Assembly: GCF_000015665.1 (NCBI RefSeq)
Contig: NC_008817.1
Coordinates: 372,001 to 436,000 of the forward strand
Length of the DNA: 64,000 nt
DNA from: Prochlorococcus marinus str. MIT 9515
Lineage (GTDB): Bacteria; Cyanobacteriota; Cyanobacteriia; PCC-6307; Cyanobiaceae
Direction of reading: 5' to 3'
Within the stretch, counting starts at the first letter, position 1. Each line of letters starts with the position of its first letter. The notes under the pieces were generated by a model. The model was not told the DNA's origin and made no database searches. It worked only from the letters and a program-made list of their open reading frames with translations. Shown piece by piece: positions 1-64,000 of the stretch. The position numbers were made by a program, and so were the translations under genes.

Positions 1-420
1 GGAGATGATGGTGGATTGTATTATGGTTTCCCCGTCTTAAGTCGAAATAAAAATAATATACCCAGAATAAAAGTTGGAATTGATTGGACCTCTCCAAAAC
101 TAATTGGTGGTGATGAGGGCGCAATGAAAAAACCTTTTATGGAACCTCTAATAAAAATGCTGGATGATTTCATTATCAACAATTTCGAGGGTGTTATCGT
201 TTGTGATGAAACTTTTGTAAGTCCTTATACAATGACAAATGATGTTAATTTTATTCTCGATAAACCCAAGTCAAATATTACTGTTTTTTCTGGCGGATCT
301 GGCCAGTCATTTAAATTTGCACCAATAATTGGTAAATGTCTTGCGGAAAAAGCATTAAATAAAAATTGTAGTTTTGATATAAGTTGCTGGGAATTTGACA
401 GATTTCTTACAACAAAATAA
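1..420 (+). CDS. FAD-dependent amine oxidase (sarcosine oxidase-like), C-terminal part
   Basis: The reading frame is already open at base 1 (GDDGGLYYGFP), so this is the last 139 or so residues of a gene that starts outside the window. The piece has the aromatic YYGFP stretch and, near the end, GGSGQSFKFAPIIGK, which matches the C-terminal FAD-contact segment of the DAO/monomeric sarcosine oxidase family (GxSGHGFKFAP). These flavoenzymes oxidise secondary or N-methylated amino acids in the cytosol and release hydrogen peroxide. The nucleotide-binding N-terminus is not visible, so the substrate cannot be inferred. It could equally be an N-methyltryptophan oxidase-like or another DAO-family member. 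Confidence 0.7.
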   Translation, partial: GDDGGLYYGFPVLSRNKNNIPRIKVGIDWTSPKLIGGDEGAMKKPFMEPLIKMLDDFIINNFEGVIVCDETFVSPYTMTNDVNFILDKPKSNITVFSGGSGQSFKFAPIIGKCLAEKALNKNCSFDISCWEFDRFLTTK

Positions 421-485
421 CATTTATTTTGTTTAAGCAATATTTTTACAAATTAAAATTTTCAAATTTATCATTTTTAAAAACT

Positions 486-662
486 ATGTCTACAGAAAAT
501 AATCTAGAAAAGAGCAGTCAAGATTATAAAAAATCTCAATATGGTAGTTGGTATAAAAAAAATGCTGAAAATAAAAAAAAGGATAAAAAAGAAGAAAAGA
601 ATAAAAAAGAAGTAAAAATTTCTTTTTTTAAAAAAATAAAGAGCCTTTTTAATAATTCTTGA
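486..662 (+). CDS. small lysine-rich hypothetical protein
   Basis: A 58-residue protein starting at ATG 486. An in-frame TTG at 429 would add 19 residues, but ATG 486 gives a more natural N-terminus (MSTENN). The middle is almost entirely Lys, Glu and Asn, so it is probably disordered. It ends with an amphipathic, basic FFKKIKSLF stretch. I do not recognise a family. It lies between the oxidase and a run of other short cyanobacterial orphan genes on the same strand, 26 bp before the next start. Low-complexity composition makes this a moderate call. Confidence 0.45.
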   Translation: MSTENNLEKSSQDYKKSQYGSWYKKNAENKKKDKKEEKNKKEVKISFFKKIKSLFNNS

Positions 663-688
663 ATCATATTATTTTCTTTGATAGATAG

Positions 689-1156
689 ATGAAATTATTT
701 GATTTTTTTTTCAAAAATTTGAATAAAAGAGCAGAAATTATTTCGGAAGAATCACTTGATAATTCAAATGATCTTTGGGCTGATTCTGTAACAACTGGTT
801 GGGAATATACCTGTAATTTATCATTAACAACTCCAAAAATTTGTATTGTAAATGATGGTTTTATTACTAACGATACATCAGTCAAACCAAAGTTAATAGG
901 AGAACCAAACAATTTTGGAAAAGATGGAGACCCCTCAGGTGATTTTGGTTCTTGGATAAGAAGGCATGGACATGAAGAGGAATTTGAAGAATTGGCAAAT
1001 ATTTCTCAAGATATGATTTATGCAAGACCAACTGATATTGGAAGAATCCCACCGAAATCAAAATTAGAAGTTGATTTTAAAAGTTTTTTAATCGATTTTA
1101 GAAGTATAGTTGAGTCCAATATTTCTGTAGAAAAAAAAATTATTTATGATAAATGA
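689..1156 (+). CDS. hypothetical cyanobacterial protein
   Basis: A 155-aa soluble protein without membrane segments. It has a Gly/Asp-rich centre (GKDGDPSGDFGSW, about residues 77-89) followed by an acidic stretch and a charged C-terminal half. No catalytic motif is recognised. Its last 11 bases overlap the start of the next gene, which indicates translational coupling and a common transcript through 1850. The balanced composition argues for a real gene rather than a chance frame. Confidence 0.65.
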   Translation: MKLFDFFFKNLNKRAEIISEESLDNSNDLWADSVTTGWEYTCNLSLTTPKICIVNDGFITNDTSVKPKLIGEPNNFGKDGDPSGDFGSWIRRHGHEEEFEELANISQDMIYARPTDIGRIPPKSKLEVDFKSFLIDFRSIVESNISVEKKIIYDK

Positions 1157-1400
1157 GGAACTAAGTATTAAATCACAAGCTTATAAAGATATTTATAAAA
1201 AATTAGTAAGGGAAAAGAAATTTCCTGATTCTTTCTTTATCAATATTTTGTGCGAACTGAATGGAGTAGAATCTAAAACTGCTTCAATATTATGGGAATA
1301 TGGATACCTTACAAAAGAACAAGTTTTGAATGCACCTTATAGTGAATTAATAGAGATTAAAGGTCTTGGAAAAAATTTGATTTCAAAAATAAAAAACTAA
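1146..1400 (+). CDS. helix-hairpin-helix domain protein
   Basis: An 84-aa protein. The C-terminal 40 residues read as paired helix-hairpin-helix elements: LNGVESKTASILWEYGY followed by YSELIEIKGLGKNLISKI. The second carries the typical h-x-G-h-G hairpin that contacts the DNA backbone non-specifically. There is no attached nuclease or polymerase domain, so it may be a small DNA-binding accessory protein. It overlaps the upstream gene by 11 bp and is followed after 4 bp by another small gene, so it is probably part of one operon. Function beyond DNA binding is unknown. Confidence 0.65.
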   Translation: MINEELSIKSQAYKDIYKKLVREKKFPDSFFINILCELNGVESKTASILWEYGYLTKEQVLNAPYSELIEIKGLGKNLISKIKN

Positions 1401-1404
1401 AAAA

Positions 1405-1596
1405 ATGAATACTTGTAGCTCAGTTAATTCAATATCACTAGGAAAACTTTTGAAAAAATATAATTTAACACCAAAAAACAAACAAAAAGTAATACTTTCG
1501 GCTCAAAGAAAAATCTCAACTTGGTCAGGATTACATAGACTAGCGAGAAAGCTAGAATTTAAGCAATCAGCAGAAAATCAAAAACTATTGAATTAA
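1405..1596 (+). CDS. small basic hypothetical protein
   Basis: A 63-aa basic protein (many Lys and Arg) starting 4 bp after the HhH gene. Its stop codon overlaps the ATG of the next gene (TAATG at 1594-1598), which suggests translational coupling. No known motif was recognised. The basic, helix-prone sequence together with the upstream HhH neighbour is compatible with nucleic-acid binding, but that is inference only. Confidence 0.55.
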   Translation: MNTCSSVNSISLGKLLKKYNLTPKNKQKVILSAQRKISTWSGLHRLARKLEFKQSAENQKLLN

Positions 1597-1850
1597 TGAC
1601 TGAACAAAAAGATAATTTAGAAAGGATTTATCAGAAATTAAATGAAGAAGAAGATACTGTTTTAAAAAGATGGTATGAATCATTAATTCCCAAGATAATA
1701 TTATTATTCCCCCTAATAGCCTTTGCCTTAACTTTTTTAAAAGTAAATACCGATAAATCGATTTTTGATTTACTTATTTTTATCGCCCTCGGGGTATTAC
1801 TAGTTATGGGAGGAATATTGTTTAATTACTTTTTATCAAAGGGTGAATAA
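1596..1850 (+). CDS. small two-helix membrane protein
   Basis: An 84-aa protein with a charged N-terminal 33 residues and then two hydrophobic segments, about residues 34-49 (IILLFPLIAFALTFL) and 58-78 (LLIFIALGVLLVMGGILFNYF), typical of a small inner-membrane or thylakoid protein. It is the last gene of the short plus-strand cluster, its start overlapping the previous stop. The next gene downstream is on the other strand, so transcription should end in 1851-1911, though no strong hairpin is evident. Function unknown. Confidence 0.6.
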   Translation: MTEQKDNLERIYQKLNEEEDTVLKRWYESLIPKIILLFPLIAFALTFLKVNTDKSIFDLLIFIALGVLLVMGGILFNYFLSKGE

Positions 1851-1911
1851 AGTCATAGAACCAAAGTGAACATAATGTAATTTCTATTCCATTTAAAAAA
1901 TTTAAACTTCA

Positions 1912-2529
1912 TTAATTGGTGGATTTAAGATACTTCCTATCAATCAGATTTCTTATAATCCCCATACTAAATATCAATATTACGCTTACTATAAATACAA
2001 TCAAATATTCTCTTTGAAGTGAGGGTACTTCTCCATCAATAATTTTTTTAATATTGAAATTCTGATTTTGTAATTCTCTAAAACCATTTCCAGTAGCAAC
2101 AAATGGCAGATCTGAAAGTAGAGAGCTAACGATTAAAGCTAGAAGAAATTTTCTAAACCTTAATTTAGTAAGCCCAACACCATAACTGACAAAATCAAAC
2201 CAACCCGTCATTAGAAAACCGGTTAAAAGAAACAAGTTTTTCTCTAGATATTTCTTAGACAAATTTTCAAATTTATCTAAATATTTTTTTGACATAACTC
2301 GTTGCAGTATTTTTCTTCCAAATCTCCTTGATAATGAAAAACTAATCGAGCATGCTACTAAATCTGCGATAAAGCTTATTAGTAATCCATTTACTAATCC
2401 AAAAAGATATCCTGAAATTAATAAGCAATATGTACCCGGCAAGATAGGAATAACAATGCTTGTAAATCTCAAGAGTAAAATTAATAAAATTCCCCAGTTT
2501 CCTGATAAAGCTTCAACCACAAAAATCAA
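1912..2529 (-). CDS. VTT/DedA-like (SNARE-associated) membrane protein
   Basis: A 205-aa polytopic protein. It has hydrophobic segments near residues 12-30, 35-60, 100-118, 125-150 and 175-195, with a Gly/Pro-rich re-entrant-like stretch (PILPGTYCLLISGYLFG, about 28-44) and a GFLMTGWFDFVSYGVGLTKLRFRKFL segment. That pattern (P-G-x(5)-G-x-hG early and a G-h-x3-F near 120) is characteristic of the VTT/DedA/TVP38 family, which is linked to lipid scrambling or undecaprenyl-phosphate recycling. The substrate is not predictable here. The gene stands alone on the minus strand. Confidence 0.65.
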   Translation of the reverse strand: MIFVVEALSGNWGILLILLLRFTSIVIPILPGTYCLLISGYLFGLVNGLLISFIADLVACSISFSLSRRFGRKILQRVMSKKYLDKFENLSKKYLEKNLFLLTGFLMTGWFDFVSYGVGLTKLRFRKFLLALIVSSLLSDLPFVATGNGFRELQNQNFNIKKIIDGEVPSLQREYLIVFIVSVILIFSMGIIRNLIDRKYLKSTN

Positions 2530-2610
2530 TCTATTTTTAAATAATATATTTGCAATAAATACTTTTAGTTGATGAATAAATCAAAAGTTAATACAAAAAG
2601 TAAAATAGCT

Positions 2611-3309
2611 TTATTTCCAATGTATTTGTTTCCACCATTCTCTTACTTTTGAAGAGGAGCAATACCAGTTATTTCCAAAAAGACCACCATGTACTGTTTC
2701 AGGAAGAATTATTTGCTGTGAACCTTCTAAAAGAGATGATGACAAAGGAACTAAGCCGTCTCCATTAGCATTCTTATCTCCAGAAATTGATTTATATGAT
2801 CCCCTCGCAACAAGTTTTGTTATTAATGATGTTTGTTTAGATTTAATTTCTACTTCACCTCCAACTGAAATATAATTTATATTTTTGAAGAAATTTCCTG
2901 GATATTTTTCATCCACAAATTTTCTCAATGCGGTTGCTTTTACAGCTTGATGTGGGCTACCTAATGTAATTAAATTTTTAGTATGAGACTTCCCATTAAA
3001 TATCTTATTGTTAAAAGGTTCATCAGAAAGATAGAGTCTCATCATTACTCCACCAGAACTATGACCAATAAAATCAATTTTTGTAGAATTGTTTTCTACC
3101 AGTGCAATATTAACTGTATCTTTAACTTTATTTAAAATATCTACCCAACCTTGTACAGAATTGCTTTGAAACCAATCTTTTCTAGTTACATCTACTACAT
3201 ACACTTTTCTGTTAAAAACATTCTCAATTATATTTTTAGCTTCGTTATAGGCTTCTTTAGTAATCAGAAAACCACCGAGAATAATTATTGGATTTTTAAT
3301 TTTTTTAAT
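2611..3309 (-). CDS. lipase-like alpha/beta hydrolase with unclear 5' end
   Basis: An alpha/beta-hydrolase resembling cyanobacterial lipase-like proteins. The nucleophile elbow GHSSGG is clear, followed by TLGSPHQA, an Asp-containing GDGLVPLSSS and a histidine in PETVHGG, giving a plausible Ser-Asp-His triad. A GTG at 3204 would truncate the first beta strand. The homologous-looking frame continues upstream as NPIIILGGFLITKEAYNEA, which is the expected N-terminal strand and oxyanion region. In that extension (to 3309) I find no ATG, GTG or TTG. The only candidates are ATT codons, and a stop lies about 30 bp further up. The start codon has therefore been lost, is non-canonical, or a small frameshift separates the real start. 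Confidence 0.55.
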   Translation of the reverse strand: MKKIKNPIIILGGFLITKEAYNEAKNIIENVFNRKVYVVDVTRKDWFQSNSVQGWVDILNKVKDTVNIALVENNSTKIDFIGHSSGGVMMRLYLSDEPFNNKIFNGKSHTKNLITLGSPHQAVKATALRKFVDEKYPGNFFKNINYISVGGEVEIKSKQTSLITKLVARGSYKSISGDKNANGDGLVPLSSSLLEGSQQIILPETVHGGLFGNNWYCSSSKVREWWKQIHWK

Positions 3310-3392
3310 AAGTGTCTTTGAAAAATATACTCCGGTTTAAACCTGTCATAGGAAAAATGTTTATATTAAAAGATTTTGTAAATTTTAAAAAT

Positions 3393-3590
3393 CTATATAT
3401 CCTTTTCCCAAAAAAGATAAAGATTTGAAAATTGGTTTTTGGTTTCTACAACTGCTGTGGTAGTAGAAATTAACTTCCACCCTGCTGCATTACGTATTTT
3501 CATGATTGAAGCTATTTCACTTTCTTGTCTTTTAGTATTTGAATTTCCAACCGCGTAATAAATATCAATATCATTTATCGTGTTTGCCAT
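3393..3590 (-). CDS. small hypothetical protein, DUF4177-like pattern
   Basis: A 65-aa soluble protein. The second half (AAGWKLISTTTAVVETKN... LYLFWEKD) has a GW-h-h-(S/T) turn followed by a final strand, reminiscent of the small DUF4177 fold. That likeness is an inference from a short pattern. The start is an ATG at 3590 followed by MANTINDIDIYY. Upstream (3591-3835) no gene or clear signal was seen. Confidence 0.5.
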   Translation of the reverse strand: MANTINDIDIYYAVGNSNTKRQESEIASIMKIRNAAGWKLISTTTAVVETKNQFSNLYLFWEKDI

Positions 3591-3835
3591 TTTAGATTTC
3601 AGGGGTTTTTATAAGATTAATATTAGGAAATATTTCATCTATTCCAAAAAGTTTTAGATACGTTTGTACATATAATTTGTATATGTTTTTAATTTCTCTT
3701 CAAAATCGCTATTTTTTTATTGCTTATAAGTCCTGGTAATTTAGTCCCTTTTGATTTTAGATTTGAACTTATGAAAAATAAAAAGTAAATAATGTAAATT
3801 TGATTTATATTTAATTGAAAATGTAAGGTTAAAAT

Positions 3836-5020
3836 ATGTTTTTTTTTCTACTAGTCTCAATAGTAACTTTTATGTTAGCCTTAGGCACTTTCTTGATTGA
3901 AAGATATAGTTTCAATAATGCGCCTTTTCTTGAAAATAATAATTCTGAAAAACCTATAGAAACAAGTCTTACAATAATTGTCCCCGCATATAATGAAGAA
4001 TTAAATATTATCAAGTGCTTAAAATCATTAAGCGAGATTAAAAGGCCTAGTGAAAATTTTAAAATATTAGTCATAGACGACTTAAGTACTGACAAAACTT
4101 TTTTAGAAGCAAAAAACTTAAAAGAAAAAATATTTAAAAATTCAAAAGAATTAGAAATCATTTCATCTGGAGAAAGGCCTCAAGATAAAAATTGGGTTGG
4201 TAAAAATTGGCCGTGTTATGTAGGGGCACAAAAAACAAATTCCAAATGGTTACTTTTTATTGATGCAGATGTAATTTTAGGAAAAAATTGTATTCATAAT
4301 GCCCTCTCCAAAGCCTGTGCAGATGATATTGATTTATTATCTCTAGCTCCCAAAGTTAACTGTAATTGCTTAGCAGAGTGGATGGTGCAACCAATTATGA
4401 CAAGCTTATTAATGCTAGGTTTTCCTATATATGCTACTAACGATAGTAAAAATAATTCATCATTTGCAGCTGGTCCTTTTATGCTTTTCAAAAGGCAATC
4501 TTATGAATTTATTGGTGGACATGAAGGCACTTTTGATGAAGTTGTTGAAGACATTTCTTTAGCTAAAAAGATTAAAAGTAATAATTTAAAATTAAATTTT
4601 TTAATAGCAATTGAAGATATTTCACTTAATATGTATCGAGATTTTAATTCCTTAATTGAGGGTTGGAGTAAAAACTGGTTTTTAGGTTTAGAGAAAGATC
4701 TCTTGAAATCAATATCAGGATCAATATTTGTATTTTTAAACTTTAGTGTTCCTTGGCTATTATTTATTACGTCAACGACTCTTTTAATAAATAATTACTC
4801 TTTCAAAATTTTCTGTATAAATTTAATTTCAGCTCTCTCTTTAATCACTTATCTTTTTAAAAGACTTTGGTTAAAGGCGAAGTATGAAATTCCCTCAAAA
4901 TATTGGTATTTAAATGGAATAGGAGGGGTTATTGTCGTTTATATAAGTCTACTATCGATTTATAAAACATACACTGGAAATGGTTGGACTTGGAAGGGAA
5001 GAAATTTATTTAAAAGTTAA
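3836..5020 (+). CDS. membrane-bound family 2 glycosyltransferase
   Basis: A 394-aa processive-type GT2 enzyme. Residues 1-22 form a membrane anchor. The GT-A domain starts with TIIVPAYNEE (about 46-55), VIDDLSTD (79-86), and a DAD metal/nucleotide-sugar motif (143-145). It continues to an acceptor-side ED motif in VVEDISLAKK (about 237-245) and a Trp-rich GWSKNW near 276. Three hydrophobic segments (about 292-315, 330-345, 363-382) close the protein. Members of this group transfer sugars to lipid or carotenoid acceptors at the cytoplasmic face. Hopanoid- or carotenoid-associated transferases are the closest resemblance, but the acceptor cannot be told. It is monocistronic. Confidence 0.75.
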   Translation: MFFFLLVSIVTFMLALGTFLIERYSFNNAPFLENNNSEKPIETSLTIIVPAYNEELNIIKCLKSLSEIKRPSENFKILVIDDLSTDKTFLEAKNLKEKIFKNSKELEIISSGERPQDKNWVGKNWPCYVGAQKTNSKWLLFIDADVILGKNCIHNALSKACADDIDLLSLAPKVNCNCLAEWMVQPIMTSLLMLGFPIYATNDSKNNSSFAAGPFMLFKRQSYEFIGGHEGTFDEVVEDISLAKKIKSNNLKLNFLIAIEDISLNMYRDFNSLIEGWSKNWFLGLEKDLLKSISGSIFVFLNFSVPWLLFITSTTLLINNYSFKIFCINLISALSLITYLFKRLWLKAKYEIPSKYWYLNGIGGVIVVYISLLSIYKTYTGNGWTWKGRNLFKS

Positions 5021-5169
5021 TTAATTATTTAAATAAAATTGCTTTTTATTAAAGCATAAAATTTGTAAAAACATACCAAAAGTCAATAGTAAAATATCAC
5101 AGCATTATGATATGTTTGACACTCCTTTTTTTATGATTATTTATTAGTTTATTTAAAACATTAAAGATA

Positions 5170-5376
5170 TTGGAAATTACTCTGGTAGGAATTGGTTTAT
5201 TAATTGGATTAGTCCTCAGTTGGATTATGGGACTTTCTGGTGGTGATGTTTTTATATGGATTTTCTGCCTATATTTTGGATTAGAAGTAGGACAATTAAT
5301 TTTCTCAGATGATAGTAATGATGATGATGATGATTTTGATGGCGGTATTTTAACTCCAGTATTTCAGAGTAATTAA
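5170..5376 (+). CDS. small membrane protein with acidic tail
   Basis: A 68-aa protein with two hydrophobic stretches (residues 3-20 and 26-43) and an Asp run (SDDSNDDDDDFDGG, about 47-60). It begins at a TTG because no ATG is available in frame. Its 3' end overlaps the convergent SDR gene by 4 bp. No family recognised. Hydrophobic start plus acidic tail is a common layout for small cyanobacterial membrane proteins. Confidence 0.5.
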   Translation: MEITLVGIGLLIGLVLSWIMGLSGGDVFIWIFCLYFGLEVGQLIFSDDSNDDDDDFDGGILTPVFQSN

Positions 5377-6137
5377 TTTAGAACTAATCCTCCATCAACT
5401 ACTAAATTTTGCCCAGTAACTGCCCTTGACCAAGGGGAGGCAAAAAATAATACAGCATCAGAAAAGTCCTCAGTGGTAGTTACTTTTCTTAAAGGTGTGA
5501 TGCTTGAAATATACTCAAAAACACTATCGGGAGTTCCTTTGCTAGCATCAGTAACTTTTAATAAACCTCCTGAAACCATATTTACTGTGATATTAAATTG
5601 TCCTAGATCTATTGCCGCAGTTCTCGTAAGTGATAATAAACCCCCTTTGGCGGCAGTATAATCGTGATATGGGATCACTGGATTTTGAAATAAGTTAGTT
5701 CCAATAGATATGAATCTTCCAAAAGAATTTTTTTTCATGTTTGGGTTAAAAATATTCAGCAGATTTAAAAATCCTTTCTGAGAAGTTTCAATTTGGTTTT
5801 GGAAATCTTGCCACTCTATAGTATCAATTTTTTTTCTTTGATCACCATTAAAAACAAAATCATTTATTGCATTATGAACTACTGTATCCACTTTGATATC
5901 TTTATTATGCAATTCATCATGCATTTTAGAAACTTGATCTTTTTCTCTAATATCACCTTGGATTAAAATTACATTTTCTCCCAATGAAGCAGATAGTTTT
6001 TGGGCACTTTTAAATGACTTTCTATAATTGATTACTACTTTTGCTCCCTCTCGATGAAAAGATTTTGCTATTTCGGAACCTAAGCCTCTTCCAGCTCCTG
6101 TTATTAAAACAGTCTGTTCTTTTATTTGTAAATTCAT
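5373..6137 (-). CDS. short-chain dehydrogenase/reductase (3-oxoacyl-ACP reductase-like)
   Basis: A 254-aa classical SDR. The Rossmann motif TGAGRGLG lies at 13-20, an NA(I) structural motif at 89-91, the catalytic Ser in FISIGT (about 144) and the YxxxK pair at Tyr160/Lys164 (DYTAAK). The C-terminus ends in GQNLVVDGGLVLN, as in FabG-like reductases. It should reduce a keto group with NAD(P)H in the cytosol. The substrate is not determinable, and a housekeeping fabG is likely elsewhere. It is a single gene convergent with the small membrane protein at 5170-5376. Confidence 0.8.
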   Translation of the reverse strand: MNLQIKEQTVLITGAGRGLGSEIAKSFHREGAKVVINYRKSFKSAQKLSASLGENVILIQGDIREKDQVSKMHDELHNKDIKVDTVVHNAINDFVFNGDQRKKIDTIEWQDFQNQIETSQKGFLNLLNIFNPNMKKNSFGRFISIGTNLFQNPVIPYHDYTAAKGGLLSLTRTAAIDLGQFNITVNMVSGGLLKVTDASKGTPDSVFEYISSITPLRKVTTTEDFSDAVLFFASPWSRAVTGQNLVVDGGLVLN

Positions 6138-6587
6138 AAGTTTTTCTGAAAAGGGTATTTAAAAAGGAAATAACTGAAAATTTGTTTATTAAATTTAGGT
6201 TCTACTTTTTCCCATAATATATATATCTTATAATTGTTAAAGTAAAAATTTTTAATAATTCGGAAATGCGGTCAAATATTCCTTGATTTTTCAGAAAATA
6301 CTCCTAAATATAGATTAAAAAATTGTAAAGCTATCATTATTAATTCTGCAGTAAATTTCAAGATAATAATCTTTATAATTCAATGGTTGTTAAAGAAGTA
6401 TATTGTCTCTTTCACATAAGAATTTAATTACTTTTAAGCAGTTTTTAATAAACTATTATGACTTTTAAGTTTTGATGAACTTAATTATAAAGAACAAAAG
6501 AGAAATTCTAGGTCAAGAAACTCTATTAAAAAAGAGCTACTATTTACAGCAGCCCTTATCCTATCTGATTATCAAATTAATTTTAAA
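6138..6587. other. AT-rich intergenic stretch
   Basis: About 450 bp upstream of the SDR gene. I see no convincing reading frame, RNA or strong hairpin, only AT-rich sequence in which the SDR promoter presumably lies. Confidence 0.4.
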
Positions 6588-6752
6588 CTACGAATCTTGC
6601 AGTTTCAAATCTTTTTGAGATTGCTTAATTCTCTTCATAAAAACAGATATTTTATAAGGAGTGACTTCTCCATTTTTAGTTGCTAAAAGTTTAGCTTGGT
6701 TGAGTCTTCTAGCTTTGTTGATTTTTTCTCTAATGAGTACGAGGTCATTCAT
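6588..6752 (-). CDS. small basic protein with an in-frame stop upstream
   Basis: A 54-aa basic protein starting MNDLVLIREKINKARRL and ending KDLKLQDS, preceded by AAAGGA just before the ATG. The same frame continues upstream: GTGFPFTAKD directly precedes the methionine, then a TAG (6783-6785), then MTWK from an ATG at 6797. The ancestral gene probably began at 6797 and read through a sense codon where TAG now stands. Either translation has moved to the internal ATG 6752 or the gene is dying. No domain recognised. It is in the amt1-SDR interval on the minus strand. Confidence 0.45.
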   Translation of the reverse strand: MNDLVLIREKINKARRLNQAKLLATKNGEVTPYKISVFMKRIKQSQKDLKLQDS

Positions 6753-6951
6753 GTCCTTTGCAGTAAATGGAAATCCCGTTCCCTATTTCCATGTCATGCG
6801 TCCGTAAATTCAATTAGGATGAACGTAAATAAATAATAACATTAGCTTTATTTAGTCGTGAGAGTAAAAATCCCTAAACATTTTATCTTTTAGTTGCCAT
6901 TCAATTAATTTCAATTATTAAATAATTGCTATAAAACAAGAATTTGATTGT

Positions 6952-8301
6952 TTAAATAGTTTTTGGCGAGCCTGTCTTCTCTCCATAAGCCTCTTCACCA
7001 TGTTGAGAGATATCTAAGCCATCCTCTTCATCTGTTTCATTTACTCTGAAACTGCAACCAAGAGATTTTAAAACCAAAGCAATAATTAAAGTTCCGATTG
7101 CAGCAATTGCATATGCAATGAGAACAGCCTGAAGTTGACCAAGAATCAAAGCAATCCTTCCCTGTTCTTGAAGAACTAATCCTGCGGGATGAGTAGCTAT
7201 CAACTCTGACTTAGCAAAAAGTCCAGTTAGAAGAGCTCCAACTGTTCCTCCAACACCGTGCACCGCAAAAGTATCTAAAGAATCATCAAAAGATAATTTA
7301 ATTTTTAATTTAAGTGATAAAAAACAAATACCTGAGGTAATTGCTCCAATTAACATTCCACTTGATGGATTTACGAAACCAGCTGCAGGGGTAATTCCTA
7401 CTAATCCAGCTACAGCACCAGTAGCCATTCCAATCGCAGAAGCTTTTCCATCTTTTATTGACTCAATTAAGGCCCAAGTTACTAGTCCAGCTGCGGCCGA
7501 AACATGAGTGGTTGTGAAAGGGAGCTCTGCTCCTCCTACGCTTAATTGACTTCCTCCATTAAATCCAAACCAACCAAACCATAGCAAACCAGTTCCTAAT
7601 AGTATTTGAGTAATATCGTGAGGTGGCTTAATGCCTCTAGGCCAATTTCTGCGAGATCCAGCCAGACTAGCAAGAACTAAAGCAGAGACTCCAGAGCTTA
7701 TATGAACAACTGTACCTCCTGCAAAATCAAGATCTTTTCCTAATAGTCCCCCTCCCCAAACCATATGAGCAAGTGGTGCATAAACAAACAAAATCCAGAT
7801 AGGTGTGAAGAAACACCAAAAACGGAAACTAATTCTTTCTACAAGTGCCCCAGATATTAAAGCAGGAGTGATTATTGCAAACATGCCTTGAAAAAGAGCA
7901 AAACTAAGACCTGGAATTTGTAATCCCTCCCAATTAAGCGGAAGATTCTCTAAGAATGCATAGGTTGATGGATTTCCTATAAATGCATTTGAAGCTCCCC
8001 CATCAGAGAAGGCAAGACTAAACCCCACTATTGACCAAACAAGGGTAGCTATCCCCATCATCACAAAACTCATTCCCATCGTATTTAGAACATTCTTGGC
8101 CTGCGTAAAACCTCCATAGAAAAAAGCGAGACCAGGAGTCATTAGTAAAACCAGAGCAGATGAAGTCAAAATTAATGTATTGTCAGCATCTGAAATATTT
8201 GATTCAGAAGCGTGGATGGGCGCGAGCGATGCAAAAATAAGCTGAATTGCTGGGACAGTAAGAGTTGCTATTGCTATCTTGGCGGGTAGTTTTTTAAACA
8301 A
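6952..8301 (-). CDS. amt1: ammonium transporter Amt1
   Basis: A 449-aa Amt/MEP/Rh-family channel. After a signal-like hydrophobic N-terminus (residues 10-32, ending HASES) come about eleven membrane helices. Family hallmarks are visible: the FYGGFTQAKN segment, the first pore histidine in VVHISSGVSALV and the second in FAVHGVGGTVGALL, plus the THVSAAAGLVTW helix. It imports ammonium across the plasma membrane, the main N source of oligotrophic picocyanobacteria. A GTA-N8-TAC NtcA-type site and a 15-bp inverted repeat lie just upstream, consistent with nitrogen control. It is monocistronic. Confidence 0.95.
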   Translation of the reverse strand: MFKKLPAKIAIATLTVPAIQLIFASLAPIHASESNISDADNTLILTSSALVLLMTPGLAFFYGGFTQAKNVLNTMGMSFVMMGIATLVWSIVGFSLAFSDGGASNAFIGNPSTYAFLENLPLNWEGLQIPGLSFALFQGMFAIITPALISGALVERISFRFWCFFTPIWILFVYAPLAHMVWGGGLLGKDLDFAGGTVVHISSGVSALVLASLAGSRRNWPRGIKPPHDITQILLGTGLLWFGWFGFNGGSQLSVGGAELPFTTTHVSAAAGLVTWALIESIKDGKASAIGMATGAVAGLVGITPAAGFVNPSSGMLIGAITSGICFLSLKLKIKLSFDDSLDTFAVHGVGGTVGALLTGLFAKSELIATHPAGLVLQEQGRIALILGQLQAVLIAYAIAAIGTLIIALVLKSLGCSFRVNETDEEDGLDISQHGEEAYGEKTGSPKTI

Positions 8302-8310
8302 TATAAGAAA

Positions 8311-8324
8311 GTAACTGTTGCTAC
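8311..8324 (-). promoter_or_regulatory. NtcA-type site (GTA-N8-TAC) upstream of amt1
   Basis: GTAACTGTTGCTAC fits the GTA-N8-TAC consensus of the cyanobacterial nitrogen regulator NtcA. It ends only 10 bp before the annotated amt1 ATG, closer than the usual -40 position of an activating site. Either the promoter is internal to the annotated 5' end, the site acts differently, or the match is accidental. Confidence 0.4.
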
Positions 8325-8342
8325 ATTATTAGATTGAGGCGC

Positions 8343-8375
8343 AATAAAAAATGTTCACAATGAACATTTTTTATT
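8343..8375. repeat. 15-bp perfect inverted repeat upstream of amt1
   Basis: Arms 8343-8357 and 8361-8375 are perfect reverse complements (each AATAAAAAATGTTCA read outward-in) around a 3-bp centre. It lies about 42 bp upstream of the amt1 start. The stem followed by T's could be a bidirectional terminator, but no gene ends nearby, so an operator or 5' leader hairpin is also possible. Confidence 0.6.
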
Positions 8376-8505
8376 AATTAAGTATTAACTCATATTCTTT
8401 AATATTCTAAATTCTTAAAATAAAATTTAAGGCTTGAATATAGTTCATATAATGCTTAATTACTTTTTATAAACTCTTATTCTTACTTAACTTATATTCT
8501 CCACT

Positions 8506-8616
8506 TTGTTAGTTTTTTTGGTCTGGGTGGAAATATTAGATCTACTGCCCCTATTAGGAATGGCAATGTATCTAGAGTATCGTATAAATGCAATTAATGA
8601 GCCTATTTATATTTGA
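8506..8616 (+). CDS. possible 36-aa membrane peptide
   Basis: Open frame from TTG 8506: a hydrophobic stretch (LLVFLVWVEILDLLPLLGMAMYL) followed by a polar tail EYRINAINEPIYI. It looks like a one-helix membrane peptide. There is no ATG at the start and no clear ribosome-binding site, so this is a weak call. The rest of 8376-8835 shows no other gene. Confidence 0.25.
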   Translation: MLVFLVWVEILDLLPLLGMAMYLEYRINAINEPIYI

Positions 8617-8835
8617 TGAAAAAATATGCATATGTGATTAGTAGAGGGTTCGCCGAAATCTTTTATGAAATAAAGCTTTTGGAGTCAAGCCAAAAGAATT
8701 ATGATTAGATAATAAAATATGATTTTCCTAGTGTTTTGATTAATCACATATGACGAATTATTAGCAAATATTCTTGTGATCAATTAGTGATCAAATCTTT
8801 CTTTATATATTAAAGGAAGATAATTTCTCTTTTTT

Positions 8836-9093
8836 ATGACTAATAAATTTTATCAATGGTGGAAAAACCATAGAAGAGTTGTAACATTTGGAGGTTTTTT
8901 ACTCTTACTAGGTTTTTATTTATCTCCAGTAATTAAAGAAGCAAAATATAAAAACATATGTATAAGTATTTCTGAAAAAGGTGCTTTAAATAAATTTAAG
9001 GGTGATGATATAGGGGAAACACTCTTGAAAGAAACTGGTTTAACTATTGCGGAATTAGCAAAAATAGAAGGTTATAAGAATTGCATAAAATGA
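8836..9093 (+). CDS. hypothetical protein with one membrane segment
   Basis: An 85-aa protein: short basic start (NKFYQWWKNHRR), a single hydrophobic helix at about residues 17-33, and a soluble C-terminal part with two cysteines (Cys42, Cys83) and a helical GETLLKETGLTIAELAKIEGYKNCIK. It is preceded by AAAGGAAG about 18 bp upstream of the ATG. No known family. It stands at the entrance of a gene-poor accessory tract. Confidence 0.55.
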   Translation: MTNKFYQWWKNHRRVVTFGGFLLLLGFYLSPVIKEAKYKNICISISEKGALNKFKGDDIGETLLKETGLTIAELAKIEGYKNCIK

Positions 9094-9125
9094 AACGTAT
9101 ACAATTTTTTTTTACTTAATAAATA

Positions 9126-9257
9126 ATGAAACCTAAAGAAAATAAAGTAAAAGCTATTGATCAAATAATAAAAATAATTCATGATTTTAAGTACAATAAT
9201 GAATTAAGTGAAAAATATAAAAGAGAAATTTTAGACCAAGATAAAATATATGAGTGA
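9126..9257 (+). CDS. 43-aa hypothetical peptide
   Basis: ATG 9126 opens a 43-codon frame (MKPKENKVKAIDQIIKIIHD...). It is helical, charged and Lys/Glu/Ile-rich, ending at TGA 9257. It follows 33 bp after the previous gene on the same strand. Typical of the very small orphan genes of this lineage. No motif. Confidence 0.4.
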   Translation: MKPKENKVKAIDQIIKIIHDFKYNNELSEKYKREILDQDKIYE

Positions 9258-9382
9258 AGAATATTGTTTGATAAATACCAAAAGATCAAGAGTAAAAGGA
9301 TTCTTAAAAAATAAATTGATTAAATATAAATTCTTTGAATATATATATATTTTGATTCACGGAAAATTGTTGTTTTAATAAA

Positions 9383-9493
9383 GTAACAACCACCTATCAT
9401 AAAAACAAAAAAAGAACTAAAGATACATAAACAAGAGAAGAATGGAATAATTTTATGGATAAAGGTTGGATTGAAAATAAAGCAGTTTGGTAA
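9383..9493 (+). pseudogene. small orphan gene broken by an ochre stop
   Basis: A frame with coding-like sequence on both sides of a TAA at 9428-9430: KNKKRTKDT, stop, then TREEWNNFMDKGWIENKAVW to the TAA at 9491. The second half (REEWNNFMDKGWI) is Trp-rich and looks like genuine protein. There is no start codon on the intact side, so it is probably a decayed small gene. Confidence 0.35.
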
Positions 9494-10312
9494 ATAATTT
9501 TATAACTTTTTATCAAACTGCTTCCTTTGGTATTAATCTTTACTTGCTAAATATCCATTCGCGCGTCTATAAATTCAAAAAATAAATAATTTATTAGTTT
9601 TGACTTGAAAATCTTTGCTGATTATCACTCTTTTCTTCCATTGCTTCTTGTCTATGAAATATTTTTTTATCAAAATATTTTGAGATTATAAAATTTAAAT
9701 ATTATCTAAATTGAAGTGTTTGAGAGTCATTGAATTAATCATTGTTCGGATTTTTATTTTTTAAAAATAGCTGTATAACAAAAATGGATGATACTGATGA
9801 GTTTAGAAAATAATATTAAAAATTAATATCTACAAGAAAATATGCAAACAGTTTATGTAAAAACAATCAAGGATTAATTTCTCTGCAGAAACATTGAAAA
9901 TCTAAATTCAGAGACAAATTAAAGGTTTCTAAAATAATTGTTGTTAGATCAATAAGTAACTAATTATGATTTTTCATAGGACTTCTTAATACCAAATTCA
10001 TGGATTAATTCCTGATGGTAGATTTAAGCTTAAGGTGAAAAAATGTTTAAGTAATATATTGCGTTTAGTGCATTTCACCCAAGGATAATTATGAAGCATT
10101 CAAATTAAATAAGTAAATTCCATGCTCCTGAAATAGCAGAAGTTTATGTGATTTTCAAAGCTAATAATCATTTAGCAATATCGGGAAATTTCGGAGTTTA
10201 GAGCTAAATTCGTACTTTAATGATTAATTGCTGCTAATTTAAATGATGAAGCGGAAATTAAAAGTAATAAGCAAGTTGCTGATGCAGTAGTTTCTAATGG
10301 ATAATTAAATTG
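9494..10312. other. gene-poor AT-rich tract with decayed coding fragments
   Basis: About 820 bp without an intact gene. Fragments of protein-like frames without starts are visible on the plus strand, for example IHGLIPDGRFKLK near 9997-10040, KFHAPEIAEVYVIFK near 10110-10160, and LNDEAEIKSNKQVADAVV near 10240-10295. None is complete. I read this as remains of former small genes. Confidence 0.4.
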
Positions 10313-10356
10313 ATTGACAGTTGATCTAAAATAAGGGGCAATTAGCTCCCTTTTTT
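10313..10356 (+). repeat. dispersed hairpin element, copy 1
   Basis: ATTGACAGTTGATCTAAAAT, then AAGGGGCAATTAGCTCCC, then six T's that end exactly at the cupin ATG. The GGGGC...GCTCCC part can fold into a short stem (one bulged base) followed by a T run. Closely similar elements lie at 10804-10845 and 13509-13547. TAAAAT could act as a -10 box, which would put the hairpin at the 5' end of the mRNA. Confidence 0.5.
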
Positions 10357-10785
10357 ATGCGCAAATTTAGAAATCTTTTACTCTCAGCAATAACAATTTC
10401 ATCAGTTCTTCTCCCTTTGGAAATTGCTAAAGCTCAAGAGAAGATTGAAGTAATACCTCTTATTAAAAGTACAAAGGGTTTAGGAGGTAAAAAGATTTTT
10501 TACCCAAGATGGAAGCAAGCCGAGCTTAGATTCTTTAAAGTAATTATCCCAGTTGGCGCAAAGACTCCAATTCACATACATCCAGCACCAATGGTTGTTT
10601 ATCTCGCTCAAGGAGAATTGAAGCATACAAGGGGAGATGTTATAAATTACTTTTCATCAAAGCAATCTTTAATAGAGAGCAATAATGGCGATGAGCATTT
10701 CGTTGAAAATATAGGAAGTAAACCAGCTGTTCTTTATGTAGTTGCGGCATCTGCCGTGGGACTTCCTACAACTATTAATAAGTAG
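10357..10785 (+). CDS. secreted/periplasmic cupin-domain protein
   Basis: A 142-aa protein with a Sec signal peptide (MRKFRNLLLSAITISSVLLPLEIAKAQ; cleavage expected after AKA, about residue 26). The remainder is a small double-stranded beta-helix cupin. Metal ligands are visible as HIHPAP (His73, His75), Glu87 in YLAQGE and a later His114 in EHFVENIG. Such exported mini-cupins bind a transition metal. The reaction is unknown. The ATG directly abuts the T-tract of the hairpin element, with no room for a normal Shine-Dalgarno. Confidence 0.75.
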   Translation: MRKFRNLLLSAITISSVLLPLEIAKAQEKIEVIPLIKSTKGLGGKKIFYPRWKQAELRFFKVIIPVGAKTPIHIHPAPMVVYLAQGELKHTRGDVINYFSSKQSLIESNNGDEHFVENIGSKPAVLYVVAASAVGLPTTINK

Positions 10786-10803
10786 AATCTCAATACTTTT
10801 ATG

Positions 10804-10845
10804 ATTGATCTCATCTAAAATAAAGGCTAATTGGCCGCTTTTTAA
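10804..10845 (+). repeat. dispersed hairpin element, copy 2
   Basis: ATTGATCTCATCTAAAATAA, then AGGCTAATTGGCCGC and TTTTT, ending 2 bp before the ATG at 10846. Same layout as copy 1 (ATCTAAAATAA, short GC-rich stem, T run, start codon), with the stem sequence changed but pairing retained (GGC/GCC). Confidence 0.45.
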
Positions 10846-11109
10846 ATGGAAAAGTTATTTATCGTTTGTACCTTCGATTGCTCTTTTCAGTATTATGAGG
10901 AGACTATTCATAGATGGGTAAAAGAACAGGGGGAGGGGACCGTAATAGATTATGAGCTAGTTAAAATAAATGATCATAAGTCTCATTCCTTTTTTACGGT
11001 TTCAAATTTAGAAGAGTTTTCAGAGATATTAGATTCAGAATGGGCTAGGGAGTGGGACAAGGCAAATAATTGTAAGGATATAGTTTATAAAATTGAGCTA
11101 ATTGAATAA
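10846..11109 (+). CDS. hypothetical small soluble protein
   Basis: An 87-aa protein with alternating strand/helix appearance (KLFIVCTFDCSFQYYEETIHRWVKEQ...), Trp- and Glu-rich in the second half. No recognised domain. The pattern could be a ferredoxin-like alpha/beta fold, similar in size to YCII- or ABM-type proteins, but this is not supported by a specific motif. It is expressed behind its own copy of the hairpin element. Confidence 0.55.
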   Translation: MEKLFIVCTFDCSFQYYEETIHRWVKEQGEGTVIDYELVKINDHKSHSFFTVSNLEEFSEILDSEWAREWDKANNCKDIVYKIELIE

Positions 11110-11411
11110 CTCATATGTGCGGCTTCACAATATTTTGAATTTCTCAGCAGCGGAATGAAGGATTTTTCTCACAATTTAATTTCCAATAAATTACTTTTAT
11201 ATTTGCTCCATTATCTGAATCATTAAAAGTCTTGAAGTATTTAGGAATAATGGTATATGGAATATTTTTGTGCATGATTTTCTCTTGATTTATACATAAA
11301 CGTTAACTACTAACTTATATCATTTATGAGTATCGATATGTACGGTTTAAGGAAGAATAAGGTACGGAAAGAGGACTAAATTTTAAACTTTTATTTAATT
11401 GCAAGTTCTAG

Positions 11412-11513
11412 AATGAAATTGGCTATGATGATACAGTCGCTGAGATGCAAATGCAGTAACAATAAGCTATTAAAGCTAAAGTTAACGCAGTCAGAAAAAG
11501 AGCGAGAAAGTAA
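11412..11513 (+). pseudogene. small gene with two in-frame ochre stops
   Basis: Frame reads NEIGYDDTVAEMQMQ, TAA (11457-11459), Q, TAA (11463-11465), then AIKAKVNAVRKRARK, TAA. The sequence on both sides is protein-like, and CAA-to-TAA changes would explain both stops. It ends next to the following small gene (11514). The rest of 11110-11411 holds nothing I can support. Confidence 0.35.
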
Positions 11514-11654
11514 ATGATTACTAAAAAAGAAGAAACAGAATACGAAAAACCAAAATTATTTAGGATTTGGAATGTTCTTATCTATGGAAGTTTTTTTTCC
11601 ATTGGTGCTTTCTTAGTTTATTTGTATTCTGCTTATATTTTCATAAATAAATAA
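11514..11654 (+). CDS. 46-aa one-helix membrane protein
   Basis: ATG 11514, charged N-terminus MITKKEETEYEKPKLFRIW, then one hydrophobic helix of about 24 residues (VLIYGSFFSIGAFLVYLYSAYIFI) ending at TAA 11654. The positive-inside arrangement and clean helix make this a believable small membrane protein. Function unknown. Confidence 0.45.
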   Translation: MITKKEETEYEKPKLFRIWNVLIYGSFFSIGAFLVYLYSAYIFINK

Positions 11655-11901
11655 TTGAAATTGACTGGCAAATTCTAATAGATCAGAATTTAAAATATTT
11701 ATGAAAAAATGATAATAGTATTTCTGAATAATTGGCGTATTTGTTTGATGAATCTGGAAAAAGAGTAAGAGTATAAATGAGAGAATTTCTTTCAAAGATA
11801 ATAATAGTTTCTTTGCCAATAGATTTAGCTATAGAAATTTATGAAAGATTACTTTCTCAATTTTGTAGAAAAATAAAAATATTTTGGTGAGTTGTTTGTA
11901 A

Positions 11902-12069
11902 TTGATATTCGATTTAAGATACGGAGAAATTAGCAAGTTTTTTATGTCCTCTACAATGAGAGATTTCTTGGATAAATTTTTTGATTTATGTAGAGAATAT
12001 CAGGAAGAGATTTCACCTCAAAAGATGGCTGAAGTTTTAAGAGATTATGCAGATAGGTTAGATGGATAA
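11902..12069 (+). CDS. small helical hypothetical protein
   Basis: A 55-residue frame from TTG 11902, or 41 residues from ATG 11944. The likely conserved part, MRDFLDKFFDLCREYQEEI followed by SPQKMAEVLRDYADRLDG, is an acidic two-helix sequence. No motif assigns a function. After it, 12080-12200 contains a frameshifted-looking fragment (MVLSIDYKTGK followed in another frame by SIKENTKPNEFIRLDGN) that I do not call as a gene. Confidence 0.4.
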   Translation: MIFDLRYGEISKFFMSSTMRDFLDKFFDLCREYQEEISPQKMAEVLRDYADRLDG

Positions 12070-12262
12070 TATTAAATACTGATTAAGCAAATGGTTTTGT
12101 CAATTGATTACAAAACTGGAAAAATCTATTAAAGAAAATACTAAACCAAATGAATTTATTCGTTTGGATGGAAATATAAAAATGGATGAATCGCCCTAAG
12201 AGATAAGAGTTTAATTATAGGTATGTTTAGACATTAGTCAGAGCAATAATTACTTACTAATT

Positions 12263-12493
12263 TCAAGTGCATTTAGCCCCAAATACTCTCACATCTTTTT
12301 TCCCTAAATCTAATCCCTTTTGTAAGTTCTCATCTCCATGAATTAAACTTTGATCCAATGGAAAGGTTTGAATAATTACATAAGAGTCTGTCATTCTGTA
12401 CCTGGAGTGACTGCATGATATATAAACTTTTTTCCTCTTTGGTTTCAGTTCTGAGAAGTGTTCGAAATAATGCCAAGAATGAGGATCTCCCAT
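12263..12493 (-). CDS. hypothetical protein, last of a three-gene mini-operon
   Basis: A 76-aa protein starting MGDPHSWHYFEHF with a basic KPKRKKVYI stretch and an SHSRYRMTDSYVIIQTFP strand-like segment. I do not recognise it. It follows 14 bp after the stop of the 40-aa gene at 12508-12630 on the same strand. An alternative overlapping frame (12330-12518) has poorer composition and was rejected. Confidence 0.45.
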   Translation of the reverse strand: MGDPHSWHYFEHFSELKPKRKKVYISCSHSRYRMTDSYVIIQTFPLDQSLIHGDENLQKGLDLGKKDVRVFGAKCT

Positions 12494-12507
12494 TAGTCAT
12501 ATGCATA

Positions 12508-12630
12508 TTATTCCTCAAGCTTAATTACAACTCCATTAAAGAATTCTGCTAATAACTTTGATGGGTTTTGAAAAGATATTTCCCTATCCTTTTTGGATGG
12601 TTCTTTTTTAATAAGATTTAAGTTTTTCAT
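12508..12630 (-). CDS. 40-aa hypothetical peptide, mini-operon
   Basis: ATG 12630 to TAA 12508, starting MKNLNLIKKEPSKKD and ending FNGVVIKLEE. It sits 5 bp after the gene at 12636-12926 and 14 bp before the next, so three short minus-strand genes are packed head to tail. No domain. Confidence 0.45.
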   Translation of the reverse strand: MKNLNLIKKEPSKKDREISFQNPSKLLAEFFNGVVIKLEE

Positions 12631-12635
12631 GCTGA

Positions 12636-12926
12636 TTAAGGTAATTCAAGTTCTTCAAAAGTCCAACCTTCTAATTGAAGGTCATGCCATTTATTCCAGG
12701 CATCGTCTAAATACATTTGACTTGATGATTTAATTGCCATGGGTTCACCAAGATCATTTGTATAATACGTATGGGCAAAAATCCTGATATTGTTTCTGCC
12801 TGATTTTTTGTTTCTTGTAAATAAAATTAGTCTGCTGCGATCTGGTTTAAGCAGCCAACCACTTGGGGACTCATTACGATAACCATAAGAAAAATTAGTC
12901 CAAACATTAGCTCCTCCTAGAGTCAT
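12636..12926 (-). CDS. DUF1651-like small protein
   Basis: A 96-aa protein with the layout I associate with the picocyanobacterial DUF1651 family: an early GWLLKPDRSRLILFTR segment and a C-terminal WNKWHDLQLEGW (Trp-rich, ending in L-x-x-GW). Function of that family is unknown. First gene of a minus-strand trio (12926 to 12263). The family label is from memory of the pattern. Confidence 0.5.
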   Translation of the reverse strand: MTLGGANVWTNFSYGYRNESPSGWLLKPDRSRLILFTRNKKSGRNNIRIFAHTYYTNDLGEPMAIKSSSQMYLDDAWNKWHDLQLEGWTFEELELP

Positions 12927-13095
12927 TTAGCGAATAATACACTTGTACTATATATGTTGGCAGATGGGGATTAAATCGTCAAGTATTTTCAATAAATAAA
13001 TTGATCACAATCATCAAAAGAAAATATCGTATTGATTGTAAAGATAATATTGAAGAGTATAAAGTATATTTTTTTAATGGTTTATTTTTTGATTA

Positions 13096-13500
13096 ATGGG
13101 AAAAGAAACTTCTCAACTAACAGAAAAGGAAGCTTTGAGTATCTATGCGAGAATGATGCATACTCTTGATTCATCTGAGTTCGAATCGTTTTTGTCGGAA
13201 GATTTCTCATACTCCTCACAAAAAGTCTTGACCGATATGAACTCAAAAGATGAGTTCATTGAATATATCAGACCAAAGCTTGAAATAATAAAAAAAACTA
13301 AGAGTGCTGTTTATGCCGAATTGGGTGTCTGCCCAGCCTATGGTCATACCGATTGCCTTATATTGGCTCAAGGCGATAAGTCTAATTTACTTGGAGTTGC
13401 CTATGCTTCAGTAGATAAAGGGAAAATATGTAGTCTTGCCTTGTGCATTGTTCCAACACATAATTCGGCTGAGCGGAGTGGAATTTATCCAGGTCTTTAA
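13096..13500 (+). CDS. NTF2/SnoaL-like small protein
   Basis: A 134-aa protein starting with an N-terminal helix (EKEALSIYARMMHTLDSSEFESFLSEDFSYSSQKV), the usual opening of an NTF2-like cone: helix, 'seDF.y' and a later sheet region (VYAELG, CLILAQGD, LLGVAYASVD, KICSLALCIVP). Catalytic residues cannot be identified. Single plus-strand gene followed by the third copy of the hairpin element. Confidence 0.5.
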   Translation: MGKETSQLTEKEALSIYARMMHTLDSSEFESFLSEDFSYSSQKVLTDMNSKDEFIEYIRPKLEIIKKTKSAVYAELGVCPAYGHTDCLILAQGDKSNLLGVAYASVDKGKICSLALCIVPTHNSAERSGIYPGL

Positions 13501-13508
13501 GAGATGGA

Positions 13509-13547
13509 ATTGACATTAGATCTAAAATAAGGGGCAGTTAACTCCTC
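13509..13547 (+). repeat. dispersed hairpin element, copy 3
   Basis: ATTGACATTAGATCTAAAAT followed by AAGGGGCAGTTAACTCCTC. It matches copy 1 nearly base for base through GGGGCA. It stands 35 bp upstream of the nuclease gene, so unlike copies 1 and 2 it does not touch the start codon. Confidence 0.5.
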
Positions 13548-13581
13548 ATATAAGGAATAATTTTTCTGAATTTTAAAAGTA

Positions 13582-14436
13582 ATGATAGATCTTAAAAGAA
13601 ATAGTAAAAAGGAACCTGTTAAAGCAACTGGATTAAGAACGCGAGCATCTTCTTCTTATTCTCCTAATCAGAAACAAGATTTTAAAATTAGTAGAGGAAG
13701 GTTTTCTAATTTTTTAACCTGCAAAAGATGTTTTTACCTGGATAGAGTTAAAGGATTAGATCCACCAGGAACACCTGGATGGACTTTAAATGAGACTACT
13801 GATTTACTATTAAAAAAAGAGTTCGATTTTTGTCGAGAAAGACAAATACCGCATAGATTATTTATTGATAATGATTTAAGTCATCTAGTTCCTTTTGATC
13901 ATCCTCAAATCGATGATTGGCGTAATTCTCTTCATAAAGGATTGATGCTTCGTCATAAGGATACAAACATTATATTGACTGGAGGAGTTGATGATATTTG
14001 GCAGCATAAGATTACAAAGCAATTAATAGTTGTTGATTACAAATCTCAGGCAAAACTTGGAAGAGTAGATAAAAAAGATTATCTTGATGATCCTTATCAT
14101 GCAGGATATAAAATTCAAATGGACTTTTATGCATATCTTTTAAAAGGTATGGGATTTGATGTTCATAAAACAGCTTATTTTCTAGTTTGTAATGCGAAAA
14201 GAGATGATGAAGAATTTAATAAAAGAATGAATTTTGATGAATATTTAGTTCCCTATGATTGGAATGTTGATTGGATTGAAGAAGAAATAGATGAAATGGT
14301 TGCTTTGATGAATAATGAAAAGATTCCTGAACCAAATTTGTCCTGTAAAAACTGTGCTTATTCTGAGCAATATGCCAAATTGGTCTATAACCCTTTAAAA
14401 ATTGAGGGTGAAGAAATTCAAGGAAATCTTTTTTAA
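13582..14436 (+). CDS. Cas4-like PD-(D/E)XK nuclease with Fe-S cysteines
   Basis: A 284-aa protein of the RecB-type PD-(D/E)XK superfamily. The core shows GGVDDIW (Asp137), then VVDYKSQ (Asp152-x-Lys154) and the downstream QMDFYAYLL helix (Gln179, Tyr183), a RecB/Cas4 signature. Four cysteines flank the core as in Cas4/AddB: Cys47/Cys50 (CKRC) and Cys255/Cys258 (CKNC), likely to hold a 4Fe-4S cluster. The expected activity is a DNA exonuclease or end processing. There is no CRISPR array or cas gene nearby, so this is a solitary Cas4-like nuclease about 2.4 kb from the defence island. Confidence 0.75.
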   Translation: MIDLKRNSKKEPVKATGLRTRASSSYSPNQKQDFKISRGRFSNFLTCKRCFYLDRVKGLDPPGTPGWTLNETTDLLLKKEFDFCRERQIPHRLFIDNDLSHLVPFDHPQIDDWRNSLHKGLMLRHKDTNIILTGGVDDIWQHKITKQLIVVDYKSQAKLGRVDKKDYLDDPYHAGYKIQMDFYAYLLKGMGFDVHKTAYFLVCNAKRDDEEFNKRMNFDEYLVPYDWNVDWIEEEIDEMVALMNNEKIPEPNLSCKNCAYSEQYAKLVYNPLKIEGEEIQGNLF

Positions 14437-14485
14437 GAAAAAGTATTTCTATTAATTATTTAATTCCATTTACTTTTCATAAAAC

Positions 14486-14975
14486 CTAATTTTTATTTCC
14501 AAAATATTCTTTATATAGTTTATTAAACTGTCGAAGATTTGTTATTTTTAGACCTTTTTCGCAAACTTCTTTTGATTTATCAGAACCTAATTTGTCATTT
14601 ACTTTTCTTCTTAGTTTTGGTAAAAACCGACTTTGAGTAACTATATCTTTTTGCTGCCACTTTTCACCATAAAAATAATATGAGTTATCAATTAGTGGCA
14701 TTAAGTCACATTCTTTTTTCATAAATACTTCTAATCTGAAATCTTTGTTAGAGCATATATATTTTGGCTCTAGACAATAATACTTATCGCTTTTACTTTT
14801 TACATTTTTGTAAGGCAGCATACAACAGCCCCGAATATCATATTCATCTACTTCATCCCAGACTTTAGGGCTTGAATAATCATAAACAACAATTAGAAAG
14901 TGCTATTGCCGCAACTTTGACATTAAAAGGGTTTAGCAAATCTAATAATTCTTTTTGGAAGTCCTCTTTTTCCAT
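14486..14975 (-). pseudogene. hypothetical gene interrupted by a frameshift
   Basis: Two frames join into one protein. ATG 14975 starts MEKEDFQKELLDLLNPFNV...AAIAL and then runs into a TGA at 14880-14882. The adjacent frame, open from about 14900, reads LIVVYDYSSPKVWDEVDEYD...GCCMLPYKNV and continues to the TAA at 14486. A single-base indel near 14893-14900 explains it. The distal part alone could start at ATG 14821 (111 aa, Lys- and Tyr-rich with five cysteines). Function unknown. The start overlaps the stop of the upstream gene (TAATG), indicating an ancestral operon. Confidence 0.5.
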
Positions 14976-15277
14976 TACATCATGTCATTTAGCATATAAT
15001 TCCAATCAATAACGCCCCCATCTCTTTTGGTCTCTTGATCTAATTTGCGTAATTCTTTCCTGATTTCTTGCATTTCTTTGCAATATTTATGGTCATTCTT
15101 TGCATCTGGGTCACTAGTATAATTGCCGATATTTTCTCTAGTAAATAATTCCATAGTTTTATTATCGAGATATTTAATTTTAAACCAGGGTCTCAGTTCT
15201 TAATAACTATTCTCATAATACAAATATACTTCTTGCGCACCATTATTTCATTTGGCAATATAAGTAACCGACTCCAT
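14975..15277 (-). pseudogene. hypothetical gene with two in-frame stops
   Basis: From ATG 15277 the frame reads MESVTYIAK, TGA (15248-15250), NNGAQEVYLYYENSY, TAA (15200-15202), ELRPWFKIKYLDNKT and then an uninterrupted 59-codon part from ATG 15154 (MELFTRENIGNYTSD...) to TAA 14975. Protein-like sequence on both sides of both stops argues for a decayed gene of 100 codons. The last 59 codons could still be expressed. It was probably coupled to the frameshifted gene downstream. Confidence 0.45.
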
Positions 15278-15407
15278 AATTGGCACATCAACTTAAGATG
15301 TTTCCCTTAATGGCCAGATAGAACTGAAGGATTGGAGATCAGGTTTTTAAAAATATTTTTCTTTCGGTTCAGCTGTTAAAAAGTTCCTACACAAATACTT
15401 CTAGACA

Positions 15408-16190
15408 ATGAAAATCATTAAGAAACTCAGGTCGCTACCGAGCGATTCTCTGAGCGTTATTCGCCGCACCCCGCCACTTGTTTTCGCAATGGCTGTACTT
15501 TCTCTCGGAGGATTTATAGGCGCCTCTACTGTCCTTGTGAAAGGGTTCAGAACAGTTGAGAATACTATCACTGTAACTGGTGCAAGCACAGAGAGTTTTG
15601 AGAGTGACATAGCAAAATGGTCAGTCCAGGTAAAGACCTCAGGTAAAACTCAGATTGACTCATTTACTAAACATAAACAGTCCATTAAAAAGACAATGGA
15701 ATTCCTAAAAGCCAATGGAATTGAGGACAGCGTAAAGCAGGATGTTTATCTTGGGCCTGCAAGTATTAGTGAATATACAACCAAGCATCCGAAGACTAAT
15801 GAAATCATTAGAACTGAATGGATTACTTATCAGAATATTGAGATTGAAAGTAGGGATGTTTATAACATCCAGAAGACTCATAGTCAGATAACAGAATTGC
15901 TTGGAAAAGGTGTGAGAGTTAAGCCAAGCCGTCCTGAATTTACTTATTCCAAGCTTGCTGATAAACGCGTTGATATGCTTGCAAAGGCTGCAAAGGATGC
16001 GAGAGTCAGGGCTGAAGCTATCGCTCTTCAGGCGGGCTCTGAAGTGGGTGGATTAAAGAGGGTTAATACTGGAGTTTTTCAGATAACAGTTCCTAATTCC
16101 ACGAGGGTAAGCAGCTGGGGTTCTTATGATACTTCAACAATAAAGAAAGACATCACTGCCGTTATGGGAGTGACTTTCGCGGTTAAGTGA
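15408..16190 (+). CDS. SIMPL-domain (DUF541) membrane-anchored protein
   Basis: A 260-aa protein with a basic cytosolic start, one membrane helix at about residues 24-45 (PLVFAMAVLSLGGFIGASTVL), and a SIMPL/DUF541 domain: ENTITVTGASTESFESDIAKWSVQV, TEWITYQNIEIESRD, LADKRVDMLAKAAKDARVRAEAIALQAG, and a final VTFAVK strand. Family members are periplasmic/extracytoplasmic oligomers of unknown role, some linked to oxidative stress. The coding sequence is visibly richer in G+C than its neighbours, especially near the 5' end, which suggests acquisition. It stands alone. Confidence 0.75.
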   Translation: MKIIKKLRSLPSDSLSVIRRTPPLVFAMAVLSLGGFIGASTVLVKGFRTVENTITVTGASTESFESDIAKWSVQVKTSGKTQIDSFTKHKQSIKKTMEFLKANGIEDSVKQDVYLGPASISEYTTKHPKTNEIIRTEWITYQNIEIESRDVYNIQKTHSQITELLGKGVRVKPSRPEFTYSKLADKRVDMLAKAAKDARVRAEAIALQAGSEVGGLKRVNTGVFQITVPNSTRVSSWGSYDTSTIKKDITAVMGVTFAVK

Positions 16191-16194
16191 TGAC

Positions 16195-16290
16195 TTAGGG
16201 AGTCTTCTTTTTGCCTTTAAGAATCATCAGCAAAGGCAGACCAATAAGCATCAGACTCCCATCAATTAATAAAAAAGTATTTAGATTCAT
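16195..16290 (-). CDS. 31-aa membrane peptide coupled to the upstream gene
   Basis: ATG 16290 to TAA 16195: one hydrophobic helix (FLLIDGSLMLIGLPLLMIL) and a basic tail KGKKKTP. Its ATG overlaps the TGA of the 67-aa gene upstream (ATGA, 16287-16290), a typical coupling signature that makes this tiny frame credible. Confidence 0.45.
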   Translation of the reverse strand: MNLNTFLLIDGSLMLIGLPLLMILKGKKKTP

Positions 16291-16490
16291 TTATCCATTC
16301 CATCAGGAATATCCCAAGTAAGGGGTATTCCTTTTTTAACAGCATCCTTCTCTATCTCATCCATTTCTTTTCTTAGCTTGTTGTAATAGGCCAACTCTTC
16401 TGGATCATCAGAACCAAGACCATAATTCATGATCGCTGCAAGATAAATTTTATGCATTCGGTATGACGATAATGGCATTACTGAAGACAA
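16287..16490 (-). CDS. hypothetical small acidic protein
   Basis: A 67-aa protein (MSSVMPLSSYRMHKIYLAAIMNYG...) with a helical acidic middle (DDPEELAYYNKLRKEMDEIEKDA) and a C-terminal LTWDIPDGMDK. No known family. First gene of a two-gene unit with the 31-aa membrane peptide. Confidence 0.45.
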   Translation of the reverse strand: MSSVMPLSSYRMHKIYLAAIMNYGLGSDDPEELAYYNKLRKEMDEIEKDAVKKGIPLTWDIPDGMDK

Positions 16491-16547
16491 TCTCTATTAA
16501 ATATATCTGAATTTAAGATAAAATGCTGACCTATCAGATCTTAGTCA

Positions 16548-16617
16548 TACCAGTCAATTACGCAACCCCACCATAATACACGGGGGGAAGGGGTAAAAGA
16601 CAAGAAATTGACTGGTA
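16548..16617. repeat. 12-bp inverted repeat with inner stem
   Basis: Perfect arms TACCAGTCAATT (16548-16559) and AATTGACTGGTA (16606-16617) enclose 46 bp. Within that, ACCCC (about 16565) can pair with GGGGT (about 16590), giving a nested hairpin. It lies at the left edge of the defence island, 180 bp upstream of vsr. Confidence 0.6.
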
Positions 16618-16667
16618 CTAATTAATGGATGTGTATACATCATCATTGTAAGTAGGGGCAAAAAAAC

Positions 16668-16771
16668 ATAATCCCACCACCACTAAAACACCTATATAAA
16701 TTACGTGGGTATGTGTGTAAACACATAATGCACGTACTGTATATAGGTACCTTTAGGGTGATGGTGATTAT
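16668..16771. repeat. 104-bp imperfect palindrome upstream of vsr
   Basis: Nested complementary segments share one centre (GTAA, 16717-16720): TATGTGT/ACACATA next to the centre, ACGT/ACGT, ACCTATATA/TATATAGGT, a CACCACCAC.TAAA/TTTAGGGTGATGGTG pair, and outermost ATAATC/GATTAT. A smaller palindrome around TGTATACA lies at 16628-16645. The structure ends 24 bp before the vsr start, so it may be an operator, a cruciform-forming site or a structured RNA leader. Confidence 0.65.
16732..16748 (+). promoter_or_regulatory. shared 17-bp island motif, copy at vsr
   Basis: ACGTACTGTATATAGGT, in the right arm of the large palindrome. It matches 15 of 17 positions with 21696-21712 in the control region of the second island operon. 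Candidate operator for a common regulator. Confidence 0.4.
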
Positions 16772-16794
16772 ATTGTTTAAAACTGATTGGTTAG

Positions 16795-17220
16795 ATGAGT
16801 AGTGAAGTAATACATAAGGTAAGTGAGCAGAGATCAAGGAATATGTCTGCCATTAAATCTAAAAATACAAAGCCTGAAATCGCGGTAAGAAAACTTTTAC
16901 ATTCAATGGGATATAGATTCAGATTACATAGAAAAGATTTACCAGGTTCTCCTGATATTGTTCTGCCAAAATATAAAACAGCAATTTTTGTACATGGATG
17001 TTTTTGGCATAGGCATGCGAATTGTAAGTATGCATCAACTCCAAAAACAAGAAAAGAATTTTGGGAAAATAAATTTAGAGCAAATGTAAAAAGAGATTTG
17101 GAAATTCAGGAAAAAATAAAAATTATGGGTTGGAAATCTGTCGTTATTTGGGAATGCGAAATTAAAAATAAATCTATCTTTGAAAAGAATTTTAATAATC
17201 TTTTTTTAGATGATTTTTAA
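16795..17220 (+). CDS. vsr: Vsr-type very-short-patch endonuclease
   Basis: A 141-aa endonuclease closely matching Vsr. It carries RSRNMSAIKSKNTKPE (13-28), the catalytic Asp54 in GSPDIVLPKY, then TAIFVHGCFWHRH (63-74; active-site and zinc ligands), an FW...N-x-x-RD helix (89-101), and GWKSVVIWECE (112-122) with a zinc cysteine. Classical Vsr nicks 5' of the T in T:G mismatches left by deamination of 5-methylcytosine. Vsr-like nucleases in methylase/ATPase islands are thought to cut DNA. It is complete in length, is the only plus-strand gene of the island, and overlaps the end of the convergent gene by 4 bp. Confidence 0.9.
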   Translation: MSSEVIHKVSEQRSRNMSAIKSKNTKPEIAVRKLLHSMGYRFRLHRKDLPGSPDIVLPKYKTAIFVHGCFWHRHANCKYASTPKTRKEFWENKFRANVKRDLEIQEKIKIMGWKSVVIWECEIKNKSIFEKNFNNLFLDDF

Positions 17221-18023
17221 ATAGTATCATTTTCAATCTTTTTATTTGGGATATATTTTTGTAAATTTAGAATTCTCTCCAGTAGGTTTTCTGGACTCTC
17301 TTTATGAGCGCTAACTGATCTAGGTATAAGTAATGCATTAAATAAAACTGATAATTTTGCTGAAGCAATGGTAGGAGCTAAACCTCTTTGATCAACTAGT
17401 ATACTAAATGCTTCTAAGTAGCAAATTCTAAATAATGGAGAGCCCCCAAACTCTCTGTCGAGAACATCAAAAAGTGCTTGTGATTTTTTATTTTCTGTGA
17501 TTATCTTGGTATATTTATATGGGTCTTCACATCTAAAACATTCTAATTCAGAATCCTTTTCCCAAGGTGCATAAGTAAGTTCAGCAGCCCACCATAATCT
17601 TGATAAACCATTCCTTGCCAATGCATTTCTTGGTGATCCATCTAAATGCCATCTTGATAAAATTTTGTTATTCAAATTAGTACCCTTATCTGAATCTTTT
17701 AAGTTCCATCTTTTTTGCATATAGCTCCAAGAGTCTCGATGGGTCAAAGTAATCCATAATCTAGAATCGGAGGCTTGAATCCTATCTATTTTTAATGTTT
17801 CGAAAAGATATTTAGCCGTAATAAAATCATTTGATGAATCTAAAAATTTTTCTTCAATTGGTTTTAATTGAGTATCGAAAAATTCATATTGTTCTAATTC
17901 ATTTAAAAAAGGATTTGAATAAGAACTATATTTTTGAATATTTTCATTAGCAAGATTTGCATCGCTGGCTTTTCCAGTTAATAAACTTACAGAAGATCTA
18001 GTTAGTAATTTTAAATTATTCAT
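17217..18023 (-). CDS. island module A, small protein (DUF6339-like)
   Basis: A 268-aa protein, third gene of module A. Conserved features shared with its counterpart at 23843-24556 are a D-x-R-h-W-h-x-L segment (about 86-93), a tract RW-x(7-9) leading to ARNGLSRLWWAAE (136-148), and LDREFG (188-193). I recall such sequences as DUF6339, but the label is unverified. The invariant Arg, Asp and Glu are compatible with an enzyme or nucleic-acid-binding role, but none is known. It overlaps the upstream partner gene by 4 bp and converges with vsr, so it is firmly part of the island operon. Coding sequence is AT-rich like the host. Confidence 0.7.
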   Translation of the reverse strand: MNNLKLLTRSSVSLLTGKASDANLANENIQKYSSYSNPFLNELEQYEFFDTQLKPIEEKFLDSSNDFITAKYLFETLKIDRIQASDSRLWITLTHRDSWSYMQKRWNLKDSDKGTNLNNKILSRWHLDGSPRNALARNGLSRLWWAAELTYAPWEKDSELECFRCEDPYKYTKIITENKKSQALFDVLDREFGGSPLFRICYLEAFSILVDQRGLAPTIASAKLSVLFNALLIPRSVSAHKESPENLLERILNLQKYIPNKKIENDTI

Positions 18024-18943
18024 TCGCCCAATATTTCATCATCAATTTGTGATTGATGTTCTTCGTACTTGCTTTTTATTAAACTAATTAATGGAGATTT
18101 AAGAATTTTATTTGCTTTTTCAAAAGGGGTACCCTGTAAGTTATTTTCATCTATTAATTCGCAAAGATTATTAAACCAACCTTTGTTTACATATGAAGCA
18201 TATTCTATCTGAGCATTAAGCTCAGCTTCACTCAATTTTTCTTCTGCAGATTTTAAAATTTCTATATAGTGAATAGCCATTTGAAGCGCTGGCAAAACAA
18301 TATTATTGTAAATAAATGGTCCTAAAGATTTTCTTTTTATCGACTGGTATTGTTTAAAAGTATCTTCAGGTAACTTAATTAATATTTTTTCTTGAGTAAA
18401 GTCATGAATAGGCTCTTTTATTGTCTTATTCGTATTTGGCGTAATTAAGAAAATACTTTCTGGTTCTGCCTCAAATGGGTCGAAGCGATGTGGAATATTT
18501 TCAAATTTACTTTTGCTTTTACCGAGAATATTTAATTCTTTTGCTATGAAGTTTCTCTTTGGATAATCATTTGCCAATAATGTTGGTGCTACATCTAATT
18601 CTTTAATTGAAGATAGGAAAAATCTAACTCTAACCCGATTATTTAATACTCCATAATCAAAAGTTATTTCCTCTTTATTTTTATTATTGAAATCTAGTTC
18701 TTTGCAGATGAGGCTAAAAGTCGCAGGGCTATTTAGCTCTACGAAAAAACTTAATTGGCCTTCATCAAACAAATTTTGTATTTTTGTATCAGATATAGAA
18801 GGCTTATAAAATCTAAAAATTATTTTCTTTGGAAACTTTTCAACAGCATAATCAATATCCATTTTTGCAGTTGATTGATAATCACCTTCATTACCAATTA
18901 CTGGACATGGATATGAGATTTGTTTGGATGTTGAGCTAGGCAT
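18020..18943 (-). CDS. island module A, middle partner protein
   Basis: A 307-aa protein of unknown family. The first half is beta-rich (KIIFRFYKPS, LSFFVELNSPATFS, VRVRFFLSS). The middle has FDPFEAEPESIFLITPNT, and the last third is helical with FIYNNIVLPALQMAIHYIEILKS and a charged C-terminus. Gene 24553-25584 has the same order of elements (FPSESRDQLWRLIPSE, then a helical region with a similar FTSICSTVWTMLVATAMNSI), so the two look like distant homologues. Start and stop overlap the ATPase and the DUF6339-like gene (TAATG and 4 bp), indicating co-translation. A structural or adaptor role for the ATPase is a guess. Confidence 0.6.
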   Translation of the reverse strand: MPSSTSKQISYPCPVIGNEGDYQSTAKMDIDYAVEKFPKKIIFRFYKPSISDTKIQNLFDEGQLSFFVELNSPATFSLICKELDFNNKNKEEITFDYGVLNNRVRVRFFLSSIKELDVAPTLLANDYPKRNFIAKELNILGKSKSKFENIPHRFDPFEAEPESIFLITPNTNKTIKEPIHDFTQEKILIKLPEDTFKQYQSIKRKSLGPFIYNNIVLPALQMAIHYIEILKSAEEKLSEAELNAQIEYASYVNKGWFNNLCELIDENNLQGTPFEKANKILKSPLISLIKSKYEEHQSQIDDEILGE

Positions 18944-20997
18944 TAGATGGTGGAAATTGCGAATTCAGCAGAATTTGGGAGTACAATCTCGCAGTCATAA
19001 AATTCATTAGTCTGCATCTTAATATCTTTAATTTTATTTTCATGCCATTGAATTTCTTTTCTATTAAATGAAATTTTCGACTCTACGGGTAAGGGCACGC
19101 AGCTCTTTTTTTCATTATTTACAACCATTCCTAAATTGATATCTCCATGTATATCTTGTAATGCAATTATTCTTAAAAGATATCTATTTTCGGTTGAAGA
19201 ATTTCTTAGTAATCTTATTTTTATATCTTCATTAATAGTTAAAGATTCTTTCTTACCTTTTGGATCAAATTTAGCATTTCCTTGTTTATCTCCAGCACCG
19301 CTTCCTGGATTGCCACCTTGAGGGTTAACTTTTTTGTCAGTTTTTACTGTGCCTACAGTCCCGCCTGAGGTCCCTTGACTGCTTGCAGTTCTTTTAGTTG
19401 ATATTGAGGAAGAATTTTTTTGAATGCTTGTAATAGTCGATTTATTGCTATCAGTAATTATTGAGGGATTGAATCCTTCCTTATTATTTGTATTCGGAAT
19501 GCCTTCTTGAGAAGAGAAAAATGAACCATCTCCTATCCCAGTTCTAAGATCAGGGATTAAATCTGCCAGGCCTGGTATATCTTGCGTTTGACTAGATAAA
19601 GGATCAAGATTTTCTATTATAATTTGAACTTTTTTACTTAAATCTTGATAAATACTCCAATATTCATTTACATATTCTTCATCACAATAATCTCTTACTA
19701 ATTTGAGATGAGTTGGATCCTCTAAATCCATAAAAACATCATTACCTTTATCAGATAAGACTTTTACAACTGCATTAAAAGGAATACCTATTGGTTTACT
19801 GAAATTTCTTATTTTCATAAGAGGTTGTCTCATTATGCACCATTCTTTCGTTAACTTTTGATCATCCTTATCTTGATATAAGGTCATTTCAACCTTTCCT
19901 ATTTTTTTAACATCAATCAGATGAGTTGATCTTTTGCCTGTTATGGAAATTGAATGCTCGTTACACGTTGTTTTTAGAAATCCATAAATAGATTGCATTT
20001 CTTTGTTCCATGCCTTGCTTGATAGTCTCTTTTTAACTTGGACTTCCAAAGTAGAATAATATTCGTCTAAATTTTCATGATTTATTTCATGAAGAATTTC
20101 ATTTGTATTATCGTTTATTATTTTGAAATTAATTAATTTTTCTCTTATTGCAGCAAAGAATCCTTTAATTAATCCCTTAGCCAATAAAAGATCCCAGTTA
20201 TCAGATTCATGTTTAAAACCCCAAATATAGATATCAGTTCCATTAGTAGATCTTTCATAAGGAAAGTTAATATTTAAAAGATCATTATTTCTATAAGAGA
20301 CAAATTTATTCGGGTTAATGACGTTACCTATAAATCCTGTTTCTTGAGTCTTATAGTTTTGGGTTGGATCAATGTGTGAACATAAGATTGAGTTGCCTGC
20401 AAATAAAGTTTCCTTTTCTTCGTATTCGTTAGTAAATTGAGAAAATAATGTATAAGCTTTTATATCAGATTTGGCAACTAAAGCATTTTGTCCATGACCA
20501 AAGCGTCCAGCTTTTGTACCTTGAGCAGCACTTATACCAGTTGACTTGATAAGACGAAAATATGGAGCAAAGTCTTCATCTTCTCCCCCTTTGAGGCCCT
20601 TAGTTCCATAATCTCTTATTGTTAAAACAGGAATTGTATCTTGATTTAGTATTCTCAAAGCTCTTGATAATTGTATTATTTCTTTGCCAATAGGTTTGTT
20701 TGATCCTGAAGAAGCTTCTTTATTTTGAAAATATTCAATTGCAGATTCTAATCTTTTTTTGTAGTCTTCAATTCCAGGGAAAAATCTACTTTCTATATTT
20801 TTTAATCGATATTCAACTGATACCTCAACATCTTCACCATTATCATCTTTCATACAGGAGTTTCTTGAATTTTGTGCTGTCTCAAGCCCAACGTTATCCA
20901 AGTGCTTAAATATGTCACTTGCATTATTCAGGCCTTTTTCCTTGCCATAGCCAAGGCTTGGAAAATTCCAGGGGTTGGAGTAATTAAAAATACTCAT
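18943..20997 (-). CDS. island module A, GHKL-type ATPase
   Basis: A 684-aa protein with an N-terminal histidine-kinase/Hsp90/MutL-like ATP-binding fold: N-box helix LETAQNSRNS (Asn43, Mg binding), G1 box IRDYGTKGLKG (Asp129, Gly131, Gly134), and G2 lid AGRFGHGQNAL (163-173). The opening, PSLGYGKEKGLNNASDIF, matches the other island ATPase (PSLGQGRSSGGNAASEIF). A low-complexity Ser/Thr/Gly linker (about 520-590) separates a final beta-rich domain. There is no kinase dimerisation helix or Hsp90 middle domain, so a MutL/MORC-like nucleotide-driven clamp is the best reading. First large gene of module A, overlapping the partner gene by 1 bp. Confidence 0.75.
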   Translation of the reverse strand: MSIFNYSNPWNFPSLGYGKEKGLNNASDIFKHLDNVGLETAQNSRNSCMKDDNGEDVEVSVEYRLKNIESRFFPGIEDYKKRLESAIEYFQNKEASSGSNKPIGKEIIQLSRALRILNQDTIPVLTIRDYGTKGLKGGEDEDFAPYFRLIKSTGISAAQGTKAGRFGHGQNALVAKSDIKAYTLFSQFTNEYEEKETLFAGNSILCSHIDPTQNYKTQETGFIGNVINPNKFVSYRNNDLLNINFPYERSTNGTDIYIWGFKHESDNWDLLLAKGLIKGFFAAIREKLINFKIINDNTNEILHEINHENLDEYYSTLEVQVKKRLSSKAWNKEMQSIYGFLKTTCNEHSISITGKRSTHLIDVKKIGKVEMTLYQDKDDQKLTKEWCIMRQPLMKIRNFSKPIGIPFNAVVKVLSDKGNDVFMDLEDPTHLKLVRDYCDEEYVNEYWSIYQDLSKKVQIIIENLDPLSSQTQDIPGLADLIPDLRTGIGDGSFFSSQEGIPNTNNKEGFNPSIITDSNKSTITSIQKNSSSISTKRTASSQGTSGGTVGTVKTDKKVNPQGGNPGSGAGDKQGNAKFDPKGKKESLTINEDIKIRLLRNSSTENRYLLRIIALQDIHGDINLGMVVNNEKKSCVPLPVESKISFNRKEIQWHENKIKDIKMQTNEFYDCEIVLPNSAEFAISTI

Positions 20998-21225
20998 TTA
21001 TAAAAGTTTGAATGAAGAATCGTTGTTAGTACCGGAATCAAATTTTCTACAGATCTCGTTAACTTTATCTTTAAGAGCTTTTTTAATTTGTTGCGATTGT
21101 TGCTCTGTGTAGGAATAGTTGCTTTTGTTTGCAAGATTTCCAACTAGGTCTAAATATTTGAGAGCTTTTGGAACTCTCTTATTAGCCAATTCAATAAAGT
21201 GTTCAGAGTTATTTTTTGTAGCCAA
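20998..21225 (-). CDS. small helical island protein, paralogue 2
   Basis: A 75-aa helical protein with no known motif. It is similar to the gene just upstream (21288-21593): FIELANKRVPKALKYLDLVGNLAN matches FCRLANSRVEKVAYALDILSKLSS, followed in both by an (S/D)YTE motif and an IKKAL/IKKFL helix. It directly abuts module A (its stop is followed by the ATPase start). It could be a regulator, antitoxin-like factor or assembly partner. The sequence does not decide. Confidence 0.6.
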   Translation of the reverse strand: MATKNNSEHFIELANKRVPKALKYLDLVGNLANKSNYSYTEQQSQQIKKALKDKVNEICRKFDSGTNNDSSFKLL

Positions 21226-21287
21226 TTACTTTTCCTGTTTATGAGAATCTAATTATTGCATTAAAAATTAAATGAAATATATGAGAT

Positions 21288-21593
21288 TTAGGCTTTCAAA
21301 ACAAAAGTCTTTTTTCCCGTTTCATTTGCAGGGGTAAAAGCTGCAAGTGCTTTATCAAGTTCAGATTGAAGGAATTTTTTGATATTTTTAATATCTTCCT
21401 CTGTGTAGTCTGACCTTCTTGATGAAAGTTTTGAGAGGATATCCAGAGCATAGGCGACTTTTTCTACGCGGCTGTTGGCCAATCTACAGAAAATATCTCT
21501 TCTGGATTCGACCGAATTTAAGTCTTGAGCAATAGATTTAGAAGTCATAATTGAAAAATAGAATGAATAAATGAGAGTAAATCTGGTGCTCAC
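21288..21593 (-). CDS. small helical island protein, paralogue 1
   Basis: A 101-aa frame, although the conserved part begins only at about MTSKSIAQDLNSVESRRD. An ATG there (about 21548) would give an 86-aa protein and is my preferred start because the preceding residues (TRFTLIYSFYFSI) look non-coding. The core RLANSRVEKVAYALDILSKL...YTEEDIKNIKKFL is shared with the neighbour at 20998-21225. First gene of the second island operon, preceded by a 183-bp control region with palindromes and the shared 17-bp motif. Confidence 0.6.
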   Translation of the reverse strand: MSTRFTLIYSFYFSIMTSKSIAQDLNSVESRRDIFCRLANSRVEKVAYALDILSKLSSRRSDYTEEDIKNIKKFLQSELDKALAAFTPANETGKKTFVLKA

Positions 21594-21695
21594 TCAGGAA
21601 AAACCAATAAAACCTGCCCTGCTTTACCCCATATCAAGGGTGCTATAGCTCTCAAACTACGTACAGAAGTCATCAGGACACCAGATAAACTTACT

Positions 21696-21712
21696 ATGTA
21701 CTATATATAGGT
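21696..21712 (+). promoter_or_regulatory. shared 17-bp island motif, copy in mid-island control region
   Basis: ATGTACTATATATAGGT, two mismatches from the copy at 16732-16748. It is about 100 bp upstream of the first gene of the module A operon. A GCTATAGC palindrome and a CTACGTACAG repeat of the ACGTAC core lie between it and the gene. Confidence 0.4.
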
Positions 21713-21743
21713 CAATTATATTTGTCAAGAAATTCATTTAGAG

Positions 21744-21764
21744 CGTACATATGTAATATGTACG
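21744..21764. repeat. 9-bp perfect inverted repeat after dcm
   Basis: CGTACATAT-GTA-ATATGTACG, perfect 9-bp arms, 13 bp beyond the methyltransferase stop. It lacks a T-tail, so it is more like a protein-binding site than a terminator. The GTAC half-sites recall the ACGTAC core of the neighbouring motif. Confidence 0.55.
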
Positions 21765-21776
21765 GGCAGTAAATTA

Positions 21777-23846
21777 TCAGGCAGCTTCTATCTTTTGCTC
21801 TTTTGGTAATAATTTTAATTTATTCTGGATAATTTCATCTGTATCTTCTTGTTTAGATAAAGCCAGTAAGGAGCAATAACCAGTACCTTCACTGTCTTTC
21901 TCTAATAAATGACCTATATGTATCTCTCTGTTCATGTTGCTGAATTTCAATTTCTCATAATCTAAATCCATCAACTTAGAAATAATTTTTGTTATTACTA
22001 AGGATTGTTTTATCTCAGTGGTCAGACCAACTGTTGCAAGAGCTCCTCTTACTGAATTCCTAGAAAATAAACCATAATCTTTTCTGGCTATTTCACTCCA
22101 GTCAATTTCATCTTTGTTTAAATCTTCAGCTAAGAGTTCTAGGGAAGGAATATATTTTTCAAGACTGAAACTTTTTATTTTCATCGTCCGCATTTTTATA
22201 TTGTCATGAAGAAAACTTTCGGGATTAGGCCAGGACTTTTTCAGCTGTCTATATGTTTCCTTTTTTCTACCTTCCAGGTTTTTATCACTTTCTCCTACAT
22301 TTTTTTTCTTTTTATCCTTATGATCCTTTTTGAAGGTTTCTGGGAGTAAGATTCCAAGGCATGCATTCCATGCTCTTACTTCATTTGGAATAATTTTTCT
22401 ACCTTCTCTTTTTTTTGTCCAGATAAGTTCAACTTCTTTTTTATTTAATTCATACCAGCTAATAAGATTTTTTCGTAGTTGAGGAACTAAATCTGCCTGC
22501 ATATAATCTTTTTTATTTTTTATCGATTTAATTAATGCTTTTCCTAGTTCATAAGCAACTATGGGTGCAACTGCTTCTCCAATTTGATGGAATCTATTAG
22601 AAGGTCCTCCATGAAAATTAAACCCATCCGGAAATGATTGAACTCTTGCTGCTTCTCTGACTGAGAGTGTTCTATTTTGTTGGGGATGGATATACCAGTA
22701 TCCATCTTTTGACATATGAGCAGTGATTGTGAGACATGGTTCATTTGGTTTGAGAATATTATATTTATCACCAAAGCTATTCTTTTGATTTTCCTTTACT
22801 TTCTTGCCTTCCCTAAAAGCTCTGCTGGTTACTGAATATCTCCTTTGAGCTTCTGATAGTTGAGAATATTTAACTCCAGTGGATCTCATTAATTTAAATG
22901 TTTCTAGATCATCCTCTCTAACTTTTCTTATCAGGTGATCATGAATTACGTCATCATCAATTTCTAACCATTCTCTCATAGATGTTTGATAAGGGGTTAT
23001 GGGGCCTCCATAGCTATATCTCTCATCCCACTTCTCGTTCCATCCTCCCTCCAAAGGAGGTAAATCAGAAATCGCATCTTCCAATGTAACTGCTTTATCA
23101 ACGGAATTGTATGTTGGCTTTGGCCATTTCATTGGAGCACATTCATTTATCTTTGTTCCTGAAATAAATAATCTTGGTCTGAGTTGAGGGACTCCATACT
23201 GCCATGCATAAATCAATTTGGGGTCTATACGATAACCGGCTTTCTCAGCTCTATTAATTATTGATCTGAATATTTCCTGCTCTCCACCCTGGGCAATATC
23301 AGAAACATTTTCCATTAGAAAAGCTTTTGGCTTTACCTGCTCAACTATCGAAATAAATGATTCCCATAATTCTCTTCTATCTTCATTAAGTTCCTGATGT
23401 TGAGCCGAAACTTCTTCATTATGTTTCCTCCATTTGATATTTCTCGAAAAAGGCTGACATGGAGGCCCACCTGCAATAAGTGAAATTTCTCCACATTCGT
23501 TAAGTTTGTCAGCAATTTCATTAACAACCTTTCTTTTACTTAAATCACATTCATACGAGCAACCGCCAAAATGATGCCTGTGAGTCATTATTGAATCATT
23601 TCGAATATCACATGCAAGAATTACATCAAAATTTGCTCGATGAAGCCCAAGACTTAAACCACCAGCACCTGAAAAAAGATCAACAGCAAAGTTTGGGTCT
23701 TTTTTAAGACTACGAACTTTTGCCGCATAACCAGGAAGTTCATCAAATTCGCATGAATCAATATGAGGATCAAGTTCTGTTGAAGGACCTCTGACAGGAG
23801 TTAATCTATGTGGATCAATTTTTCCTACTGCATTCTTATGTATCAT
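21777..23846 (-). CDS. C5-cytosine DNA methyltransferase with long C-terminal extension
   Basis: A 689-aa Dcm-type enzyme. Motif I FSGAGGLSLG (58-67), motif IV GGPPCQPF with catalytic Cys130, motif VI ENV (179-181), motif VIII VPQLRPRLF (about 218-226), and IX-X with LSVREAARVQSFPD and QIGEAVAP are all intact, so it should methylate cytosine in a short site using SAM. The catalytic core ends near residue 440. About 240 further residues, basic and unfamiliar to me, make it longer than typical Dcm proteins. It is the last gene of the module B operon, overlapping the DUF6339-like gene by 4 bp, which ties the methylase to the ATPase module. Confidence 0.9.
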   Translation of the reverse strand: MIHKNAVGKIDPHRLTPVRGPSTELDPHIDSCEFDELPGYAAKVRSLKKDPNFAVDLFSGAGGLSLGLHRANFDVILACDIRNDSIMTHRHHFGGCSYECDLSKRKVVNEIADKLNECGEISLIAGGPPCQPFSRNIKWRKHNEEVSAQHQELNEDRRELWESFISIVEQVKPKAFLMENVSDIAQGGEQEIFRSIINRAEKAGYRIDPKLIYAWQYGVPQLRPRLFISGTKINECAPMKWPKPTYNSVDKAVTLEDAISDLPPLEGGWNEKWDERYSYGGPITPYQTSMREWLEIDDDVIHDHLIRKVREDDLETFKLMRSTGVKYSQLSEAQRRYSVTSRAFREGKKVKENQKNSFGDKYNILKPNEPCLTITAHMSKDGYWYIHPQQNRTLSVREAARVQSFPDGFNFHGGPSNRFHQIGEAVAPIVAYELGKALIKSIKNKKDYMQADLVPQLRKNLISWYELNKKEVELIWTKKREGRKIIPNEVRAWNACLGILLPETFKKDHKDKKKKNVGESDKNLEGRKKETYRQLKKSWPNPESFLHDNIKMRTMKIKSFSLEKYIPSLELLAEDLNKDEIDWSEIARKDYGLFSRNSVRGALATVGLTTEIKQSLVITKIISKLMDLDYEKLKFSNMNREIHIGHLLEKDSEGTGYCSLLALSKQEDTDEIIQNKLKLLPKEQKIEAA

Positions 23847-24556
23847 GAAGCCTCCTTATCCTGAATATCAATTAATTTTTGCAGTTGTTCTTCACTCAAT
23901 AGATCAAGACATATAGAGCCACCCAGAGAATTAAGTTTTCTTATCGCAATTCTTACTTTGCTGTCTGGCAATTCAACAAGCTTTTCTGTTAATACTCTAT
24001 TTATCTTGGGTATCAAGCCAAATTCTCTGTCACTTAAACCGAGATGAAGTTCCTGACTCGTGAAAAGTTTTTTGACCAGAGTGTAGTCAGATTGACTTTT
24101 ATCCATCATCCTATCTGCGGCAAAGAAAAGTCTGGAAAAGGTATTTCTCCCATGACCATTAATTGAAGATGTCCCAAGAAATCTTATAGAAGGAACATGT
24201 TTTTTGCCTGTTCCAACCGTAAATCCATCTTCAGGGTCAATAGGAATACTCCCTCTCCATCTAAGCCAGGGAATGTTTGGATATTTTATTACGCAAAGCC
24301 AATGCCACATTCTCATATCAGTAAGAACATGAGAAGGAAGCGGTTTAAATGTTTTATGAACGCACTCGACCAATCTCTCATCCAGGTTTGAACCTTTTAT
24401 ATTTTCAAGGATTAGTTGATCTACAAGTTTTGAGAGGTCAGTAAGATCTACTTCGGATTCTACTTTCTCTAAACCTATAGACTCTGGATATCTTAAAGCT
24501 GAAATAAGTCCACTATTTATTAAAGGATTCTTTAATCTGAAAAGCTCTTCTCTCAT
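23843..24556 (-). CDS. island module B, small protein (DUF6339-like)
   Basis: A 237-aa protein, counterpart of 17217-18023. Shared signatures are MRMWHWLCVIKYPNIPWLRW (81-100), SINGHGRNTFSRLFFAAD (131-148) and LSDREFG (174-180). Sequence elsewhere is poorly conserved, so the two copies diverged long ago or came from different sources. It overlaps the partner gene upstream and the methyltransferase downstream by 4 bp each, giving tight translational coupling. Function unknown. The invariant Arg/Asp/Glu might form an active site. Confidence 0.7.
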   Translation of the reverse strand: MREELFRLKNPLINSGLISALRYPESIGLEKVESEVDLTDLSKLVDQLILENIKGSNLDERLVECVHKTFKPLPSHVLTDMRMWHWLCVIKYPNIPWLRWRGSIPIDPEDGFTVGTGKKHVPSIRFLGTSSINGHGRNTFSRLFFAADRMMDKSQSDYTLVKKLFTSQELHLGLSDREFGLIPKINRVLTEKLVELPDSKVRIAIRKLNSLGGSICLDLLSEEQLQKLIDIQDKEAS

Positions 24557-25584
24557 GCGACCTCCTCTTTCTTAGGCATCTTTGAACTCTCTGATTCAAA
24601 ACTACAACCTCTTGCCATTATTTCTGCTAATTCCATTATCTTTGTTTCCTGTTGAATTATTGAACTCATTTTTAGAATCAAATTTTGAAACGATTCAGGA
24701 GATCTAAGCTCATTAGCAAGTGCAATAACGGCTTCGTTCGGAGAAATATTTGTTTCAAGGAGACTGTTAGAGAATAATGAGAGTGTCTGAAGTTGGGATT
24801 GTGGGAGCTGTTCAATAACTTCTTCGCTGCTAAGTTCTCTGTTTGTATTGAGAATATTTTGAATGGAGTTCATTGCAGTTGCGACTAGCATTGTCCAAAC
24901 AGTGGAACAGATTGATGTGAAAATAACATCTCTCTGTAAACAGTTGGTATCTTTTCTTAGAGATTTGCTCATCAAGAGCTTTTTAAGAGAAGCTGTTACA
25001 TCCTCATTCATTTCAATCACTGGAGGTTCACTTGGGATTAATCTCCATAATTGATCGCGACTCTCAGACGGAAATGATTGCCACCTTATATCAAAAATTG
25101 ACTCATTACTGATTTCAGCGTTTGCAAAACGAATTGTATGGATAAGACTTCTTCCTATTATCTGCCCCATCTCTGAAGCGTACCCACTTTTTGAGTCTGA
25201 ACCTTTAAACTTTTCAGTCCTTACAAGAAGAGCTTCTGCTCTTATTTCCTCTCCATTCATAAATGGAATGTAGGAAATTTCGGAGAAGAAAAATCCACCC
25301 CCACCATCTTCCAAGTCTATGGTTTCTCTTCTTCCAGTTGAGCGACTTATTAAACGACAGATAAATTTAACAGGTGGATTCTCCCTCTCTGATGGATGAA
25401 TTGTTTCTTCCCATTCATACGGAGCTGTAAGAAGTATTTCCAGTTTTGTCTTCTCAAGTTTGCCGTTGAACTTGAAGATAATACCATTGCTGACTTCTTG
25501 AATCACCTCTTCAGAAATACTCTCAGGAGCAGTGATTCTAAATGCTCCATCAAGATCGATTGTTCTCCAGGGGACGAAATGCAT
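24553..25584 (-). CDS. island module B, middle partner protein
   Basis: A 343-aa protein of unknown family. Order of elements: beta-rich first third (GIIFKFNGKLEKTKLEILLTAP), a Gly-rich LEDGGGGFFFSE, FDIRWQSFPSESRDQLWRLIPSE near 168-190, and a helical C-terminal half (ICSTVWTMLVATAMNSIQNILN and a Leu-rich LSLFSNSLLE). It resembles 18020-18943 in length, position and the F.pF/FPSES...LIP region. It starts 2 bp after the ATPase stop and overlaps the DUF6339-like gene by 4 bp. Confidence 0.6.
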   Translation of the reverse strand: MHFVPWRTIDLDGAFRITAPESISEEVIQEVSNGIIFKFNGKLEKTKLEILLTAPYEWEETIHPSERENPPVKFICRLISRSTGRRETIDLEDGGGGFFFSEISYIPFMNGEEIRAEALLVRTEKFKGSDSKSGYASEMGQIIGRSLIHTIRFANAEISNESIFDIRWQSFPSESRDQLWRLIPSEPPVIEMNEDVTASLKKLLMSKSLRKDTNCLQRDVIFTSICSTVWTMLVATAMNSIQNILNTNRELSSEEVIEQLPQSQLQTLSLFSNSLLETNISPNEAVIALANELRSPESFQNLILKMSSIIQQETKIMELAEIMARGCSFESESSKMPKKEEVA

Positions 25585-25586
25585 AA

Positions 25587-27551
25587 CTAACCTACTTTCC
25601 TGAATCCAGCAATTTCAGGGTTCACTCCTATTGGAGGTTTGACTGTGCATTCAAAAGGAACTGATGAGAATTGATTTTCCGCAGAGAATACAAATCTTTT
25701 TGAATCTGAGTCATCTAGAGAAATATGTTTTTCACTTCCTAAAATCTGCATATCACTTATCCCCCACATTTCCCCCTGTCCACTGTCTGCGATGCTTTGA
25801 AAAGATAAATGAACTTTTGCAGATCTTTTTGAATCCCCTGATCTCACTAATTCTCCAGTTATTCTCCAGCCATTAGTTTTCTTGTTGAAGAAGGATCTCT
25901 GCCTGTCTATTACAACTTCAAGAGAAGAATTTCTAGCCTTTGACTGAATCTTCTTTTGCTTCATTCCTCTCCCTAGATTAAGCATTCTTCTAAGCATCTC
26001 AGGCCCTTCATCAGGACGAGAAACGAATGAGGTCAAAAGGTTTTGAATAAGTATTTGTCTGAGTTCGTATCGTATTCCTCTGAGTCTGTTTGCATGACCT
26101 TTCCAGGTATAGCTCTCCCTAAGTCTTCTGGTTGTTGGCAACCAGTCATCATGGGTGACAGGTTCACCAGCTCGGAAATATTCTTCAGCAAATAGAGCAT
26201 TCTCTTTATTCAATTCAGTTTTTTCAGATTCAGCAATTTCATTCAATGATGTACCGACAAATGCAGCAGCGCAGTAGGAACCCCCATCATTTAATCTTGT
26301 CCCTTCGGCATAATCGACAACCATTCCCGAACCCCTTATAAGGGCGATTGTTGAACGGCAAGGTAAACTTTCCTCCTTGGATGAGACTCTTGTAACTCCA
26401 AGTCTGACAAAGCTTTTAAGCTCATCATGAAGAAGTTCTGGGTTGTCTGAGGGCTCGACTCTTGCAGGTATTGGAAACTCAATGTCTATTGAGGAACTAT
26501 CCCCGGGGAATAATGATTTTGTATTTTCGAAAGGCTCAACTCTTCCACATTCAACAAATGAAGACCATATCCCATTAGCCGCAGCCTCAGATACAAACTC
26601 AGCCGATTTACCCTCTTCACGAAAAACCCTTGCTTTGAAATCAAGCCTTTTCCAGCTGATTGCCGGCCAGAACCATTTCGATGCAGCTTCTGTGAAATCT
26701 CTGCAGAGTTCTTCAGGCTCTCTTATCCCTGATGAACCTGTATCATCACGATCCGGTTCATGAAAAGTTGGGATGAGAATAGTTGTTCCGCATTCGGTTT
26801 CATTGTCACGATTAAGGAGAATTTTTTCTGCATCTCCATCTTTCAGCCATGTTGATTCTGCTACAGGTATTCCATCTTTCTTAATTTCAGAACCCATATA
26901 GGCTCCATCAAGCCAGGACTTGCCATTCATTTCATGAGCTGGAAGTTCACTTCTCCCAAAGATTCTCAGATCCTTTTCCCCTTCAATTCTGGAAGAGAAA
27001 AGAACAGTGAATATTCTGGAATGCATCCAACTGACTGCTTTCCCAAGACCAAAACTGCCCCCTAACCCTGACTCTTTCCCAGTTGAGAAATTCTGTACAC
27101 AGAGCTTTCGGAAATTTCCTTTCTCATCCCAGTCATCACCAGTAAGGCCGTCAGTACCATAATCACTGATTCTCAGACAGACGAGGTCTGAGGATTTCAT
27201 CGATTCCAATCCTGCTTTCAGAGTAAGAGCAGTTCCACTGGAACCTTTCACTGAAGAAAGATGAGGGATAAGAGTTTCACTGTTTATTGATTTCAGAAAT
27301 TCCTCTTTTTTCTCTCCCTTGAGGATTATCAGATCAAAAAATATTTTCACCTTTTTATCCTTTCTCTGATCAAGACTGTTCTGACATATCTCTCTTACCA
27401 GGGTCTCGAGCAGAGAACGTTTTCTCTGAGAAGCACCTGCCTCAAATATCTCACTCGCAGCATTACCCCCACTGGATCTACCCTGACCCAGGGATGGCGT
27501 TCCAATCCATTTAAGTGGTGTCTTAGTTGTGTTCAAGTCTTCTTCAGACAC
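25587..27551 (-). CDS. island module B, GHKL-type ATPase
   Basis: A 654-aa protein beginning at GTG 27551. The N-terminal signature PSLGQGRSSGGNAASEIF (19-36) is shared with the module A ATPase. The GHKL nucleotide site shows N-box REICQNSLDQ (Asn58), G1 ISDYGTDGLTG (Asp130-Tyr-Gly132) and lid GLGGSFGLGKAV (162-173). The middle contains an S5-like region and the C-terminus a beta-rich tail. It lacks kinase or gyrase-specific domains, so a MutL/MORC-like ATPase is the best fit. First gene of the operon ATPase-partner-DUF6339-methyltransferase. G+C is clearly higher here than in module A, which suggests a different recent history. Confidence 0.75.
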   Translation of the reverse strand: MSEEDLNTTKTPLKWIGTPSLGQGRSSGGNAASEIFEAGASQRKRSLLETLVREICQNSLDQRKDKKVKIFFDLIILKGEKKEEFLKSINSETLIPHLSSVKGSSGTALTLKAGLESMKSSDLVCLRISDYGTDGLTGDDWDEKGNFRKLCVQNFSTGKESGLGGSFGLGKAVSWMHSRIFTVLFSSRIEGEKDLRIFGRSELPAHEMNGKSWLDGAYMGSEIKKDGIPVAESTWLKDGDAEKILLNRDNETECGTTILIPTFHEPDRDDTGSSGIREPEELCRDFTEAASKWFWPAISWKRLDFKARVFREEGKSAEFVSEAAANGIWSSFVECGRVEPFENTKSLFPGDSSSIDIEFPIPARVEPSDNPELLHDELKSFVRLGVTRVSSKEESLPCRSTIALIRGSGMVVDYAEGTRLNDGGSYCAAAFVGTSLNEIAESEKTELNKENALFAEEYFRAGEPVTHDDWLPTTRRLRESYTWKGHANRLRGIRYELRQILIQNLLTSFVSRPDEGPEMLRRMLNLGRGMKQKKIQSKARNSSLEVVIDRQRSFFNKKTNGWRITGELVRSGDSKRSAKVHLSFQSIADSGQGEMWGISDMQILGSEKHISLDDSDSKRFVFSAENQFSSVPFECTVKPPIGVNPEIAGFRKVG

Positions 27552-27716
27552 TATATAAAGCGTTAATAAATAATAGTTGGGATAATTTTTTTTTCATCTT
27601 AAGGCCAGAGAATTGCAACATTTGGAAGTCAAAATCTCAAAATTCATTACAAATTTTGCTGAACGTTTTATACGTCCCATCATTTGATAAGTCCCCCCAA
27701 TAGGGTAATTCATTAT

Positions 27717-28058
27717 TTATATGGAAAGTTGAAAGTGGCTGTAGCTCATGAGCATTTTTATATCTCTGTGACTACTGCATGCACTTATCTCCGTGGCATT
27801 CATTCCGGAACTCCACATTCTGCTTATGGCAATATGCCTTAGATCATGAAATCTGAGAGTTTCAAGTCCCGCTTTTTTTCTGGCTTTATCAAATCCATGC
27901 CTCGCGCTACCTTTTGTAAGATCAATTATTCTTCCTTCCCTTTCCTGTAATTCTTCAATTATCTCTCTGGCTTTATCCGGTAAAGGAACAACTCTCATCT
28001 CAGATGAACTGACTCTGGCGGTACAATTCTTTTGATATATAGTAATTTTTTCTTCAGA
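27717..28058 (-). pseudogene. tyrosine recombinase (integrase) C-terminal remnant
   Basis: Only the C-terminal catalytic part of a phage-type integrase is left. From ATG 27998 it reads MRVVPLPDKAREIIEEL..., then HDLRHIAISRM (the HxLRH box), SSHRD, and SYSHF with the likely nucleophile Tyr. The frame upstream to 28058 (ITIYQKNCTARVSSSE) looks like the preceding part of the domain and is then cut by a stop. The N-terminal core- and arm-binding domains are absent. It lies between the defence island and tRNA-Thr, the usual place for an integrase of a tRNA-targeted island. Confidence 0.7.
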
Positions 28059-28202
28059 TCAATATTTCTTCAGGTCAGACTTAAAAGTTCGGACCGACAT
28101 AATTCTTCTTTCTGATAAGGACCTGCCAGCCGCTGCCGCTTCTTCTGATTGTTGCCATTTGGTTTCATCGTTTGTGTGATGCACCTCCAGATATTTACCT
28201 TT
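28059..28202. other. unassigned spacer at island edge
   Basis: Between the recombinase remnant and the tRNA terminator. No intact frame. On the minus strand a short MSVRTFKSDLKKY stretch just above the integrase stop may be more decayed integrase. Confidence 0.3.
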
Positions 28203-28239
28203 AAAACAGAAAAGTGGACCCGTAATCGGACGTCCACTT
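28203..28239 (-). terminator. probable terminator of the tRNA-Tyr/tRNA-Thr unit
   Basis: AAGTGGAC (28212-28219) pairs with GTCCACTT (28232-28239), with an additional CCG/CGG inner stem. Read on the minus strand it is followed by TTCTGTTTT. A second 5-bp hairpin, AGTGG-taatg-CCACT, sits at 28262-28276 nearer the tRNA. Confidence 0.55.
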
Positions 28240-28297
28240 CTGATGAATTCTTTTTAGCGATAGTGGTAATGCCACTGATACCAAGCTAACCAACGAG

Positions 28298-28369
<72 letters not shown>

Positions 28370-28380
28370 TGAAAATAAAG

Positions 28381-28462
28381 TGGGCCGGGTTGGATTTGAA
28401 CCAACGTAGGCAGAGCCAGCGGATTTACAGTCCGCCCCCTTTAACCACTCGGGCACCGACCC
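28381..28462 (-). tRNA. trnY: tRNA-Tyr (GTA)
   Basis: An 82-nt class II tRNA: acceptor GGGTCGG/CCGGCCC with discriminator A, anticodon stem GCGGA/TCCGC around loop CTGTAAA (anticodon GTA), a long variable arm (TGGCTCTGCC), and a T-arm GGTTCAAATCC. Upstream partner of tRNA-Thr on the same strand. Confidence 0.95.
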
Positions 28463-28563
28463 CCACCATAAAAATTTATCAGTTAATGGTCACTTTGTGT
28501 GAAAATGTTTTGGTTTTTTTGTTTCTTTCTAGATAGGATTTAGAAGAAATTAGTTTCTTTTTA

Positions 28564-29004
28564 ATGAATATTTTATTAATAAATGGACCAAATTTAAATC
28601 TATTAGGTACTAGAGAACCTGAAATATATGGTAGTAAAACCTTGAATGATATCGAAAATGACTTATCTAGTATTGCTAACGATAAAATAATTAATCTTGA
28701 ATGTTTCCAAAGTAATCATGAGGGTGAAATTGTAGATAAAATTCAGGATTCTATTAAGAATGTTCAAGGAATACTTATAAACGCAGGAGCTTTTACTCAT
28801 ACTTCAATATCAATTAGGGATGCTTTGATCGGCTCTAAAATTCCATTTGTTGAATTACACATTTCAAATATATTTAGTAGAGAAGAATTTCGAAAAGAAT
28901 CTTTTTTGACAGATAAGGCAATTGGAATTATTAGCGGATTTGGTATATCAAGCTATTCTCTTGGTTTATACGGAATTATAGAGTATTTAAAAAATAAAAA
29001 GTAA
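28564..29004 (+). CDS. aroQ: type II 3-dehydroquinate dehydratase
   Basis: A 146-aa enzyme of the shikimate pathway, dehydrating 3-dehydroquinate to 3-dehydroshikimate in the cytosol as a dodecamer. Visible hallmarks are [17 protein letters not shown] (7-23; substrate-loop Arg and catalytic Tyr), [13 protein letters not shown] (about 49-60), [17 protein letters not shown] (76-92) and [15 protein letters not shown] (98-112) with the active-site His. Full length. The next gene starts immediately after its stop (29005), giving an aroQ-miaE-cobI operon. Confidence 0.97.
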
Positions 29005-29613
29005 ATGATAGTTGAAAATAAAAGACCTGATTTTCAAATAAAACATTTAACATCGTCAACTTCAGATGTTTGGATTAAATTAGCTTTGTCTAATCCTATC
29101 GATATCCTAATTGATCATGCTCATTGTGAAAGAAAGGCAGCAGGTGTTGCTATTCAATTGATGTTTAGATATCCAACTGAACCCAATTTATCAGAGGTTT
29201 TGAGTCCTATAGCCAGAGAGGAGTTGGAACATTTTGAAAAAATACTTTACTTCTTAAAGGATCTTGGACATTCTCTTAAAGCTCTAAAGCCGCCCCCATA
29301 TGGTTCAGAATTGGCAAAGAATGTAAGAAAGGAAGAACCGCATAGGATGTTAGATAGTTTTTTGATTGCAGGACTCATTGAAGCGAGAAGCCATGAAAGA
29401 CTAAGCATACTCTCATTAAACTCGGAAAATAAATCTTTTAGAGTCCTCTATAAATCTTTGTTAGAAAGTGAGGCAAGACATTTTGGTATTTATTGGAAGC
29501 TAGCGAAAAACAAATTTTCTAAAGATGAAACAGGTAAAAGGTTAAAGGAGCTTGCAAAAATCGAATCAGAAATTTTATCTGAGACATACTTTTTACCAAG
29601 GGTGCATAGTTAA
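29005..29613 (+). CDS. miaE: tRNA-(ms2io6A) hydroxylase MiaE-like
   Basis: A 202-aa di-iron ferritin-like protein. Iron ligands fall in paired helices: HCERKAAGVA (Glu46 region), EELEHFEKI (E-x-x-H), and later ESEARHFGIYW (E-x-x-x-H). It should hydroxylate the isopentenyl side chain of ms2i6A37 in tRNA. The start is ATG directly at the aroQ stop. No truncation seen. Confidence 0.88.
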   Translation: MIVENKRPDFQIKHLTSSTSDVWIKLALSNPIDILIDHAHCERKAAGVAIQLMFRYPTEPNLSEVLSPIAREELEHFEKILYFLKDLGHSLKALKPPPYGSELAKNVRKEEPHRMLDSFLIAGLIEARSHERLSILSLNSENKSFRVLYKSLLESEARHFGIYWKLAKNKFSKDETGKRLKELAKIESEILSETYFLPRVHS

Positions 29614-29632
29614 ATAATACTTAGGATATATT

Positions 29633-30403
29633 TTGAAAATGATGAAAATAAAAAATTTTCTTTATAGATTTTTAATTAAAAAAAGTAATTTTGGCTCGTT
29701 AACAATCGTTGGTGTTGGACCGGGACATTCTTCTCTCTTGACTATTGCGGCAGTTCAGGCAATAAAAAAAGCAAAAGTTATAGTTTTCCCAATTTCAAGT
29801 GATGATAAGAAGAGCTCAGCAGCTGAAATAGTTAAAGATTATATCAAATTTAAGAAAAAGATTCCTATTGTTTTTCCAATGGCTAGACAAGAATTTGAAC
29901 CAGATGAAATATGGTCTAATGCTGTAGATATAATTGTTAAGTCTATAAAAAATAATAAATCAGTTGCTTTACTTTGCCTCGGTGATACTTCAATTTTTGC
30001 AAGCTCATCAAATATTCTGAGAATAATTAAAAATAATCACCCTGAAATAATTACTAGAACTATACCTGGGATATCATCTTTTTCAGCAGCAGCAGCATTA
30101 AGCAATTTTAATTTGGCTTCAAAAGGTGAGACCTTAATTATTAAAGAATGCCCTTCCCATAAAAAAGAATTAGTTGACTTGATAAGTATTAATAGAGAAA
30201 AGAAAACTGTCTTGGTTTTGTTGAAAGTGGGTAAGAGATGGGAGTGGGTTAAAACTTTATTAAAAAAAGAAGATATTTTTAGTAAAACAGTGATTGCAAT
30301 AAACGTTGGAATGCCTAGTCAAATTGTGCAGGAGGCTTCTAAATTTGATCTTAATAAAGTGCCTTACTTCTCTTTATTGCTTATGAGATTTAATGATGAT
30401 TAG
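29633..30403 (+). CDS. cobI: precorrin-2 C20-methyltransferase
   Basis: A 256-aa tetrapyrrole methylase for cobalamin (pseudocobalamin) synthesis, transferring a methyl group from SAM to C20. Motifs: GVGPGHSSLLTIAAVQAI (25-42), ALLCLGDTSIFASSSNI, and the PGISSFSAAAALSN segment. The start is TTG 29633 or, equally possible, ATG 29639; a basic 20-residue leader precedes the domain. It overlaps the downstream DUF1823 gene by 11 bp. Confidence 0.9.
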   Translation: MKMMKIKNFLYRFLIKKSNFGSLTIVGVGPGHSSLLTIAAVQAIKKAKVIVFPISSDDKKSSAAEIVKDYIKFKKKIPIVFPMARQEFEPDEIWSNAVDIIVKSIKNNKSVALLCLGDTSIFASSSNILRIIKNNHPEIITRTIPGISSFSAAAALSNFNLASKGETLIIKECPSHKKELVDLISINREKKTVLVLLKVGKRWEWVKTLLKKEDIFSKTVIAINVGMPSQIVQEASKFDLNKVPYFSLLLMRFNDD

Positions 30404-30884
30404 AAAAGCTTATTATTTACCAGAAAAAAAATTTACTTGGCCTCTAAGTAAAAAATTACTATTCTCGATTCTTGATGATCAAGTAAGTGATGTGTTTGTC
30501 TGTGAATTAATTTGGGAGAGACTTTTTTATATTAAAGAAAAGCCTATTGAAAATTGGATTTGTAGTGAATATACCCCTTCCTATTGGTCAGAAAAATACA
30601 ATAATTCTCCTCAAATAATTTCTGAGAGGGGTGCCTCAATTCATCTGACACGCTCTATACCTAAGGATCATAAACAAAATTTAAAAAAAGTACTTGATTT
30701 TAAAGGTTATAAGATCAATGAACTAACTCCAAGGAAAACTAGAAGAGCAACGGCAGTTAATTGGTTGATTTGTTGGGTAATTGAATATGAATCTATGCTT
30801 AAAGAATATGATAAGTTACCAATATTATCTTCCCCTCCCTTTAATCCAATGCATGGACATAAAGGAGATCCTGAAATTAAATAA
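30393..30884 (+). CDS. DUF1823 family protein
   Basis: A 163-aa soluble protein with the layout of the cyanobacteria/plastid-specific DUF1823 family: early WPLSKKLLFSILDDQVSD, central CELIWERLFY and the YWSEKY...PQIISERGASIHLTRSIP block, then TPRKTRRATAVNWLICWV. Function unknown. It overlaps cobI by 11 bp. Confidence 0.75.
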   Translation: MMIRKAYYLPEKKFTWPLSKKLLFSILDDQVSDVFVCELIWERLFYIKEKPIENWICSEYTPSYWSEKYNNSPQIISERGASIHLTRSIPKDHKQNLKKVLDFKGYKINELTPRKTRRATAVNWLICWVIEYESMLKEYDKLPILSSPPFNPMHGHKGDPEIK

Positions 30885-30956
30885 ATTTTCTTGTTTAGAG
30901 TAAAAGATCTTATTGAGGGTATAGTTATACTAGATCTGATTTTTTAAGGGGTATAA

Positions 30957-32333
30957 TTGACTCTTCCATCAATAGCAATAATAGGAAGACCCAATGTTGG
31001 TAAATCGACCTTAGTTAATAGGTTATGCCAAAGTAATGATGCGATTGTATTTGATAAACCAGGAGTTACTAGAGATAGGACTTATCAAAACGCTTCTTGG
31101 GGTGGAAAGGAATTTCAAGTTGTTGATACAGGAGGACTAGTCTTTGAAGATGATAGTGAATTCCTTCCTGAGATTCGTACTCAAGTTTTTCTAGCATTAG
31201 AGGAGGCTTCTATTGCTTTATTTGTAGTTGATGGAAATCAAGGTGTAACTACGGGAGATTTATCAATTGCAAAATGGTTGAGGAATTCAGATTGTAAAAC
31301 AATTGTTGCAGTAAATAAATGTGAATCTTTATCTTTAGGGATTTCTATGGCCTCTGAATTCTGGAAATTAGGTTTAGGGGAACCTTATCCTGTATCTGCT
31401 ATTCATGGCTCTGGAACTGGAGATCTTTTAGACCTTGTTATTGATGAACTTCCTAAAGATTTTGATGTTGAGGATAAAGAAGATAAAGTAATGATGTCCA
31501 TAATTGGAAGACCAAATGTTGGAAAGTCTAGTTTACTAAATGCTATCTGCGGAGAAAAAAGAGCAATAGTTAGTGATATAAGCGGGACAACAACTGATTC
31601 TATAGATACTCTAATAAAGAAAAATTCCCATCTTTGGAAAATAGTTGATACTGCTGGAATAAGAAGAAAAAAAAATGTAAAATATGGTACTGAATTCTTT
31701 GGTATTAACAGAGCTTTTAAATCTATTGATAGAAGCGATGTTTGCGTCTTGGTTATAGATGCTATTGATGGTGTTACTGATCAAGATCAGAAATTGGCAG
31801 GGCGCATAGAAGAGCAAGGGAGAGCATGCGTAATTGTTGTGAACAAATGGGATCTTGTAGAGAAAAACAATTCTACAATCTATCAAGTAGAGAAAGAACT
31901 CAGATCAAAATTATATTTTTTGCATTGGTCAAAAATGATTTTTATATCAGCTTTGACTGGTCAAAGAGTTGAAAATATTTTTGAGCATGCTCTTAATGCT
32001 GTAACCCAACATAGAATGAGAGTCACAACATCTGTTGTTAATGAAGTTCTTAAGGAGGCTCTTGGCTGGAAAAGTCCTCCAACTAAGAGAAGCGGTAAAC
32101 AAGGAAGACTTTACTATGGCACTCAAGTAAAAAACCAGCCTCCAACTTTTACCCTTTTTGTTAATGATCCCAAATTATTTGGAATAACATATAGAAGATA
32201 TATAGAAAAACAAATTAGATTAAATCTCGGCTTTGAAGGTTCTCCAATAATTCTACTTTGGAGAGGAAAGCAGAAAAGAGACTTAGAAAAGGAGACATCA
32301 AAAAAGAATATTAATATTATTCAAAAAGATTAA
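30957..32333 (+). CDS. der: ribosome-assembly GTPase Der (EngA)
   Basis: A 458-aa tandem GTPase: first G domain GRPNVGKS (about 10-17), DTGG, NKCE; second GRPNVGKS (about 183-190), DTAGIRRK and NKWD; then the KH-like C-terminal domain. It acts on 50S ribosomal subunit maturation. Starts at TTG 30957 preceded by AAGGGG, which fixes the start. The stop overlaps the ATG of the next gene (TAATG). Confidence 0.95.
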
Positions 32334-33247
32334 TGAATATTCTTACTAAATTTTCTATTGGACAATATGTTGATGGGAATAGAAGTTGGTTAAGAATTAT
32401 CGACAGTAGATTAAAAATAATTGCAGTATTGATTTTTCTAATTACGCCAATCTGGGCAGGTCCATTGTGGCGATTAAGTTTAGTTATTTGTCTGATATTA
32501 ATTACTTTTGTAAGTTTGTTACCTTCTAGAGTTTGGTGGCGATCACTAGCCTTGCTTTTAGGATTATCATTATTAATTGGATTTTTATCATTAATAGCAG
32601 CTGCTGATATTCAATCTCTTGATAGCCCTTACAGAGATCCGAATGAATTGAATTTAATTTTAGAAAATCAGGAAAAATGGAACATTCTAGAAATTTCATC
32701 TAAGAAAATAGGATTTATAACAATTGGTCCCTATAACTTATCAAGGAAAGCTTTTGAATTAGGAATTAAAACGTCGACTTTAATTTTTACTGTTATTCAT
32801 AGTGTAAATTTGATGCTCTTAACAACATTGCAAGAGGATATAGTCTGGGCATTCAGTTGGTTTATGAATCCTTTGAGAAAAGTTGGATTACCTATTGACA
32901 AATGGCTTTTTCAATTATTATTAGCTTTGCGCTTTATTCCTTTAGTCCAAGAAGAATTCCAGAATATCCTTAAATCAGTATCAGTAAGATCAATAAATCT
33001 TAGAAGTTTAGGATTTAAGAAATCTATTAATGTTTTGTTAACTATGTTTGAAAGACTATTTTTAAATATATTCTTAAGAATTGATCAAGGAGCTGATTCA
33101 TTGCTGTCCAAAAAAAATATCCTTATAAAAACAAATAGACTAAAGACAATTGATAAAAAAAATCATCTAACTTTGATTATTAATTCATTATCGATATTTT
33201 TTATTTGCGTAGCAATTTTCCTTAGAAAACAGTATGGTGCATTGTAA
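32333..33247 (+). CDS. energy-coupling factor transmembrane protein (CbiQ/EcfT-like)
   Basis: A 304-aa membrane protein with about five to six helices (residues 30-50, 60-85, 140-165, 275-295 are most hydrophobic) and a cytosolic coupling region with ARG-like signature LALRFIPLVQEEF and VSVRSINLR. That is the T-component of ECF vitamin or metal importers. No ATPase or S-component lies next to it. The conserved position after der is typical for cyanobacteria. Confidence 0.75.
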   Translation: MNILTKFSIGQYVDGNRSWLRIIDSRLKIIAVLIFLITPIWAGPLWRLSLVICLILITFVSLLPSRVWWRSLALLLGLSLLIGFLSLIAAADIQSLDSPYRDPNELNLILENQEKWNILEISSKKIGFITIGPYNLSRKAFELGIKTSTLIFTVIHSVNLMLLTTLQEDIVWAFSWFMNPLRKVGLPIDKWLFQLLLALRFIPLVQEEFQNILKSVSVRSINLRSLGFKKSINVLLTMFERLFLNIFLRIDQGADSLLSKKNILIKTNRLKTIDKKNHLTLIINSLSIFFICVAIFLRKQYGAL

Positions 33248-33265
33248 ACATCACAATATTTAAAT

Positions 33266-33532
33266 TTGAGTTCAGAGAGTTATTTAAATCATCCAACATT
33301 TGGAATGCTATATCAAGTTTCTCCTGGAAATGAGGGGAAGTATATTTATGCGACTTTGTATGCGCAAAAAATGTTTTTTTTAGTCGAAAATAAAGAACGT
33401 GAATTTTCTTTTGAAGTTATACGATATTTAGATGCTAGAAATCAGTCTGAATTGAATTTGCAAAGATCTAGAAAAAAAACACCAGAGGATTATCAAAAAT
33501 GGGAGAATTTATTTAAACAAACTTTTTTATAA
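33266..33532 (+). CDS. pipX: PipX, PII- and NtcA-binding coactivator
   Basis: An 88-aa protein starting at TTG 33266 (MSSESYLNHPTFGMLYQV). It matches PipX throughout: the N-terminal Tudor-like domain with YLNHPTFG, ATLYAQKMFFLV, and the helical C-terminus ending in FKQTFL. PipX swaps between PII (nitrogen-replete) and NtcA (2-oxoglutarate high) and so tunes nitrogen-regulated genes such as amt1. The pipY gene follows 3 bp after its stop. Confidence 0.95.
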   Translation: MSSESYLNHPTFGMLYQVSPGNEGKYIYATLYAQKMFFLVENKEREFSFEVIRYLDARNQSELNLQRSRKKTPEDYQKWENLFKQTFL

Positions 33533-33535
33533 AAT

Positions 33536-34174
33536 TTGGAAATTTCAAATTACCTACAAATAAAAAAGGAATTACCACTTAATGTCAATTTACTTGCTGT
33601 GAGTAAGGGGTTTGGCAGTCAAGATATCAAAATTATTAATGATAAAGGTCAAAACGATTTTGGTGAAAGTAGATTTCAAGAAGCTATTGAAAAAAAACTC
33701 TTATTAAAAGATTTTAAAGATATAAAATGGCACTTCATTGGAAGAATTCAGAGTAATAAAATACGTAAAATAGTACAAAATTTTGACTATATACATTCTG
33801 TAGACTCATATGAAAAGTTACTAAAGATTTCTAATATTGCATTTGAAGAACATAAAAACCCATTAATAATGTTGCAAGTAAAATTAATGGATGATCCAAG
33901 TAAAGGAGGTTTTAATCCCAAAGATTTGTTAGGAAAATGGGATGAGATTAAACAATTGAAAAGTATCAAAATTAAAGGGCTTATGACTATTAACCCAAAA
34001 GGTTTAAATTCAACACAAAATATTAAACTATTTAAAGAATGCCGTAATCTTGCTAATTCACTAAAACTTCATGATTGTTCAATGGGAATGTCCCAGGACT
34101 GGAAGGAAGCGGTTGAGGCAGGCTCTACTTGGTTAAGACTAGGATCTATAATCTTTGGGAATAGATCATATTAG
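33536..34174 (+). CDS. pipY: PipY, PLP-homeostasis protein (YggS/COG0325)
   Basis: A 212-aa TIM-barrel PLP-binding protein. The PLP lysine lies in LLAVSKGF (about Lys24). FGESRFQEAIEK, WHFIGRIQSNKIRKI, MTINPKG and CSMGMSQDWKEAVEAGSTWLRLGSIIFG are family signatures. Starts at TTG 33536. It regulates vitamin B6 and amino-acid pools rather than catalysing a known reaction. Tandem with pipX as in other cyanobacteria. Confidence 0.93.
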   Translation: MEISNYLQIKKELPLNVNLLAVSKGFGSQDIKIINDKGQNDFGESRFQEAIEKKLLLKDFKDIKWHFIGRIQSNKIRKIVQNFDYIHSVDSYEKLLKISNIAFEEHKNPLIMLQVKLMDDPSKGGFNPKDLLGKWDEIKQLKSIKIKGLMTINPKGLNSTQNIKLFKECRNLANSLKLHDCSMGMSQDWKEAVEAGSTWLRLGSIIFGNRSY

Positions 34175-34330
34175 TCAGTAATTAATCATATTTTATAATA
34201 ATCTTGTTTTTAAACTTGCGATTAACTATAACTAACGTTATTTAAGTATAGGTAGTTTATTCATTTATAAAAGATGGATGGATTACTTAAGGTTTTAGCC
34301 TTAGTTATCAATTTCAAGAGGATTTTAAAG

Positions 34331-34906
34331 GTGTCACTTATTTCTCGATTAAAGGCAGTTGTTGCAGGGGATGATTATTTAGATGATGACTTCGATGAGT
34401 TGGATTATGCATCAGAGGATGAATTGAACGGAGTTAATGATTACAAAGAAAATCGAAAAAACTCGAATGCTCTTTCTAATTCAAATCCATTCGACTTTAT
34501 GAATAATAATAGATCATCAAATGTGGTCGGAATGCCTGGGATCTCTAATTCATCTTCTGAGGTCAGCTTGATGGAACCAAGAAGCTTTGATGAAATGCCT
34601 CAAGCCATTCAGGCATTAAGAGAGAGAAAGACTGTGATTTTAAATTTGACTATGATGGATCCTGATCAAGCACAAAGAGCTGTTGATTTTGTTGCTGGAG
34701 GTACATATGCAATAGATGGTCACCAAGAAAGAGTTGGAGAAAGCATTTTCCTTTTTGCTCCAAGTTGTGTAAATGTAACTAGTTCTTTTCCAGAAGAGGT
34801 TTCTCCTTCAAATATTTCAAGTAAAAAGACCTCTCCATATAGTTTAGAAACTAATACAACTCCAGAACCAGCTTGGGGTGAATCTAAATTATCTGCATTT
34901 TCTTAA
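34331..34906 (+). CDS. sepF: cell-division protein SepF (Cdv2)
   Basis: A 191-aa protein starting at GTG 34331 ([23 protein letters not shown]), preceded by AAGAGG at good distance. An ATG at 34274 would add 19 unlikely residues. The N-terminal amphipathic membrane-targeting helix, a long acidic/Asn-rich linker and the C-terminal SepF fold ([50 protein letters not shown]) are all present. SepF anchors FtsZ to the membrane and bundles filaments. Upstream of proC by 7 bp. Confidence 0.93.
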
Positions 34907-34913
34907 TTAATCT

Positions 34914-35726
34914 GTGACAAGTAAAATCGCAGTTATTGGTTTTGGAAATATTGCAAAAGCTATAATCACGCCTCTATTTGATAAAAAGATACTAAATCCA
35001 AAAGATTTTTATTGTTTAGTTAATACGAAAAAAAGTTTAGAAAATATTAGAAATAACTATAAATATAATATTAATATTTTTCAGGCGAACTCTAAAGATT
35101 CAGAGATTATTTGGGATTGCCCAGTTAAAATTCTATCTGTTAAGCCCCAGCAACTTAAAAACATAATTGAATTAGAAAAAAATAAAAATAATAGAAATTT
35201 ATTGGTATCTATTTTAGCTGGTGTTTCTCTCGAAAAACTTATCAAAAGATTCCCAAATCATAAATGTGTTAGGGTCGTGACTAATATTCCAATAACAATT
35301 GGTAAAGGTTCAACTGGAATTGCTTGGGGTGATGAAATATCGGAAAATCAGAAGGAAGCTGTCAGAAGATTATTTGAAAATACTAGTAAAATAAATGAAT
35401 TTCCTGAAGATCTACTCGATATTTTTTTAGCATTAACATCTTCGGGACCCGCTATAATTGCATTGATTATCGAAGCTCTAAGTGACGGAGGGTTAAGCGG
35501 TGGATTGCCAAAACAACTGTCTGAAGAACTTGTGATGGATATGATCTTAGGAACTATAAGTTTAATAAGAGAAACTAATTTAACAACTACTGAGCTTAAG
35601 AATATGGTTACTTCTCCTGGGGGTACAACAATATCAGCACTAAGGGTGTTAGAAAATAAGAGTTTAAGATCTGCTTTGATTGAGGCAGTTGTCTCTGCAA
35701 GTAATCGTAGTAAAGAATTTCGTTAA
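34914..35726 (+). CDS. proC: pyrroline-5-carboxylate reductase
   Basis: A 270-aa enzyme, last step of proline synthesis. N-terminal Rossmann motif VIGFGNIAKAI (7-17), VKPQQ (about 75), RVVTNIPITIGKGSTGI, and the dimer-domain signature near ALTSSGPAIIALIIEALSDGG followed by MVTSPGGTTISALRVLE. Starts with GTG 34914 right after sepF. Converges with the glycosyltransferase with a 4-bp overlap. Confidence 0.93.
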   Translation: MTSKIAVIGFGNIAKAIITPLFDKKILNPKDFYCLVNTKKSLENIRNNYKYNINIFQANSKDSEIIWDCPVKILSVKPQQLKNIIELEKNKNNRNLLVSILAGVSLEKLIKRFPNHKCVRVVTNIPITIGKGSTGIAWGDEISENQKEAVRRLFENTSKINEFPEDLLDIFLALTSSGPAIIALIIEALSDGGLSGGLPKQLSEELVMDMILGTISLIRETNLTTTELKNMVTSPGGTTISALRVLENKSLRSALIEAVVSASNRSKEFR

Positions 35727-36889
35727 ACTTTAGATGCTTTTATAATGTCTAAGTAAAGTTGTTCGAGAGCTTGGATGTTTTTTTTAATGGTATATCTTTC
35801 AATTACTCTCGCACGTCCCTTTTCCCCCAGAGCCTTAGTGAATGAAGGATGATCTATCAAAATTGGAATTATAGTTTTTAGTTGGGTAACAACATTATCT
35901 GTAGAAATTACAATACCTGCTCCCTTATCTAAAACTTCTCCGTCAGCTCCTGCATCAGTTGCAACGCATGCAGTACCAGTGGACATTGCCTCTAAAAGTG
36001 ATAAGGATAGTCCCTCTATTAAGCTCGGTAAAAAAAATACCTCTGCGATTTGCATGATCGCTACTCTGGTTTCCAGATCAATTTCTGATCCCCACCAAAT
36101 TAATTTATCTTTTCCTAAGTTGGAAAAACTATTTTCTAGTGTCGGTTTCATTGGGCCGTCTCCTACAATGACTAGTTTGCAATTATTAGTTTTTGTTTGA
36201 CGCCAAGATTTTAAAAGGGCCTCAATATTTTTTTCGTTAGCAATTCTTCCCATATATATAAAGATTCTTCCTTCTCCTAATTTACTTTTAACTGAATTAT
36301 ATTTTTTACTTTTTACTTTCATAGGTTGCCAAATATTTTCATCAACTCCATTTGGAATAATTATTTGCTTTTCTTTACTAACACCTAAGTTTTCTAGAAG
36401 TGTTTTTTGAGGCTCTGAAAAAACAATAATTTTATCAAATTTAGCTAAAGACGGCGCATAAAGTTGATAAGTTAGTTGTTGAGTGCTTGCAGTTAAGTTT
36501 CTATTCTTTTTATCAAAAGCAGGATGAAATGTTCCTACTAATGGAAGGTTTATTTGTTTGCAAAGTTCAGGTAATCTAAAGTCTAAAGGAGATAAAGTTA
36601 AACTTGCATGAACTATATCTGGCTTTAATCTCTCTAACGAATGTCTTAATTCTGTTTCTGCTCTTGGAGAAGGGATTGTGTAAACTTGTGATTTAATTAA
36701 GTAAGGAAGACTCACTTCAGGATCGTTGGCTAAGAATAAGGGTTTAGATTCGTTTGCGCTAGATGGATTATCAAAATGGATAAAACTTACTTTATGACCT
36801 TTAACCTTTAATTGTTCAGTAGTTAAATTTCCATAACTTACGTTTCCACAAAAGGGAGATTTTTTACCTAACCAGGCAATATGAACCAC
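35723..36889 (-). CDS. family 4 glycosyltransferase
   Basis: A 388-aa GT-B enzyme. Acceptor-domain features include GNVSYGNLTTEQL and PDIVHASLTLSP. In the donor half are PNGVDENIWQP, YMGRIANEKNIEALLKSW, VGDGPMKPTLE, and EVFFLPSLIEGLSLSLLEAMSTGTACVATDAGADGE, the E-x7-E nucleotide-sugar motif. It retains configuration and probably glycosylates a lipid. SqdX-like sulfolipid synthase or another glucosyltransferase cannot be told apart here. Confidence 0.8.
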   Translation of the reverse strand: MVHIAWLGKKSPFCGNVSYGNLTTEQLKVKGHKVSFIHFDNPSSANESKPLFLANDPEVSLPYLIKSQVYTIPSPRAETELRHSLERLKPDIVHASLTLSPLDFRLPELCKQINLPLVGTFHPAFDKKNRNLTASTQQLTYQLYAPSLAKFDKIIVFSEPQKTLLENLGVSKEKQIIIPNGVDENIWQPMKVKSKKYNSVKSKLGEGRIFIYMGRIANEKNIEALLKSWRQTKTNNCKLVIVGDGPMKPTLENSFSNLGKDKLIWWGSEIDLETRVAIMQIAEVFFLPSLIEGLSLSLLEAMSTGTACVATDAGADGEVLDKGAGIVISTDNVVTQLKTIIPILIDHPSFTKALGEKGRARVIERYTIKKNIQALEQLYLDIIKASKV

Positions 36890-36974
36890 ATCAAATAAAT
36901 TAACTATTTATAAAGTTAACAGTCAAAGTTCCAATCATCGAGATCTTTTAATTAAGTAACAATTTAAGACTTGA

Positions 36975-37754
36975 TTAACTATAAAAGTCTCTTAACATTT
37001 TTAGTGATGATAATTCTTTTTCTAATTGAGCCGCAATCCAACTTTCAACAATTGACAATATTTTTAACCAAACGTTTTTGGGTCCTAATAATTCTCCATT
37101 TGACTTTATTGGTAATTCTGCGAAAATAAGCCTTTGTAGAAGAGCAATTTCAGAAGCATTCACTTTTAAAGCACTTTCTGTCTTTTCTACCGTGGAAAAT
37201 CCTTCATTCGGTAAATAAGAACATTTCCAATCCCAGTTTCCTAAAGGTGGAATGATAGGCTCACCCGTGCTACAGCAAAAATTTACAGGGATATTTATTC
37301 CTCCAATAGCTAATAAATGAATTAAAGATTGAATACTCATTGAAAGCATTTTGAAGTCATCTTCACTTTCAATTTTATATTCATAAATTCGATCTAAATG
37401 AATAAGTAGACTAGGTAAGTAATCCTTTTGCTTATCGTTGTTGCCTACTAATAAAAAAGTTAATTCAGTTATTGCTTGGGCTGCTGCAAGACATTCAATA
37501 TTTTTCCCCAAACCGTTATAGCTTTTGAGTATCTTAATCTGGCGAACAGACTTAAGGCTTCTTTTTCCAAAGATCTGAAAACTTAAATATGTTAAAGGGG
37601 TTGCTGCGGCAAGACTACTTTTTGGACGTCTTGCTCCTGGTGCTGCAAGCCTAATAATACCTTGTTCATCTGTAAGAACAGTTATTAATCTTCCACTTTC
37701 ACCTAAGGGACTTGCTTTTATACAGAGACCTTTTAATCTACTTTCGCCTAACAT
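36975..37754 (-). CDS. recO: DNA repair protein RecO
   Basis: A 259-aa protein with the RecO OB-fold N-terminus (KGLCIKASPLGESGRLITVLTDEQGIIRLAAPGARRPKSSLAAATPLT, 9-53) and a helical C-terminal domain with CC (residues about 165-166) as remnants of the zinc region. It loads RecA onto SSB-covered ssDNA in the RecFOR pathway. It starts directly at the end of the deoC-like gene, an arrangement common in marine cyanobacteria. Confidence 0.88.
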   Translation of the reverse strand: MLGESRLKGLCIKASPLGESGRLITVLTDEQGIIRLAAPGARRPKSSLAAATPLTYLSFQIFGKRSLKSVRQIKILKSYNGLGKNIECLAAAQAITELTFLLVGNNDKQKDYLPSLLIHLDRIYEYKIESEDDFKMLSMSIQSLIHLLAIGGINIPVNFCCSTGEPIIPPLGNWDWKCSYLPNEGFSTVEKTESALKVNASEIALLQRLIFAELPIKSNGELLGPKNVWLKILSIVESWIAAQLEKELSSLKMLRDFYS

Positions 37755-38414
37755 TTATATCCGTTTAATTTCTTTAAATATCTCATCAAAATTTGACGTT
37801 CCAATACAATCTATACCTAAATCAAAAAAGTCAATAACCTGTGATAGGGTTTTGATACCTCCTACCACTTTTATAGAATTCTGGATACCTACAAATTTTA
37901 GTATTTCAACTATATCAACATTAGAAATAGCAGGTCCAAAACCATCTCCAAATTGAAAATTTGTTATACCTAGTTCTAGAGAAATTTTTATAGCTTTTTC
38001 AAAAAGTTCTTTGTCTAATTTACTTTTATTTATGATGATGGTGACTTTTAATTCGGAAGCATTAATACTCTCAATTTCACTCGCGAAATTATTTAAATTA
38101 TTTTTAGAAAGATTAAGAAAATTAGGAGTGTATTCTATTCCTGTTGCACCGGCGTCTTGAGCATAACAAACAAATTCATCAATAAATTCAAATGGTAAAT
38201 CAGCAAATGGATAAGAAATAAGAGAATTTATATTTAATTTATAATTTCCTAATACATTTTTTATATGACTTAAAAAGTTAAGGGATGTAGAAACATTTTT
38301 AATATTGTATTTTTGAATTAAAGCGCAGTTCGCATTTAATTCTTCCAAAGATAAATAAGGATTAATTATAATCGCATGTATTTTTTCATTTAATTCATAA
38401 TCGATATTAAACAT
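37755..38414 (-). CDS. deoC: deoxyribose-phosphate aldolase-like protein lacking the Schiff-base lysine
   Basis: A 219-aa TIM-barrel of the DeoC family: ISYPFADLPFEFIDEFVCYAQDAGATGIEYTPN, ELKVTIIINKSKL, and a C-terminal SIKVVGGIKT with IDCIGTSN. The segment that carries the catalytic lysine (F-[IV]-K-T-S-T-G in DeoC) reads NFQFGDGF, putting Gln in place of the Schiff-base Lys. The second active-site lysine (IKVVGGI) is kept. Aldolase activity is therefore doubtful. It sits between hpf and recO in one operon. Confidence 0.75.
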   Translation of the reverse strand: MFNIDYELNEKIHAIIINPYLSLEELNANCALIQKYNIKNVSTSLNFLSHIKNVLGNYKLNINSLISYPFADLPFEFIDEFVCYAQDAGATGIEYTPNFLNLSKNNLNNFASEIESINASELKVTIIINKSKLDKELFEKAIKISLELGITNFQFGDGFGPAISNVDIVEILKFVGIQNSIKVVGGIKTLSQVIDFFDLGIDCIGTSNFDEIFKEIKRI

Positions 38415-38420
38415 TTTTTA

Positions 38421-39005
38421 TTATTTAGACTGGATTAAACCATAACCACCATGTTTTCTTTTATAGATAACTTGTAGTTCATTATTTTTCTTATTTCTAA
38501 AAACATAAAAATCATGATCTATTAAATCTAGTTGTTTTCTAGCCTCTTCCAAAGAAATAGGAATCATTTCAAAATATTTATTTTTAATAGATGGTTCAGG
38601 TAATTTTGCCTCTCTTTTATCATTAAATATATTTTTATCTATAGAATCTAAGTGTTCATTTGTATTAGTAAAAGAATGTTTATTTTTTTCAAGATTATAA
38701 TTTAAATTTTTATAGTGTCTTTCTTTATATTTGCGTAATTTTCTACAAAGTTTATTTGAAACTAGATCAATACTAGAATATAGATTCTCTGTTTTTTCTT
38801 CAGCTCTAATAATGGTACCACTAGCAAAAATTGTAACTTCAGCTGTTTGGTATGAAAGTCTTGGATTCTTTTCGATTGAAAGATGTATATCTGCTTCTTT
38901 AACGATATCCTTGTAGTGATGAGTTGCTTTTTCTATCTTTGCCTCGGTATATTCTTTCAATGCACCTGTAAGTTCAATATTCTTCCCGTGGATTAAAATT
39001 TTCAT
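38421..39005 (-). CDS. hpf: long-form ribosome hibernation factor (HPF/LrtA)
   Basis: A 194-aa protein: N-terminal RaiA fold (MKILIHGKNIELTGALKEYTEAKIEKA...) for 30S binding, a variable linker (about 105-140) and the C-terminal dimerisation domain KNKYFEMIPISLEEARKQLDLIDHDFYVFRN...VIYKRKHGGYGLIQ. Long-form HPF forms 100S ribosomes; in cyanobacteria it is the light-repressed LrtA, active in the dark. First gene of hpf-deoC-recO. Confidence 0.93.
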   Translation of the reverse strand: MKILIHGKNIELTGALKEYTEAKIEKATHHYKDIVKEADIHLSIEKNPRLSYQTAEVTIFASGTIIRAEEKTENLYSSIDLVSNKLCRKLRKYKERHYKNLNYNLEKNKHSFTNTNEHLDSIDKNIFNDKREAKLPEPSIKNKYFEMIPISLEEARKQLDLIDHDFYVFRNKKNNELQVIYKRKHGGYGLIQSK

Positions 39006-39049
39006 AATAAATCTAAAAATATGTTCATACTTACTAAATCTACTTACAT

Positions 39050-39694
39050 ATGATTAATAGAACATCAATAATTAAACAACCTGATAAAATTTCATCTTTT
39101 TGTGATGTATATAAATTACAAAAAAAATATCAGGACGCATTAATTTCAGGTAAATCAAATATCGATTTTATTTGGTTAGGAGAACATCAACTTTGTTATA
39201 CCATTGGAAGAGGATCGAATATGGGTAACTTACTTTTCTCATTAGACGAGCAAGATGTATTTAAAATTGATAGAGGAGGGGAGGTTACTTGTCATATGCC
39301 AGGACAGTTAGTCACCTATTTGGTTTTAGATCTGCATAATTTTAATAAAGATTTAAATTGGTATTTAAGAAAAATTGAAAAAATAATAATTAAAGTTCTC
39401 AGTAGTTTTAATATTGATTCCTCTACTAAAGATGGATTTACGGGGGTATGGACTGGAGAAAGAAAAATTGCTTCTATTGGAATTGGATGCAAAAGATGGG
39501 TCACAATTCATGGCTTTTCAATTAATGTAAACTGCAAATTAGAAAATTTTGATAAAATCGTACCTTGTGGTATCCAGGGTTGCCAAATGGCAAATATGTC
39601 TGATTACAAAAAAAATTTAGATATTAAAGAAGTTAAAATAATTGTTAAAAAAATCATTCAGGAAGAATTTTATTTTAATTTTATATCAGAATAG
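39050..39694 (+). CDS. lipB: octanoyltransferase LipB
   Basis: A 214-aa enzyme that moves octanoyl from ACP to lipoyl domains such as that of the E2 protein encoded at 42289. Motifs: [12 protein letters not shown], the [22 protein letters not shown] signature, [23 protein letters not shown] with the catalytic Lys and His, and PCGIQGCQM with the acyl-thioester Cys. Full length. Divergent from hpf. Confidence 0.92.
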
Positions 39695-39725
39695 ATACTA
39701 AAAATAGTTTGGAAAGATTATAAAT

Positions 39726-41651
39726 ATGAATGAACTAGCATATTGGCCCGCATCAAAATCTCATCCAAAAAATGAGAAATTTATTAGAGAAAGAAAGTAC
39801 ATAAACAATCTTGTTCACGTTGATCAAATATGGGAATACTTAAAGTTTAAATGTGGTGATACTTTAGCTATTAATGATTTAAGAGGAAAAAATAAAGAAA
39901 AATATTCTTATTCTGAGTTGGCTAATTTAATAACTAAAGTTTCTCTATCTTTTAAAACATATGGATTAGTTAAGGGTGATGTTGTCACAGTAATATCTGA
40001 AAACTCACCGAGATGGTTAATAGCTGATCAAGGGTTGATGCGTTTAGGAGCAATTAATGCTGTAAGAGGAATTAATTCACCTTCAGTAGAATTAGAGTAT
40101 ATTATTGACCATTCCAAATCTGTTGGTCTCATAGTCCAATCTAAGGAAGTGTGGTTGAAATTAAATGAAAAAGAGAAACTAAAAAAAAGATTTAAATTTA
40201 TTATTAATCTGGAAGATGAACAATTTGAAGATTTAATAAATTGGCAAGAATTTATCAAAGTAGGAGATAAAGGATATTTTGAAAATAATAGTTTTGAAAA
40301 AGATAATAATCAGATTAATGATATTGCAAGTATTCTTTATACCTCAGGGACAACAGGGAAACCAAAAGGAGTTCCCTTAACACATGCAAACTTTTTACAT
40401 CAAATCATAAATTTAGCCTATATCGCCGATCCGGAAACGGGAACTTCCGTATTGAGTGTATTACCTATTTGGCATTCATACGAAAGAAGTGCAGAATATT
40501 TCTTTTTTTCATGTGGTTGTACACAATTTTATACAAATCCAAAATTTTTGAAAGATGATATAAAAAAAGTCAAGCCAGTTGTTATGGCTACTGTCCCAAG
40601 GCTATGGGAGGCTATTCATGATGGTTTTTTCTTGGCTTTAAAAAAAATGAATCCTAAAAAACAGAAAACTATAAAGTTTTTGATAAAGAATAGTTCCATT
40701 TTTAAAAGAAATCTTAGAAAGATCAGAAATATAGAAATTAATCAAGTAAGTTCTCTAGCAAAAATATGTTTGATAATATCTGTCTTGGGTAGATTTTTTC
40801 TACATAAGATATCTTCTACTTTTTTGTGGCCAAGCATTCTGAAACAATTATGTGGAGAAAAACTTAAATTCCCAATTAATGGTGGTGGTGCTTTACCTGA
40901 ACATGTTGATTTATTTTTTGAATCTTTGGGTATAGATGTTCTTGTGGGTTATGGGCTTACAGAAACATCTCCAGTACTGACTTGTAGAAGAAGAGAATTA
41001 AATGTAAGAGGATCTTCTGGACAGCCTTTAGCATTTACTGAAATTAAAATTGTGAATGAAGAGAAAGATAAGATTTTGGAGTTTAGAGAGGTCGGTAAGA
41101 TTCTTGTTAAGGGACCACAAGTGATGAAAGGATATTTGAATAATGATTCCGCTACTAAAGATGTTTTATCAAAAGATGGTTGGTTTGATACTGGAGATTT
41201 AGGTTTTCTTATACCAAATGGATCTTTGGTCATAACAGGAAGAGCTAAGGATACTATAGTTCTCTCTAGTGGAGAAAATATTGAGCCTAATCCTTTAGAA
41301 ACTCAAATTTTAAGTTCTGAATTTATTAATCAAGTTCAATTAGTAGGCCAAGATAAAAAATTTTTAACAGCGCTTGTAGTTCCTAACATTGAATTAGTAA
41401 AAAATAAATTCTTTGCGAATGATCTTTCTACATTAAACTCGAATAAAAATATTGGTTTATTTTTTAAATCTGAGATAAATAGTTTGTTAAAAAAAAGATT
41501 AGGAGCAAGATTTGAGGAACAGATATTAGATTGTTATTTTGTTGATGCTTTTACTTTAGAAAATGGTTTATTAACTCAAACTCTTAAGCAGAAAAGAAGA
41601 GAAATAGTAGATATGTATTCATCAAAGATAGAAGATATGTATAAAAAATAA
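39726..41651 (+). CDS. long-chain acyl-CoA/acyl-ACP synthetase
   Basis: A 641-aa ANL-superfamily enzyme. Core motifs: YTSGTTGKPKGVPLTH (P-loop, about 205-220), GYGLTETSPVL, GWFDTGDLG, and SGENIEPNPLE in place of the usual K-loop entry. It activates fatty acids with ATP; in cyanobacteria this gene (Aas) recycles free fatty acids through acyl-ACP. Two hydrophobic stretches around residue 340 suggest membrane association. Confidence 0.85.
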   Translation: MNELAYWPASKSHPKNEKFIRERKYINNLVHVDQIWEYLKFKCGDTLAINDLRGKNKEKYSYSELANLITKVSLSFKTYGLVKGDVVTVISENSPRWLIADQGLMRLGAINAVRGINSPSVELEYIIDHSKSVGLIVQSKEVWLKLNEKEKLKKRFKFIINLEDEQFEDLINWQEFIKVGDKGYFENNSFEKDNNQINDIASILYTSGTTGKPKGVPLTHANFLHQIINLAYIADPETGTSVLSVLPIWHSYERSAEYFFFSCGCTQFYTNPKFLKDDIKKVKPVVMATVPRLWEAIHDGFFLALKKMNPKKQKTIKFLIKNSSIFKRNLRKIRNIEINQVSSLAKICLIISVLGRFFLHKISSTFLWPSILKQLCGEKLKFPINGGGALPEHVDLFFESLGIDVLVGYGLTETSPVLTCRRRELNVRGSSGQPLAFTEIKIVNEEKDKILEFREVGKILVKGPQVMKGYLNNDSATKDVLSKDGWFDTGDLGFLIPNGSLVITGRAKDTIVLSSGENIEPNPLETQILSSEFINQVQLVGQDKKFLTALVVPNIELVKNKFFANDLSTLNSNKNIGLFFKSEINSLLKKRLGARFEEQILDCYFVDAFTLENGLLTQTLKQKRREIVDMYSSKIEDMYKK

Positions 41652-41708
41652 ACTTAAAAAGAAAATTCTATTTGGTGTATCTATATTGAAAGGGTAATTT
41701 AATTTTTT

Positions 41709-42155
41709 ATGGAAACAAAAAACTCTATATCGATCAAACGTTCAATAGCTATAAAAGCTATAGTTACTCCTATTTGGAAAGAAGACGCTGAGAAGGAGTT
41801 AAGCAATGCGATTTCAGCTGTTGACCAACAATTATCACAACTTGAACAAGAAGGTCAACAAATAGTAAGTAATATAAGATCCCAATCAGTAAATCCATTA
41901 GATCCCAGAGTTCAAGAGCAGGTTGGTCAAGTTCAGCAACAAGTTGGTGCGAAAAGAAACGAACTAGAAGAGCAAAAAAGAAATCTATTGCAACAACAAA
42001 GCCAAGTTCGTGATTTAAAAATGGATGAAATTGTTGATCAAGGGCAGGTTGATAGCTTTTGCGATGTTTCCGTTGGAGACAATTTAATTAAGAAGATGCA
42101 AGTTTCAATAACAGTTAAAGATGGGATAATTCAATCGATTAATAACAATGAATAA
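41709..42155 (+). CDS. YlqD-family protein
   Basis: A 148-aa protein: strand-rich ends (SIKRSIAIKAIVTPIWKEDAE and CDVSVGDNLIKKMQVSITVKDGII) around a coiled coil (about residues 35-100, rich in Gln and Glu). That is the YlqD pattern. Function unknown. In cyanobacteria it is a conserved neighbour of the pyruvate dehydrogenase E2 gene. Confidence 0.78.
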   Translation: METKNSISIKRSIAIKAIVTPIWKEDAEKELSNAISAVDQQLSQLEQEGQQIVSNIRSQSVNPLDPRVQEQVGQVQQQVGAKRNELEEQKRNLLQQQSQVRDLKMDEIVDQGQVDSFCDVSVGDNLIKKMQVSITVKDGIIQSINNNE

Positions 42156-42288
42156 ATTTAAAGTTTTAATTTCCTTTTTGAATGTAAATCATAGTTTCCT
42201 TAGCGCTATTTTTTTGTAAAATATAAACATAACTATCTTTATTAATTTTGTAAGTTCTTAAAGTTAGTAAATTTTTAATATCTATCTG

Positions 42289-43656
42289 ATGTCTCACGAA
42301 ATATTTATGCCAGCTCTTAGTTCTACTATGACTGAAGGCAAAATTGTTGAATGGTTGAAAAATCCTGGAGATAAAGTTGAAAGAGGAGAATCTGTTTTAG
42401 TCGTTGAATCAGATAAAGCTGATATGGATGTGGAATCTTTTCAAGACGGATATCTTGCGGCAGTTCTCATGCCAGCTGGGAGCACTGCTCCAGTAGGGGA
42501 AACCATAGGACTTATTGTAGAAAATGAGGATGAGATAGCTTCTATACAAGAACAAAATAAAGGTAAACAGATTGAAGTATCCAGTGATGCCCAACTCAAA
42601 TTGCCAAATAAAAAATCTGAAATAATAGAAGAGAAGCAAAAAGAGCTGCCTCAAATTAATGAGCAGCAAGTCGAGATTAAAAGGGAAAAAGTGATAAATA
42701 CTTCTAATGAAATTCAATTTAATGCTTCTACTAGTAATAATTCCTCGAGAGTAATAGCATCTCCAAGGGCAAAAAAACTTGCTTCAACAATGGGAGTTGA
42801 ATTGACAAAAGTGCATGGATCAGGACCTCATGGAAGGATTCAGGCTGAGGATGTATTGAAGGCAAATGGGCAACCTGTTTCTATCCCATGGATTGGAGAG
42901 GGGAGTTCTCCAGCTAGTATTGGCAGTTCCCATGTTCAAGCTGAAAGTAAGTCAGAGACATTAGGGAATAGTTTTGGTAAACCTGGAGAAACTGTTAAAT
43001 TTAATACTCTTCAAAAAGCTGTTAATAACAATATGGAATCTAGTTTAAATGTTCCATGTTTTAGAGTTGGTTATTCAATTAATACTGATAAATTGGATAA
43101 TTTTTATAAGAAAGTAAAGCAAAATGGTGTTACTATGACTGCATTATTAGTCAAGGCCGTTGCAAAGACACTTAAAAAACATCCCCAAGTTAATTCAAGC
43201 TTTTCAGAAAACGGAATTTCTTATCCAGAAAATATAAATATTGCTGTAGCTGTTGCTATGGAAGATGGCGGATTGATAACTCCAGTATTAAAAGAACCTT
43301 GTAACACTGATTTATTTGAATTATCTAGAGAGTGGAAAGACCTTGTGAAAAGATCTAGAGCAAAACAATTAGAACCTGATGAATACTCAACAGGAACATT
43401 TACGTTGTCTAATTTAGGAATGTTTGGTGTTGATAGATTTGATGCAATACTTCCACCAGGTACGGGTGCTATTTTAGCCATAGCATCATCTAAGCCAACA
43501 GTCGTTGCTAACAATGATGGTTCAATATCTGTTAAAAAAATAATGCAAGTAAATTTAACCGCTGATCATAGAGTGATTTATGGTGCTGATGGTGCTTCAT
43601 TCTTGAAAGACTTGTCTTCTCTCATTGAAAATGAGCCAGAGACACTTGTTTCCTGA
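42289..43656 (+). CDS. pdhC: pyruvate dehydrogenase E2 (dihydrolipoamide acetyltransferase)
   Basis: A 455-aa E2 protein. Lipoyl domain with the lipoylation lysine in VESDKADMDVES (about Lys44), a Glu/Gln/Lys linker, an E1/E3-binding domain (ASPRAKKLASTMGVELTKVHGSGPHGRIQAEDV, about 157-190), and a C-terminal acetyltransferase core with DHRVIYGADGASFL carrying the catalytic His. It links pyruvate oxidation to acetyl-CoA. Lipoylated by products of the LipB route encoded nearby. Confidence 0.95.
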   Translation: MSHEIFMPALSSTMTEGKIVEWLKNPGDKVERGESVLVVESDKADMDVESFQDGYLAAVLMPAGSTAPVGETIGLIVENEDEIASIQEQNKGKQIEVSSDAQLKLPNKKSEIIEEKQKELPQINEQQVEIKREKVINTSNEIQFNASTSNNSSRVIASPRAKKLASTMGVELTKVHGSGPHGRIQAEDVLKANGQPVSIPWIGEGSSPASIGSSHVQAESKSETLGNSFGKPGETVKFNTLQKAVNNNMESSLNVPCFRVGYSINTDKLDNFYKKVKQNGVTMTALLVKAVAKTLKKHPQVNSSFSENGISYPENINIAVAVAMEDGGLITPVLKEPCNTDLFELSREWKDLVKRSRAKQLEPDEYSTGTFTLSNLGMFGVDRFDAILPPGTGAILAIASSKPTVVANNDGSISVKKIMQVNLTADHRVIYGADGASFLKDLSSLIENEPETLVS

Positions 43657-43662
43657 TTTTAA

Positions 43663-44784
43663 TTGAATTTTGAAATTTATAATGAAGAAATAGATCATAA
43701 GCTTGAAGCTTATGATTATTGTCTTGATGAATCATTAATAGCAGGTAAACCCTCTAAAGTAAGGCATGAATCTAGATTAATGATAGTTAGAGATAGTTCG
43801 CTAAAAGAAGATTATTCAACAAATAAATATACCAAGGATCTCTTGGCTGAACTTAGAGAGGGGGATCTGGTAGTCATAAATGATACAAAGGTGATGAAAG
43901 CGAGGTTAAAGGTTGAATTAGAAAATGGACAATTAGTGGAATTATTAGTGTTGGAGAAATCAGATCAATCTACTTGGCTATGTTTAGCAAAGCCTGCAAA
44001 AAAGTTAAAAATAAATAAACAATTAAATTTAAAGTCACCCTTTGCGAAAGATATAAAGTTAAAAATTTCTGGGATTGATGATGAAACTGGAGGAAGATTC
44101 ATCAAGTTTCCAGAAAACATAAATGATTTAATTTCAATGAATAAACTCCTTGATATATTCGGAGAAATTCCAATCCCTCCATATATAAAAAGTTCTGAGG
44201 AAGAATCTTTTCATGAAAATAGTTATCAAACTGAGTATGCATGTAATCCGGGAGCAGTTGCAGCACCCACGGCAGGATTACATTTAAGTAAAAGTCTTAT
44301 CTCAAATTTAAAAAAGAAAGGAATATTGGTTATGCCTATTACTTTGCATGTAGGTTATGGAACATTTAAGCCAATTGATCAAGAAGATTTATCTGATTTA
44401 AAACTTCATAAAGAGTGGGTCAGTGTTAGTAAAAAAGTAGTAGAAGAAATAAAAAGAATAAAAAAGACAGACAGACGAGTAATAGCTATTGGTACTACTA
44501 GCGTGCGAGCTCTTGAAAGTTGCTATTCATATGCAATGAAAGACTTTATTCCTATAGCTAAGTATGTTGATTTAGTAATTAAGCCAGGCTATAAATTTAA
44601 GGCAGTCGATGGATTATTAACCAATTTTCATCTCCCTAAGAGTTCATTATTACTCCTAGTAAGCGCGATGATTGGTAGAGAGAGGTTATTAGATCTATAT
44701 AAAAAAGCCACAAAAGAAAAATTTAGATTTTTCTCTTATGGCGATGCTATGTATATTTCACCAGATTCATTTCTGGAGAAATAA
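43663..44784 (+). CDS. queA: S-adenosylmethionine:tRNA ribosyltransferase-isomerase QueA
   Basis: A 373-aa enzyme for queuosine. It starts at TTG 43663, six bases after the E2 stop. Signatures: YDYCLDESLIAGKPSKVRHESRLMIV, GDLVVINDTKVMKARL, PPYIKSSEEESFHENSYQTEYACNPGAVAAPTAGLHLS, LHVGYGTFKPI, IAIGTTSVRALES and TNFHLPKSSLLLLVSAMIG. Transfers the ribosyl part of SAM to preQ1 in tRNA. Confidence 0.95.
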   Translation: MNFEIYNEEIDHKLEAYDYCLDESLIAGKPSKVRHESRLMIVRDSSLKEDYSTNKYTKDLLAELREGDLVVINDTKVMKARLKVELENGQLVELLVLEKSDQSTWLCLAKPAKKLKINKQLNLKSPFAKDIKLKISGIDDETGGRFIKFPENINDLISMNKLLDIFGEIPIPPYIKSSEEESFHENSYQTEYACNPGAVAAPTAGLHLSKSLISNLKKKGILVMPITLHVGYGTFKPIDQEDLSDLKLHKEWVSVSKKVVEEIKRIKKTDRRVIAIGTTSVRALESCYSYAMKDFIPIAKYVDLVIKPGYKFKAVDGLLTNFHLPKSSLLLLVSAMIGRERLLDLYKKATKEKFRFFSYGDAMYISPDSFLEK

Positions 44785-44789
44785 TATTT

Positions 44790-45776
44790 TTAAGCGTTAA
44801 TTGGTTCCTCAATTATGCCGCTTGGGACTTCAGTAAACATTATTGATGATAAATATCTTTCCGCTAAATCAGGAAGAACAACGACAATAGTCTTGCCTGC
44901 ATATTCATCTTGTTCAGCTAATTTAACAGCAGCAGCAGCAGCAGCTCCGCAAGATATACCAACGAGCAAGCCTTCCTCTTTAGCCAATCTTAAAGCCATT
45001 TCTATAGATTCATCGTTTGTAACCTGTTCAACTTTGTCAACAATTGATAAATCAAGATTTTTAGGGATAAATCCTGCCCCTATTCCTTGAATTTTATGTG
45101 GTCCTGATTTCACTTCCTCTCCATTAAGTGTCTGAGTAATAACAGGACTATGAGATGGTTCAACTGCTACAGAAGTAATATTTTTACCCTTTTCTTGTTT
45201 AATGTATCTTGAGACTCCTGTTATTGTTCCACCTGTTCCAACTCCTGCAACTAAAACATCAATTGCACCATCGCAATCATCCCAAATTTCAGGCCCAGTT
45301 GTTTTAAAATGAATTTCTGGGTTTGCTGGATTATCAAACTGACCTGGCATAAAATATTGAGAGGGATTGCTTTCCGCAATCTCTTTGGCTTTAGCAATTG
45401 CTCCTGGCATACCTTTTGAAGCCTCTGTTAAAACAATTTCAGCCCCTAATACTGCCATCACTCTTCTTCTTTCTATCGACATAGATTCTGGCATAGTAAG
45501 GATTAACTTATAACCTCTTGCTGAAGCAGTAAAAGCTAGGGCAATTCCAGTGTTTCCAGATGTAGGCTCAACAATTGTTTTATCTTTTGTGAGTTTCCCG
45601 CTTTTCTCAGCGTCCCAGATCATGTTTGCACCAATTCTGCATTTAACACTATAGGCAGGATTCCTTCCTTCAATTTTTGCTAGTACAGTAGCTTTAGCAT
45701 TTTTAGTAACTGACTTTAATTTTACTAATGGAGTGTTTCCAATAGCAAAGCTGTTGTCCTCATAAATTTTTGCCAT
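44790..45776 (-). CDS. cysK: cysteine synthase (O-acetylserine sulfhydrylase)
   Basis: A 328-aa PLP enzyme. PLP lysine in [10 protein letters not shown] (Lys45), phosphate-binding [11 protein letters not shown] (71-81), [17 protein letters not shown], and a Gly-rich [15 protein letters not shown] near 270. Makes cysteine from O-acetylserine and sulfide. First of a sulfur amino-acid cluster with two downstream MetB-type genes on the same strand (upstream in coordinates order: 47334 and 45861). Confidence 0.94.
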
Positions 45777-45860
45777 TTATGTTTTAAGAAAATATATTTT
45801 AATATTAACTATTTTTCGTAAAAAGAGTATATAAGTTTCTATACGGTAAATACTAGGGAT

Positions 45861-47330
45861 TTAAAAATTATTTAATGCTTCAGAAAAGGTATGCCATAAG
45901 TGATTTTCGTCTTCTAGTCCTACAGATACCCTTAAAAGGTGTGAAGGTACACCAAAACTCTCAGCCCACTCCAATTCTTCATAATGAGCTAATAAAACAT
46001 AAGGACATACAAGTGTAAATTTCGTACCTAAACTAGGTCCTTTAGATATTTGAAGAGAATCATAAAACTTTTTAGCTTTTTCTTTTCCTCCTTTTAATTC
46101 AAATGATAATAAGCAACCATATCCCCCATCAGAAGTTAGTATGGAATTGAAATTGGGACAATTTTCTGGATGGAAAATATTTTTTACTTCTTTATGGGTC
46201 TCTAATCTTTTTTTTAATTCCAAACAAGCTTTATTTTGCTGAAAAACTCGTTGTTTTACATCTCTACTAACTTTTTCTAAAGAAACTATATCTCCATCTG
46301 AAAGTATTGGAAGGTTAATTTGCTTTAATGCATTTCTAAACTGATCAATCCATCTGCTTTTTGGATTTAGTATTAATGAGCCAGCCAGAATATCTCCGCT
46401 ACCTGAAAAGATTTTTGTAAGTGAGGTGAAAACGATATCTGCATGTTCTAGGGAATTTATATTCAAATTTGAACCAATGGTATCGTCAACTATCACAGGT
46501 ATATTTAATTTATTTGCTATTTTTGAAATTTTTTTTATGTTTACACATTTGAGCATTGGATTACTTGGTAATTCAATAATCAAGGCTGCTGGATTTATTC
46601 TTAAAATTTCTAATTCAATATCCTTGCAATCTTCTTCTGTTATTAGCTTGGCTCCATGAAAGATATTCATTGGTAATTTAAGTACATCAACATATGGGAA
46701 ACCAATTTGTAGAGTAGGTTTTTCGGGAAATAATTTATATATAATTTCTAATATTGTGTATAACGCAGACATGCCTGATGAAGTGAGGTGAATATCATTA
46801 GAGTCCGTTTTTGTAAACTTGGAAATTCTATTTTTTATTCTTTGATAACTTTCATTGGCTAAAGATTTTGATGGGCAATGCTCAAGGCCTAATTCAATTG
46901 CTGCCGCTCTTGAAGATAGACCAAGACCCGAATGTTGCCAAAAAGATCTTGCATATATATTTGCTGATTCTTGAGTGATTAATAAAGTAAAATTGTGCCT
47001 TCTTTCTATATATGAATATCCTTGAAAAGTATTTTTATCACAGTATTTTTTTGCTTTTAAAGCTATTCTTTCATCTGGATATGGCCAAATATTCTTATTA
47101 TTGAATTGACTTTCTTTTTTTATCTTTTCACATAATCTTTTTACTAAAGGATTGAGTCCAAAACGAGGATAGATTGACTTTAATGCTTCTATACATTTTG
47201 GATCTTTTTCCTCATAGTTAATTACATCATTCCAAGTTGGTAATGCTACAGAAACAGCATGTTTACTATCAGGGATCGAAAAACCCAACTCTAAATTTCT
47301 CCATATGGGATTTTTAAGTAAATCTCTCAA
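45861..47330 (-). CDS. Cys/Met-metabolism PLP enzyme, MetB-like, with N-terminal extension
   Basis: A 489-aa member of the trans-sulfuration family. The fold's PLP-binding lysine lies in VFTSLTKIFSGSGDILAGSL, with IVDDTIGSNL before it and LRVSVGLEDENHLWHTF at the end. It is about 100 residues longer than typical MetB. The first 110 residues (including SVALPTWNDVINYEEKD) are unlike a standard start and resemble MetB-like proteins of cyanobacteria and fungi. It starts 3 bp after the classical MetB gene. Substrate undefined; cystathionine gamma-synthase is a guess. Confidence 0.78.
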   Translation of the reverse strand: MRDLLKNPIWRNLELGFSIPDSKHAVSVALPTWNDVINYEEKDPKCIEALKSIYPRFGLNPLVKRLCEKIKKESQFNNKNIWPYPDERIALKAKKYCDKNTFQGYSYIERRHNFTLLITQESANIYARSFWQHSGLGLSSRAAAIELGLEHCPSKSLANESYQRIKNRISKFTKTDSNDIHLTSSGMSALYTILEIIYKLFPEKPTLQIGFPYVDVLKLPMNIFHGAKLITEEDCKDIELEILRINPAALIIELPSNPMLKCVNIKKISKIANKLNIPVIVDDTIGSNLNINSLEHADIVFTSLTKIFSGSGDILAGSLILNPKSRWIDQFRNALKQINLPILSDGDIVSLEKVSRDVKQRVFQQNKACLELKKRLETHKEVKNIFHPENCPNFNSILTSDGGYGCLLSFELKGGKEKAKKFYDSLQISKGPSLGTKFTLVCPYVLLAHYEELEWAESFGVPSHLLRVSVGLEDENHLWHTFSEALNNF

Positions 47331-47333
47331 TTT

Positions 47334-48506
47334 TCAAAATTTATTTAAGGCAAATAAGATATCTGAGATTAAATCATTTGTATCTTCACAACCAACCGAT
47401 AATCGTACAAGAGAATCGTCAATACCTAGGAGATTTTTTGTTTTATCATCAACAGATGCATGAGTCATTGTTGCGGGGTGGCAAATTAAACTTTCAACTC
47501 CACCAAGACTCTCTGCTAATGAGAAATATTTGAGAGATTTACAAAAATTAAAAGTGTCTGCTTTATTTAAGTTCAATTTAAGAGTGATCATAGAACCACC
47601 AGATTTCATTTGTGATTTTGCTAAATTAAATTGTGGATGTTTTTGATTAAAGGGATAAAGAGCTTTTCTAATGATCCTATGGTTTTCAAATTCCTTAGAA
47701 ATTATTTCTGCACTTTTTGTTTGTTGCTCGATTCTTAGAGGGAGAGTTTTTACTCCTCTTGTAATTAGCCATGAATCAAAGGGCGAGGGTTGAAGTCCTA
47801 AAGCTTTTTGAGAGAAAAGTAGCTTACTATTCCATTCCTCATCATTAGTTAGCACCGCTCCACCAAGAGCATCACTATGACCATTTATAAATTTTGTTGT
47901 ACTTATTAGCGATAGTGTTGCTCCAAGTTCTAAAGGTTTTTGAATGAGAGCTGTAGTAAAGGTATTATCTAGAACCACAGGTATTTTGTGTTTATTCGCT
48001 TCGTCACAGATCGATTTAATATCAAGTATTTTTAATAGTGGATTTGTTGGACTTTCGAGCCATATTAAAGTTGGCTTAAAGTCCTTAATTTTTTTGATAC
48101 TTTCTTTATCCGTAAAATCTGTGTATAGAGTTTCTATCCCAAATTTTTTGAAAATTTTATCAAACATTCTTACCGTACAACCATAGAGATTAGACTCGCA
48201 AAGTATCTTATCTCCTGATTTTAATGTGGATGTTATTGCAGTTACTGCACTTATGCCGGATCCAAAAACTGTACAGTATTTAGAATCTTCTACTGATTTA
48301 AGTATATTTTCTAGAATTTTAAAATTTGGATTACCTGACCTGGTGTAATCGAAATTTTGTTTATTTCCATATTTGAAAGTAGATGTTGAGAAAATTGGAG
48401 GCATAACACAACCTGTCTCTTCGGCAAATGTTTCTCCATGGTGAATTGTTAAGGTTTTGACGCCTGGCTTTTTGATATTATTTTCCTTATTTCCCATTAT
48501 TTTCAA
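47334..48506 (-). CDS. metB: cystathionine gamma-synthase/beta-lyase-type enzyme
   Basis: A 390-aa standard-length trans-sulfuration enzyme. YGNKQNFDYTRSGNPNFKILE (start of PLP domain), VFGSGISAVTAI, IWLESPTNPLLKI, VVLDNTFTTALIQKPLELGATLSLISTTKFINGHSDALGG with the Schiff-base lysine in STTKF, and RLSVGCED near the C-terminus. It makes or cleaves cystathionine in methionine synthesis. First gene of a metB-metB-like pair, downstream of rpsD on the same strand. Confidence 0.88.
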   Translation of the reverse strand: MKIMGNKENNIKKPGVKTLTIHHGETFAEETGCVMPPIFSTSTFKYGNKQNFDYTRSGNPNFKILENILKSVEDSKYCTVFGSGISAVTAITSTLKSGDKILCESNLYGCTVRMFDKIFKKFGIETLYTDFTDKESIKKIKDFKPTLIWLESPTNPLLKILDIKSICDEANKHKIPVVLDNTFTTALIQKPLELGATLSLISTTKFINGHSDALGGAVLTNDEEWNSKLLFSQKALGLQPSPFDSWLITRGVKTLPLRIEQQTKSAEIISKEFENHRIIRKALYPFNQKHPQFNLAKSQMKSGGSMITLKLNLNKADTFNFCKSLKYFSLAESLGGVESLICHPATMTHASVDDKTKNLLGIDDSLVRLSVGCEDTNDLISDILFALNKF

Positions 48507-48521
48507 AATAAGAATTTAATA

Positions 48522-48549
48522 AAATCTCTCTTCTTATCGAGGAGAGATT
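48522..48549 (-). terminator. probable rpsD terminator
   Basis: AAATCTCTC/GAGAGATTT (9-bp arms around a 10-bp loop) followed on the minus strand by TTATTAAA. It lies between rpsD and metB. A second 11-bp hairpin, 48559-48584, overlaps the last codons and stop of rpsD. Confidence 0.6.
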
Positions 48550-48572
48550 TAATAATCCAAAGAAAAGTTTTT

Positions 48573-49181
48573 TTAAACTTTTCTTGAATAATATTCAACA
48601 ACTAGTAGCTCGTTTATTTCAAGAGCAACCCATTCTCTATCACACTTGCCGTTTATTTTACCTGTTAATTTAGGTTTATCTAATTCTATATGCGGAGGGA
48701 CATTTGCTAAACCGGGGAATTCAATATTTCCTTCAACAAGTTTTTTACTTGCTTTTTTTTCCTTAATGCTAATTACATCTCCTGATTTACATTGGTAACC
48801 AGCAATATCAAGAACTTTGCCGTTAACAGTAACATGCCCATGATTTACTAATTGTCTTGAGCCAGGGATTGTCCCACCAAAACCTAATCTAAAACAAACA
48901 TTATCTAATCTGTTTTCTAAAAGTCTAAGGAGGTTGGTTCCTGTAGAGCCTTCTTGAGCTCTAGCTTTTTTAACGTAACGAACAAGTTGTCTTTCAGAAA
49001 CTCCATAGTTGAATCTAAGTTTCTGCTTTTCTTCTAGACGAATTGCGTATTCTGATCGCTTGCGACGGGCTTGGCCGTGCTGACCTGGAGGATTTGACTT
49101 CTTTGAAGCTTTCCTAGTGAGACCTGGTAGTTCTCCCAAGCGACGCGTAACCCTTAATCTTGGGCCGCGGTATCTTGACAT
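48573..49181 (-). CDS. rpsD: 30S ribosomal protein S4
   Basis: A 202-aa S4 protein: [20 protein letters not shown] start, [34 protein letters not shown], and the S4 RNA-binding domain [11 protein letters not shown]...[14 protein letters not shown]. Nucleates 16S rRNA folding. Its last codons and stop lie in an 11-bp hairpin. Confidence 0.97.
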
Positions 49182-49276
49182 AGGTTTAAATTAAAATTGA
49201 GATTTGCAATAAATTGGATAATTGATTAAATTCAACTAAACTAATTACTACTGAACTGTTATTTTACATCATTAAA

Positions 49277-49513
49277 GTGATTAAAAGCGTCAACAAACTA
49301 ATTACATCTATACTTCTTTTAATGATTTCCTTCTATCAAAAATGGTTTTCGCCTTTTTTTGGACCAAGATGCAGATTTATACCAAGTTGTAGTTCTTATG
49401 GATACGAGGCTATTACAAGGCACGGCCCTTGGAGAGGTGGATGGTTGACCCTAAGAAGATTAAGTAAATGTCATCCGTTAACTCCATGCGGTTGTGATCC
49501 TGTTCCTGATTAA
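49277..49513 (+). CDS. yidD: membrane protein insertion efficiency factor YidD
   Basis: A 78-aa protein starting at GTG 49277 with the family signature YQKWFSPFFGPRCRFIPSCSSYGYEAITRHGPWRGGWLTLRRLSKCHPLTPCGCDPVPD: three conserved cysteines and the FxPSCSxY box. An amphipathic membrane-associated helper of YidC. The neighbouring glutaredoxin-like gene begins 4 bp after its stop. Confidence 0.95.
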   Translation: MIKSVNKLITSILLLMISFYQKWFSPFFGPRCRFIPSCSSYGYEAITRHGPWRGGWLTLRRLSKCHPLTPCGCDPVPD

Positions 49514-49517
49514 ATGA

Positions 49518-49820
49518 ATGAAAATATTTATTTTTGTTAGGCAGGGATGCTGCCTTTGTGATTCATTAAAAAACAAACTGGCAAAAATAAATCTTGATGA
49601 GTTATTCCCTAATCTAGTGGAGCTTAAAGAAATTGATATTGATAGGGTCGATTTATACAAAGATAAATATAAAAAATATGATTATGAAGTACCTGTTATT
49701 GCAGTTGAAGGAATTAGGTCTAACGAAATTATAGAATTGCCTCGTATTTCTCCAAGATTGAAGGATGATCAATTAAAGAATTGGTTTCAAAAAAATATTA
49801 ATACCATTCTGAATAAATAA
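49518..49820 (+). CDS. glutaredoxin-like protein
   Basis: A 100-aa thioredoxin-fold protein with a CCLCDSL redox site (Cys11/Cys14 as CxxC-like) and a cis-Pro in YEVPVIAVEG. It belongs to the DUF836/glutaredoxin-like family. Between yidD and murE on one transcript. Partner unknown. Confidence 0.82.
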   Translation: MKIFIFVRQGCCLCDSLKNKLAKINLDELFPNLVELKEIDIDRVDLYKDKYKKYDYEVPVIAVEGIRSNEIIELPRISPRLKDDQLKNWFQKNINTILNK

Positions 49821-49828
49821 TTTTTTAT

Positions 49829-51364
49829 ATGAGATCTGTAAAATTACATAAACTTTTAGATTTGGTAGGAATTATTCCTTCATTAGATTTAATCGATCAT
49901 AAAATCAATAACATTTCTTTTAACTCTAAAGAAGTACAAAAAGGAACTTTATTTTTAGGTATGCCTGGTTTAAATGTTGATGGAGGAAAATATTGTATTG
50001 AGGCAATTGAAAATGGCGCAGAGGCTGCCATTATTGGGTCTGCTGCAAAACAGAAAATTGGATCTATTGATAGAAAAAGGATTTTGGTTATAGAGGATAA
50101 TTTAGATTATATTTTTGGTCAAATAGTCGCTGAGTTTTGGAACAGGCCTTCAAGAAAACTTAAACTTATTGGTGTTACGGGTACAAATGGAAAAACGACA
50201 ATTACTTTTTTATTGGAATATCTTTTAAAAAAATTAGGGAAAAAGACTGCATTATATGGGACCTTGTTCAATAGATGGCCTGGCTTCTCTGAAGTAGCCT
50301 CTCATACAACTGATTTTGCTGATAAACTTCAAAAGAAATTGAATGCTGCTGTTGAGGCAGAATCTGAATTCGCGATATTAGAGGTGAGTTCTCATTCTAT
50401 TGCTCAAAATAGGATATCAGGATGTGAATTTGAGGCGGCTATTTTTACTAATTTAACTCAAGATCATCTTGATTATCACTCAGATATGGAATCTTATTTT
50501 CAAATAAAAAGAAAATTATTTTTCCCACCTTACTTAACAGAAAAGGATGGAATTTCTGTTTTAAATATTGATGACCCCTGGATATCTAAATTATCATTTG
50601 ATCTTGAAAAAGGATCTTCATTAGTCTCTACAAAGATTACTGATAGTGAATTTGAAAAAGATGATTTTTTTTTCGTAACAGATAAAAAATTTACTGAAAG
50701 TGGCTCCACCTGTATTTTTCATACACCTAGGGAAAAAATTAAACTGTTTGTTCCACTTGTTGGTGAATTTAATTTAATGAATGCGATTCAAGCAATAACA
50801 ATTTTGTATAAACTTAATTTCTCTTTAAAAGATTTATCAAAGTTAATACAATCTTTCCCCGGTGCTCCAGGGAGGATGGAGAAAATAGAAATTGATAATG
50901 ATGACGTTTCATCATTACTACCAACTTTAATTGTTGATTATGCGCATACACCTGATGGATTAAAGAAAGTTTTGAAATCAATTAAAAAACTTTGTGAGGG
51001 GAAACTTATAACTGTTTTTGGATGTGGCGGAGATCGAGATTGTAGTAAAAGGCCTTTAATGGGATCAATAGCTGCAGAGTTTTCAGATCACTTGTTTATA
51101 ACATCAGATAATCCAAGATCAGAAGATCCTCAAAAGATAGTAAATGATATTTTGATGGGTATAGAAAAAAGAGATCAAATAACAATCGAAATTGATAGAT
51201 TTAAAGCAATAAATGAATCTATTAAATTTGCCAATAAAGAAGATATTGTTTTAATTGCAGGAAAAGGTCATGAAGATTATCAAATTCTCAATGATAAAGT
51301 TATTGATTTTGATGATAGGAAAATAGCTTATAAATTATTACAAGAAAAAAGCAAATCTAAATAA
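49829..51364 (+). CDS. murE: UDP-MurNAc-tripeptide synthetase (meso-DAP)
   Basis: A 511-aa Mur ligase: P-loop GVTGTNGKTTITFLLEY (about 115-131), ALEVSSH-like ILEVSSHSIAQNRI, VDYAHTPDGLKKVL, GCGGDRDCSKRPLM and SDNPRSEDP, the DNPR motif that selects meso-diaminopimelate. Adds DAP to UDP-MurNAc-L-Ala-D-Glu in peptidoglycan synthesis. Full length. Confidence 0.95.
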   Translation: MRSVKLHKLLDLVGIIPSLDLIDHKINNISFNSKEVQKGTLFLGMPGLNVDGGKYCIEAIENGAEAAIIGSAAKQKIGSIDRKRILVIEDNLDYIFGQIVAEFWNRPSRKLKLIGVTGTNGKTTITFLLEYLLKKLGKKTALYGTLFNRWPGFSEVASHTTDFADKLQKKLNAAVEAESEFAILEVSSHSIAQNRISGCEFEAAIFTNLTQDHLDYHSDMESYFQIKRKLFFPPYLTEKDGISVLNIDDPWISKLSFDLEKGSSLVSTKITDSEFEKDDFFFVTDKKFTESGSTCIFHTPREKIKLFVPLVGEFNLMNAIQAITILYKLNFSLKDLSKLIQSFPGAPGRMEKIEIDNDDVSSLLPTLIVDYAHTPDGLKKVLKSIKKLCEGKLITVFGCGGDRDCSKRPLMGSIAAEFSDHLFITSDNPRSEDPQKIVNDILMGIEKRDQITIEIDRFKAINESIKFANKEDIVLIAGKGHEDYQILNDKVIDFDDRKIAYKLLQEKSKSK

Positions 51365-51446
51365 AATTTTCTAATCATATAAGAAATATCTTTACTCAAA
51401 TCATAAGAAAAGTTTCTTAGAATCAATAAAGTTATTTTTTAATAAA

Positions 51447-52151
51447 ATGAAAGGGTTAGCCTTAATTGTAGGCGCGGGTGGAATTGGAACGCAAATAGCT
51501 AAAGATTTGAGTGAAAATGAAAAAGACTTGGAGGTTATTTTGTGTGGAAGAAAAAGTGAATTTAATTCTTTTTGGGAACTAGATATAGAGGATTCTCAAT
51601 CTCTTTTGCAGTTGAAAAATAAAATATCAAATCATCCTTCAAAATTAAGGTTAGTTGTTAATGCTACAGGGAGACTTCATAGTGATTCACTTCAACCAGA
51701 AAAAAGATTACAACATCTTGATAAAAAAAATATGATGGAAAGTTTCTCAATTAATGCCTTTTCTCCTATTTTGTTAGCTAAAGCAATTGAAGAATTTATC
51801 CCAAAAGATTTTTATTTTAATTTTGCAAGTATAAGTGCAAGAGTGGGAAGCATTGGAGATAATCAAACTGGAGGTTGGTATTCATATAGAGCTGCAAAAT
51901 CTGCCCAAAATCAATTTTTTAAATCTTTAAGTATTGAGTGGACTAGACGTTTCCCAAAGGCTACTATTACGTTGCTTCATCCAGGAACAGTTGATACTGA
52001 TTTATCTAGACCTTTTCATAAATTTGTTCCAAAACATAAATTATTTACTAAAGAAAAATCATCCAAATTTTTGATCAATATTATTAAAAATCAAACTCCA
52101 GAATTTACTGGAAAATTTATTGCATGGGATAGCTCAGAAATAATATGGTAA
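51447..52151 (+). CDS. SDR-family protein
   Basis: A 234-aa short-chain dehydrogenase: VGAGGIGTQIAKDLS (8-22; a GxGGIG variant of TGxxxGIG), NATGR (about 73-77), and FASISARVGSIGDN...WYSYRAAKSAQNQ with the Ser-Tyr-Lys triad (Y-x-x-x-K). Resembles CsgA-like reductases. Substrate unknown. Confidence 0.8.
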   Translation: MKGLALIVGAGGIGTQIAKDLSENEKDLEVILCGRKSEFNSFWELDIEDSQSLLQLKNKISNHPSKLRLVVNATGRLHSDSLQPEKRLQHLDKKNMMESFSINAFSPILLAKAIEEFIPKDFYFNFASISARVGSIGDNQTGGWYSYRAAKSAQNQFFKSLSIEWTRRFPKATITLLHPGTVDTDLSRPFHKFVPKHKLFTKEKSSKFLINIIKNQTPEFTGKFIAWDSSEIIW

Positions 52152-52273
52152 ATCAAATTACTGTTGTTGAAACGGATAGAAAAGGATGAAAATATAAAAT
52201 TGTAAATTGTTATCCAGATAAAGATCCTAAAAAATCGATAATTAAGACAATGAAGACTAGTTACAAGCTTTAA
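52145..52273 (+). pseudogene. small gene with a TGA at a likely Trp position
   Basis: From ATG 52145 (overlapping the SDR stop) the frame reads MVNQITVVETDRKG, TGA (52187-52189), KYKIVNCYPDKDPKKSIIKTMKTSYKL, TAA. The protein-like run across the stop fits a TGG-to-TGA change in a 42-codon gene. Its 3' end overlaps the convergent aminotransferase by 4 bp. Confidence 0.4.
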
Positions 52274-53445
52274 GTCAGTATTTTTTTAATTTCTTTAGAG
52301 AGTAAATTAATCTCAGCTTCTGTTGTCATTTGATGTACACATGCTCTAAACCATTTTGGATCTTCTAAAACTCTAATCCAAATTTTCTGTTCTCCAAGTC
52401 TCTTCACAAATTTGTCCTTATCTACAACATTTCCGATATTAAAGCTGACTATCCCATTTAAGTATTTTTTTTCTAAAACTAATTCAACTCCGTTTAATTG
52501 ATTTAATTTATCCCAAAGTTTTCCACTTAATCTTTTGATGTTTTTGGTTTTTTCTTTTTCATGGCAATCTTTATCCAAAAGATCTAAAGAATTCCTGAGC
52601 CCAGCAAGTAAAGGAATACAAGATGTAGCCACTTCAAACTTCCTTGCATCTTCATGAAAAAGATTATCTGGCGGCTCATAAATTCCTTGTTCTTTTTTTA
52701 ATGATTTCCAACCAATTATTGTTGGATCTGTTTCATGAATAAATCTATCTGAGACATAAATAGCTCCAAGCCCTTCAGGACCACATGCCCATTTATGAGA
52801 AGTTATGGAATATAAATCAGAATAAAAAACATCATCTTCAATTTTTATATGGCCAAAGGTTTGAGCACCATCAACAAGTAGATAAGAATTTTCTCGATTA
52901 TTTTTTAATTCGATAGAAATTTTTTTTAAAGGAATTTTATATCCAAAGTTCCACAAAATATGAGAAATAATTAGGATCTTAGTCTTACTATTTAGATTTT
53001 TTTGAATCTCCAAAATTATATTTTCGTCATTTAGATTTTTAATTTTTTGGATTGGTAAAATTTTGAATATTAATTTATTTCTTCTGCAAAATTCTCTACT
53101 TGCAGCTACTACTCCAGGATGTTCACAGTCACTTATTAACAATTCTTCTCCCTCTTTTACTTTTATACCCCAAAAAGGCAAAATCATTCCAGAGGAGATA
53201 TTCTCAGTTAAAGCTACATTTTTTGAATTAACACCTAATTTTTGCGCAATAATTCTTTTTGTAGTCAATATTTCTTTATAAATAAAAGGCCACATATTAT
53301 TTGTAAATGGTCCTATATCTTGAATGATTTCCCAAGTTTTAACTATTTCTTCTAGAGAAGATTTTGGTAATGGTCCTTGACCTCCATAATTGAAGTAATA
53401 TTTGTTTTTTAATGCGGGTATTTGTTCTCTTAAATTAATTGTCAT
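52270..53445 (-). CDS. class V aminotransferase (NifS/IscS-like)
   Basis: A 391-aa PLP enzyme. YYFNYGGQGPLPKSSLE start, the PLP lysine in SITSHKWACGPEGLGAIYVS, DGAQTFGHIKI with the PLP-binding Asp/His/Gln environment, and SCIPLLAGL. It lacks a clear mobile Cys loop, so it looks like an isopenicillin-N-epimerase/CsdA-like relative rather than IscS. Reaction uncertain. Confidence 0.78.
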   Translation of the reverse strand: MTINLREQIPALKNKYYFNYGGQGPLPKSSLEEIVKTWEIIQDIGPFTNNMWPFIYKEILTTKRIIAQKLGVNSKNVALTENISSGMILPFWGIKVKEGEELLISDCEHPGVVAASREFCRRNKLIFKILPIQKIKNLNDENIILEIQKNLNSKTKILIISHILWNFGYKIPLKKISIELKNNRENSYLLVDGAQTFGHIKIEDDVFYSDLYSITSHKWACGPEGLGAIYVSDRFIHETDPTIIGWKSLKKEQGIYEPPDNLFHEDARKFEVATSCIPLLAGLRNSLDLLDKDCHEKEKTKNIKRLSGKLWDKLNQLNGVELVLEKKYLNGIVSFNIGNVVDKDKFVKRLGEQKIWIRVLEDPKWFRACVHQMTTEAEINLLSKEIKKILT

Positions 53446-53477
53446 TAAAATTTTTAAATTAAATTTCTTGAGAAGGA

Positions 53478-54272
53478 CTAAATATTCCCTACTAAAGTAA
53501 CTGTTCTAAATTCAATATCTTCAATAACTTTCCAAGGTTCATTACTTCTTTCAGCGAATTCTAAGTTTTTAAAACCTAGATCTTTAAAATCATTAAGGAA
53601 TTCCGGCTCATACCATGCTCCACTTATACATCCTGTCCATAGATCATGATCATTTTGCAATCTTAAAGGAACTTTTTTACTTGAGACAATATCGCTAATA
53701 GCTATTCTGCCGTTACCTTTAAGAACTCTTTTTATATTTCTTAAAAGATTATTTCTAGATTCAGGATTTACTAAATTTAAAACACAATTACTTAAAATAA
53801 TATCAATTGACTTGTCTGCTATTAATGGATTTAAATCTTTATTTAATTCATCGAGATTTTCAATTGACCCTTTAAGAAATTCTGTATTGTTGAAACCGAT
53901 CTTTTCTGAAAATTTTTTGGAGGCAGATCTTGATAATGTAAGCATATCAGGATTTTGATCAACCCCAATTACTTTCCCCTCTTCCCCAACAATTTGAGAA
54001 CAAATAAAGGCATTTTTGCCACTCCCACTACCAAGATCTAAAACAATATCATTCTTCTGTACATATTTTGTTGGATCACCACATCCATAATCTCTTTCAA
54101 TAACTTCTTCAGGAATTGCTTCAAGTAAAACAGGATTAAAACCAACAGGAGTACAAAGACAACTCTCTTTTTCTAATGCAGCAGAACCATACCTTTCTTG
54201 GATAGCATCTTTATGATCAAGACCTTTCAAATTTTTATTTGACTCATCAGTATTGCAGCAATCGCTAGACAT
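53478..54272 (-). CDS. ArsM-like SAM methyltransferase
   Basis: A 264-aa class I methyltransferase: SAM motif VLDLGSGSGKNAFICSQ (about 77-93), VIGVDQNPDML, ILSNCVLNLV, and ISGAWYEPEF. Conserved cysteines (Cys38/Cys40 in ESCLCTP, Cys in SNCVLN, Cys in TGCISGA) match the arsenite methyltransferase pattern. Could methylate arsenite, a known marine cyanobacterial detoxification route, although the family also contains non-arsenic members. Confidence 0.75.
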   Translation of the reverse strand: MSSDCCNTDESNKNLKGLDHKDAIQERYGSAALEKESCLCTPVGFNPVLLEAIPEEVIERDYGCGDPTKYVQKNDIVLDLGSGSGKNAFICSQIVGEEGKVIGVDQNPDMLTLSRSASKKFSEKIGFNNTEFLKGSIENLDELNKDLNPLIADKSIDIILSNCVLNLVNPESRNNLLRNIKRVLKGNGRIAISDIVSSKKVPLRLQNDHDLWTGCISGAWYEPEFLNDFKDLGFKNLEFAERSNEPWKVIEDIEFRTVTLVGNI

Positions 54273-54303
54273 AAAAGTAATCTTAATACTTAAATAAATA
54301 TAG

Positions 54304-54341
54304 CCAAAAAAAAACCCCTAAGAAGAGGTTTTTTTTTGGAA
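54304..54341 (-). terminator. intrinsic terminator of the DUF4278 gene
   Basis: On the minus strand AACCTCT-TCTT-AGGGGTT (one G-U pair) is followed by a run of nine T's. It ends the 54347-54520 transcript before the arsM-like gene. Confidence 0.7.
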
Positions 54342-54346
54342 TTAAA

Positions 54347-54520
54347 TTATTTAGTGTAGCTTACACCTCGGTAATTTAGTTCTGCTTTTTTATTACTTAA
54401 AGAAGCCTCATTTATCCTATTGGTGTAGACGTTTCTTCTGTAAGTAAGTTCAAAAAGTTGCTTTTTAGCAGCCTTCTTATTTTGAAGGTAGTTTTTACCT
54501 CTGTAAGTTAAAGTAATCAT
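54347..54520 (-). CDS. DUF4278 small protein
   Basis: Starting at ATG 54520 this is a 57-aa protein with two copies of the (L/N)-YRG-x-x-Y motif (TLTYRGKNYLQ near the start, ELNYRGVSYTK at the end) and an intermediate LTYRRNVYTN, the hallmark of cyanobacterial DUF4278. A longer frame from 54544 would add MTVLSHRN, which lies in the structured leader, so the internal ATG is preferred. Function unknown. Confidence 0.8.
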   Translation of the reverse strand: MITLTYRGKNYLQNKKAAKKQLFELTYRRNVYTNRINEASLSNKKAELNYRGVSYTK

Positions 54521-54540
54521 GTTTCGATGTGACAAAACGG

Positions 54541-54612
54541 TCATCCCCCGTTCCCTGGTATGACTCGAACTGCGCCCAATATTATGGGTGAACGAAATGT
54601 AGCTATCACTAC
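54541..54612 (-). promoter_or_regulatory. structured, GC-richer leader of the DUF4278 gene
   Basis: Minus strand: GTAG-TGATAG-CTAC hairpin, then CCCA-TAATAT-TGGG hairpin, then a single-stranded-looking ACCAGGGAACGGGGGATGACC just before the gene. The block is much richer in G+C than the surrounding AT-rich spacer, so it may be a small RNA or regulatory leader. No tRNA fold could be built from it. I could not assign an RNA family. Confidence 0.4.
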
Positions 54613-54785
54613 ATAATTATTATAAAGGTATTTTTGTTTTCCCGTCCAGATATTACAATTAGAAATAAATTAAATTTTTAATAAAATTTTTTTAATTTAT
54701 TATTTTTAGTAAATTTTATTATAAATAATATCTAAAACGTATTAAATTTAAATTTAGTGTTCGCTTTTTTAATTAATTTAGATTT

Positions 54786-55046
54786 ATGACAGGGTTTTTA
54801 TATTTTTTGGGTAATACTTTAAGATGGCCCGCCTTAAAACCGAAAGAATTTTTTTCTTTACATGCATACTTTACTATTATTTATTTGATAACTTTTACAT
54901 TAAGTAAAAATGAAGTTAACCAATCAAATTTAGTATTTACTTTAGGCATCTTGGCCCCCCTTTTAATTGCTATAGGTCAAGGTCTCCCTATAAATTGCTT
55001 AGATTATAAAACTTCATTAATGAAGGAAATAGGCAAAGAGTCATAA
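54786..55046 (+). CDS. small membrane protein
   Basis: An 86-aa protein with two hydrophobic helices (about residues 28-41 and 49-64) and conserved-looking RWPALKPKEFFSL and GQGLPINCLDYK segments. No family assigned. Convergent with the nfu gene 18 bp away. Confidence 0.55.
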   Translation: MTGFLYFLGNTLRWPALKPKEFFSLHAYFTIIYLITFTLSKNEVNQSNLVFTLGILAPLLIAIGQGLPINCLDYKTSLMKEIGKES

Positions 55047-55064
55047 AAATTTTTGGTAAATAGC

Positions 55065-55310
55065 TTATAAAACTTGGACAACTTCGCTTATCTCAGGAAT
55101 CATTTCTTTTAATTTTCTTTCTATTCCCATTTTTAATGTCATAGTACTGCTTGGGCAACTTCCACATGCACCTTGAAGTCTTACTTTAACAATGGGTCCA
55201 TCAATTTCCGCTATTTCAACATTTCCTCCATCTGAAATTAAGAATGGTCTTAGTTCATCTAAAACTTTTTCTACATTCTCGTTTGTGAGTGGTAATGTTT
55301 CAGTACTCAT
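55065..55310 (-). CDS. nfu: NifU-like Fe-S scaffold protein (Nfu)
   Basis: An 81-aa NFU domain: [43 protein letters not shown] with the cluster-binding CxxC. The small cyanobacterial Nfu is the main 4Fe-4S scaffold, supplying clusters to photosystem I. Confidence 0.95.
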
Positions 55311-55379
55311 GATTTTTAGTTATCCTTATGATTAGACTAGAAAGAAATTTGATTTATTGCAAAAAATAAGTTTTCTGTT

Positions 55380-56873
55380 GTGACTTCAAAAAAATTTTCT
55401 GATAAAAAAAATAATTATGATGCGATATTGGTAGGAGCCGGAATAATGAGCGGGACACTTGCCTTACTTCTCACAGAAATTTTGCCTGAGCTAAAAATTT
55501 TAATTATAGAAAAGTTAAAGATTCCCGGTAGCGAAAGCAGTGGGGCATTTAATAATGCAGGAACTGGTCACGCTGCAAATTGCGAGTTAAACTATACCCC
55601 TTTGGATGACTATGGTCATTTAAAAATAGAAAAAGCTCTTTCTATTAATCGTTCATTTGAAAAATCGATGTCTTTATGGGCTTCATTGTATTCATCTCAG
55701 AAAATAGATATTAAAAAATTTTTAAAATTTATTCCCCATATTAGTTTTGTCACAGGCAGTGAAAATGTTTCTTTTTTAAAGAAAAGATTTAAAAAAATGA
55801 CTGAATATAAAGAGTTTGAAGATATGGAATTCTCATCATCATTTAATCAAATCTCTTCTTGGGCTCCCCTTATTACAAAGAGTAGAAATCCATTAGATGA
55901 AGTTGCTGCTACCAGAGTAAAAAGAGGAACAGATATAAACTTTGAGGTTTTAACAAGAGAATATTTAAAATATATTTCTAAAAATAAAAATGTTGAAATT
56001 AGTTATGAAACAGAACTAAATGACTTGAAGAAAACTAGTAATAAAGAATGGGAATTAAATATTAGTATGGAGGGCAGAAAAGTTAATTTGAAGACTTCAT
56101 ATGTTTTTCTTGGGGCTGGTGGCAAAACAATAAACTATTTACAAAAATCTAATATTCCAGAAGCTAAAGTCTATGGAGGTTTCCCCGTTAGCGGTAAATG
56201 GCTTATTTGTGAAGAGAATTCTTTAACAGAAAAACATAATGCAAAAGTTTATGGAAGAGCGGATATAGGATCACCTCCAATGTCTGTTCCTCATTTAGAT
56301 ACAAGATGGATTGAAGGGAAAAAATTTCTTCTATATGGACCTTTTGCTGGTTTTACAACAAAATTCTTAAAACAAGGATCTTATCTTGATTTGTTTAATT
56401 CCCTCAAAAAGAATAATTTATTATCTATGCTTGATGTTGGAATAAAGAATAATGATTTAATTAATTATCTTTTTTCACAATCAATAAAAAGTCATAAATC
56501 AAGAGTTGAGAACTTAAGAAATATGATGCCATCTGCTGATCCTTCAAATTGGTATTTAGAGAATGCTGGTCAAAGAGTTCAAATAATAAAAAAAACGAAA
56601 AAAGGGGGATCTTTGAAATTCGGAACAGAAATTGTTAATGCTGCAGATGGTTCCCTTTCAGCTTTGTTAGGTGCTTCTCCTGGGGCGAGTACCGCAGTTT
56701 CAATAATGATTGAGGTTCTAAAAAAATCTTGTCTTTTTACGCTAGATAAAAGTATTCTTGAACAAAAAATAAGTCATCTTCTTTATGAATCTGAATTAAA
56801 AAATCAAAATGAAAATGACTTTTTAGAAAATTTAAAAAAAAGAAATAATTCTATTTTAGGTTTCCATCCATAA
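55380..56873 (+). CDS. mqo: malate:quinone oxidoreductase
   Basis: A 497-aa flavoprotein starting at GTG 55380. FAD motif [16 protein letters not shown] (17-32), [38 protein letters not shown], and [22 protein letters not shown] near the C-terminus are Mqo signatures. Oxidises malate and passes electrons to the quinone pool at the membrane. Full length. Confidence 0.93.
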
Positions 56874-56929
56874 TCTTAATTAGCTAGTATTAATTAAGAA
56901 GATAAGAAAGGAGTTGTTCTGAATTTTAT

Positions 56930-58738
56930 ATGACTGATATATCCGTTTCAAAAATAAGAAATTTTTGCATAATTGCTCATATCGATCATGGTAAATCTAC
57001 TCTCGCAGATAGATTACTTCAAGATACTGGAACTGTAAAACAAAGGGATATGCAAGATCAGTTTTTGGATAGTATGGATCTTGAAAGAGAAAGAGGTATA
57101 ACAATTAAATTGCAGGCAGCGAGGATGAAGTATAAAGCTGAAGATTCGCAAGAATATATCTTAAATCTAATTGATACCCCGGGGCATGTTGATTTTTCTT
57201 ATGAAGTAAGTAGATCTTTACAGGCTTGTGAAGGTGCTTTATTAGTTGTTGATGCAAGTCAAGGTGTAGAAGCACAAACTTTAGCTAATGTTTATCTTGC
57301 TTTAGAAAACAATTTAGAGATCATACCAGTTTTAAATAAAGTTGATTTGCCTGGTGCAGATGCCAATAAAATAAAACAAGAAATTGAAGAGGTAATAGGA
57401 TTAGATACTTCTAATGCAATAAATTGCTCTGCAAAAACTGGAGAAGGGATAGAAGATATATTGGAAGCAGTTGTTAGTAGAATTCCTCATCCTCAAAATG
57501 AAATAAAATCTCCAACTAGGGCACTTATTTTTGACTCTTATTATGATCCTTATAGAGGAGTAATTGTTTACTTCAGAGTTATATCTGGGTCAATTAATAA
57601 AAGAGATAAGATCTTACTAATGGCGAGTAAGAAGCACTATGAATTAGATGAAATTGGAATAATGGCTCCTGATGAGAAGCAAGTTGATGAACTTCATGCT
57701 GGGGAAGTTGGTTATTTAGCGGCTTCTATTAAGTCTGTTGCTGATGCAAGAGTCGGAGATACAATTACACTATTTAATTCGGCAGCTAAAGAGCCCCTCC
57801 CTGGATATAAAACAGCTAACCCAATGGTTTTTTGTGGATTGTTCCCAACAGATGCAGATCAATATCCAGATCTAAGAGAGTCTCTAGAAAAGCTTCAATT
57901 ATCTGATGCTGCACTTAAATATGAACCCGAGACTAGTAGCGCTATGGGCTTTGGATTTAGGTGTGGTTTTTTAGGACTACTTCATATGGAAATTGTTCAG
58001 GAAAGGTTAGAGAGAGAATATGATTTGGATTTGATCGTAACTGCTCCTTCAGTTATTTATAAAATTAATTTAAATGATAAGGAACAGATCTTTATCGATA
58101 ATCCCTCGACAATCCCAGACCCACAATCAAGAGAATCCATAGAAGAACCATATGTGAAAATGGAAATCTATTCTCCAAATGAATTTAATGGAACACTAAT
58201 GGGTTTATGCCAAGAAAGAAGAGGTATTTTTGTTGATATGAAATACATCACAACAGATAGGGTGACTTTGATTTACGAAATACCTTTAGCTGAAGTTGTT
58301 ACAGACTTTTTTGACCAAATGAAAAGTCGAACTCAAGGATATGCATCAATGGAATATCATTTGATTGGTTATAGAAAAAATGATCTTGTTAGATTAGATG
58401 TTCTTATAAATTCCGAAAGAGCTGATCCTTTAACTTCAATTGTTCATAAAGATAAGGCCTATGGTATTGGTAGAGGTTTAGTAGAAAAATTAAAGGAGCT
58501 TATACCTAAACAACAATTTAAAATCCCTATTCAAGCTTCAATAGGTAGTCGCATAATTGCGAGTGAAAGTATAAGTGCATTAAGAAAAGATGTTCTTTCG
58601 AAGTGCTATGGGGGAGATATTTCTAGAAAAAAGAAACTTTTAAAGAAGCAAGCTAAAGGTAAAAAGAGAATGAAAGCAATGGGTAAAGTTGATGTACCTC
58701 AGGAAGCTTTTATGGCAGTTCTCAAATTAAATCAGTAA
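56930..58738 (+). CDS. lepA: translation elongation factor 4 (LepA)
   Basis: A 602-aa GTPase: [15 protein letters not shown] (G1), RGITIKLQ (G2), [12 protein letters not shown] (G3), LNKVDLPGA (G4), then EF-G-like domains and the LepA-specific C-terminus ([23 protein letters not shown]). Acts on stalled or mis-translocated ribosomes. An AAGGAG-like sequence precedes the ATG. Confidence 0.97.
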
Positions 58739-58820
58739 TAAATTTCAAATTAAAAACTAAAAGCTATTTTATCTTTCAAACAATAGTTATATTTTAGTTG
58801 ATTCGAATAATCATAAAGCT

Positions 58821-59657
58821 GTGAATGCAAATCCATCAAGTCAAGTTGCTAAGAATATTAGAAAAACTGGATTTGTAATTGTACTTGTATATCTTCTAAT
58901 AGTATTGATTATGAAAGTACTAGAGGCTAATAACTTTTTTGGATATTCTGTATCATCATTTAGTAGTGACGTTTTTTCACCACCTTCCCTGAAACATTTA
59001 TGTGGTACTGATAGGTTAGGCAGAGATGTTTGTTTACGAACTTTACAAGGATCATCTATAGCTATTGAAGTTGTATTCCTTTCTATTTTCTTTGCTTTAA
59101 TTTTAGGCTTGCCTTTAGGATTATTGAGTGGATATTTTGGAGGGATATTTGATAAATGCTTATCACTCATAATGGATACTATTTTTTCTATCCCAGTTAT
59201 TTTACTTTCAGTAGTGGTAGCTTTTGTACTGGGTAAAGGGATTATTAATGCCTCTATCGCATTATGTATTGTTTATTCTCCTCAATATTTCAGGTTAATT
59301 AGAAATCAAACAATACTAATAAAATCAGAGACATATGTTGAAGCTGCAAGAGTATCAGGAGCTGATATTAAAACTATAATTTTTAAATATATATTCCCAA
59401 ATGTTATTACTCCATTGCCTATTCTTCTTACTTTAAATGCTGCCGATGCGGTTTTAGTTTTGGGAAGCTTAGGCTTTTTAGGTTTAGGAGTTCCCGCAGA
59501 TGTTCCAGAATGGGGCAGTGATCTTAATCTTGCTCTTGCTGCTCTACCTACTGGAATATGGTGGACTGCTTTATTCCCTGGATTAGCAATGTTTTTTTTA
59601 GTCCTAGGTCTTTCTTTTATAGGAGAAGAAATAGAAAATATTTTTGAGAAGCAATAG
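58821..59657 (+). CDS. ABC transporter permease (DppC/OppC-type)
   Basis: A 278-aa inner-membrane permease with six hydrophobic segments and the EAA loop SETYVEAARVSGADIKTIIFKYIFPNVI, plus HLCGTDRLGRDVCLRTLQG near the N-terminus (the GTDxxGRDxxSR signature). Belongs to the oligopeptide/nickel importers. Its partner subunits are not in the window. Starts at GTG 58821. Confidence 0.85.
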   Translation: MNANPSSQVAKNIRKTGFVIVLVYLLIVLIMKVLEANNFFGYSVSSFSSDVFSPPSLKHLCGTDRLGRDVCLRTLQGSSIAIEVVFLSIFFALILGLPLGLLSGYFGGIFDKCLSLIMDTIFSIPVILLSVVVAFVLGKGIINASIALCIVYSPQYFRLIRNQTILIKSETYVEAARVSGADIKTIIFKYIFPNVITPLPILLTLNAADAVLVLGSLGFLGLGVPADVPEWGSDLNLALAALPTGIWWTALFPGLAMFFLVLGLSFIGEEIENIFEKQ

Positions 59658-59671
59658 TTGACTTTTTTTTA

Positions 59672-60346
59672 TTATTGTTTTTTTATAACTTCATTAATTT
59701 CTCCATCCTGATTAAGGGTTGGATATTTATTTCCAGACTTTTTATAAATAGAGGCTAACTCAGGATAACTCCATTCAAATAATGTCTTTTGATATTCTTT
59801 TTGACTTAAACCTTCCCCATTTAAAGGAAGTAAACTTTTAATTTGTCTTTGGCGAATAGCTTCAAAAAGTAAAATAGAGGCAGCTACTGAAACATTCAAA
59901 GATTGGACCATTCCTGTCATAGGGATAAAGATTGATTCATCAACCTTGGAGATAAGTTCATCACTTAATCCCCACTTCTCTGCTCCTAAAACAAAACATG
60001 TATTTTCTGCATAGTCAAAATTCCTGTAATCAGTAGAGCTATCATTAAGTGTTGTTCCATATAATTTAAATCCTTTCTTTTTTAGATGAGATACTGCAGA
60101 AATTGTTGTTTCATGATTATTCAATTTGACCCATTTTTGACTACCTTGAGCTGTACTGTTAAAAGTTTTAACTTCATCTCTTTTACAAATGAAATTCGCT
60201 TCAAAAACTCCTGCTGCATCACAGGTTCTTAATATTGCAGATAAATTATGGGGCTTATTTACTGCCTCTACTAAAACAGTTAAGTTTTCCATTCGACAAT
60301 TTAAAACATTTTTTATCCTCTCAAATCTTCTTGGTAAAATCGACAT
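59672..60346 (-). CDS. trmH: tRNA (Gm18) 2'-O-methyltransferase TrmH-like
   Basis: A 224-aa SPOUT methyltransferase. NLTVLVEAVNKPHNLSAILRTCDAAGVFEANFI (motif 1 with NxxAxxRTC), CFVLGAEKWGLSDELISKVDESIFIPMTGMVQSLNVSVAASILLFEAIRQR (motifs 2 and 3 with the knot). Methylates G18 in tRNAs. Full length, convergent with the ABC permease. Confidence 0.92.
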   Translation of the reverse strand: MSILPRRFERIKNVLNCRMENLTVLVEAVNKPHNLSAILRTCDAAGVFEANFICKRDEVKTFNSTAQGSQKWVKLNNHETTISAVSHLKKKGFKLYGTTLNDSSTDYRNFDYAENTCFVLGAEKWGLSDELISKVDESIFIPMTGMVQSLNVSVAASILLFEAIRQRQIKSLLPLNGEGLSQKEYQKTLFEWSYPELASIYKKSGNKYPTLNQDGEINEVIKKQ

Positions 60347-60511
60347 TTGAAAAATGTTTTAATTATGATCTTAACTATATTAATCCCAAAAAAAATTTTT
60401 AAATATACAAATTTTAGTTTGAATAATTAATTATCTTTTACTACCAATTTAATAGAGGTATTAAATTGGATGTTATCTCCCTTATAATAAATCAAAATTA
60501 AATAGGATTAA

Positions 60512-60715
60512 ATGGCTTACATCGAATGGGATTATACAGTAATAAAAAGTATGGTTGAAACACAAGGTTGGACATTGCCTGAACCGGATTCAAAAGAATA
60601 TAAAAAATTTAGTGATGAACTTGGAGAGAAGATGAGAGGAGTAGGTATAGTTTTCGAGAAATATTGTAAGTTTGCTCCGGAAATTGGAGAAGGTGTACAT
60701 TTATTAGACGATTGA
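60512..60715 (+). CDS. hypothetical small protein
   Basis: A 67-aa acidic protein (MAYIEWDYTVIKSMVETQGW...FAPEIGEGVHLLDD) with no motif I recognise. Preceded by an AATAGGA leader. A hairpin (CCATTGAT/ATCAATGG, 60734-60759) follows its stop and may terminate it. Confidence 0.55.
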   Translation: MAYIEWDYTVIKSMVETQGWTLPEPDSKEYKKFSDELGEKMRGVGIVFEKYCKFAPEIGEGVHLLDD

Positions 60716-60733
60716 ACCTTAGAAAAAATTTAA

Positions 60734-60759
60734 CCATTGATGTATCCCTTAATCAATGG
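60734..60759 (+). terminator. 8-bp inverted repeat after the 60512 gene
   Basis: CCATTGAT (60734-60741) and ATCAATGG (60752-60759) with a 10-bp loop, directly downstream of the gene. It has no strong T run, so terminator function is tentative. Confidence 0.4.
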
Positions 60760-60939
60760 CTATTAACTAATAACATAAGGGACTTTTGAATAAATTAGAG
60801 TAGGAAATTATTAAGGATTTATAAAGTTTATTTTGAAATTTGATTGTGGATTTAATAAAGAGATTTTTAGAAAAAAATTTGTAATTTTAAATTTTCCACA
60901 AAAAGCTTTTTAAAATTTTATATTAAATAAAAAAGAAAG

Positions 60940-61332
60940 ATGCAAAATAAATTAACATTTTTGTTCGATGGTGGTTGTCCGTTATGTTTAAGAGAAACTA
61001 ATTTTTTAAAAAAGAAAGACGCTCTTAATAAAATAAGTTTTGTTGATATCAATAATCAAGACTATAATCCAGTTCTTTTCAAGGACATTTCATATCCAGA
61101 AGCAATGTCAAATCTTCATGGCATTTTAGAAAATGGAGATATTATTAAAGGACTAGACGTTTTAGCATATTCATACGAATTAATAGGACTCGGCTGGGTT
61201 TACTATCCTTTAAAAATTAAATTTGTAGCACCAGTTTTAAGAGTGATTTATAAATATTGGGCAAAATATAGACTTAAACTTACTGGTAGATCAAATCTTG
61301 AAAATCTCTGTACCTCTGAATGTGAACAATAA
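60940..61332 (+). CDS. DCC-family thiol-disulfide oxidoreductase (DUF393)
   Basis: A 130-aa protein with FDGGCPLCLRET at the N-terminus (Cys14/Cys17), the DxxCxxC signature of the DCC family, and the downstream GLDVLAYSYELIGLGWVYYPL region. Likely a thioredoxin-like redox protein. It begins a four-gene plus-strand set ending with the photolyase-like gene. Confidence 0.82.
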   Translation: MQNKLTFLFDGGCPLCLRETNFLKKKDALNKISFVDINNQDYNPVLFKDISYPEAMSNLHGILENGDIIKGLDVLAYSYELIGLGWVYYPLKIKFVAPVLRVIYKYWAKYRLKLTGRSNLENLCTSECEQ

Positions 61333-61334
61333 AT

Positions 61335-61571
61335 ATGGAAATTGTTGATATAGATAGAGTTATTGAGATGTGTTGGGAAGATAGAACTCCATTTGAAGCT
61401 ATTGAACACCAATTTGGTTTAAAAGAAAATGACGCTATAAAAATTATGAGAAATAACCTTAAACCAAAATCATTTAAAATTTGGAGAAAAAGAGTTTCAG
61501 GAAGGAGAACAAAACATATGGAGCTTAAGGATTCGACTAGATTTAAATCTACTCATAAAAGAAAATTATAA
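61335..61571 (+). CDS. TIGR03643 family small protein
   Basis: A 78-aa protein: IDRVIEMCWEDRTPFEAIEHQFGLKENDAIKIMRNNLKPKSFKIWRKRVSGRRTKH, the TIGR03643 pattern, a helix-turn-helix-like small protein of unknown role that habitually accompanies the cryptochrome-like gene downstream. Starts 2 bp after the DCC gene. Confidence 0.85.
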   Translation: MEIVDIDRVIEMCWEDRTPFEAIEHQFGLKENDAIKIMRNNLKPKSFKIWRKRVSGRRTKHMELKDSTRFKSTHKRKL

Positions 61572-61574
61572 ATT

Positions 61575-61706
61575 TTGAAAAATTTACCTAGCAAAACGTG
61601 TCCAGTTTGCAATAAGACATTTGATTGGCGCAAAAAATGGAAAGATTGTTGGAAAGATGTTAAATACTGTTCAAATAGATGCAGAAATAGGAAATCACTA
61701 GTATGA
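61575..61706 (+). CDS. DUF2256 zinc-ribbon mini-protein
   Basis: A 43-aa protein from TTG 61575 with four cysteines in two pairs: TCPVCNKTF (Cys9/Cys12) and YCSNRCRNR (Cys32/Cys36), with a Trp/Lys-rich centre ([15 protein letters not shown]). This is DUF2256. Its TGA overlaps the ATG of the next gene (ATGA, 61703-61706), supporting the start and coupling. Confidence 0.75.
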
Positions 61707-63193
61707 ATCAAATATCAATCATCTTCCCAAATCAACTTTTTAGAGATAGTCCTATCTTAAAATTAAATTGTGAGATCTTAATGATAGAGGATTCCTTGTT
61801 TTTTGGAAATGATAAATTTCATAAGTTAATTAATCATAAAAACAAATTAATTTTTCATAAAGCTTCAATGCTCGCATATAAAAAATATTTAGAAAATTTA
61901 GGTTATAAAGTTTTTTATATAGACAACAAAAATAATTTTTCCACAGTTGATTATTTATCAAATTACTTAGAAAAAAAATATCAAAAGATAAATATTTATA
62001 ATCCTCATGATTTTTTAATTATGAAAAGAATAAATAGCTTTGTAAAAGCCAACAAGCTTAAATTACAAATTTTCCAATCCCCAATGTTTATTACTAAAGA
62101 AGACTTAAGAGAGTCATTTAGGGTGAATCCCAAAAAACCTTTGATGGGTAGATTTTATGAGAATCAAAGAAAAAGTCAAAATATATTAGTTAATCTTGAT
62201 GGCTCACCAAAGGGAGGTAAATGGAGTTTTGATGAATTAAATAGAAAAAAATTACCAAAAAAAATAACTATTCCTGAAATTCCAAGATTACCAAAAAATG
62301 AGTTTGTAATGCAGGCTGAAAATTTAATTACTGATTTAAATATTGAATTCATCGGGGAAAGTAATCATTTTATATATCCAACTTCTTTTTCTGAAGCAGA
62401 TAATTGGCTTCATGATTTTTTCGAATCTAGAATTTTTTTATTTGGAGATTATGAAGATGCAATTAGTAAGAAAAAAGTTTTTTTATGGCATAGTTTGCTT
62501 TCTCCTCTTTTAAATAGTGGTTTATTAACTCCAAAAGAAGTTATAAATAAGGCATTAACTTTTGCTGAAAAAAATAAAGTTCCTATGAATTCTTTAGAGG
62601 GTTTTATTCGTCAAATTGTTGGATGGAGAGAATTTATTTGTCTTGTTTATGAAAAGCATGGTACCAAAATGCGTACTACCAATTTTTGGAATTTTGAGAA
62701 CAATCCAATGCCTGATGTTTTTTATACAGGAAATACAGGGATTGAGCCAGTAGATATTGTTATAAACAATATTATTAAATACGGTTATTGTCATCATATT
62801 GAGAGACTAATGATCGTAGGCAACTTTATGCTTTTATGTCGTATACATCCAGATCAGGTTTATAAATGGTTCATGGAAATGTTTATAGATTCTTATGATT
62901 GGGTAATGGTACCCAATGTATATGGGATGAGTCAGTTTAGCGATGGAGGCATCTTTTCAACAAAACCTTATATTTCCAGTTCAAATTATGTAAAAAAAAT
63001 GTCTGATTATAAAAGTGGATCTTGGTGTTCAATTTGGGATGGATTATTTTGGAAATTCATAAAAGATAATGAAACTTACTTTAGAAAACAATATAGATTG
63101 GCGATGTTAACAAGGAATCTAGATAAAATGAGTGACGAAAAGTTAAATGGTCATTTGACAACAGCTGAGGTATTTATAAAGAATCTTTATTAA
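61703..63193 (+). CDS. cryptochrome/photolyase-related protein (PF04244 type)
   Basis: A 496-aa flavoprotein of the deoxyribodipyrimidine photolyase-related family. Signatures: [12 protein letters not shown] start, [74 protein letters not shown]. Near the end the segment reads [20 protein letters not shown]. The paired cysteines that hold the 4Fe-4S cluster in PhrB-type enzymes are not seen there; only one Cys remains. It may repair (6-4) photoproducts or act as a light sensor. Forms an operon with DCC, TIGR03643 and DUF2256 proteins. Confidence 0.82.
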
Positions 63194-63356
63194 AGAAACA
63201 ACCATTTTTGAAAACTTAAGAGAACCTTACATTCTGATGAAAAATTAGATGTAGATGCTAAGTTGGTCCAAATTTAGAAATTAAATGAATATTAACGTTT
63301 TTTTTTGAATATAAATTTTAATCTAATTGCTTGAAACTTTCTTATCTAACTTATTT
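63194..63356. other. AT-rich spacer
   Basis: Between the photolyase-like gene and the next small frame. No gene or strong signal seen. Confidence 0.3.
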
Positions 63357-63494
63357 ATGAAAAATAATAAAAAAATTAAATTATTATCTAGAGAAAAACT
63401 GCACTCTTTAAATATATATTTATTTTTAGGATTTAATTTTACCCTGGTAACTATTCTTGGTTTTATTTTGTTTAATACTACAATTAATAGTTAA
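63357..63494 (+). CDS. 45-aa one-helix membrane peptide
   Basis: ATG 63357: MKNNKKIKLLSREKLHSL then a hydrophobic helix (NIYLFLGFNFTLVTILGFILF) to TAA 63494. Positive-inside topology fits a small membrane protein. No family. Confidence 0.4.
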   Translation: MKNNKKIKLLSREKLHSLNIYLFLGFNFTLVTILGFILFNTTINS

Positions 63495-63558
63495 CTTCAA
63501 TATTGTCAGTAAATAGTATATTAAATATATATATATTTTTAAATAACTTTAAGACACT

Positions 63559-64000
63559 TTGGCAACAGGATACCTTCAAAGAAAAGCATCTTGGGAAATT
63601 TTATTAAAGGTAAGTTCTGGTATCTATTCAGACCATGCACTTGAGAAGGTACTAAAAAATTATGAGTTTAATTCATTAGATATAGCCTTCATAACTGAAT
63701 TATCTTTTGGATGTATAAGATATAGAAAATTTCTTGATACTTGGATAGATCACATCTCAAAACTTTCTCATCAAAAACAACCTCCAAAACTAAGATGGCT
63801 TTTACATATTGGTTTATATCAATTATTGAAAATGGATAAAATACCTTTTCCTGCCGCTATTTCCTCCACAGTAGAAGTAGCAAAGAGAACTGATTTAAAA
63901 GGTTTAGCTGGTACCGTGAATGCAATATTAAGAAATACTGTTAGAAATATAGAAAGAGATAATTGCCCAAAAATATCTACTGACGAAATGGAAAAGTTAT
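63559..64000 (+). CDS. rsmB: 16S rRNA (cytosine-967) methyltransferase RsmB, N-terminal part
   Basis: Starts at TTG 63559 and runs off the window end; 147 residues are visible. They form the NusB-like N-terminal domain: YLQRKASWEILLKVSSGIYSDHALEK, FITELSFGCIRYRKFLDTWI, PKLRWLLHIGLYQLLKMDKIP and AISSTVEVAKRTDLKGLAGTVNAILRNTVR, as in RsmB/Sun. The methyltransferase domain lies outside. Confidence 0.88.
   Translation, partial: MATGYLQRKASWEILLKVSSGIYSDHALEKVLKNYEFNSLDIAFITELSFGCIRYRKFLDTWIDHISKLSHQKQPPKLRWLLHIGLYQLLKMDKIPFPAAISSTVEVAKRTDLKGLAGTVNAILRNTVRNIERDNCPKISTDEMEKL

What the first reader, a model, noticed from the sequence alone, without database searches (positions are those of the whole stretch)
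16795..27551. Possible new defence system: two divergent ATPase modules around one Dcm methylase, with Vsr
Seen: genes 18943-20997/18020-18943/17217-18023 (A) and 25587-27551/24553-25584/23843-24556 (B) have the same order and share motifs. Both ATPases open with PSLGxG...NASxIF and have GHKL N-box, DYGT and Gly-lid motifs. Both small proteins share an SRL-aromatic-aromatic-AA motif and DREFG. Module B is fused by 4-bp overlaps to a C5-methyltransferase; module A ends against vsr. Known: GHKL ATPases of the MutL/MORC type occur with Dcm methylases and Vsr nucleases in predicted restriction-modification systems, usually with a Z1 helicase. Inference: a methylation-guided two-module anti-phage system without a visible helicase.
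Basis: partly seen in the sequence, partly recalled or inferred. Interest (0 to 1): 0.9.

Follow-up and report, generated by a model that had tools for sequence, protein, structure and literature searches.

The report
Methylase-linked twin clamp-ATPase defence island
A Prochlorococcus genome carries a DNA methylase next to two distantly related three-gene ATPase cassettes, an arrangement that recurs in other cyanobacteria and in salt-loving archaea and looks like a methylation-guided virus-defence system whose second half is swapped between strains; its parts were predicted before, but the paired layout and its workings are untested.

Summary
In detail: the eight genes lie where described (two small genes were missed), and the two triads are homologous member by member. 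Both ATPases carry GHKL motifs and the ExxxH signature of Iyer's 2008 "paraMORC2" family. Module A is PADLOC's unvalidated candidate PDC-M33; module B is a distant, methylase-coupled relative. The parts are thus known predictions. What I did not find in print is the architecture: a conserved B1-B2-B3-Dcm gene set beside an exchangeable second GHKL module. In 15 of 17 cyanobacterial loci with enough flank the partner is an A/D-type triad, Z1 helicase + DUF4420 + C-type triad, or MORC + Z1 + DUF4420. Haloarchaea also pair two triads with Dcm. A-triad alleles are 29-49% identical between strains, neighbouring Dcm-B genes 82-99%, with sharp cassette edges. Only Vsr is a recognised nuclease here. 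Best reading: a methylation-licensed, R-M-like defence in which ATP-driven clamps act on unmethylated DNA. Joint action of the two modules, and how phage is harmed, are inferences. New variant of a known kind.

The parts
25587..27551 (-). B1, paraMORC2-type GHKL ATPase (654 aa)
   Evidence: PDC-M33A match 2.8e-29, residues 33-265; GHKL motifs and ExxxH; B-type clade
24553..25584 (-). B2, middle protein (343 aa): predicted beta-rich N-terminal half and helical C-terminal half
   Evidence: AlphaFold2 pLDDT 87.9, pTM 0.63; profile match to A2 type 95.4%, E 1.9e-8; no PADLOC hit of its own
23843..24556 (-). B3, DUF6339 protein (237 aa), predicted almost all helical
   Evidence: Pfam DUF6339 1.2e-17; PDC-M33C 4.7e-12; AlphaFold2 pLDDT 93.0, pTM 0.90
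21777..23846 (-). Dcm, C5-cytosine methyltransferase (689 aa) with an unassigned C-terminal extension of about 245 aa; 4-bp overlap with B3
   Evidence: PF00145 6.7e-56, residues 55-440; PPCQP/ENV/QLRPR; the only PF00145 match in this genome
21700..21728 (-). promoter-like site (TTGACA-17-TATAGT, 11 of 12) ahead of s101; a consensus match only
   Evidence: the best-scoring of 26 sites in the region; shuffles give more (mean 40.8), so this is no evidence of function
21288..21593 (-). s101, small protein (101 aa), paralogue of s75
   Evidence: s101-s75 E 3.3e-5 and s101-Arthrobacter small protein E 8.2e-9; own HMM 1.4e-29 (s101 itself is among that model's seeds)
20998..21225 (-). s75, small protein (75 aa, TTG start) directly upstream of A1; homologues stand upstream of many A-type ATPases
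   Evidence: matches the small ORF upstream of the ATPase in Priestia E 4.6e-14 and Arthrobacter E 4.5e-10; the Priestia homologue hits no PADLOC model
18943..20997 (-). A1, paraMORC2-type GHKL ATPase (684 aa) = PDC-M33A
   Evidence: PADLOC 1.7e-62 over 9-678; motifs; A-type clade
18020..18943 (-). A2, middle protein (307 aa) = PDC-M33B
   Evidence: PADLOC 1.4e-23
17217..18023 (-). A3, DUF6339 protein (268 aa) = PDC-M33C
   Evidence: Pfam DUF6339 6.1e-28; PADLOC 1e-27
16795..17220 (+). Vsr mismatch nicking endonuclease, convergent with A3
   Evidence: TIGR00632 1.5e-42; the only Vsr match in this genome
27717..27998 (-). truncated tyrosine recombinase (93 aa) at the island edge beside tRNA-Thr; 330 aa in relatives such as L019
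   Evidence: PF00589 5.4e-12; L019 14516-15508
28297..28462 (-). tRNA-Thr(GGT) and tRNA-Tyr(GTA) at the island border

Best explanation
The island is a methylation-licensed defence system of restriction-modification kind, built from a constant half (B1-B2-B3-Dcm, packed like one operon) and an exchangeable second GHKL module (here A1-A2-A3 with s101/s75), with Vsr as an accessory. Dcm marks the cell's own DNA with 5-methylcytosine; Vsr most likely repairs T:G mismatches left when that 5mC deaminates. Each triad is an ATP-driven GHKL clamp of MORC/MutL type that works with its middle protein and DUF6339 protein. The clamps act on DNA that lacks the mark, so invading phage DNA is trapped or cut while host DNA is spared. 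SHOWN here: gene content, GHKL and ExxxH motifs, homology of the two triads, linkage to C5 methylases, recurrent two-module layout in cyanobacteria and haloarchaea, cassette-like divergence of the second module. INFERRED: that the two modules act together, that methylation is the licence, clamp action on DNA, anti-phage function, and the end effect (trapping versus recruiting a nuclease).
For: Dcm linkage: 44 of 54 triad loci of 15 kb or more carry a C5 methylase against 0 of 20 arbitrary 20-kb cyanobacterial stretches (Fisher 5e-11). B1-B2-B3-Dcm is tightly packed here and has the same order in S. elongatus. Two modules: 15 of 17 cyanobacterial loci with that order and enough flank carry a second GHKL module. 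Haloarchaea pair two triads with Dcm. Overall 16 of 65 loci of 12 kb or more hold Dcm plus a second paraMORC2, and 11 further ones Dcm plus Mza-type genes. A1 and B1 fall in separate deep clades, so the pair is not a local duplication. Cassette pattern: A1/A2/A3 29-37% identical to G041 against 82-87% for Dcm, B1, B2, B3 and 97% for s75/s101, with sharp edges near the A1 start and the vsr 3' end. E, Q, N of the N-box and E..H of ExxxH are kept in 84 of 84 ATPases. In G004, G011 and G023 the same slot holds other Dcm + Vsr sets.
Against: No function was tested. 10 of 65 loci have Dcm with one triad and no second module seen (one of them, L068, is cut off inside Dcm), and 14 of 65 have no Dcm hit. 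L065, a Prochlorococcus locus, has B1-B2-B3-Dcm followed about 200 bp later by vsr with no second module; Stenomitos L077 shows none either. G080 and G085 have one D-type triad with another Dcm and no B triad. A-type triads stand without a B-type triad in the stretches fetched from Priestia, Ligilactobacillus, Paenarthrobacter, Arthrobacter and Deinococcus plasmids. Defence genes cluster anyway, so neighbourhood does not prove joint action. No nuclease fold was recognised in B2 or B3, so a cutting step has no assigned enzyme. A1 has Q at position 170 where 80 of 84 ATPases have K. C- and D-type middle proteins and the D-type third protein match the B/A profiles weakly or not at all.
Confidence: 0.55

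Rival explanations
1. Two independent defences that merely share a hotspot: a Dcm-coupled B-triad R-M system and a stand-alone PDC-M33 system, placed side by side by recombination at a tRNA-linked island.
For: A-type triads occur without a B-type triad in the stretches fetched from Priestia, Ligilactobacillus, Arthrobacter and Deinococcus plasmids; B-type or D-type triads occur alone with Dcm; a 183-bp gap with a promoter-like site separates Dcm from s101; the same slot holds different Dcm + Vsr sets in other strains.
Against: A second GHKL module in 15 of 17 cyanobacterial B-Dcm loci, of three kinds, and two triads with Dcm again in haloarchaea; in the seven such cyanobacterial loci scanned by HMM there is one Dcm hit each, so the second module brings no C5 methylase of its own (L062, L063, L064, L066, L067, L069, L071).
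Confidence: 0.28
2. Methylase-restrained abortive infection: the triads stop replication or kill the cell once unmethylated (phage) DNA appears, instead of cutting DNA. Precedent recalled from memory: lactococcal AbiR, a three-gene operon said to need the LlaKR2I methylase.
For: No nuclease fold recognised in B2/B3; several two-triad haloarchaeal loci show only Dcm plus triads among the families I sought (L086, L090, L091, L093, L094, L096). The title of the AbiR paper (involvement of the LlaKR2I methylase in expression of AbiR) was seen in a reference list.
Against: No AbiR sequence could be obtained, so homology was not tested; a lactococcal triad matched only PDC-M33 models and one weak WYL model in PADLOC.
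Confidence: 0.12
3. Not defence: a MutL/MORC-like DNA maintenance or compaction system responding to 5mC, with Vsr, in genome upkeep.
For: MutL and Vsr act together in very-short-patch repair (recalled knowledge; also stated in PMC2292703).
Against: Patchy presence (PDC-M33A match in 10 of 149 genomes, own included; 10 of 386 across the phylum), island position beside a recombinase and tRNAs, strongly divergent alleles, occurrence on plasmids and beside DISARM-like, Mza-type and restriction genes.
Confidence: 0.05

Closest known systems
PDC-M33 (PADLOC-DB 2.0 phage defence candidate)
   Same: A1, A2, A3 match PDC-M33A, B, C; B1 and B3 match A and C
   Different: PDC-M33 models cover three proteins; here the triad sits beside a B-type triad, a Dcm and Vsr, and has small proteins without a PADLOC hit (s101; Priestia homologue of s75). 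B2 does not match PDC-M33B. Full-text searches for 'PDC-M33' and 'DUF6339' found no paper
paraMORC2 ATPases of R-M neighbourhoods (Iyer, Abhiman, Aravind 2008, PMC2292703; parts 1-2 of 4 of the text read)
   Same: GHKL motifs, ExxxH motif, predicted linkage to DNA methylases, Vsr, a distinct superfamily II helicase and an RE-fold nuclease
   Different: The parts I read do not describe the middle protein, the DUF6339 protein or paired triads (figures and parts 3-4 not seen)
Mza (PADLOC MzaB-D; Gao 2020 recalled) and the putative system of Miller 2022 (PMC9523054, section 11 read)
   Same: Relatives carry MzaC-like Z1 and MzaD-like DUF4420 proteins with Dcm and Vsr; Miller's Type I is Z1 + PD-(D/E)XK protein + C5 methylase + three more genes linked to repair endonucleases, probably the C module here (inference; its figure was not seen)
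   Different: No Z1, DUF4420 or MzaB hit in the window
VcSduA (previously annotated paraMORC3; PMC12137116, passages read)
   Same: A GHKL ATPase of the paraMORC series with shown anti-phage activity; the variant meant to block ATP hydrolysis lost protection
   Different: One protein with a fused Shedu nuclease domain
DISARM
   Same: Triads occur beside helicase, DUF1998 and PLD genes and a C5 methylase in haloarchaea, and beside DrmA/DrmB-like hits in actinobacteria
   Different: No DrmA, DrmB or DrmC hit in the window

Membership tests
PDC-M33 | ATPase, middle and DUF6339 genes matching models A, B and C in order (module A) | tested here: met
   1.7e-62, 1.4e-23, 1e-27
PDC-M33 | the same three matches for module B | tested here: not met
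   A 2.8e-29 (residues 33-265) and C 4.7e-12 match, B2 has no hit; B2 is nevertheless homologous to A2 by profile
paraMORC2 | GHKL ATP-binding motifs | tested here: met
   A1 differs at position 170 (Q for K)
paraMORC2 | conserved ExxxH | tested here: met
   84 of 84 aligned ATPases, A1 and B1 included; that it lies in an S5 domain was not tested
paraMORC2 | S5 fold after the GHKL domain | not tested
Mza | MORC-type MzaB, Z1 MzaC, DUF4420 MzaD | tested here: not met
   no hit in the window with own HMMs; no Z1 in the genome; DUF4420 not found in the genome, but no control rang for that model
DISARM | DrmA helicase, DrmB, DrmC | tested here: not met
   no hit in the window with own HMMs built from 2-3 seeds each
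Type II restriction-modification | C5 methyltransferase with catalytic motifs | tested here: met
Type II restriction-modification | cognate restriction endonuclease | tested here: inconclusive
   no nuclease family hit except Vsr among the ten proteins scanned; B2/B3 gave no confident fold match
AbiR | homology to AbiRa/b/c | not testable with these tools
   no AbiR sequence could be fetched

The most novel reading that the evidence does not exclude
A nuclease-free, methylation-licensed immunity: two different paraMORC2 clamp complexes, one constant and coupled to the methylase, one swapped like an allele between strains, jointly entrap or compact unmethylated phage DNA. This would be a bacterial and archaeal counterpart of MORC-type DNA compaction, with DUF6339 as a helical protein for which I found no confident match among solved structures.
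Probability: 0.17. Interest if true: 0.85.

Novelty: new variant of a known kind. Interest (0 to 1): 0.6.

Why it matters
It gives the 2008 paraMORC2 prediction and the PDC-M33 candidate a concrete, testable architecture: a methylase-coupled constant half plus an exchangeable partner. Eukaryotic MORC silencing proteins have been proposed to derive from such R-M ATPases (PMC2292703), so finding out whether these clamps trap, compact or cut unmethylated DNA bears on where methylation-guided silencing came from. It also accounts for part of the defence variation at one tRNA-linked slot of Prochlorococcus, a dominant ocean phototroph.

Tried and rejected
Local duplication as the origin of the two triads: rejected, since A1 and B1 fall in separate well-supported clades. 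Vsr as the effector nuclease: judged unlikely, because none of the 11 haloarchaeal two-triad loci among L086-L120 has a Vsr hit. HEPN RNase for DUF6339: considered by eye, no conserved RxxxxH motif seen, no formal test. Attachment-site duplicate of the tRNA-Thr/Tyr 3' ends: none found in the window. Phage carriage: one 6.2-kb unannotated record only. Structure searches: B3 had no match with E <= 0.001 in PDB or BFVD, best VIA Z 6.0 to a designed protein; B2 best Foldseek E 1.4e-3, its N-terminal part Ig/FnIII-like with Z up to 8.0 over residues 1-155; all at or below the level the tool calls unspecific. PDB sequence profiles: best E 0.24, 0.14 and 0.65 for ATPase, B3 and B2. AbiR: accession and paper not held; the methylase route showed no Lactococcus row among the 50 listed of 85 records; the text search was swamped by a drug name. 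A first DUF6339 profile comparison was partly circular (two A-type rows in alignment A3) and was repeated clean; those two rows are also in the alignment used to fold B3. A first idea that G374 carries the unit at a different chromosomal place was dropped: its flank genes lie on both sides of it, 32 kb apart.
Full report
Where it is. The window is bases 372001-436000 of a single 1.70-Mb contig. The island lies between a 260-aa conserved gene (15408-16190) and tRNA-Thr/tRNA-Tyr, with aroQ beyond (the name aroQ is mine, from the translation). It ends in a 93-aa remnant of a tyrosine recombinase whose 330-aa form lies at the same place in relatives.

What is there. On the minus strand: B1-B2-B3-Dcm, then, after 183 bp with a promoter-like site (such sites are no rarer in shuffled sequence), s101, s75, A1, A2, A3; vsr converges from the other side. 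B2/B3, B3/Dcm and A2/A3 overlap by 4 bp, A1/A2 by 1 bp, s75/A1 have no gap, B1/B2 a 2-bp gap. Pfam gives DUF6339 for A3 and B3, C5 methylase for Dcm, Vsr for vsr, and nothing above its cut-offs for the ATPases or the middle proteins. PADLOC gives PDC-M33A/B/C for A1/A2/A3, PDC-M33A for B1 (residues 33-265), PDC-M33C for B3 and nothing for B2. The genome has one PF00145 match and one Vsr match, both here. No Z1, DUF4420, MzaB or Drm hit lies in the window and no Z1 in the genome; the genome search for DUF4420 also found none, but no control rang for that model.

Are the triads related? Yes in all three members. The ATPases align over the GHKL motifs. DUF6339 proteins: hhalign 99.6%, E 6e-25, B-only against A-only alignments. 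Middle proteins: 95.4%, E 1.9e-8. They are not a recent duplication: in a tree of 47 ATPases, A-type and D-type rows with Bacillota, Actinomycetota and Deinococcus relatives form one side (16 rows) and B-type, C-type, haloarchaeal and Streptomyces rows the other (31 rows), with support 100/97 for the split. Two rows have long branches and 28 rows an unusual letter make-up, so single placings are less sure.

Family. E, Q, N of the N-box and both E and H of an ExxxH motif are conserved in 84 of 84 ATPases (82 from loci plus A1 and B1). A1 has Q170 where 80 of 84 have K. Iyer et al. 2008 (PMC2292703, parts 1 and 2 of 4 read) named GHKL ATPases with a conserved ExxxH paraMORC2 and placed them in predicted R-M neighbourhoods with helicases, RE-fold nucleases, methylases and Vsr. 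I therefore assign both ATPases to paraMORC2; the S5 fold was not tested.

Neighbourhood across genomes. A scan of genomes of 84,980 species with a B-type ATPase profile found 248 relatives, of which the best 80 were kept as 75 loci, so what follows describes the nearest relatives. With my own HMMs: DUF6339 in 69 of 75, C5 methylase in 52, Vsr in 20, Z1 in 13. Among 54 loci of at least 15 kb, 44 have a C5 methylase, against 0 of 20 arbitrary 20-kb stretches; that control is only cyanobacterial and I picked the positions. Sorted by partner among 65 loci of at least 12 kb: Dcm with a second paraMORC2 16 (9 alone, 3 with Mza-type genes, 4 with DISARM-like genes), Dcm with Mza-type genes 7, Dcm with both Mza-type and DISARM-like genes 4, Dcm with DISARM-like genes 14, Dcm with one triad and no second module 10, no Dcm hit 14; the other 10 of 75 loci were shorter. 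My Drm HMMs rest on two or three seeds each, so 'DISARM-like' is loose.

The two-module layout. Cyanobacterial loci with B1-B2-B3-Dcm order and enough flank: 17 after merging duplicates. The partner is an A/D-type triad in 6 (window, G014, G041, G374, G391, Cyanobium L062), Z1 + DUF4420 + C-type triad in 7 (G021, G040, G304, G476, L067, Cyanobium L063, S. elongatus plasmid pIITB6_1), MORC (MzaB) + Z1 + DUF4420 in 2 (G054, L064), and none in 2 (L065, where vsr follows Dcm after about 200 bp; Stenomitos L077). Left out as cut short or without that order: L061, L068/G072, L070, L072, L073, L074. In 11 haloarchaeal loci (L086, L090, L091, L093, L094, L096, L099, L104, L110, L113, L120) two triads, some broken or cut, stand with Dcm: one Dcm hit in 9, two in L094 and L120; Halomicrobium and Halobacterium DL1 plasmids show the same with Dcm between the triads. 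In Halomicrobium the two ATPases are 40% identical, so the archaeal pairs were probably formed apart from the cyanobacterial ones (inference). Counter-examples: G080 and G085 have one D-type triad with another Dcm and Vsr.

Vsr. In the genus 13 genomes have Vsr and 10 have a PDC-M33A match; 8 have both. The two with a triad but no Vsr, G030 and G072, have contigs that end inside the locus. Of the five with Vsr but no triad, G004, G023 and G043 carry Dcm + MORC + Z1 + DUF4420, and G011 and G081 Dcm with other genes; G004, G011 and G023 are in the same slot, with recombinase and aroQ in the stretch read.

A swapped cassette. Between the window and G041, A1/A2/A3 are 35/29/37% identical as proteins, Dcm, B3, B2 and B1 82-87%, s75 and s101 97%. 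Between G041 and G374 the contrast is 39-49% against 93-99%. Identity per 150-bp step falls sharply at the A1 start and recovers in vsr for G041 and G014; in G374 vsr is itself more divergent. The block 21005-21768 (promoter-like site, s101, s75) is 97% identical in nucleotides to G014 and G041. A DNA search with it over 149 genomes gave 12 with E <= 0.001, but only five strong ones, G000, G014, G041, G080 and G085, all triad islands. So whole modules appear to be exchanged at this slot (inference from these facts).

Small proteins. s75/s101-like ORFs stand upstream of A-type ATPases in Priestia, Arthrobacter, Paenarthrobacter, Deinococcus, G414 and G282 and in Cyanobium L062; none was found in G474, and the Enterococcus triad has an AIPR gene there instead. 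They may be a fourth member of A-type modules.

Structures. B3 folds with high confidence as an almost all-helical protein (pLDDT 93.0) and matches nothing at E <= 0.001 in PDB or BFVD. B2 is a beta-rich half plus a helical half (pLDDT 87.9, pTM 0.63) with only weak Ig/FnIII-like matches. No nuclease appears, but a missing match is not proof of absence.

How it probably works. Dcm marks self (established for such enzymes; inferred here). Vsr tracks 5mC deamination (established for E. coli Vsr, recalled; inferred here; it is accessory, since haloarchaeal two-triad loci show no Vsr hit). GHKL ATPases of the MutL and MORC families close as ATP-driven dimers (recalled; inferred here). Relatives with Z1 and DUF4420 bring a helicase and a predicted nuclease, so there the clamp may hand DNA to a cutter; in the helicase-free form the effector is unknown: trapping, an unrecognised nuclease, or cell arrest. 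Why two modules: the divergence of A alleles next to a conserved Dcm-B half suggests that the partner is under pressure from phage counter-measures while the self-mark stays fixed (inference).

Novelty. Searches for 'PDC-M33' and 'DUF6339' in 5.39 million open papers found none; 'paraMORC' gave seven listings, one plainly spurious. PMC12988326 (passages seen) traces PDC candidates to a guilt-by-embedding preprint, which I could not read. Miller 2022 (PMC9523054, section 11 read) predicted Z1 + PD-(D/E)XK + C5 methylase systems, and its six-gene Type I may be the C module here. Hence: parts known as predictions, paired architecture and swap not found in what I could search, function untested.

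Noticed in passing
21005-21768: Block with promoter-like site, s101 and s75 is 97% identical in nucleotides to G014 and G041, while Dcm on one side runs at 65-91% and the A triad on the other at 32-63% per 150-bp step. Recent homogenisation, a recombination anchor or constraint on the nucleic acid could explain it.
   Followed up: partly
21777-22514 (Dcm residues ~445-689): Dcm has a C-terminal extension of about 245 aa with no Pfam hit; cyanobacterial B-type Dcms are mostly 630-700 aa, haloarchaeal ones about 370 aa.
   Followed up: no
L065 13595-13802: A Prochlorococcus locus in which Dcm is followed after about 200 bp by vsr, as if the second module had been lost or never gained.
   Followed up: partly
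L020 8277-15760 and L174 11014-18214: Z1 helicase + DUF4420 + paraMORC2 + middle + DUF6339-like gene set, possibly the Type I system of Miller 2022 (inference).
   Followed up: partly
27717-28058: Tyrosine recombinase reduced to its C-terminal part in this strain, 330 aa in relatives; no duplicate of the tRNA 3' ends in the window.
   Followed up: partly
L058 5680-10443: Enterococcus plasmid with an AIPR-family gene directly upstream of a very divergent triad.
   Followed up: no
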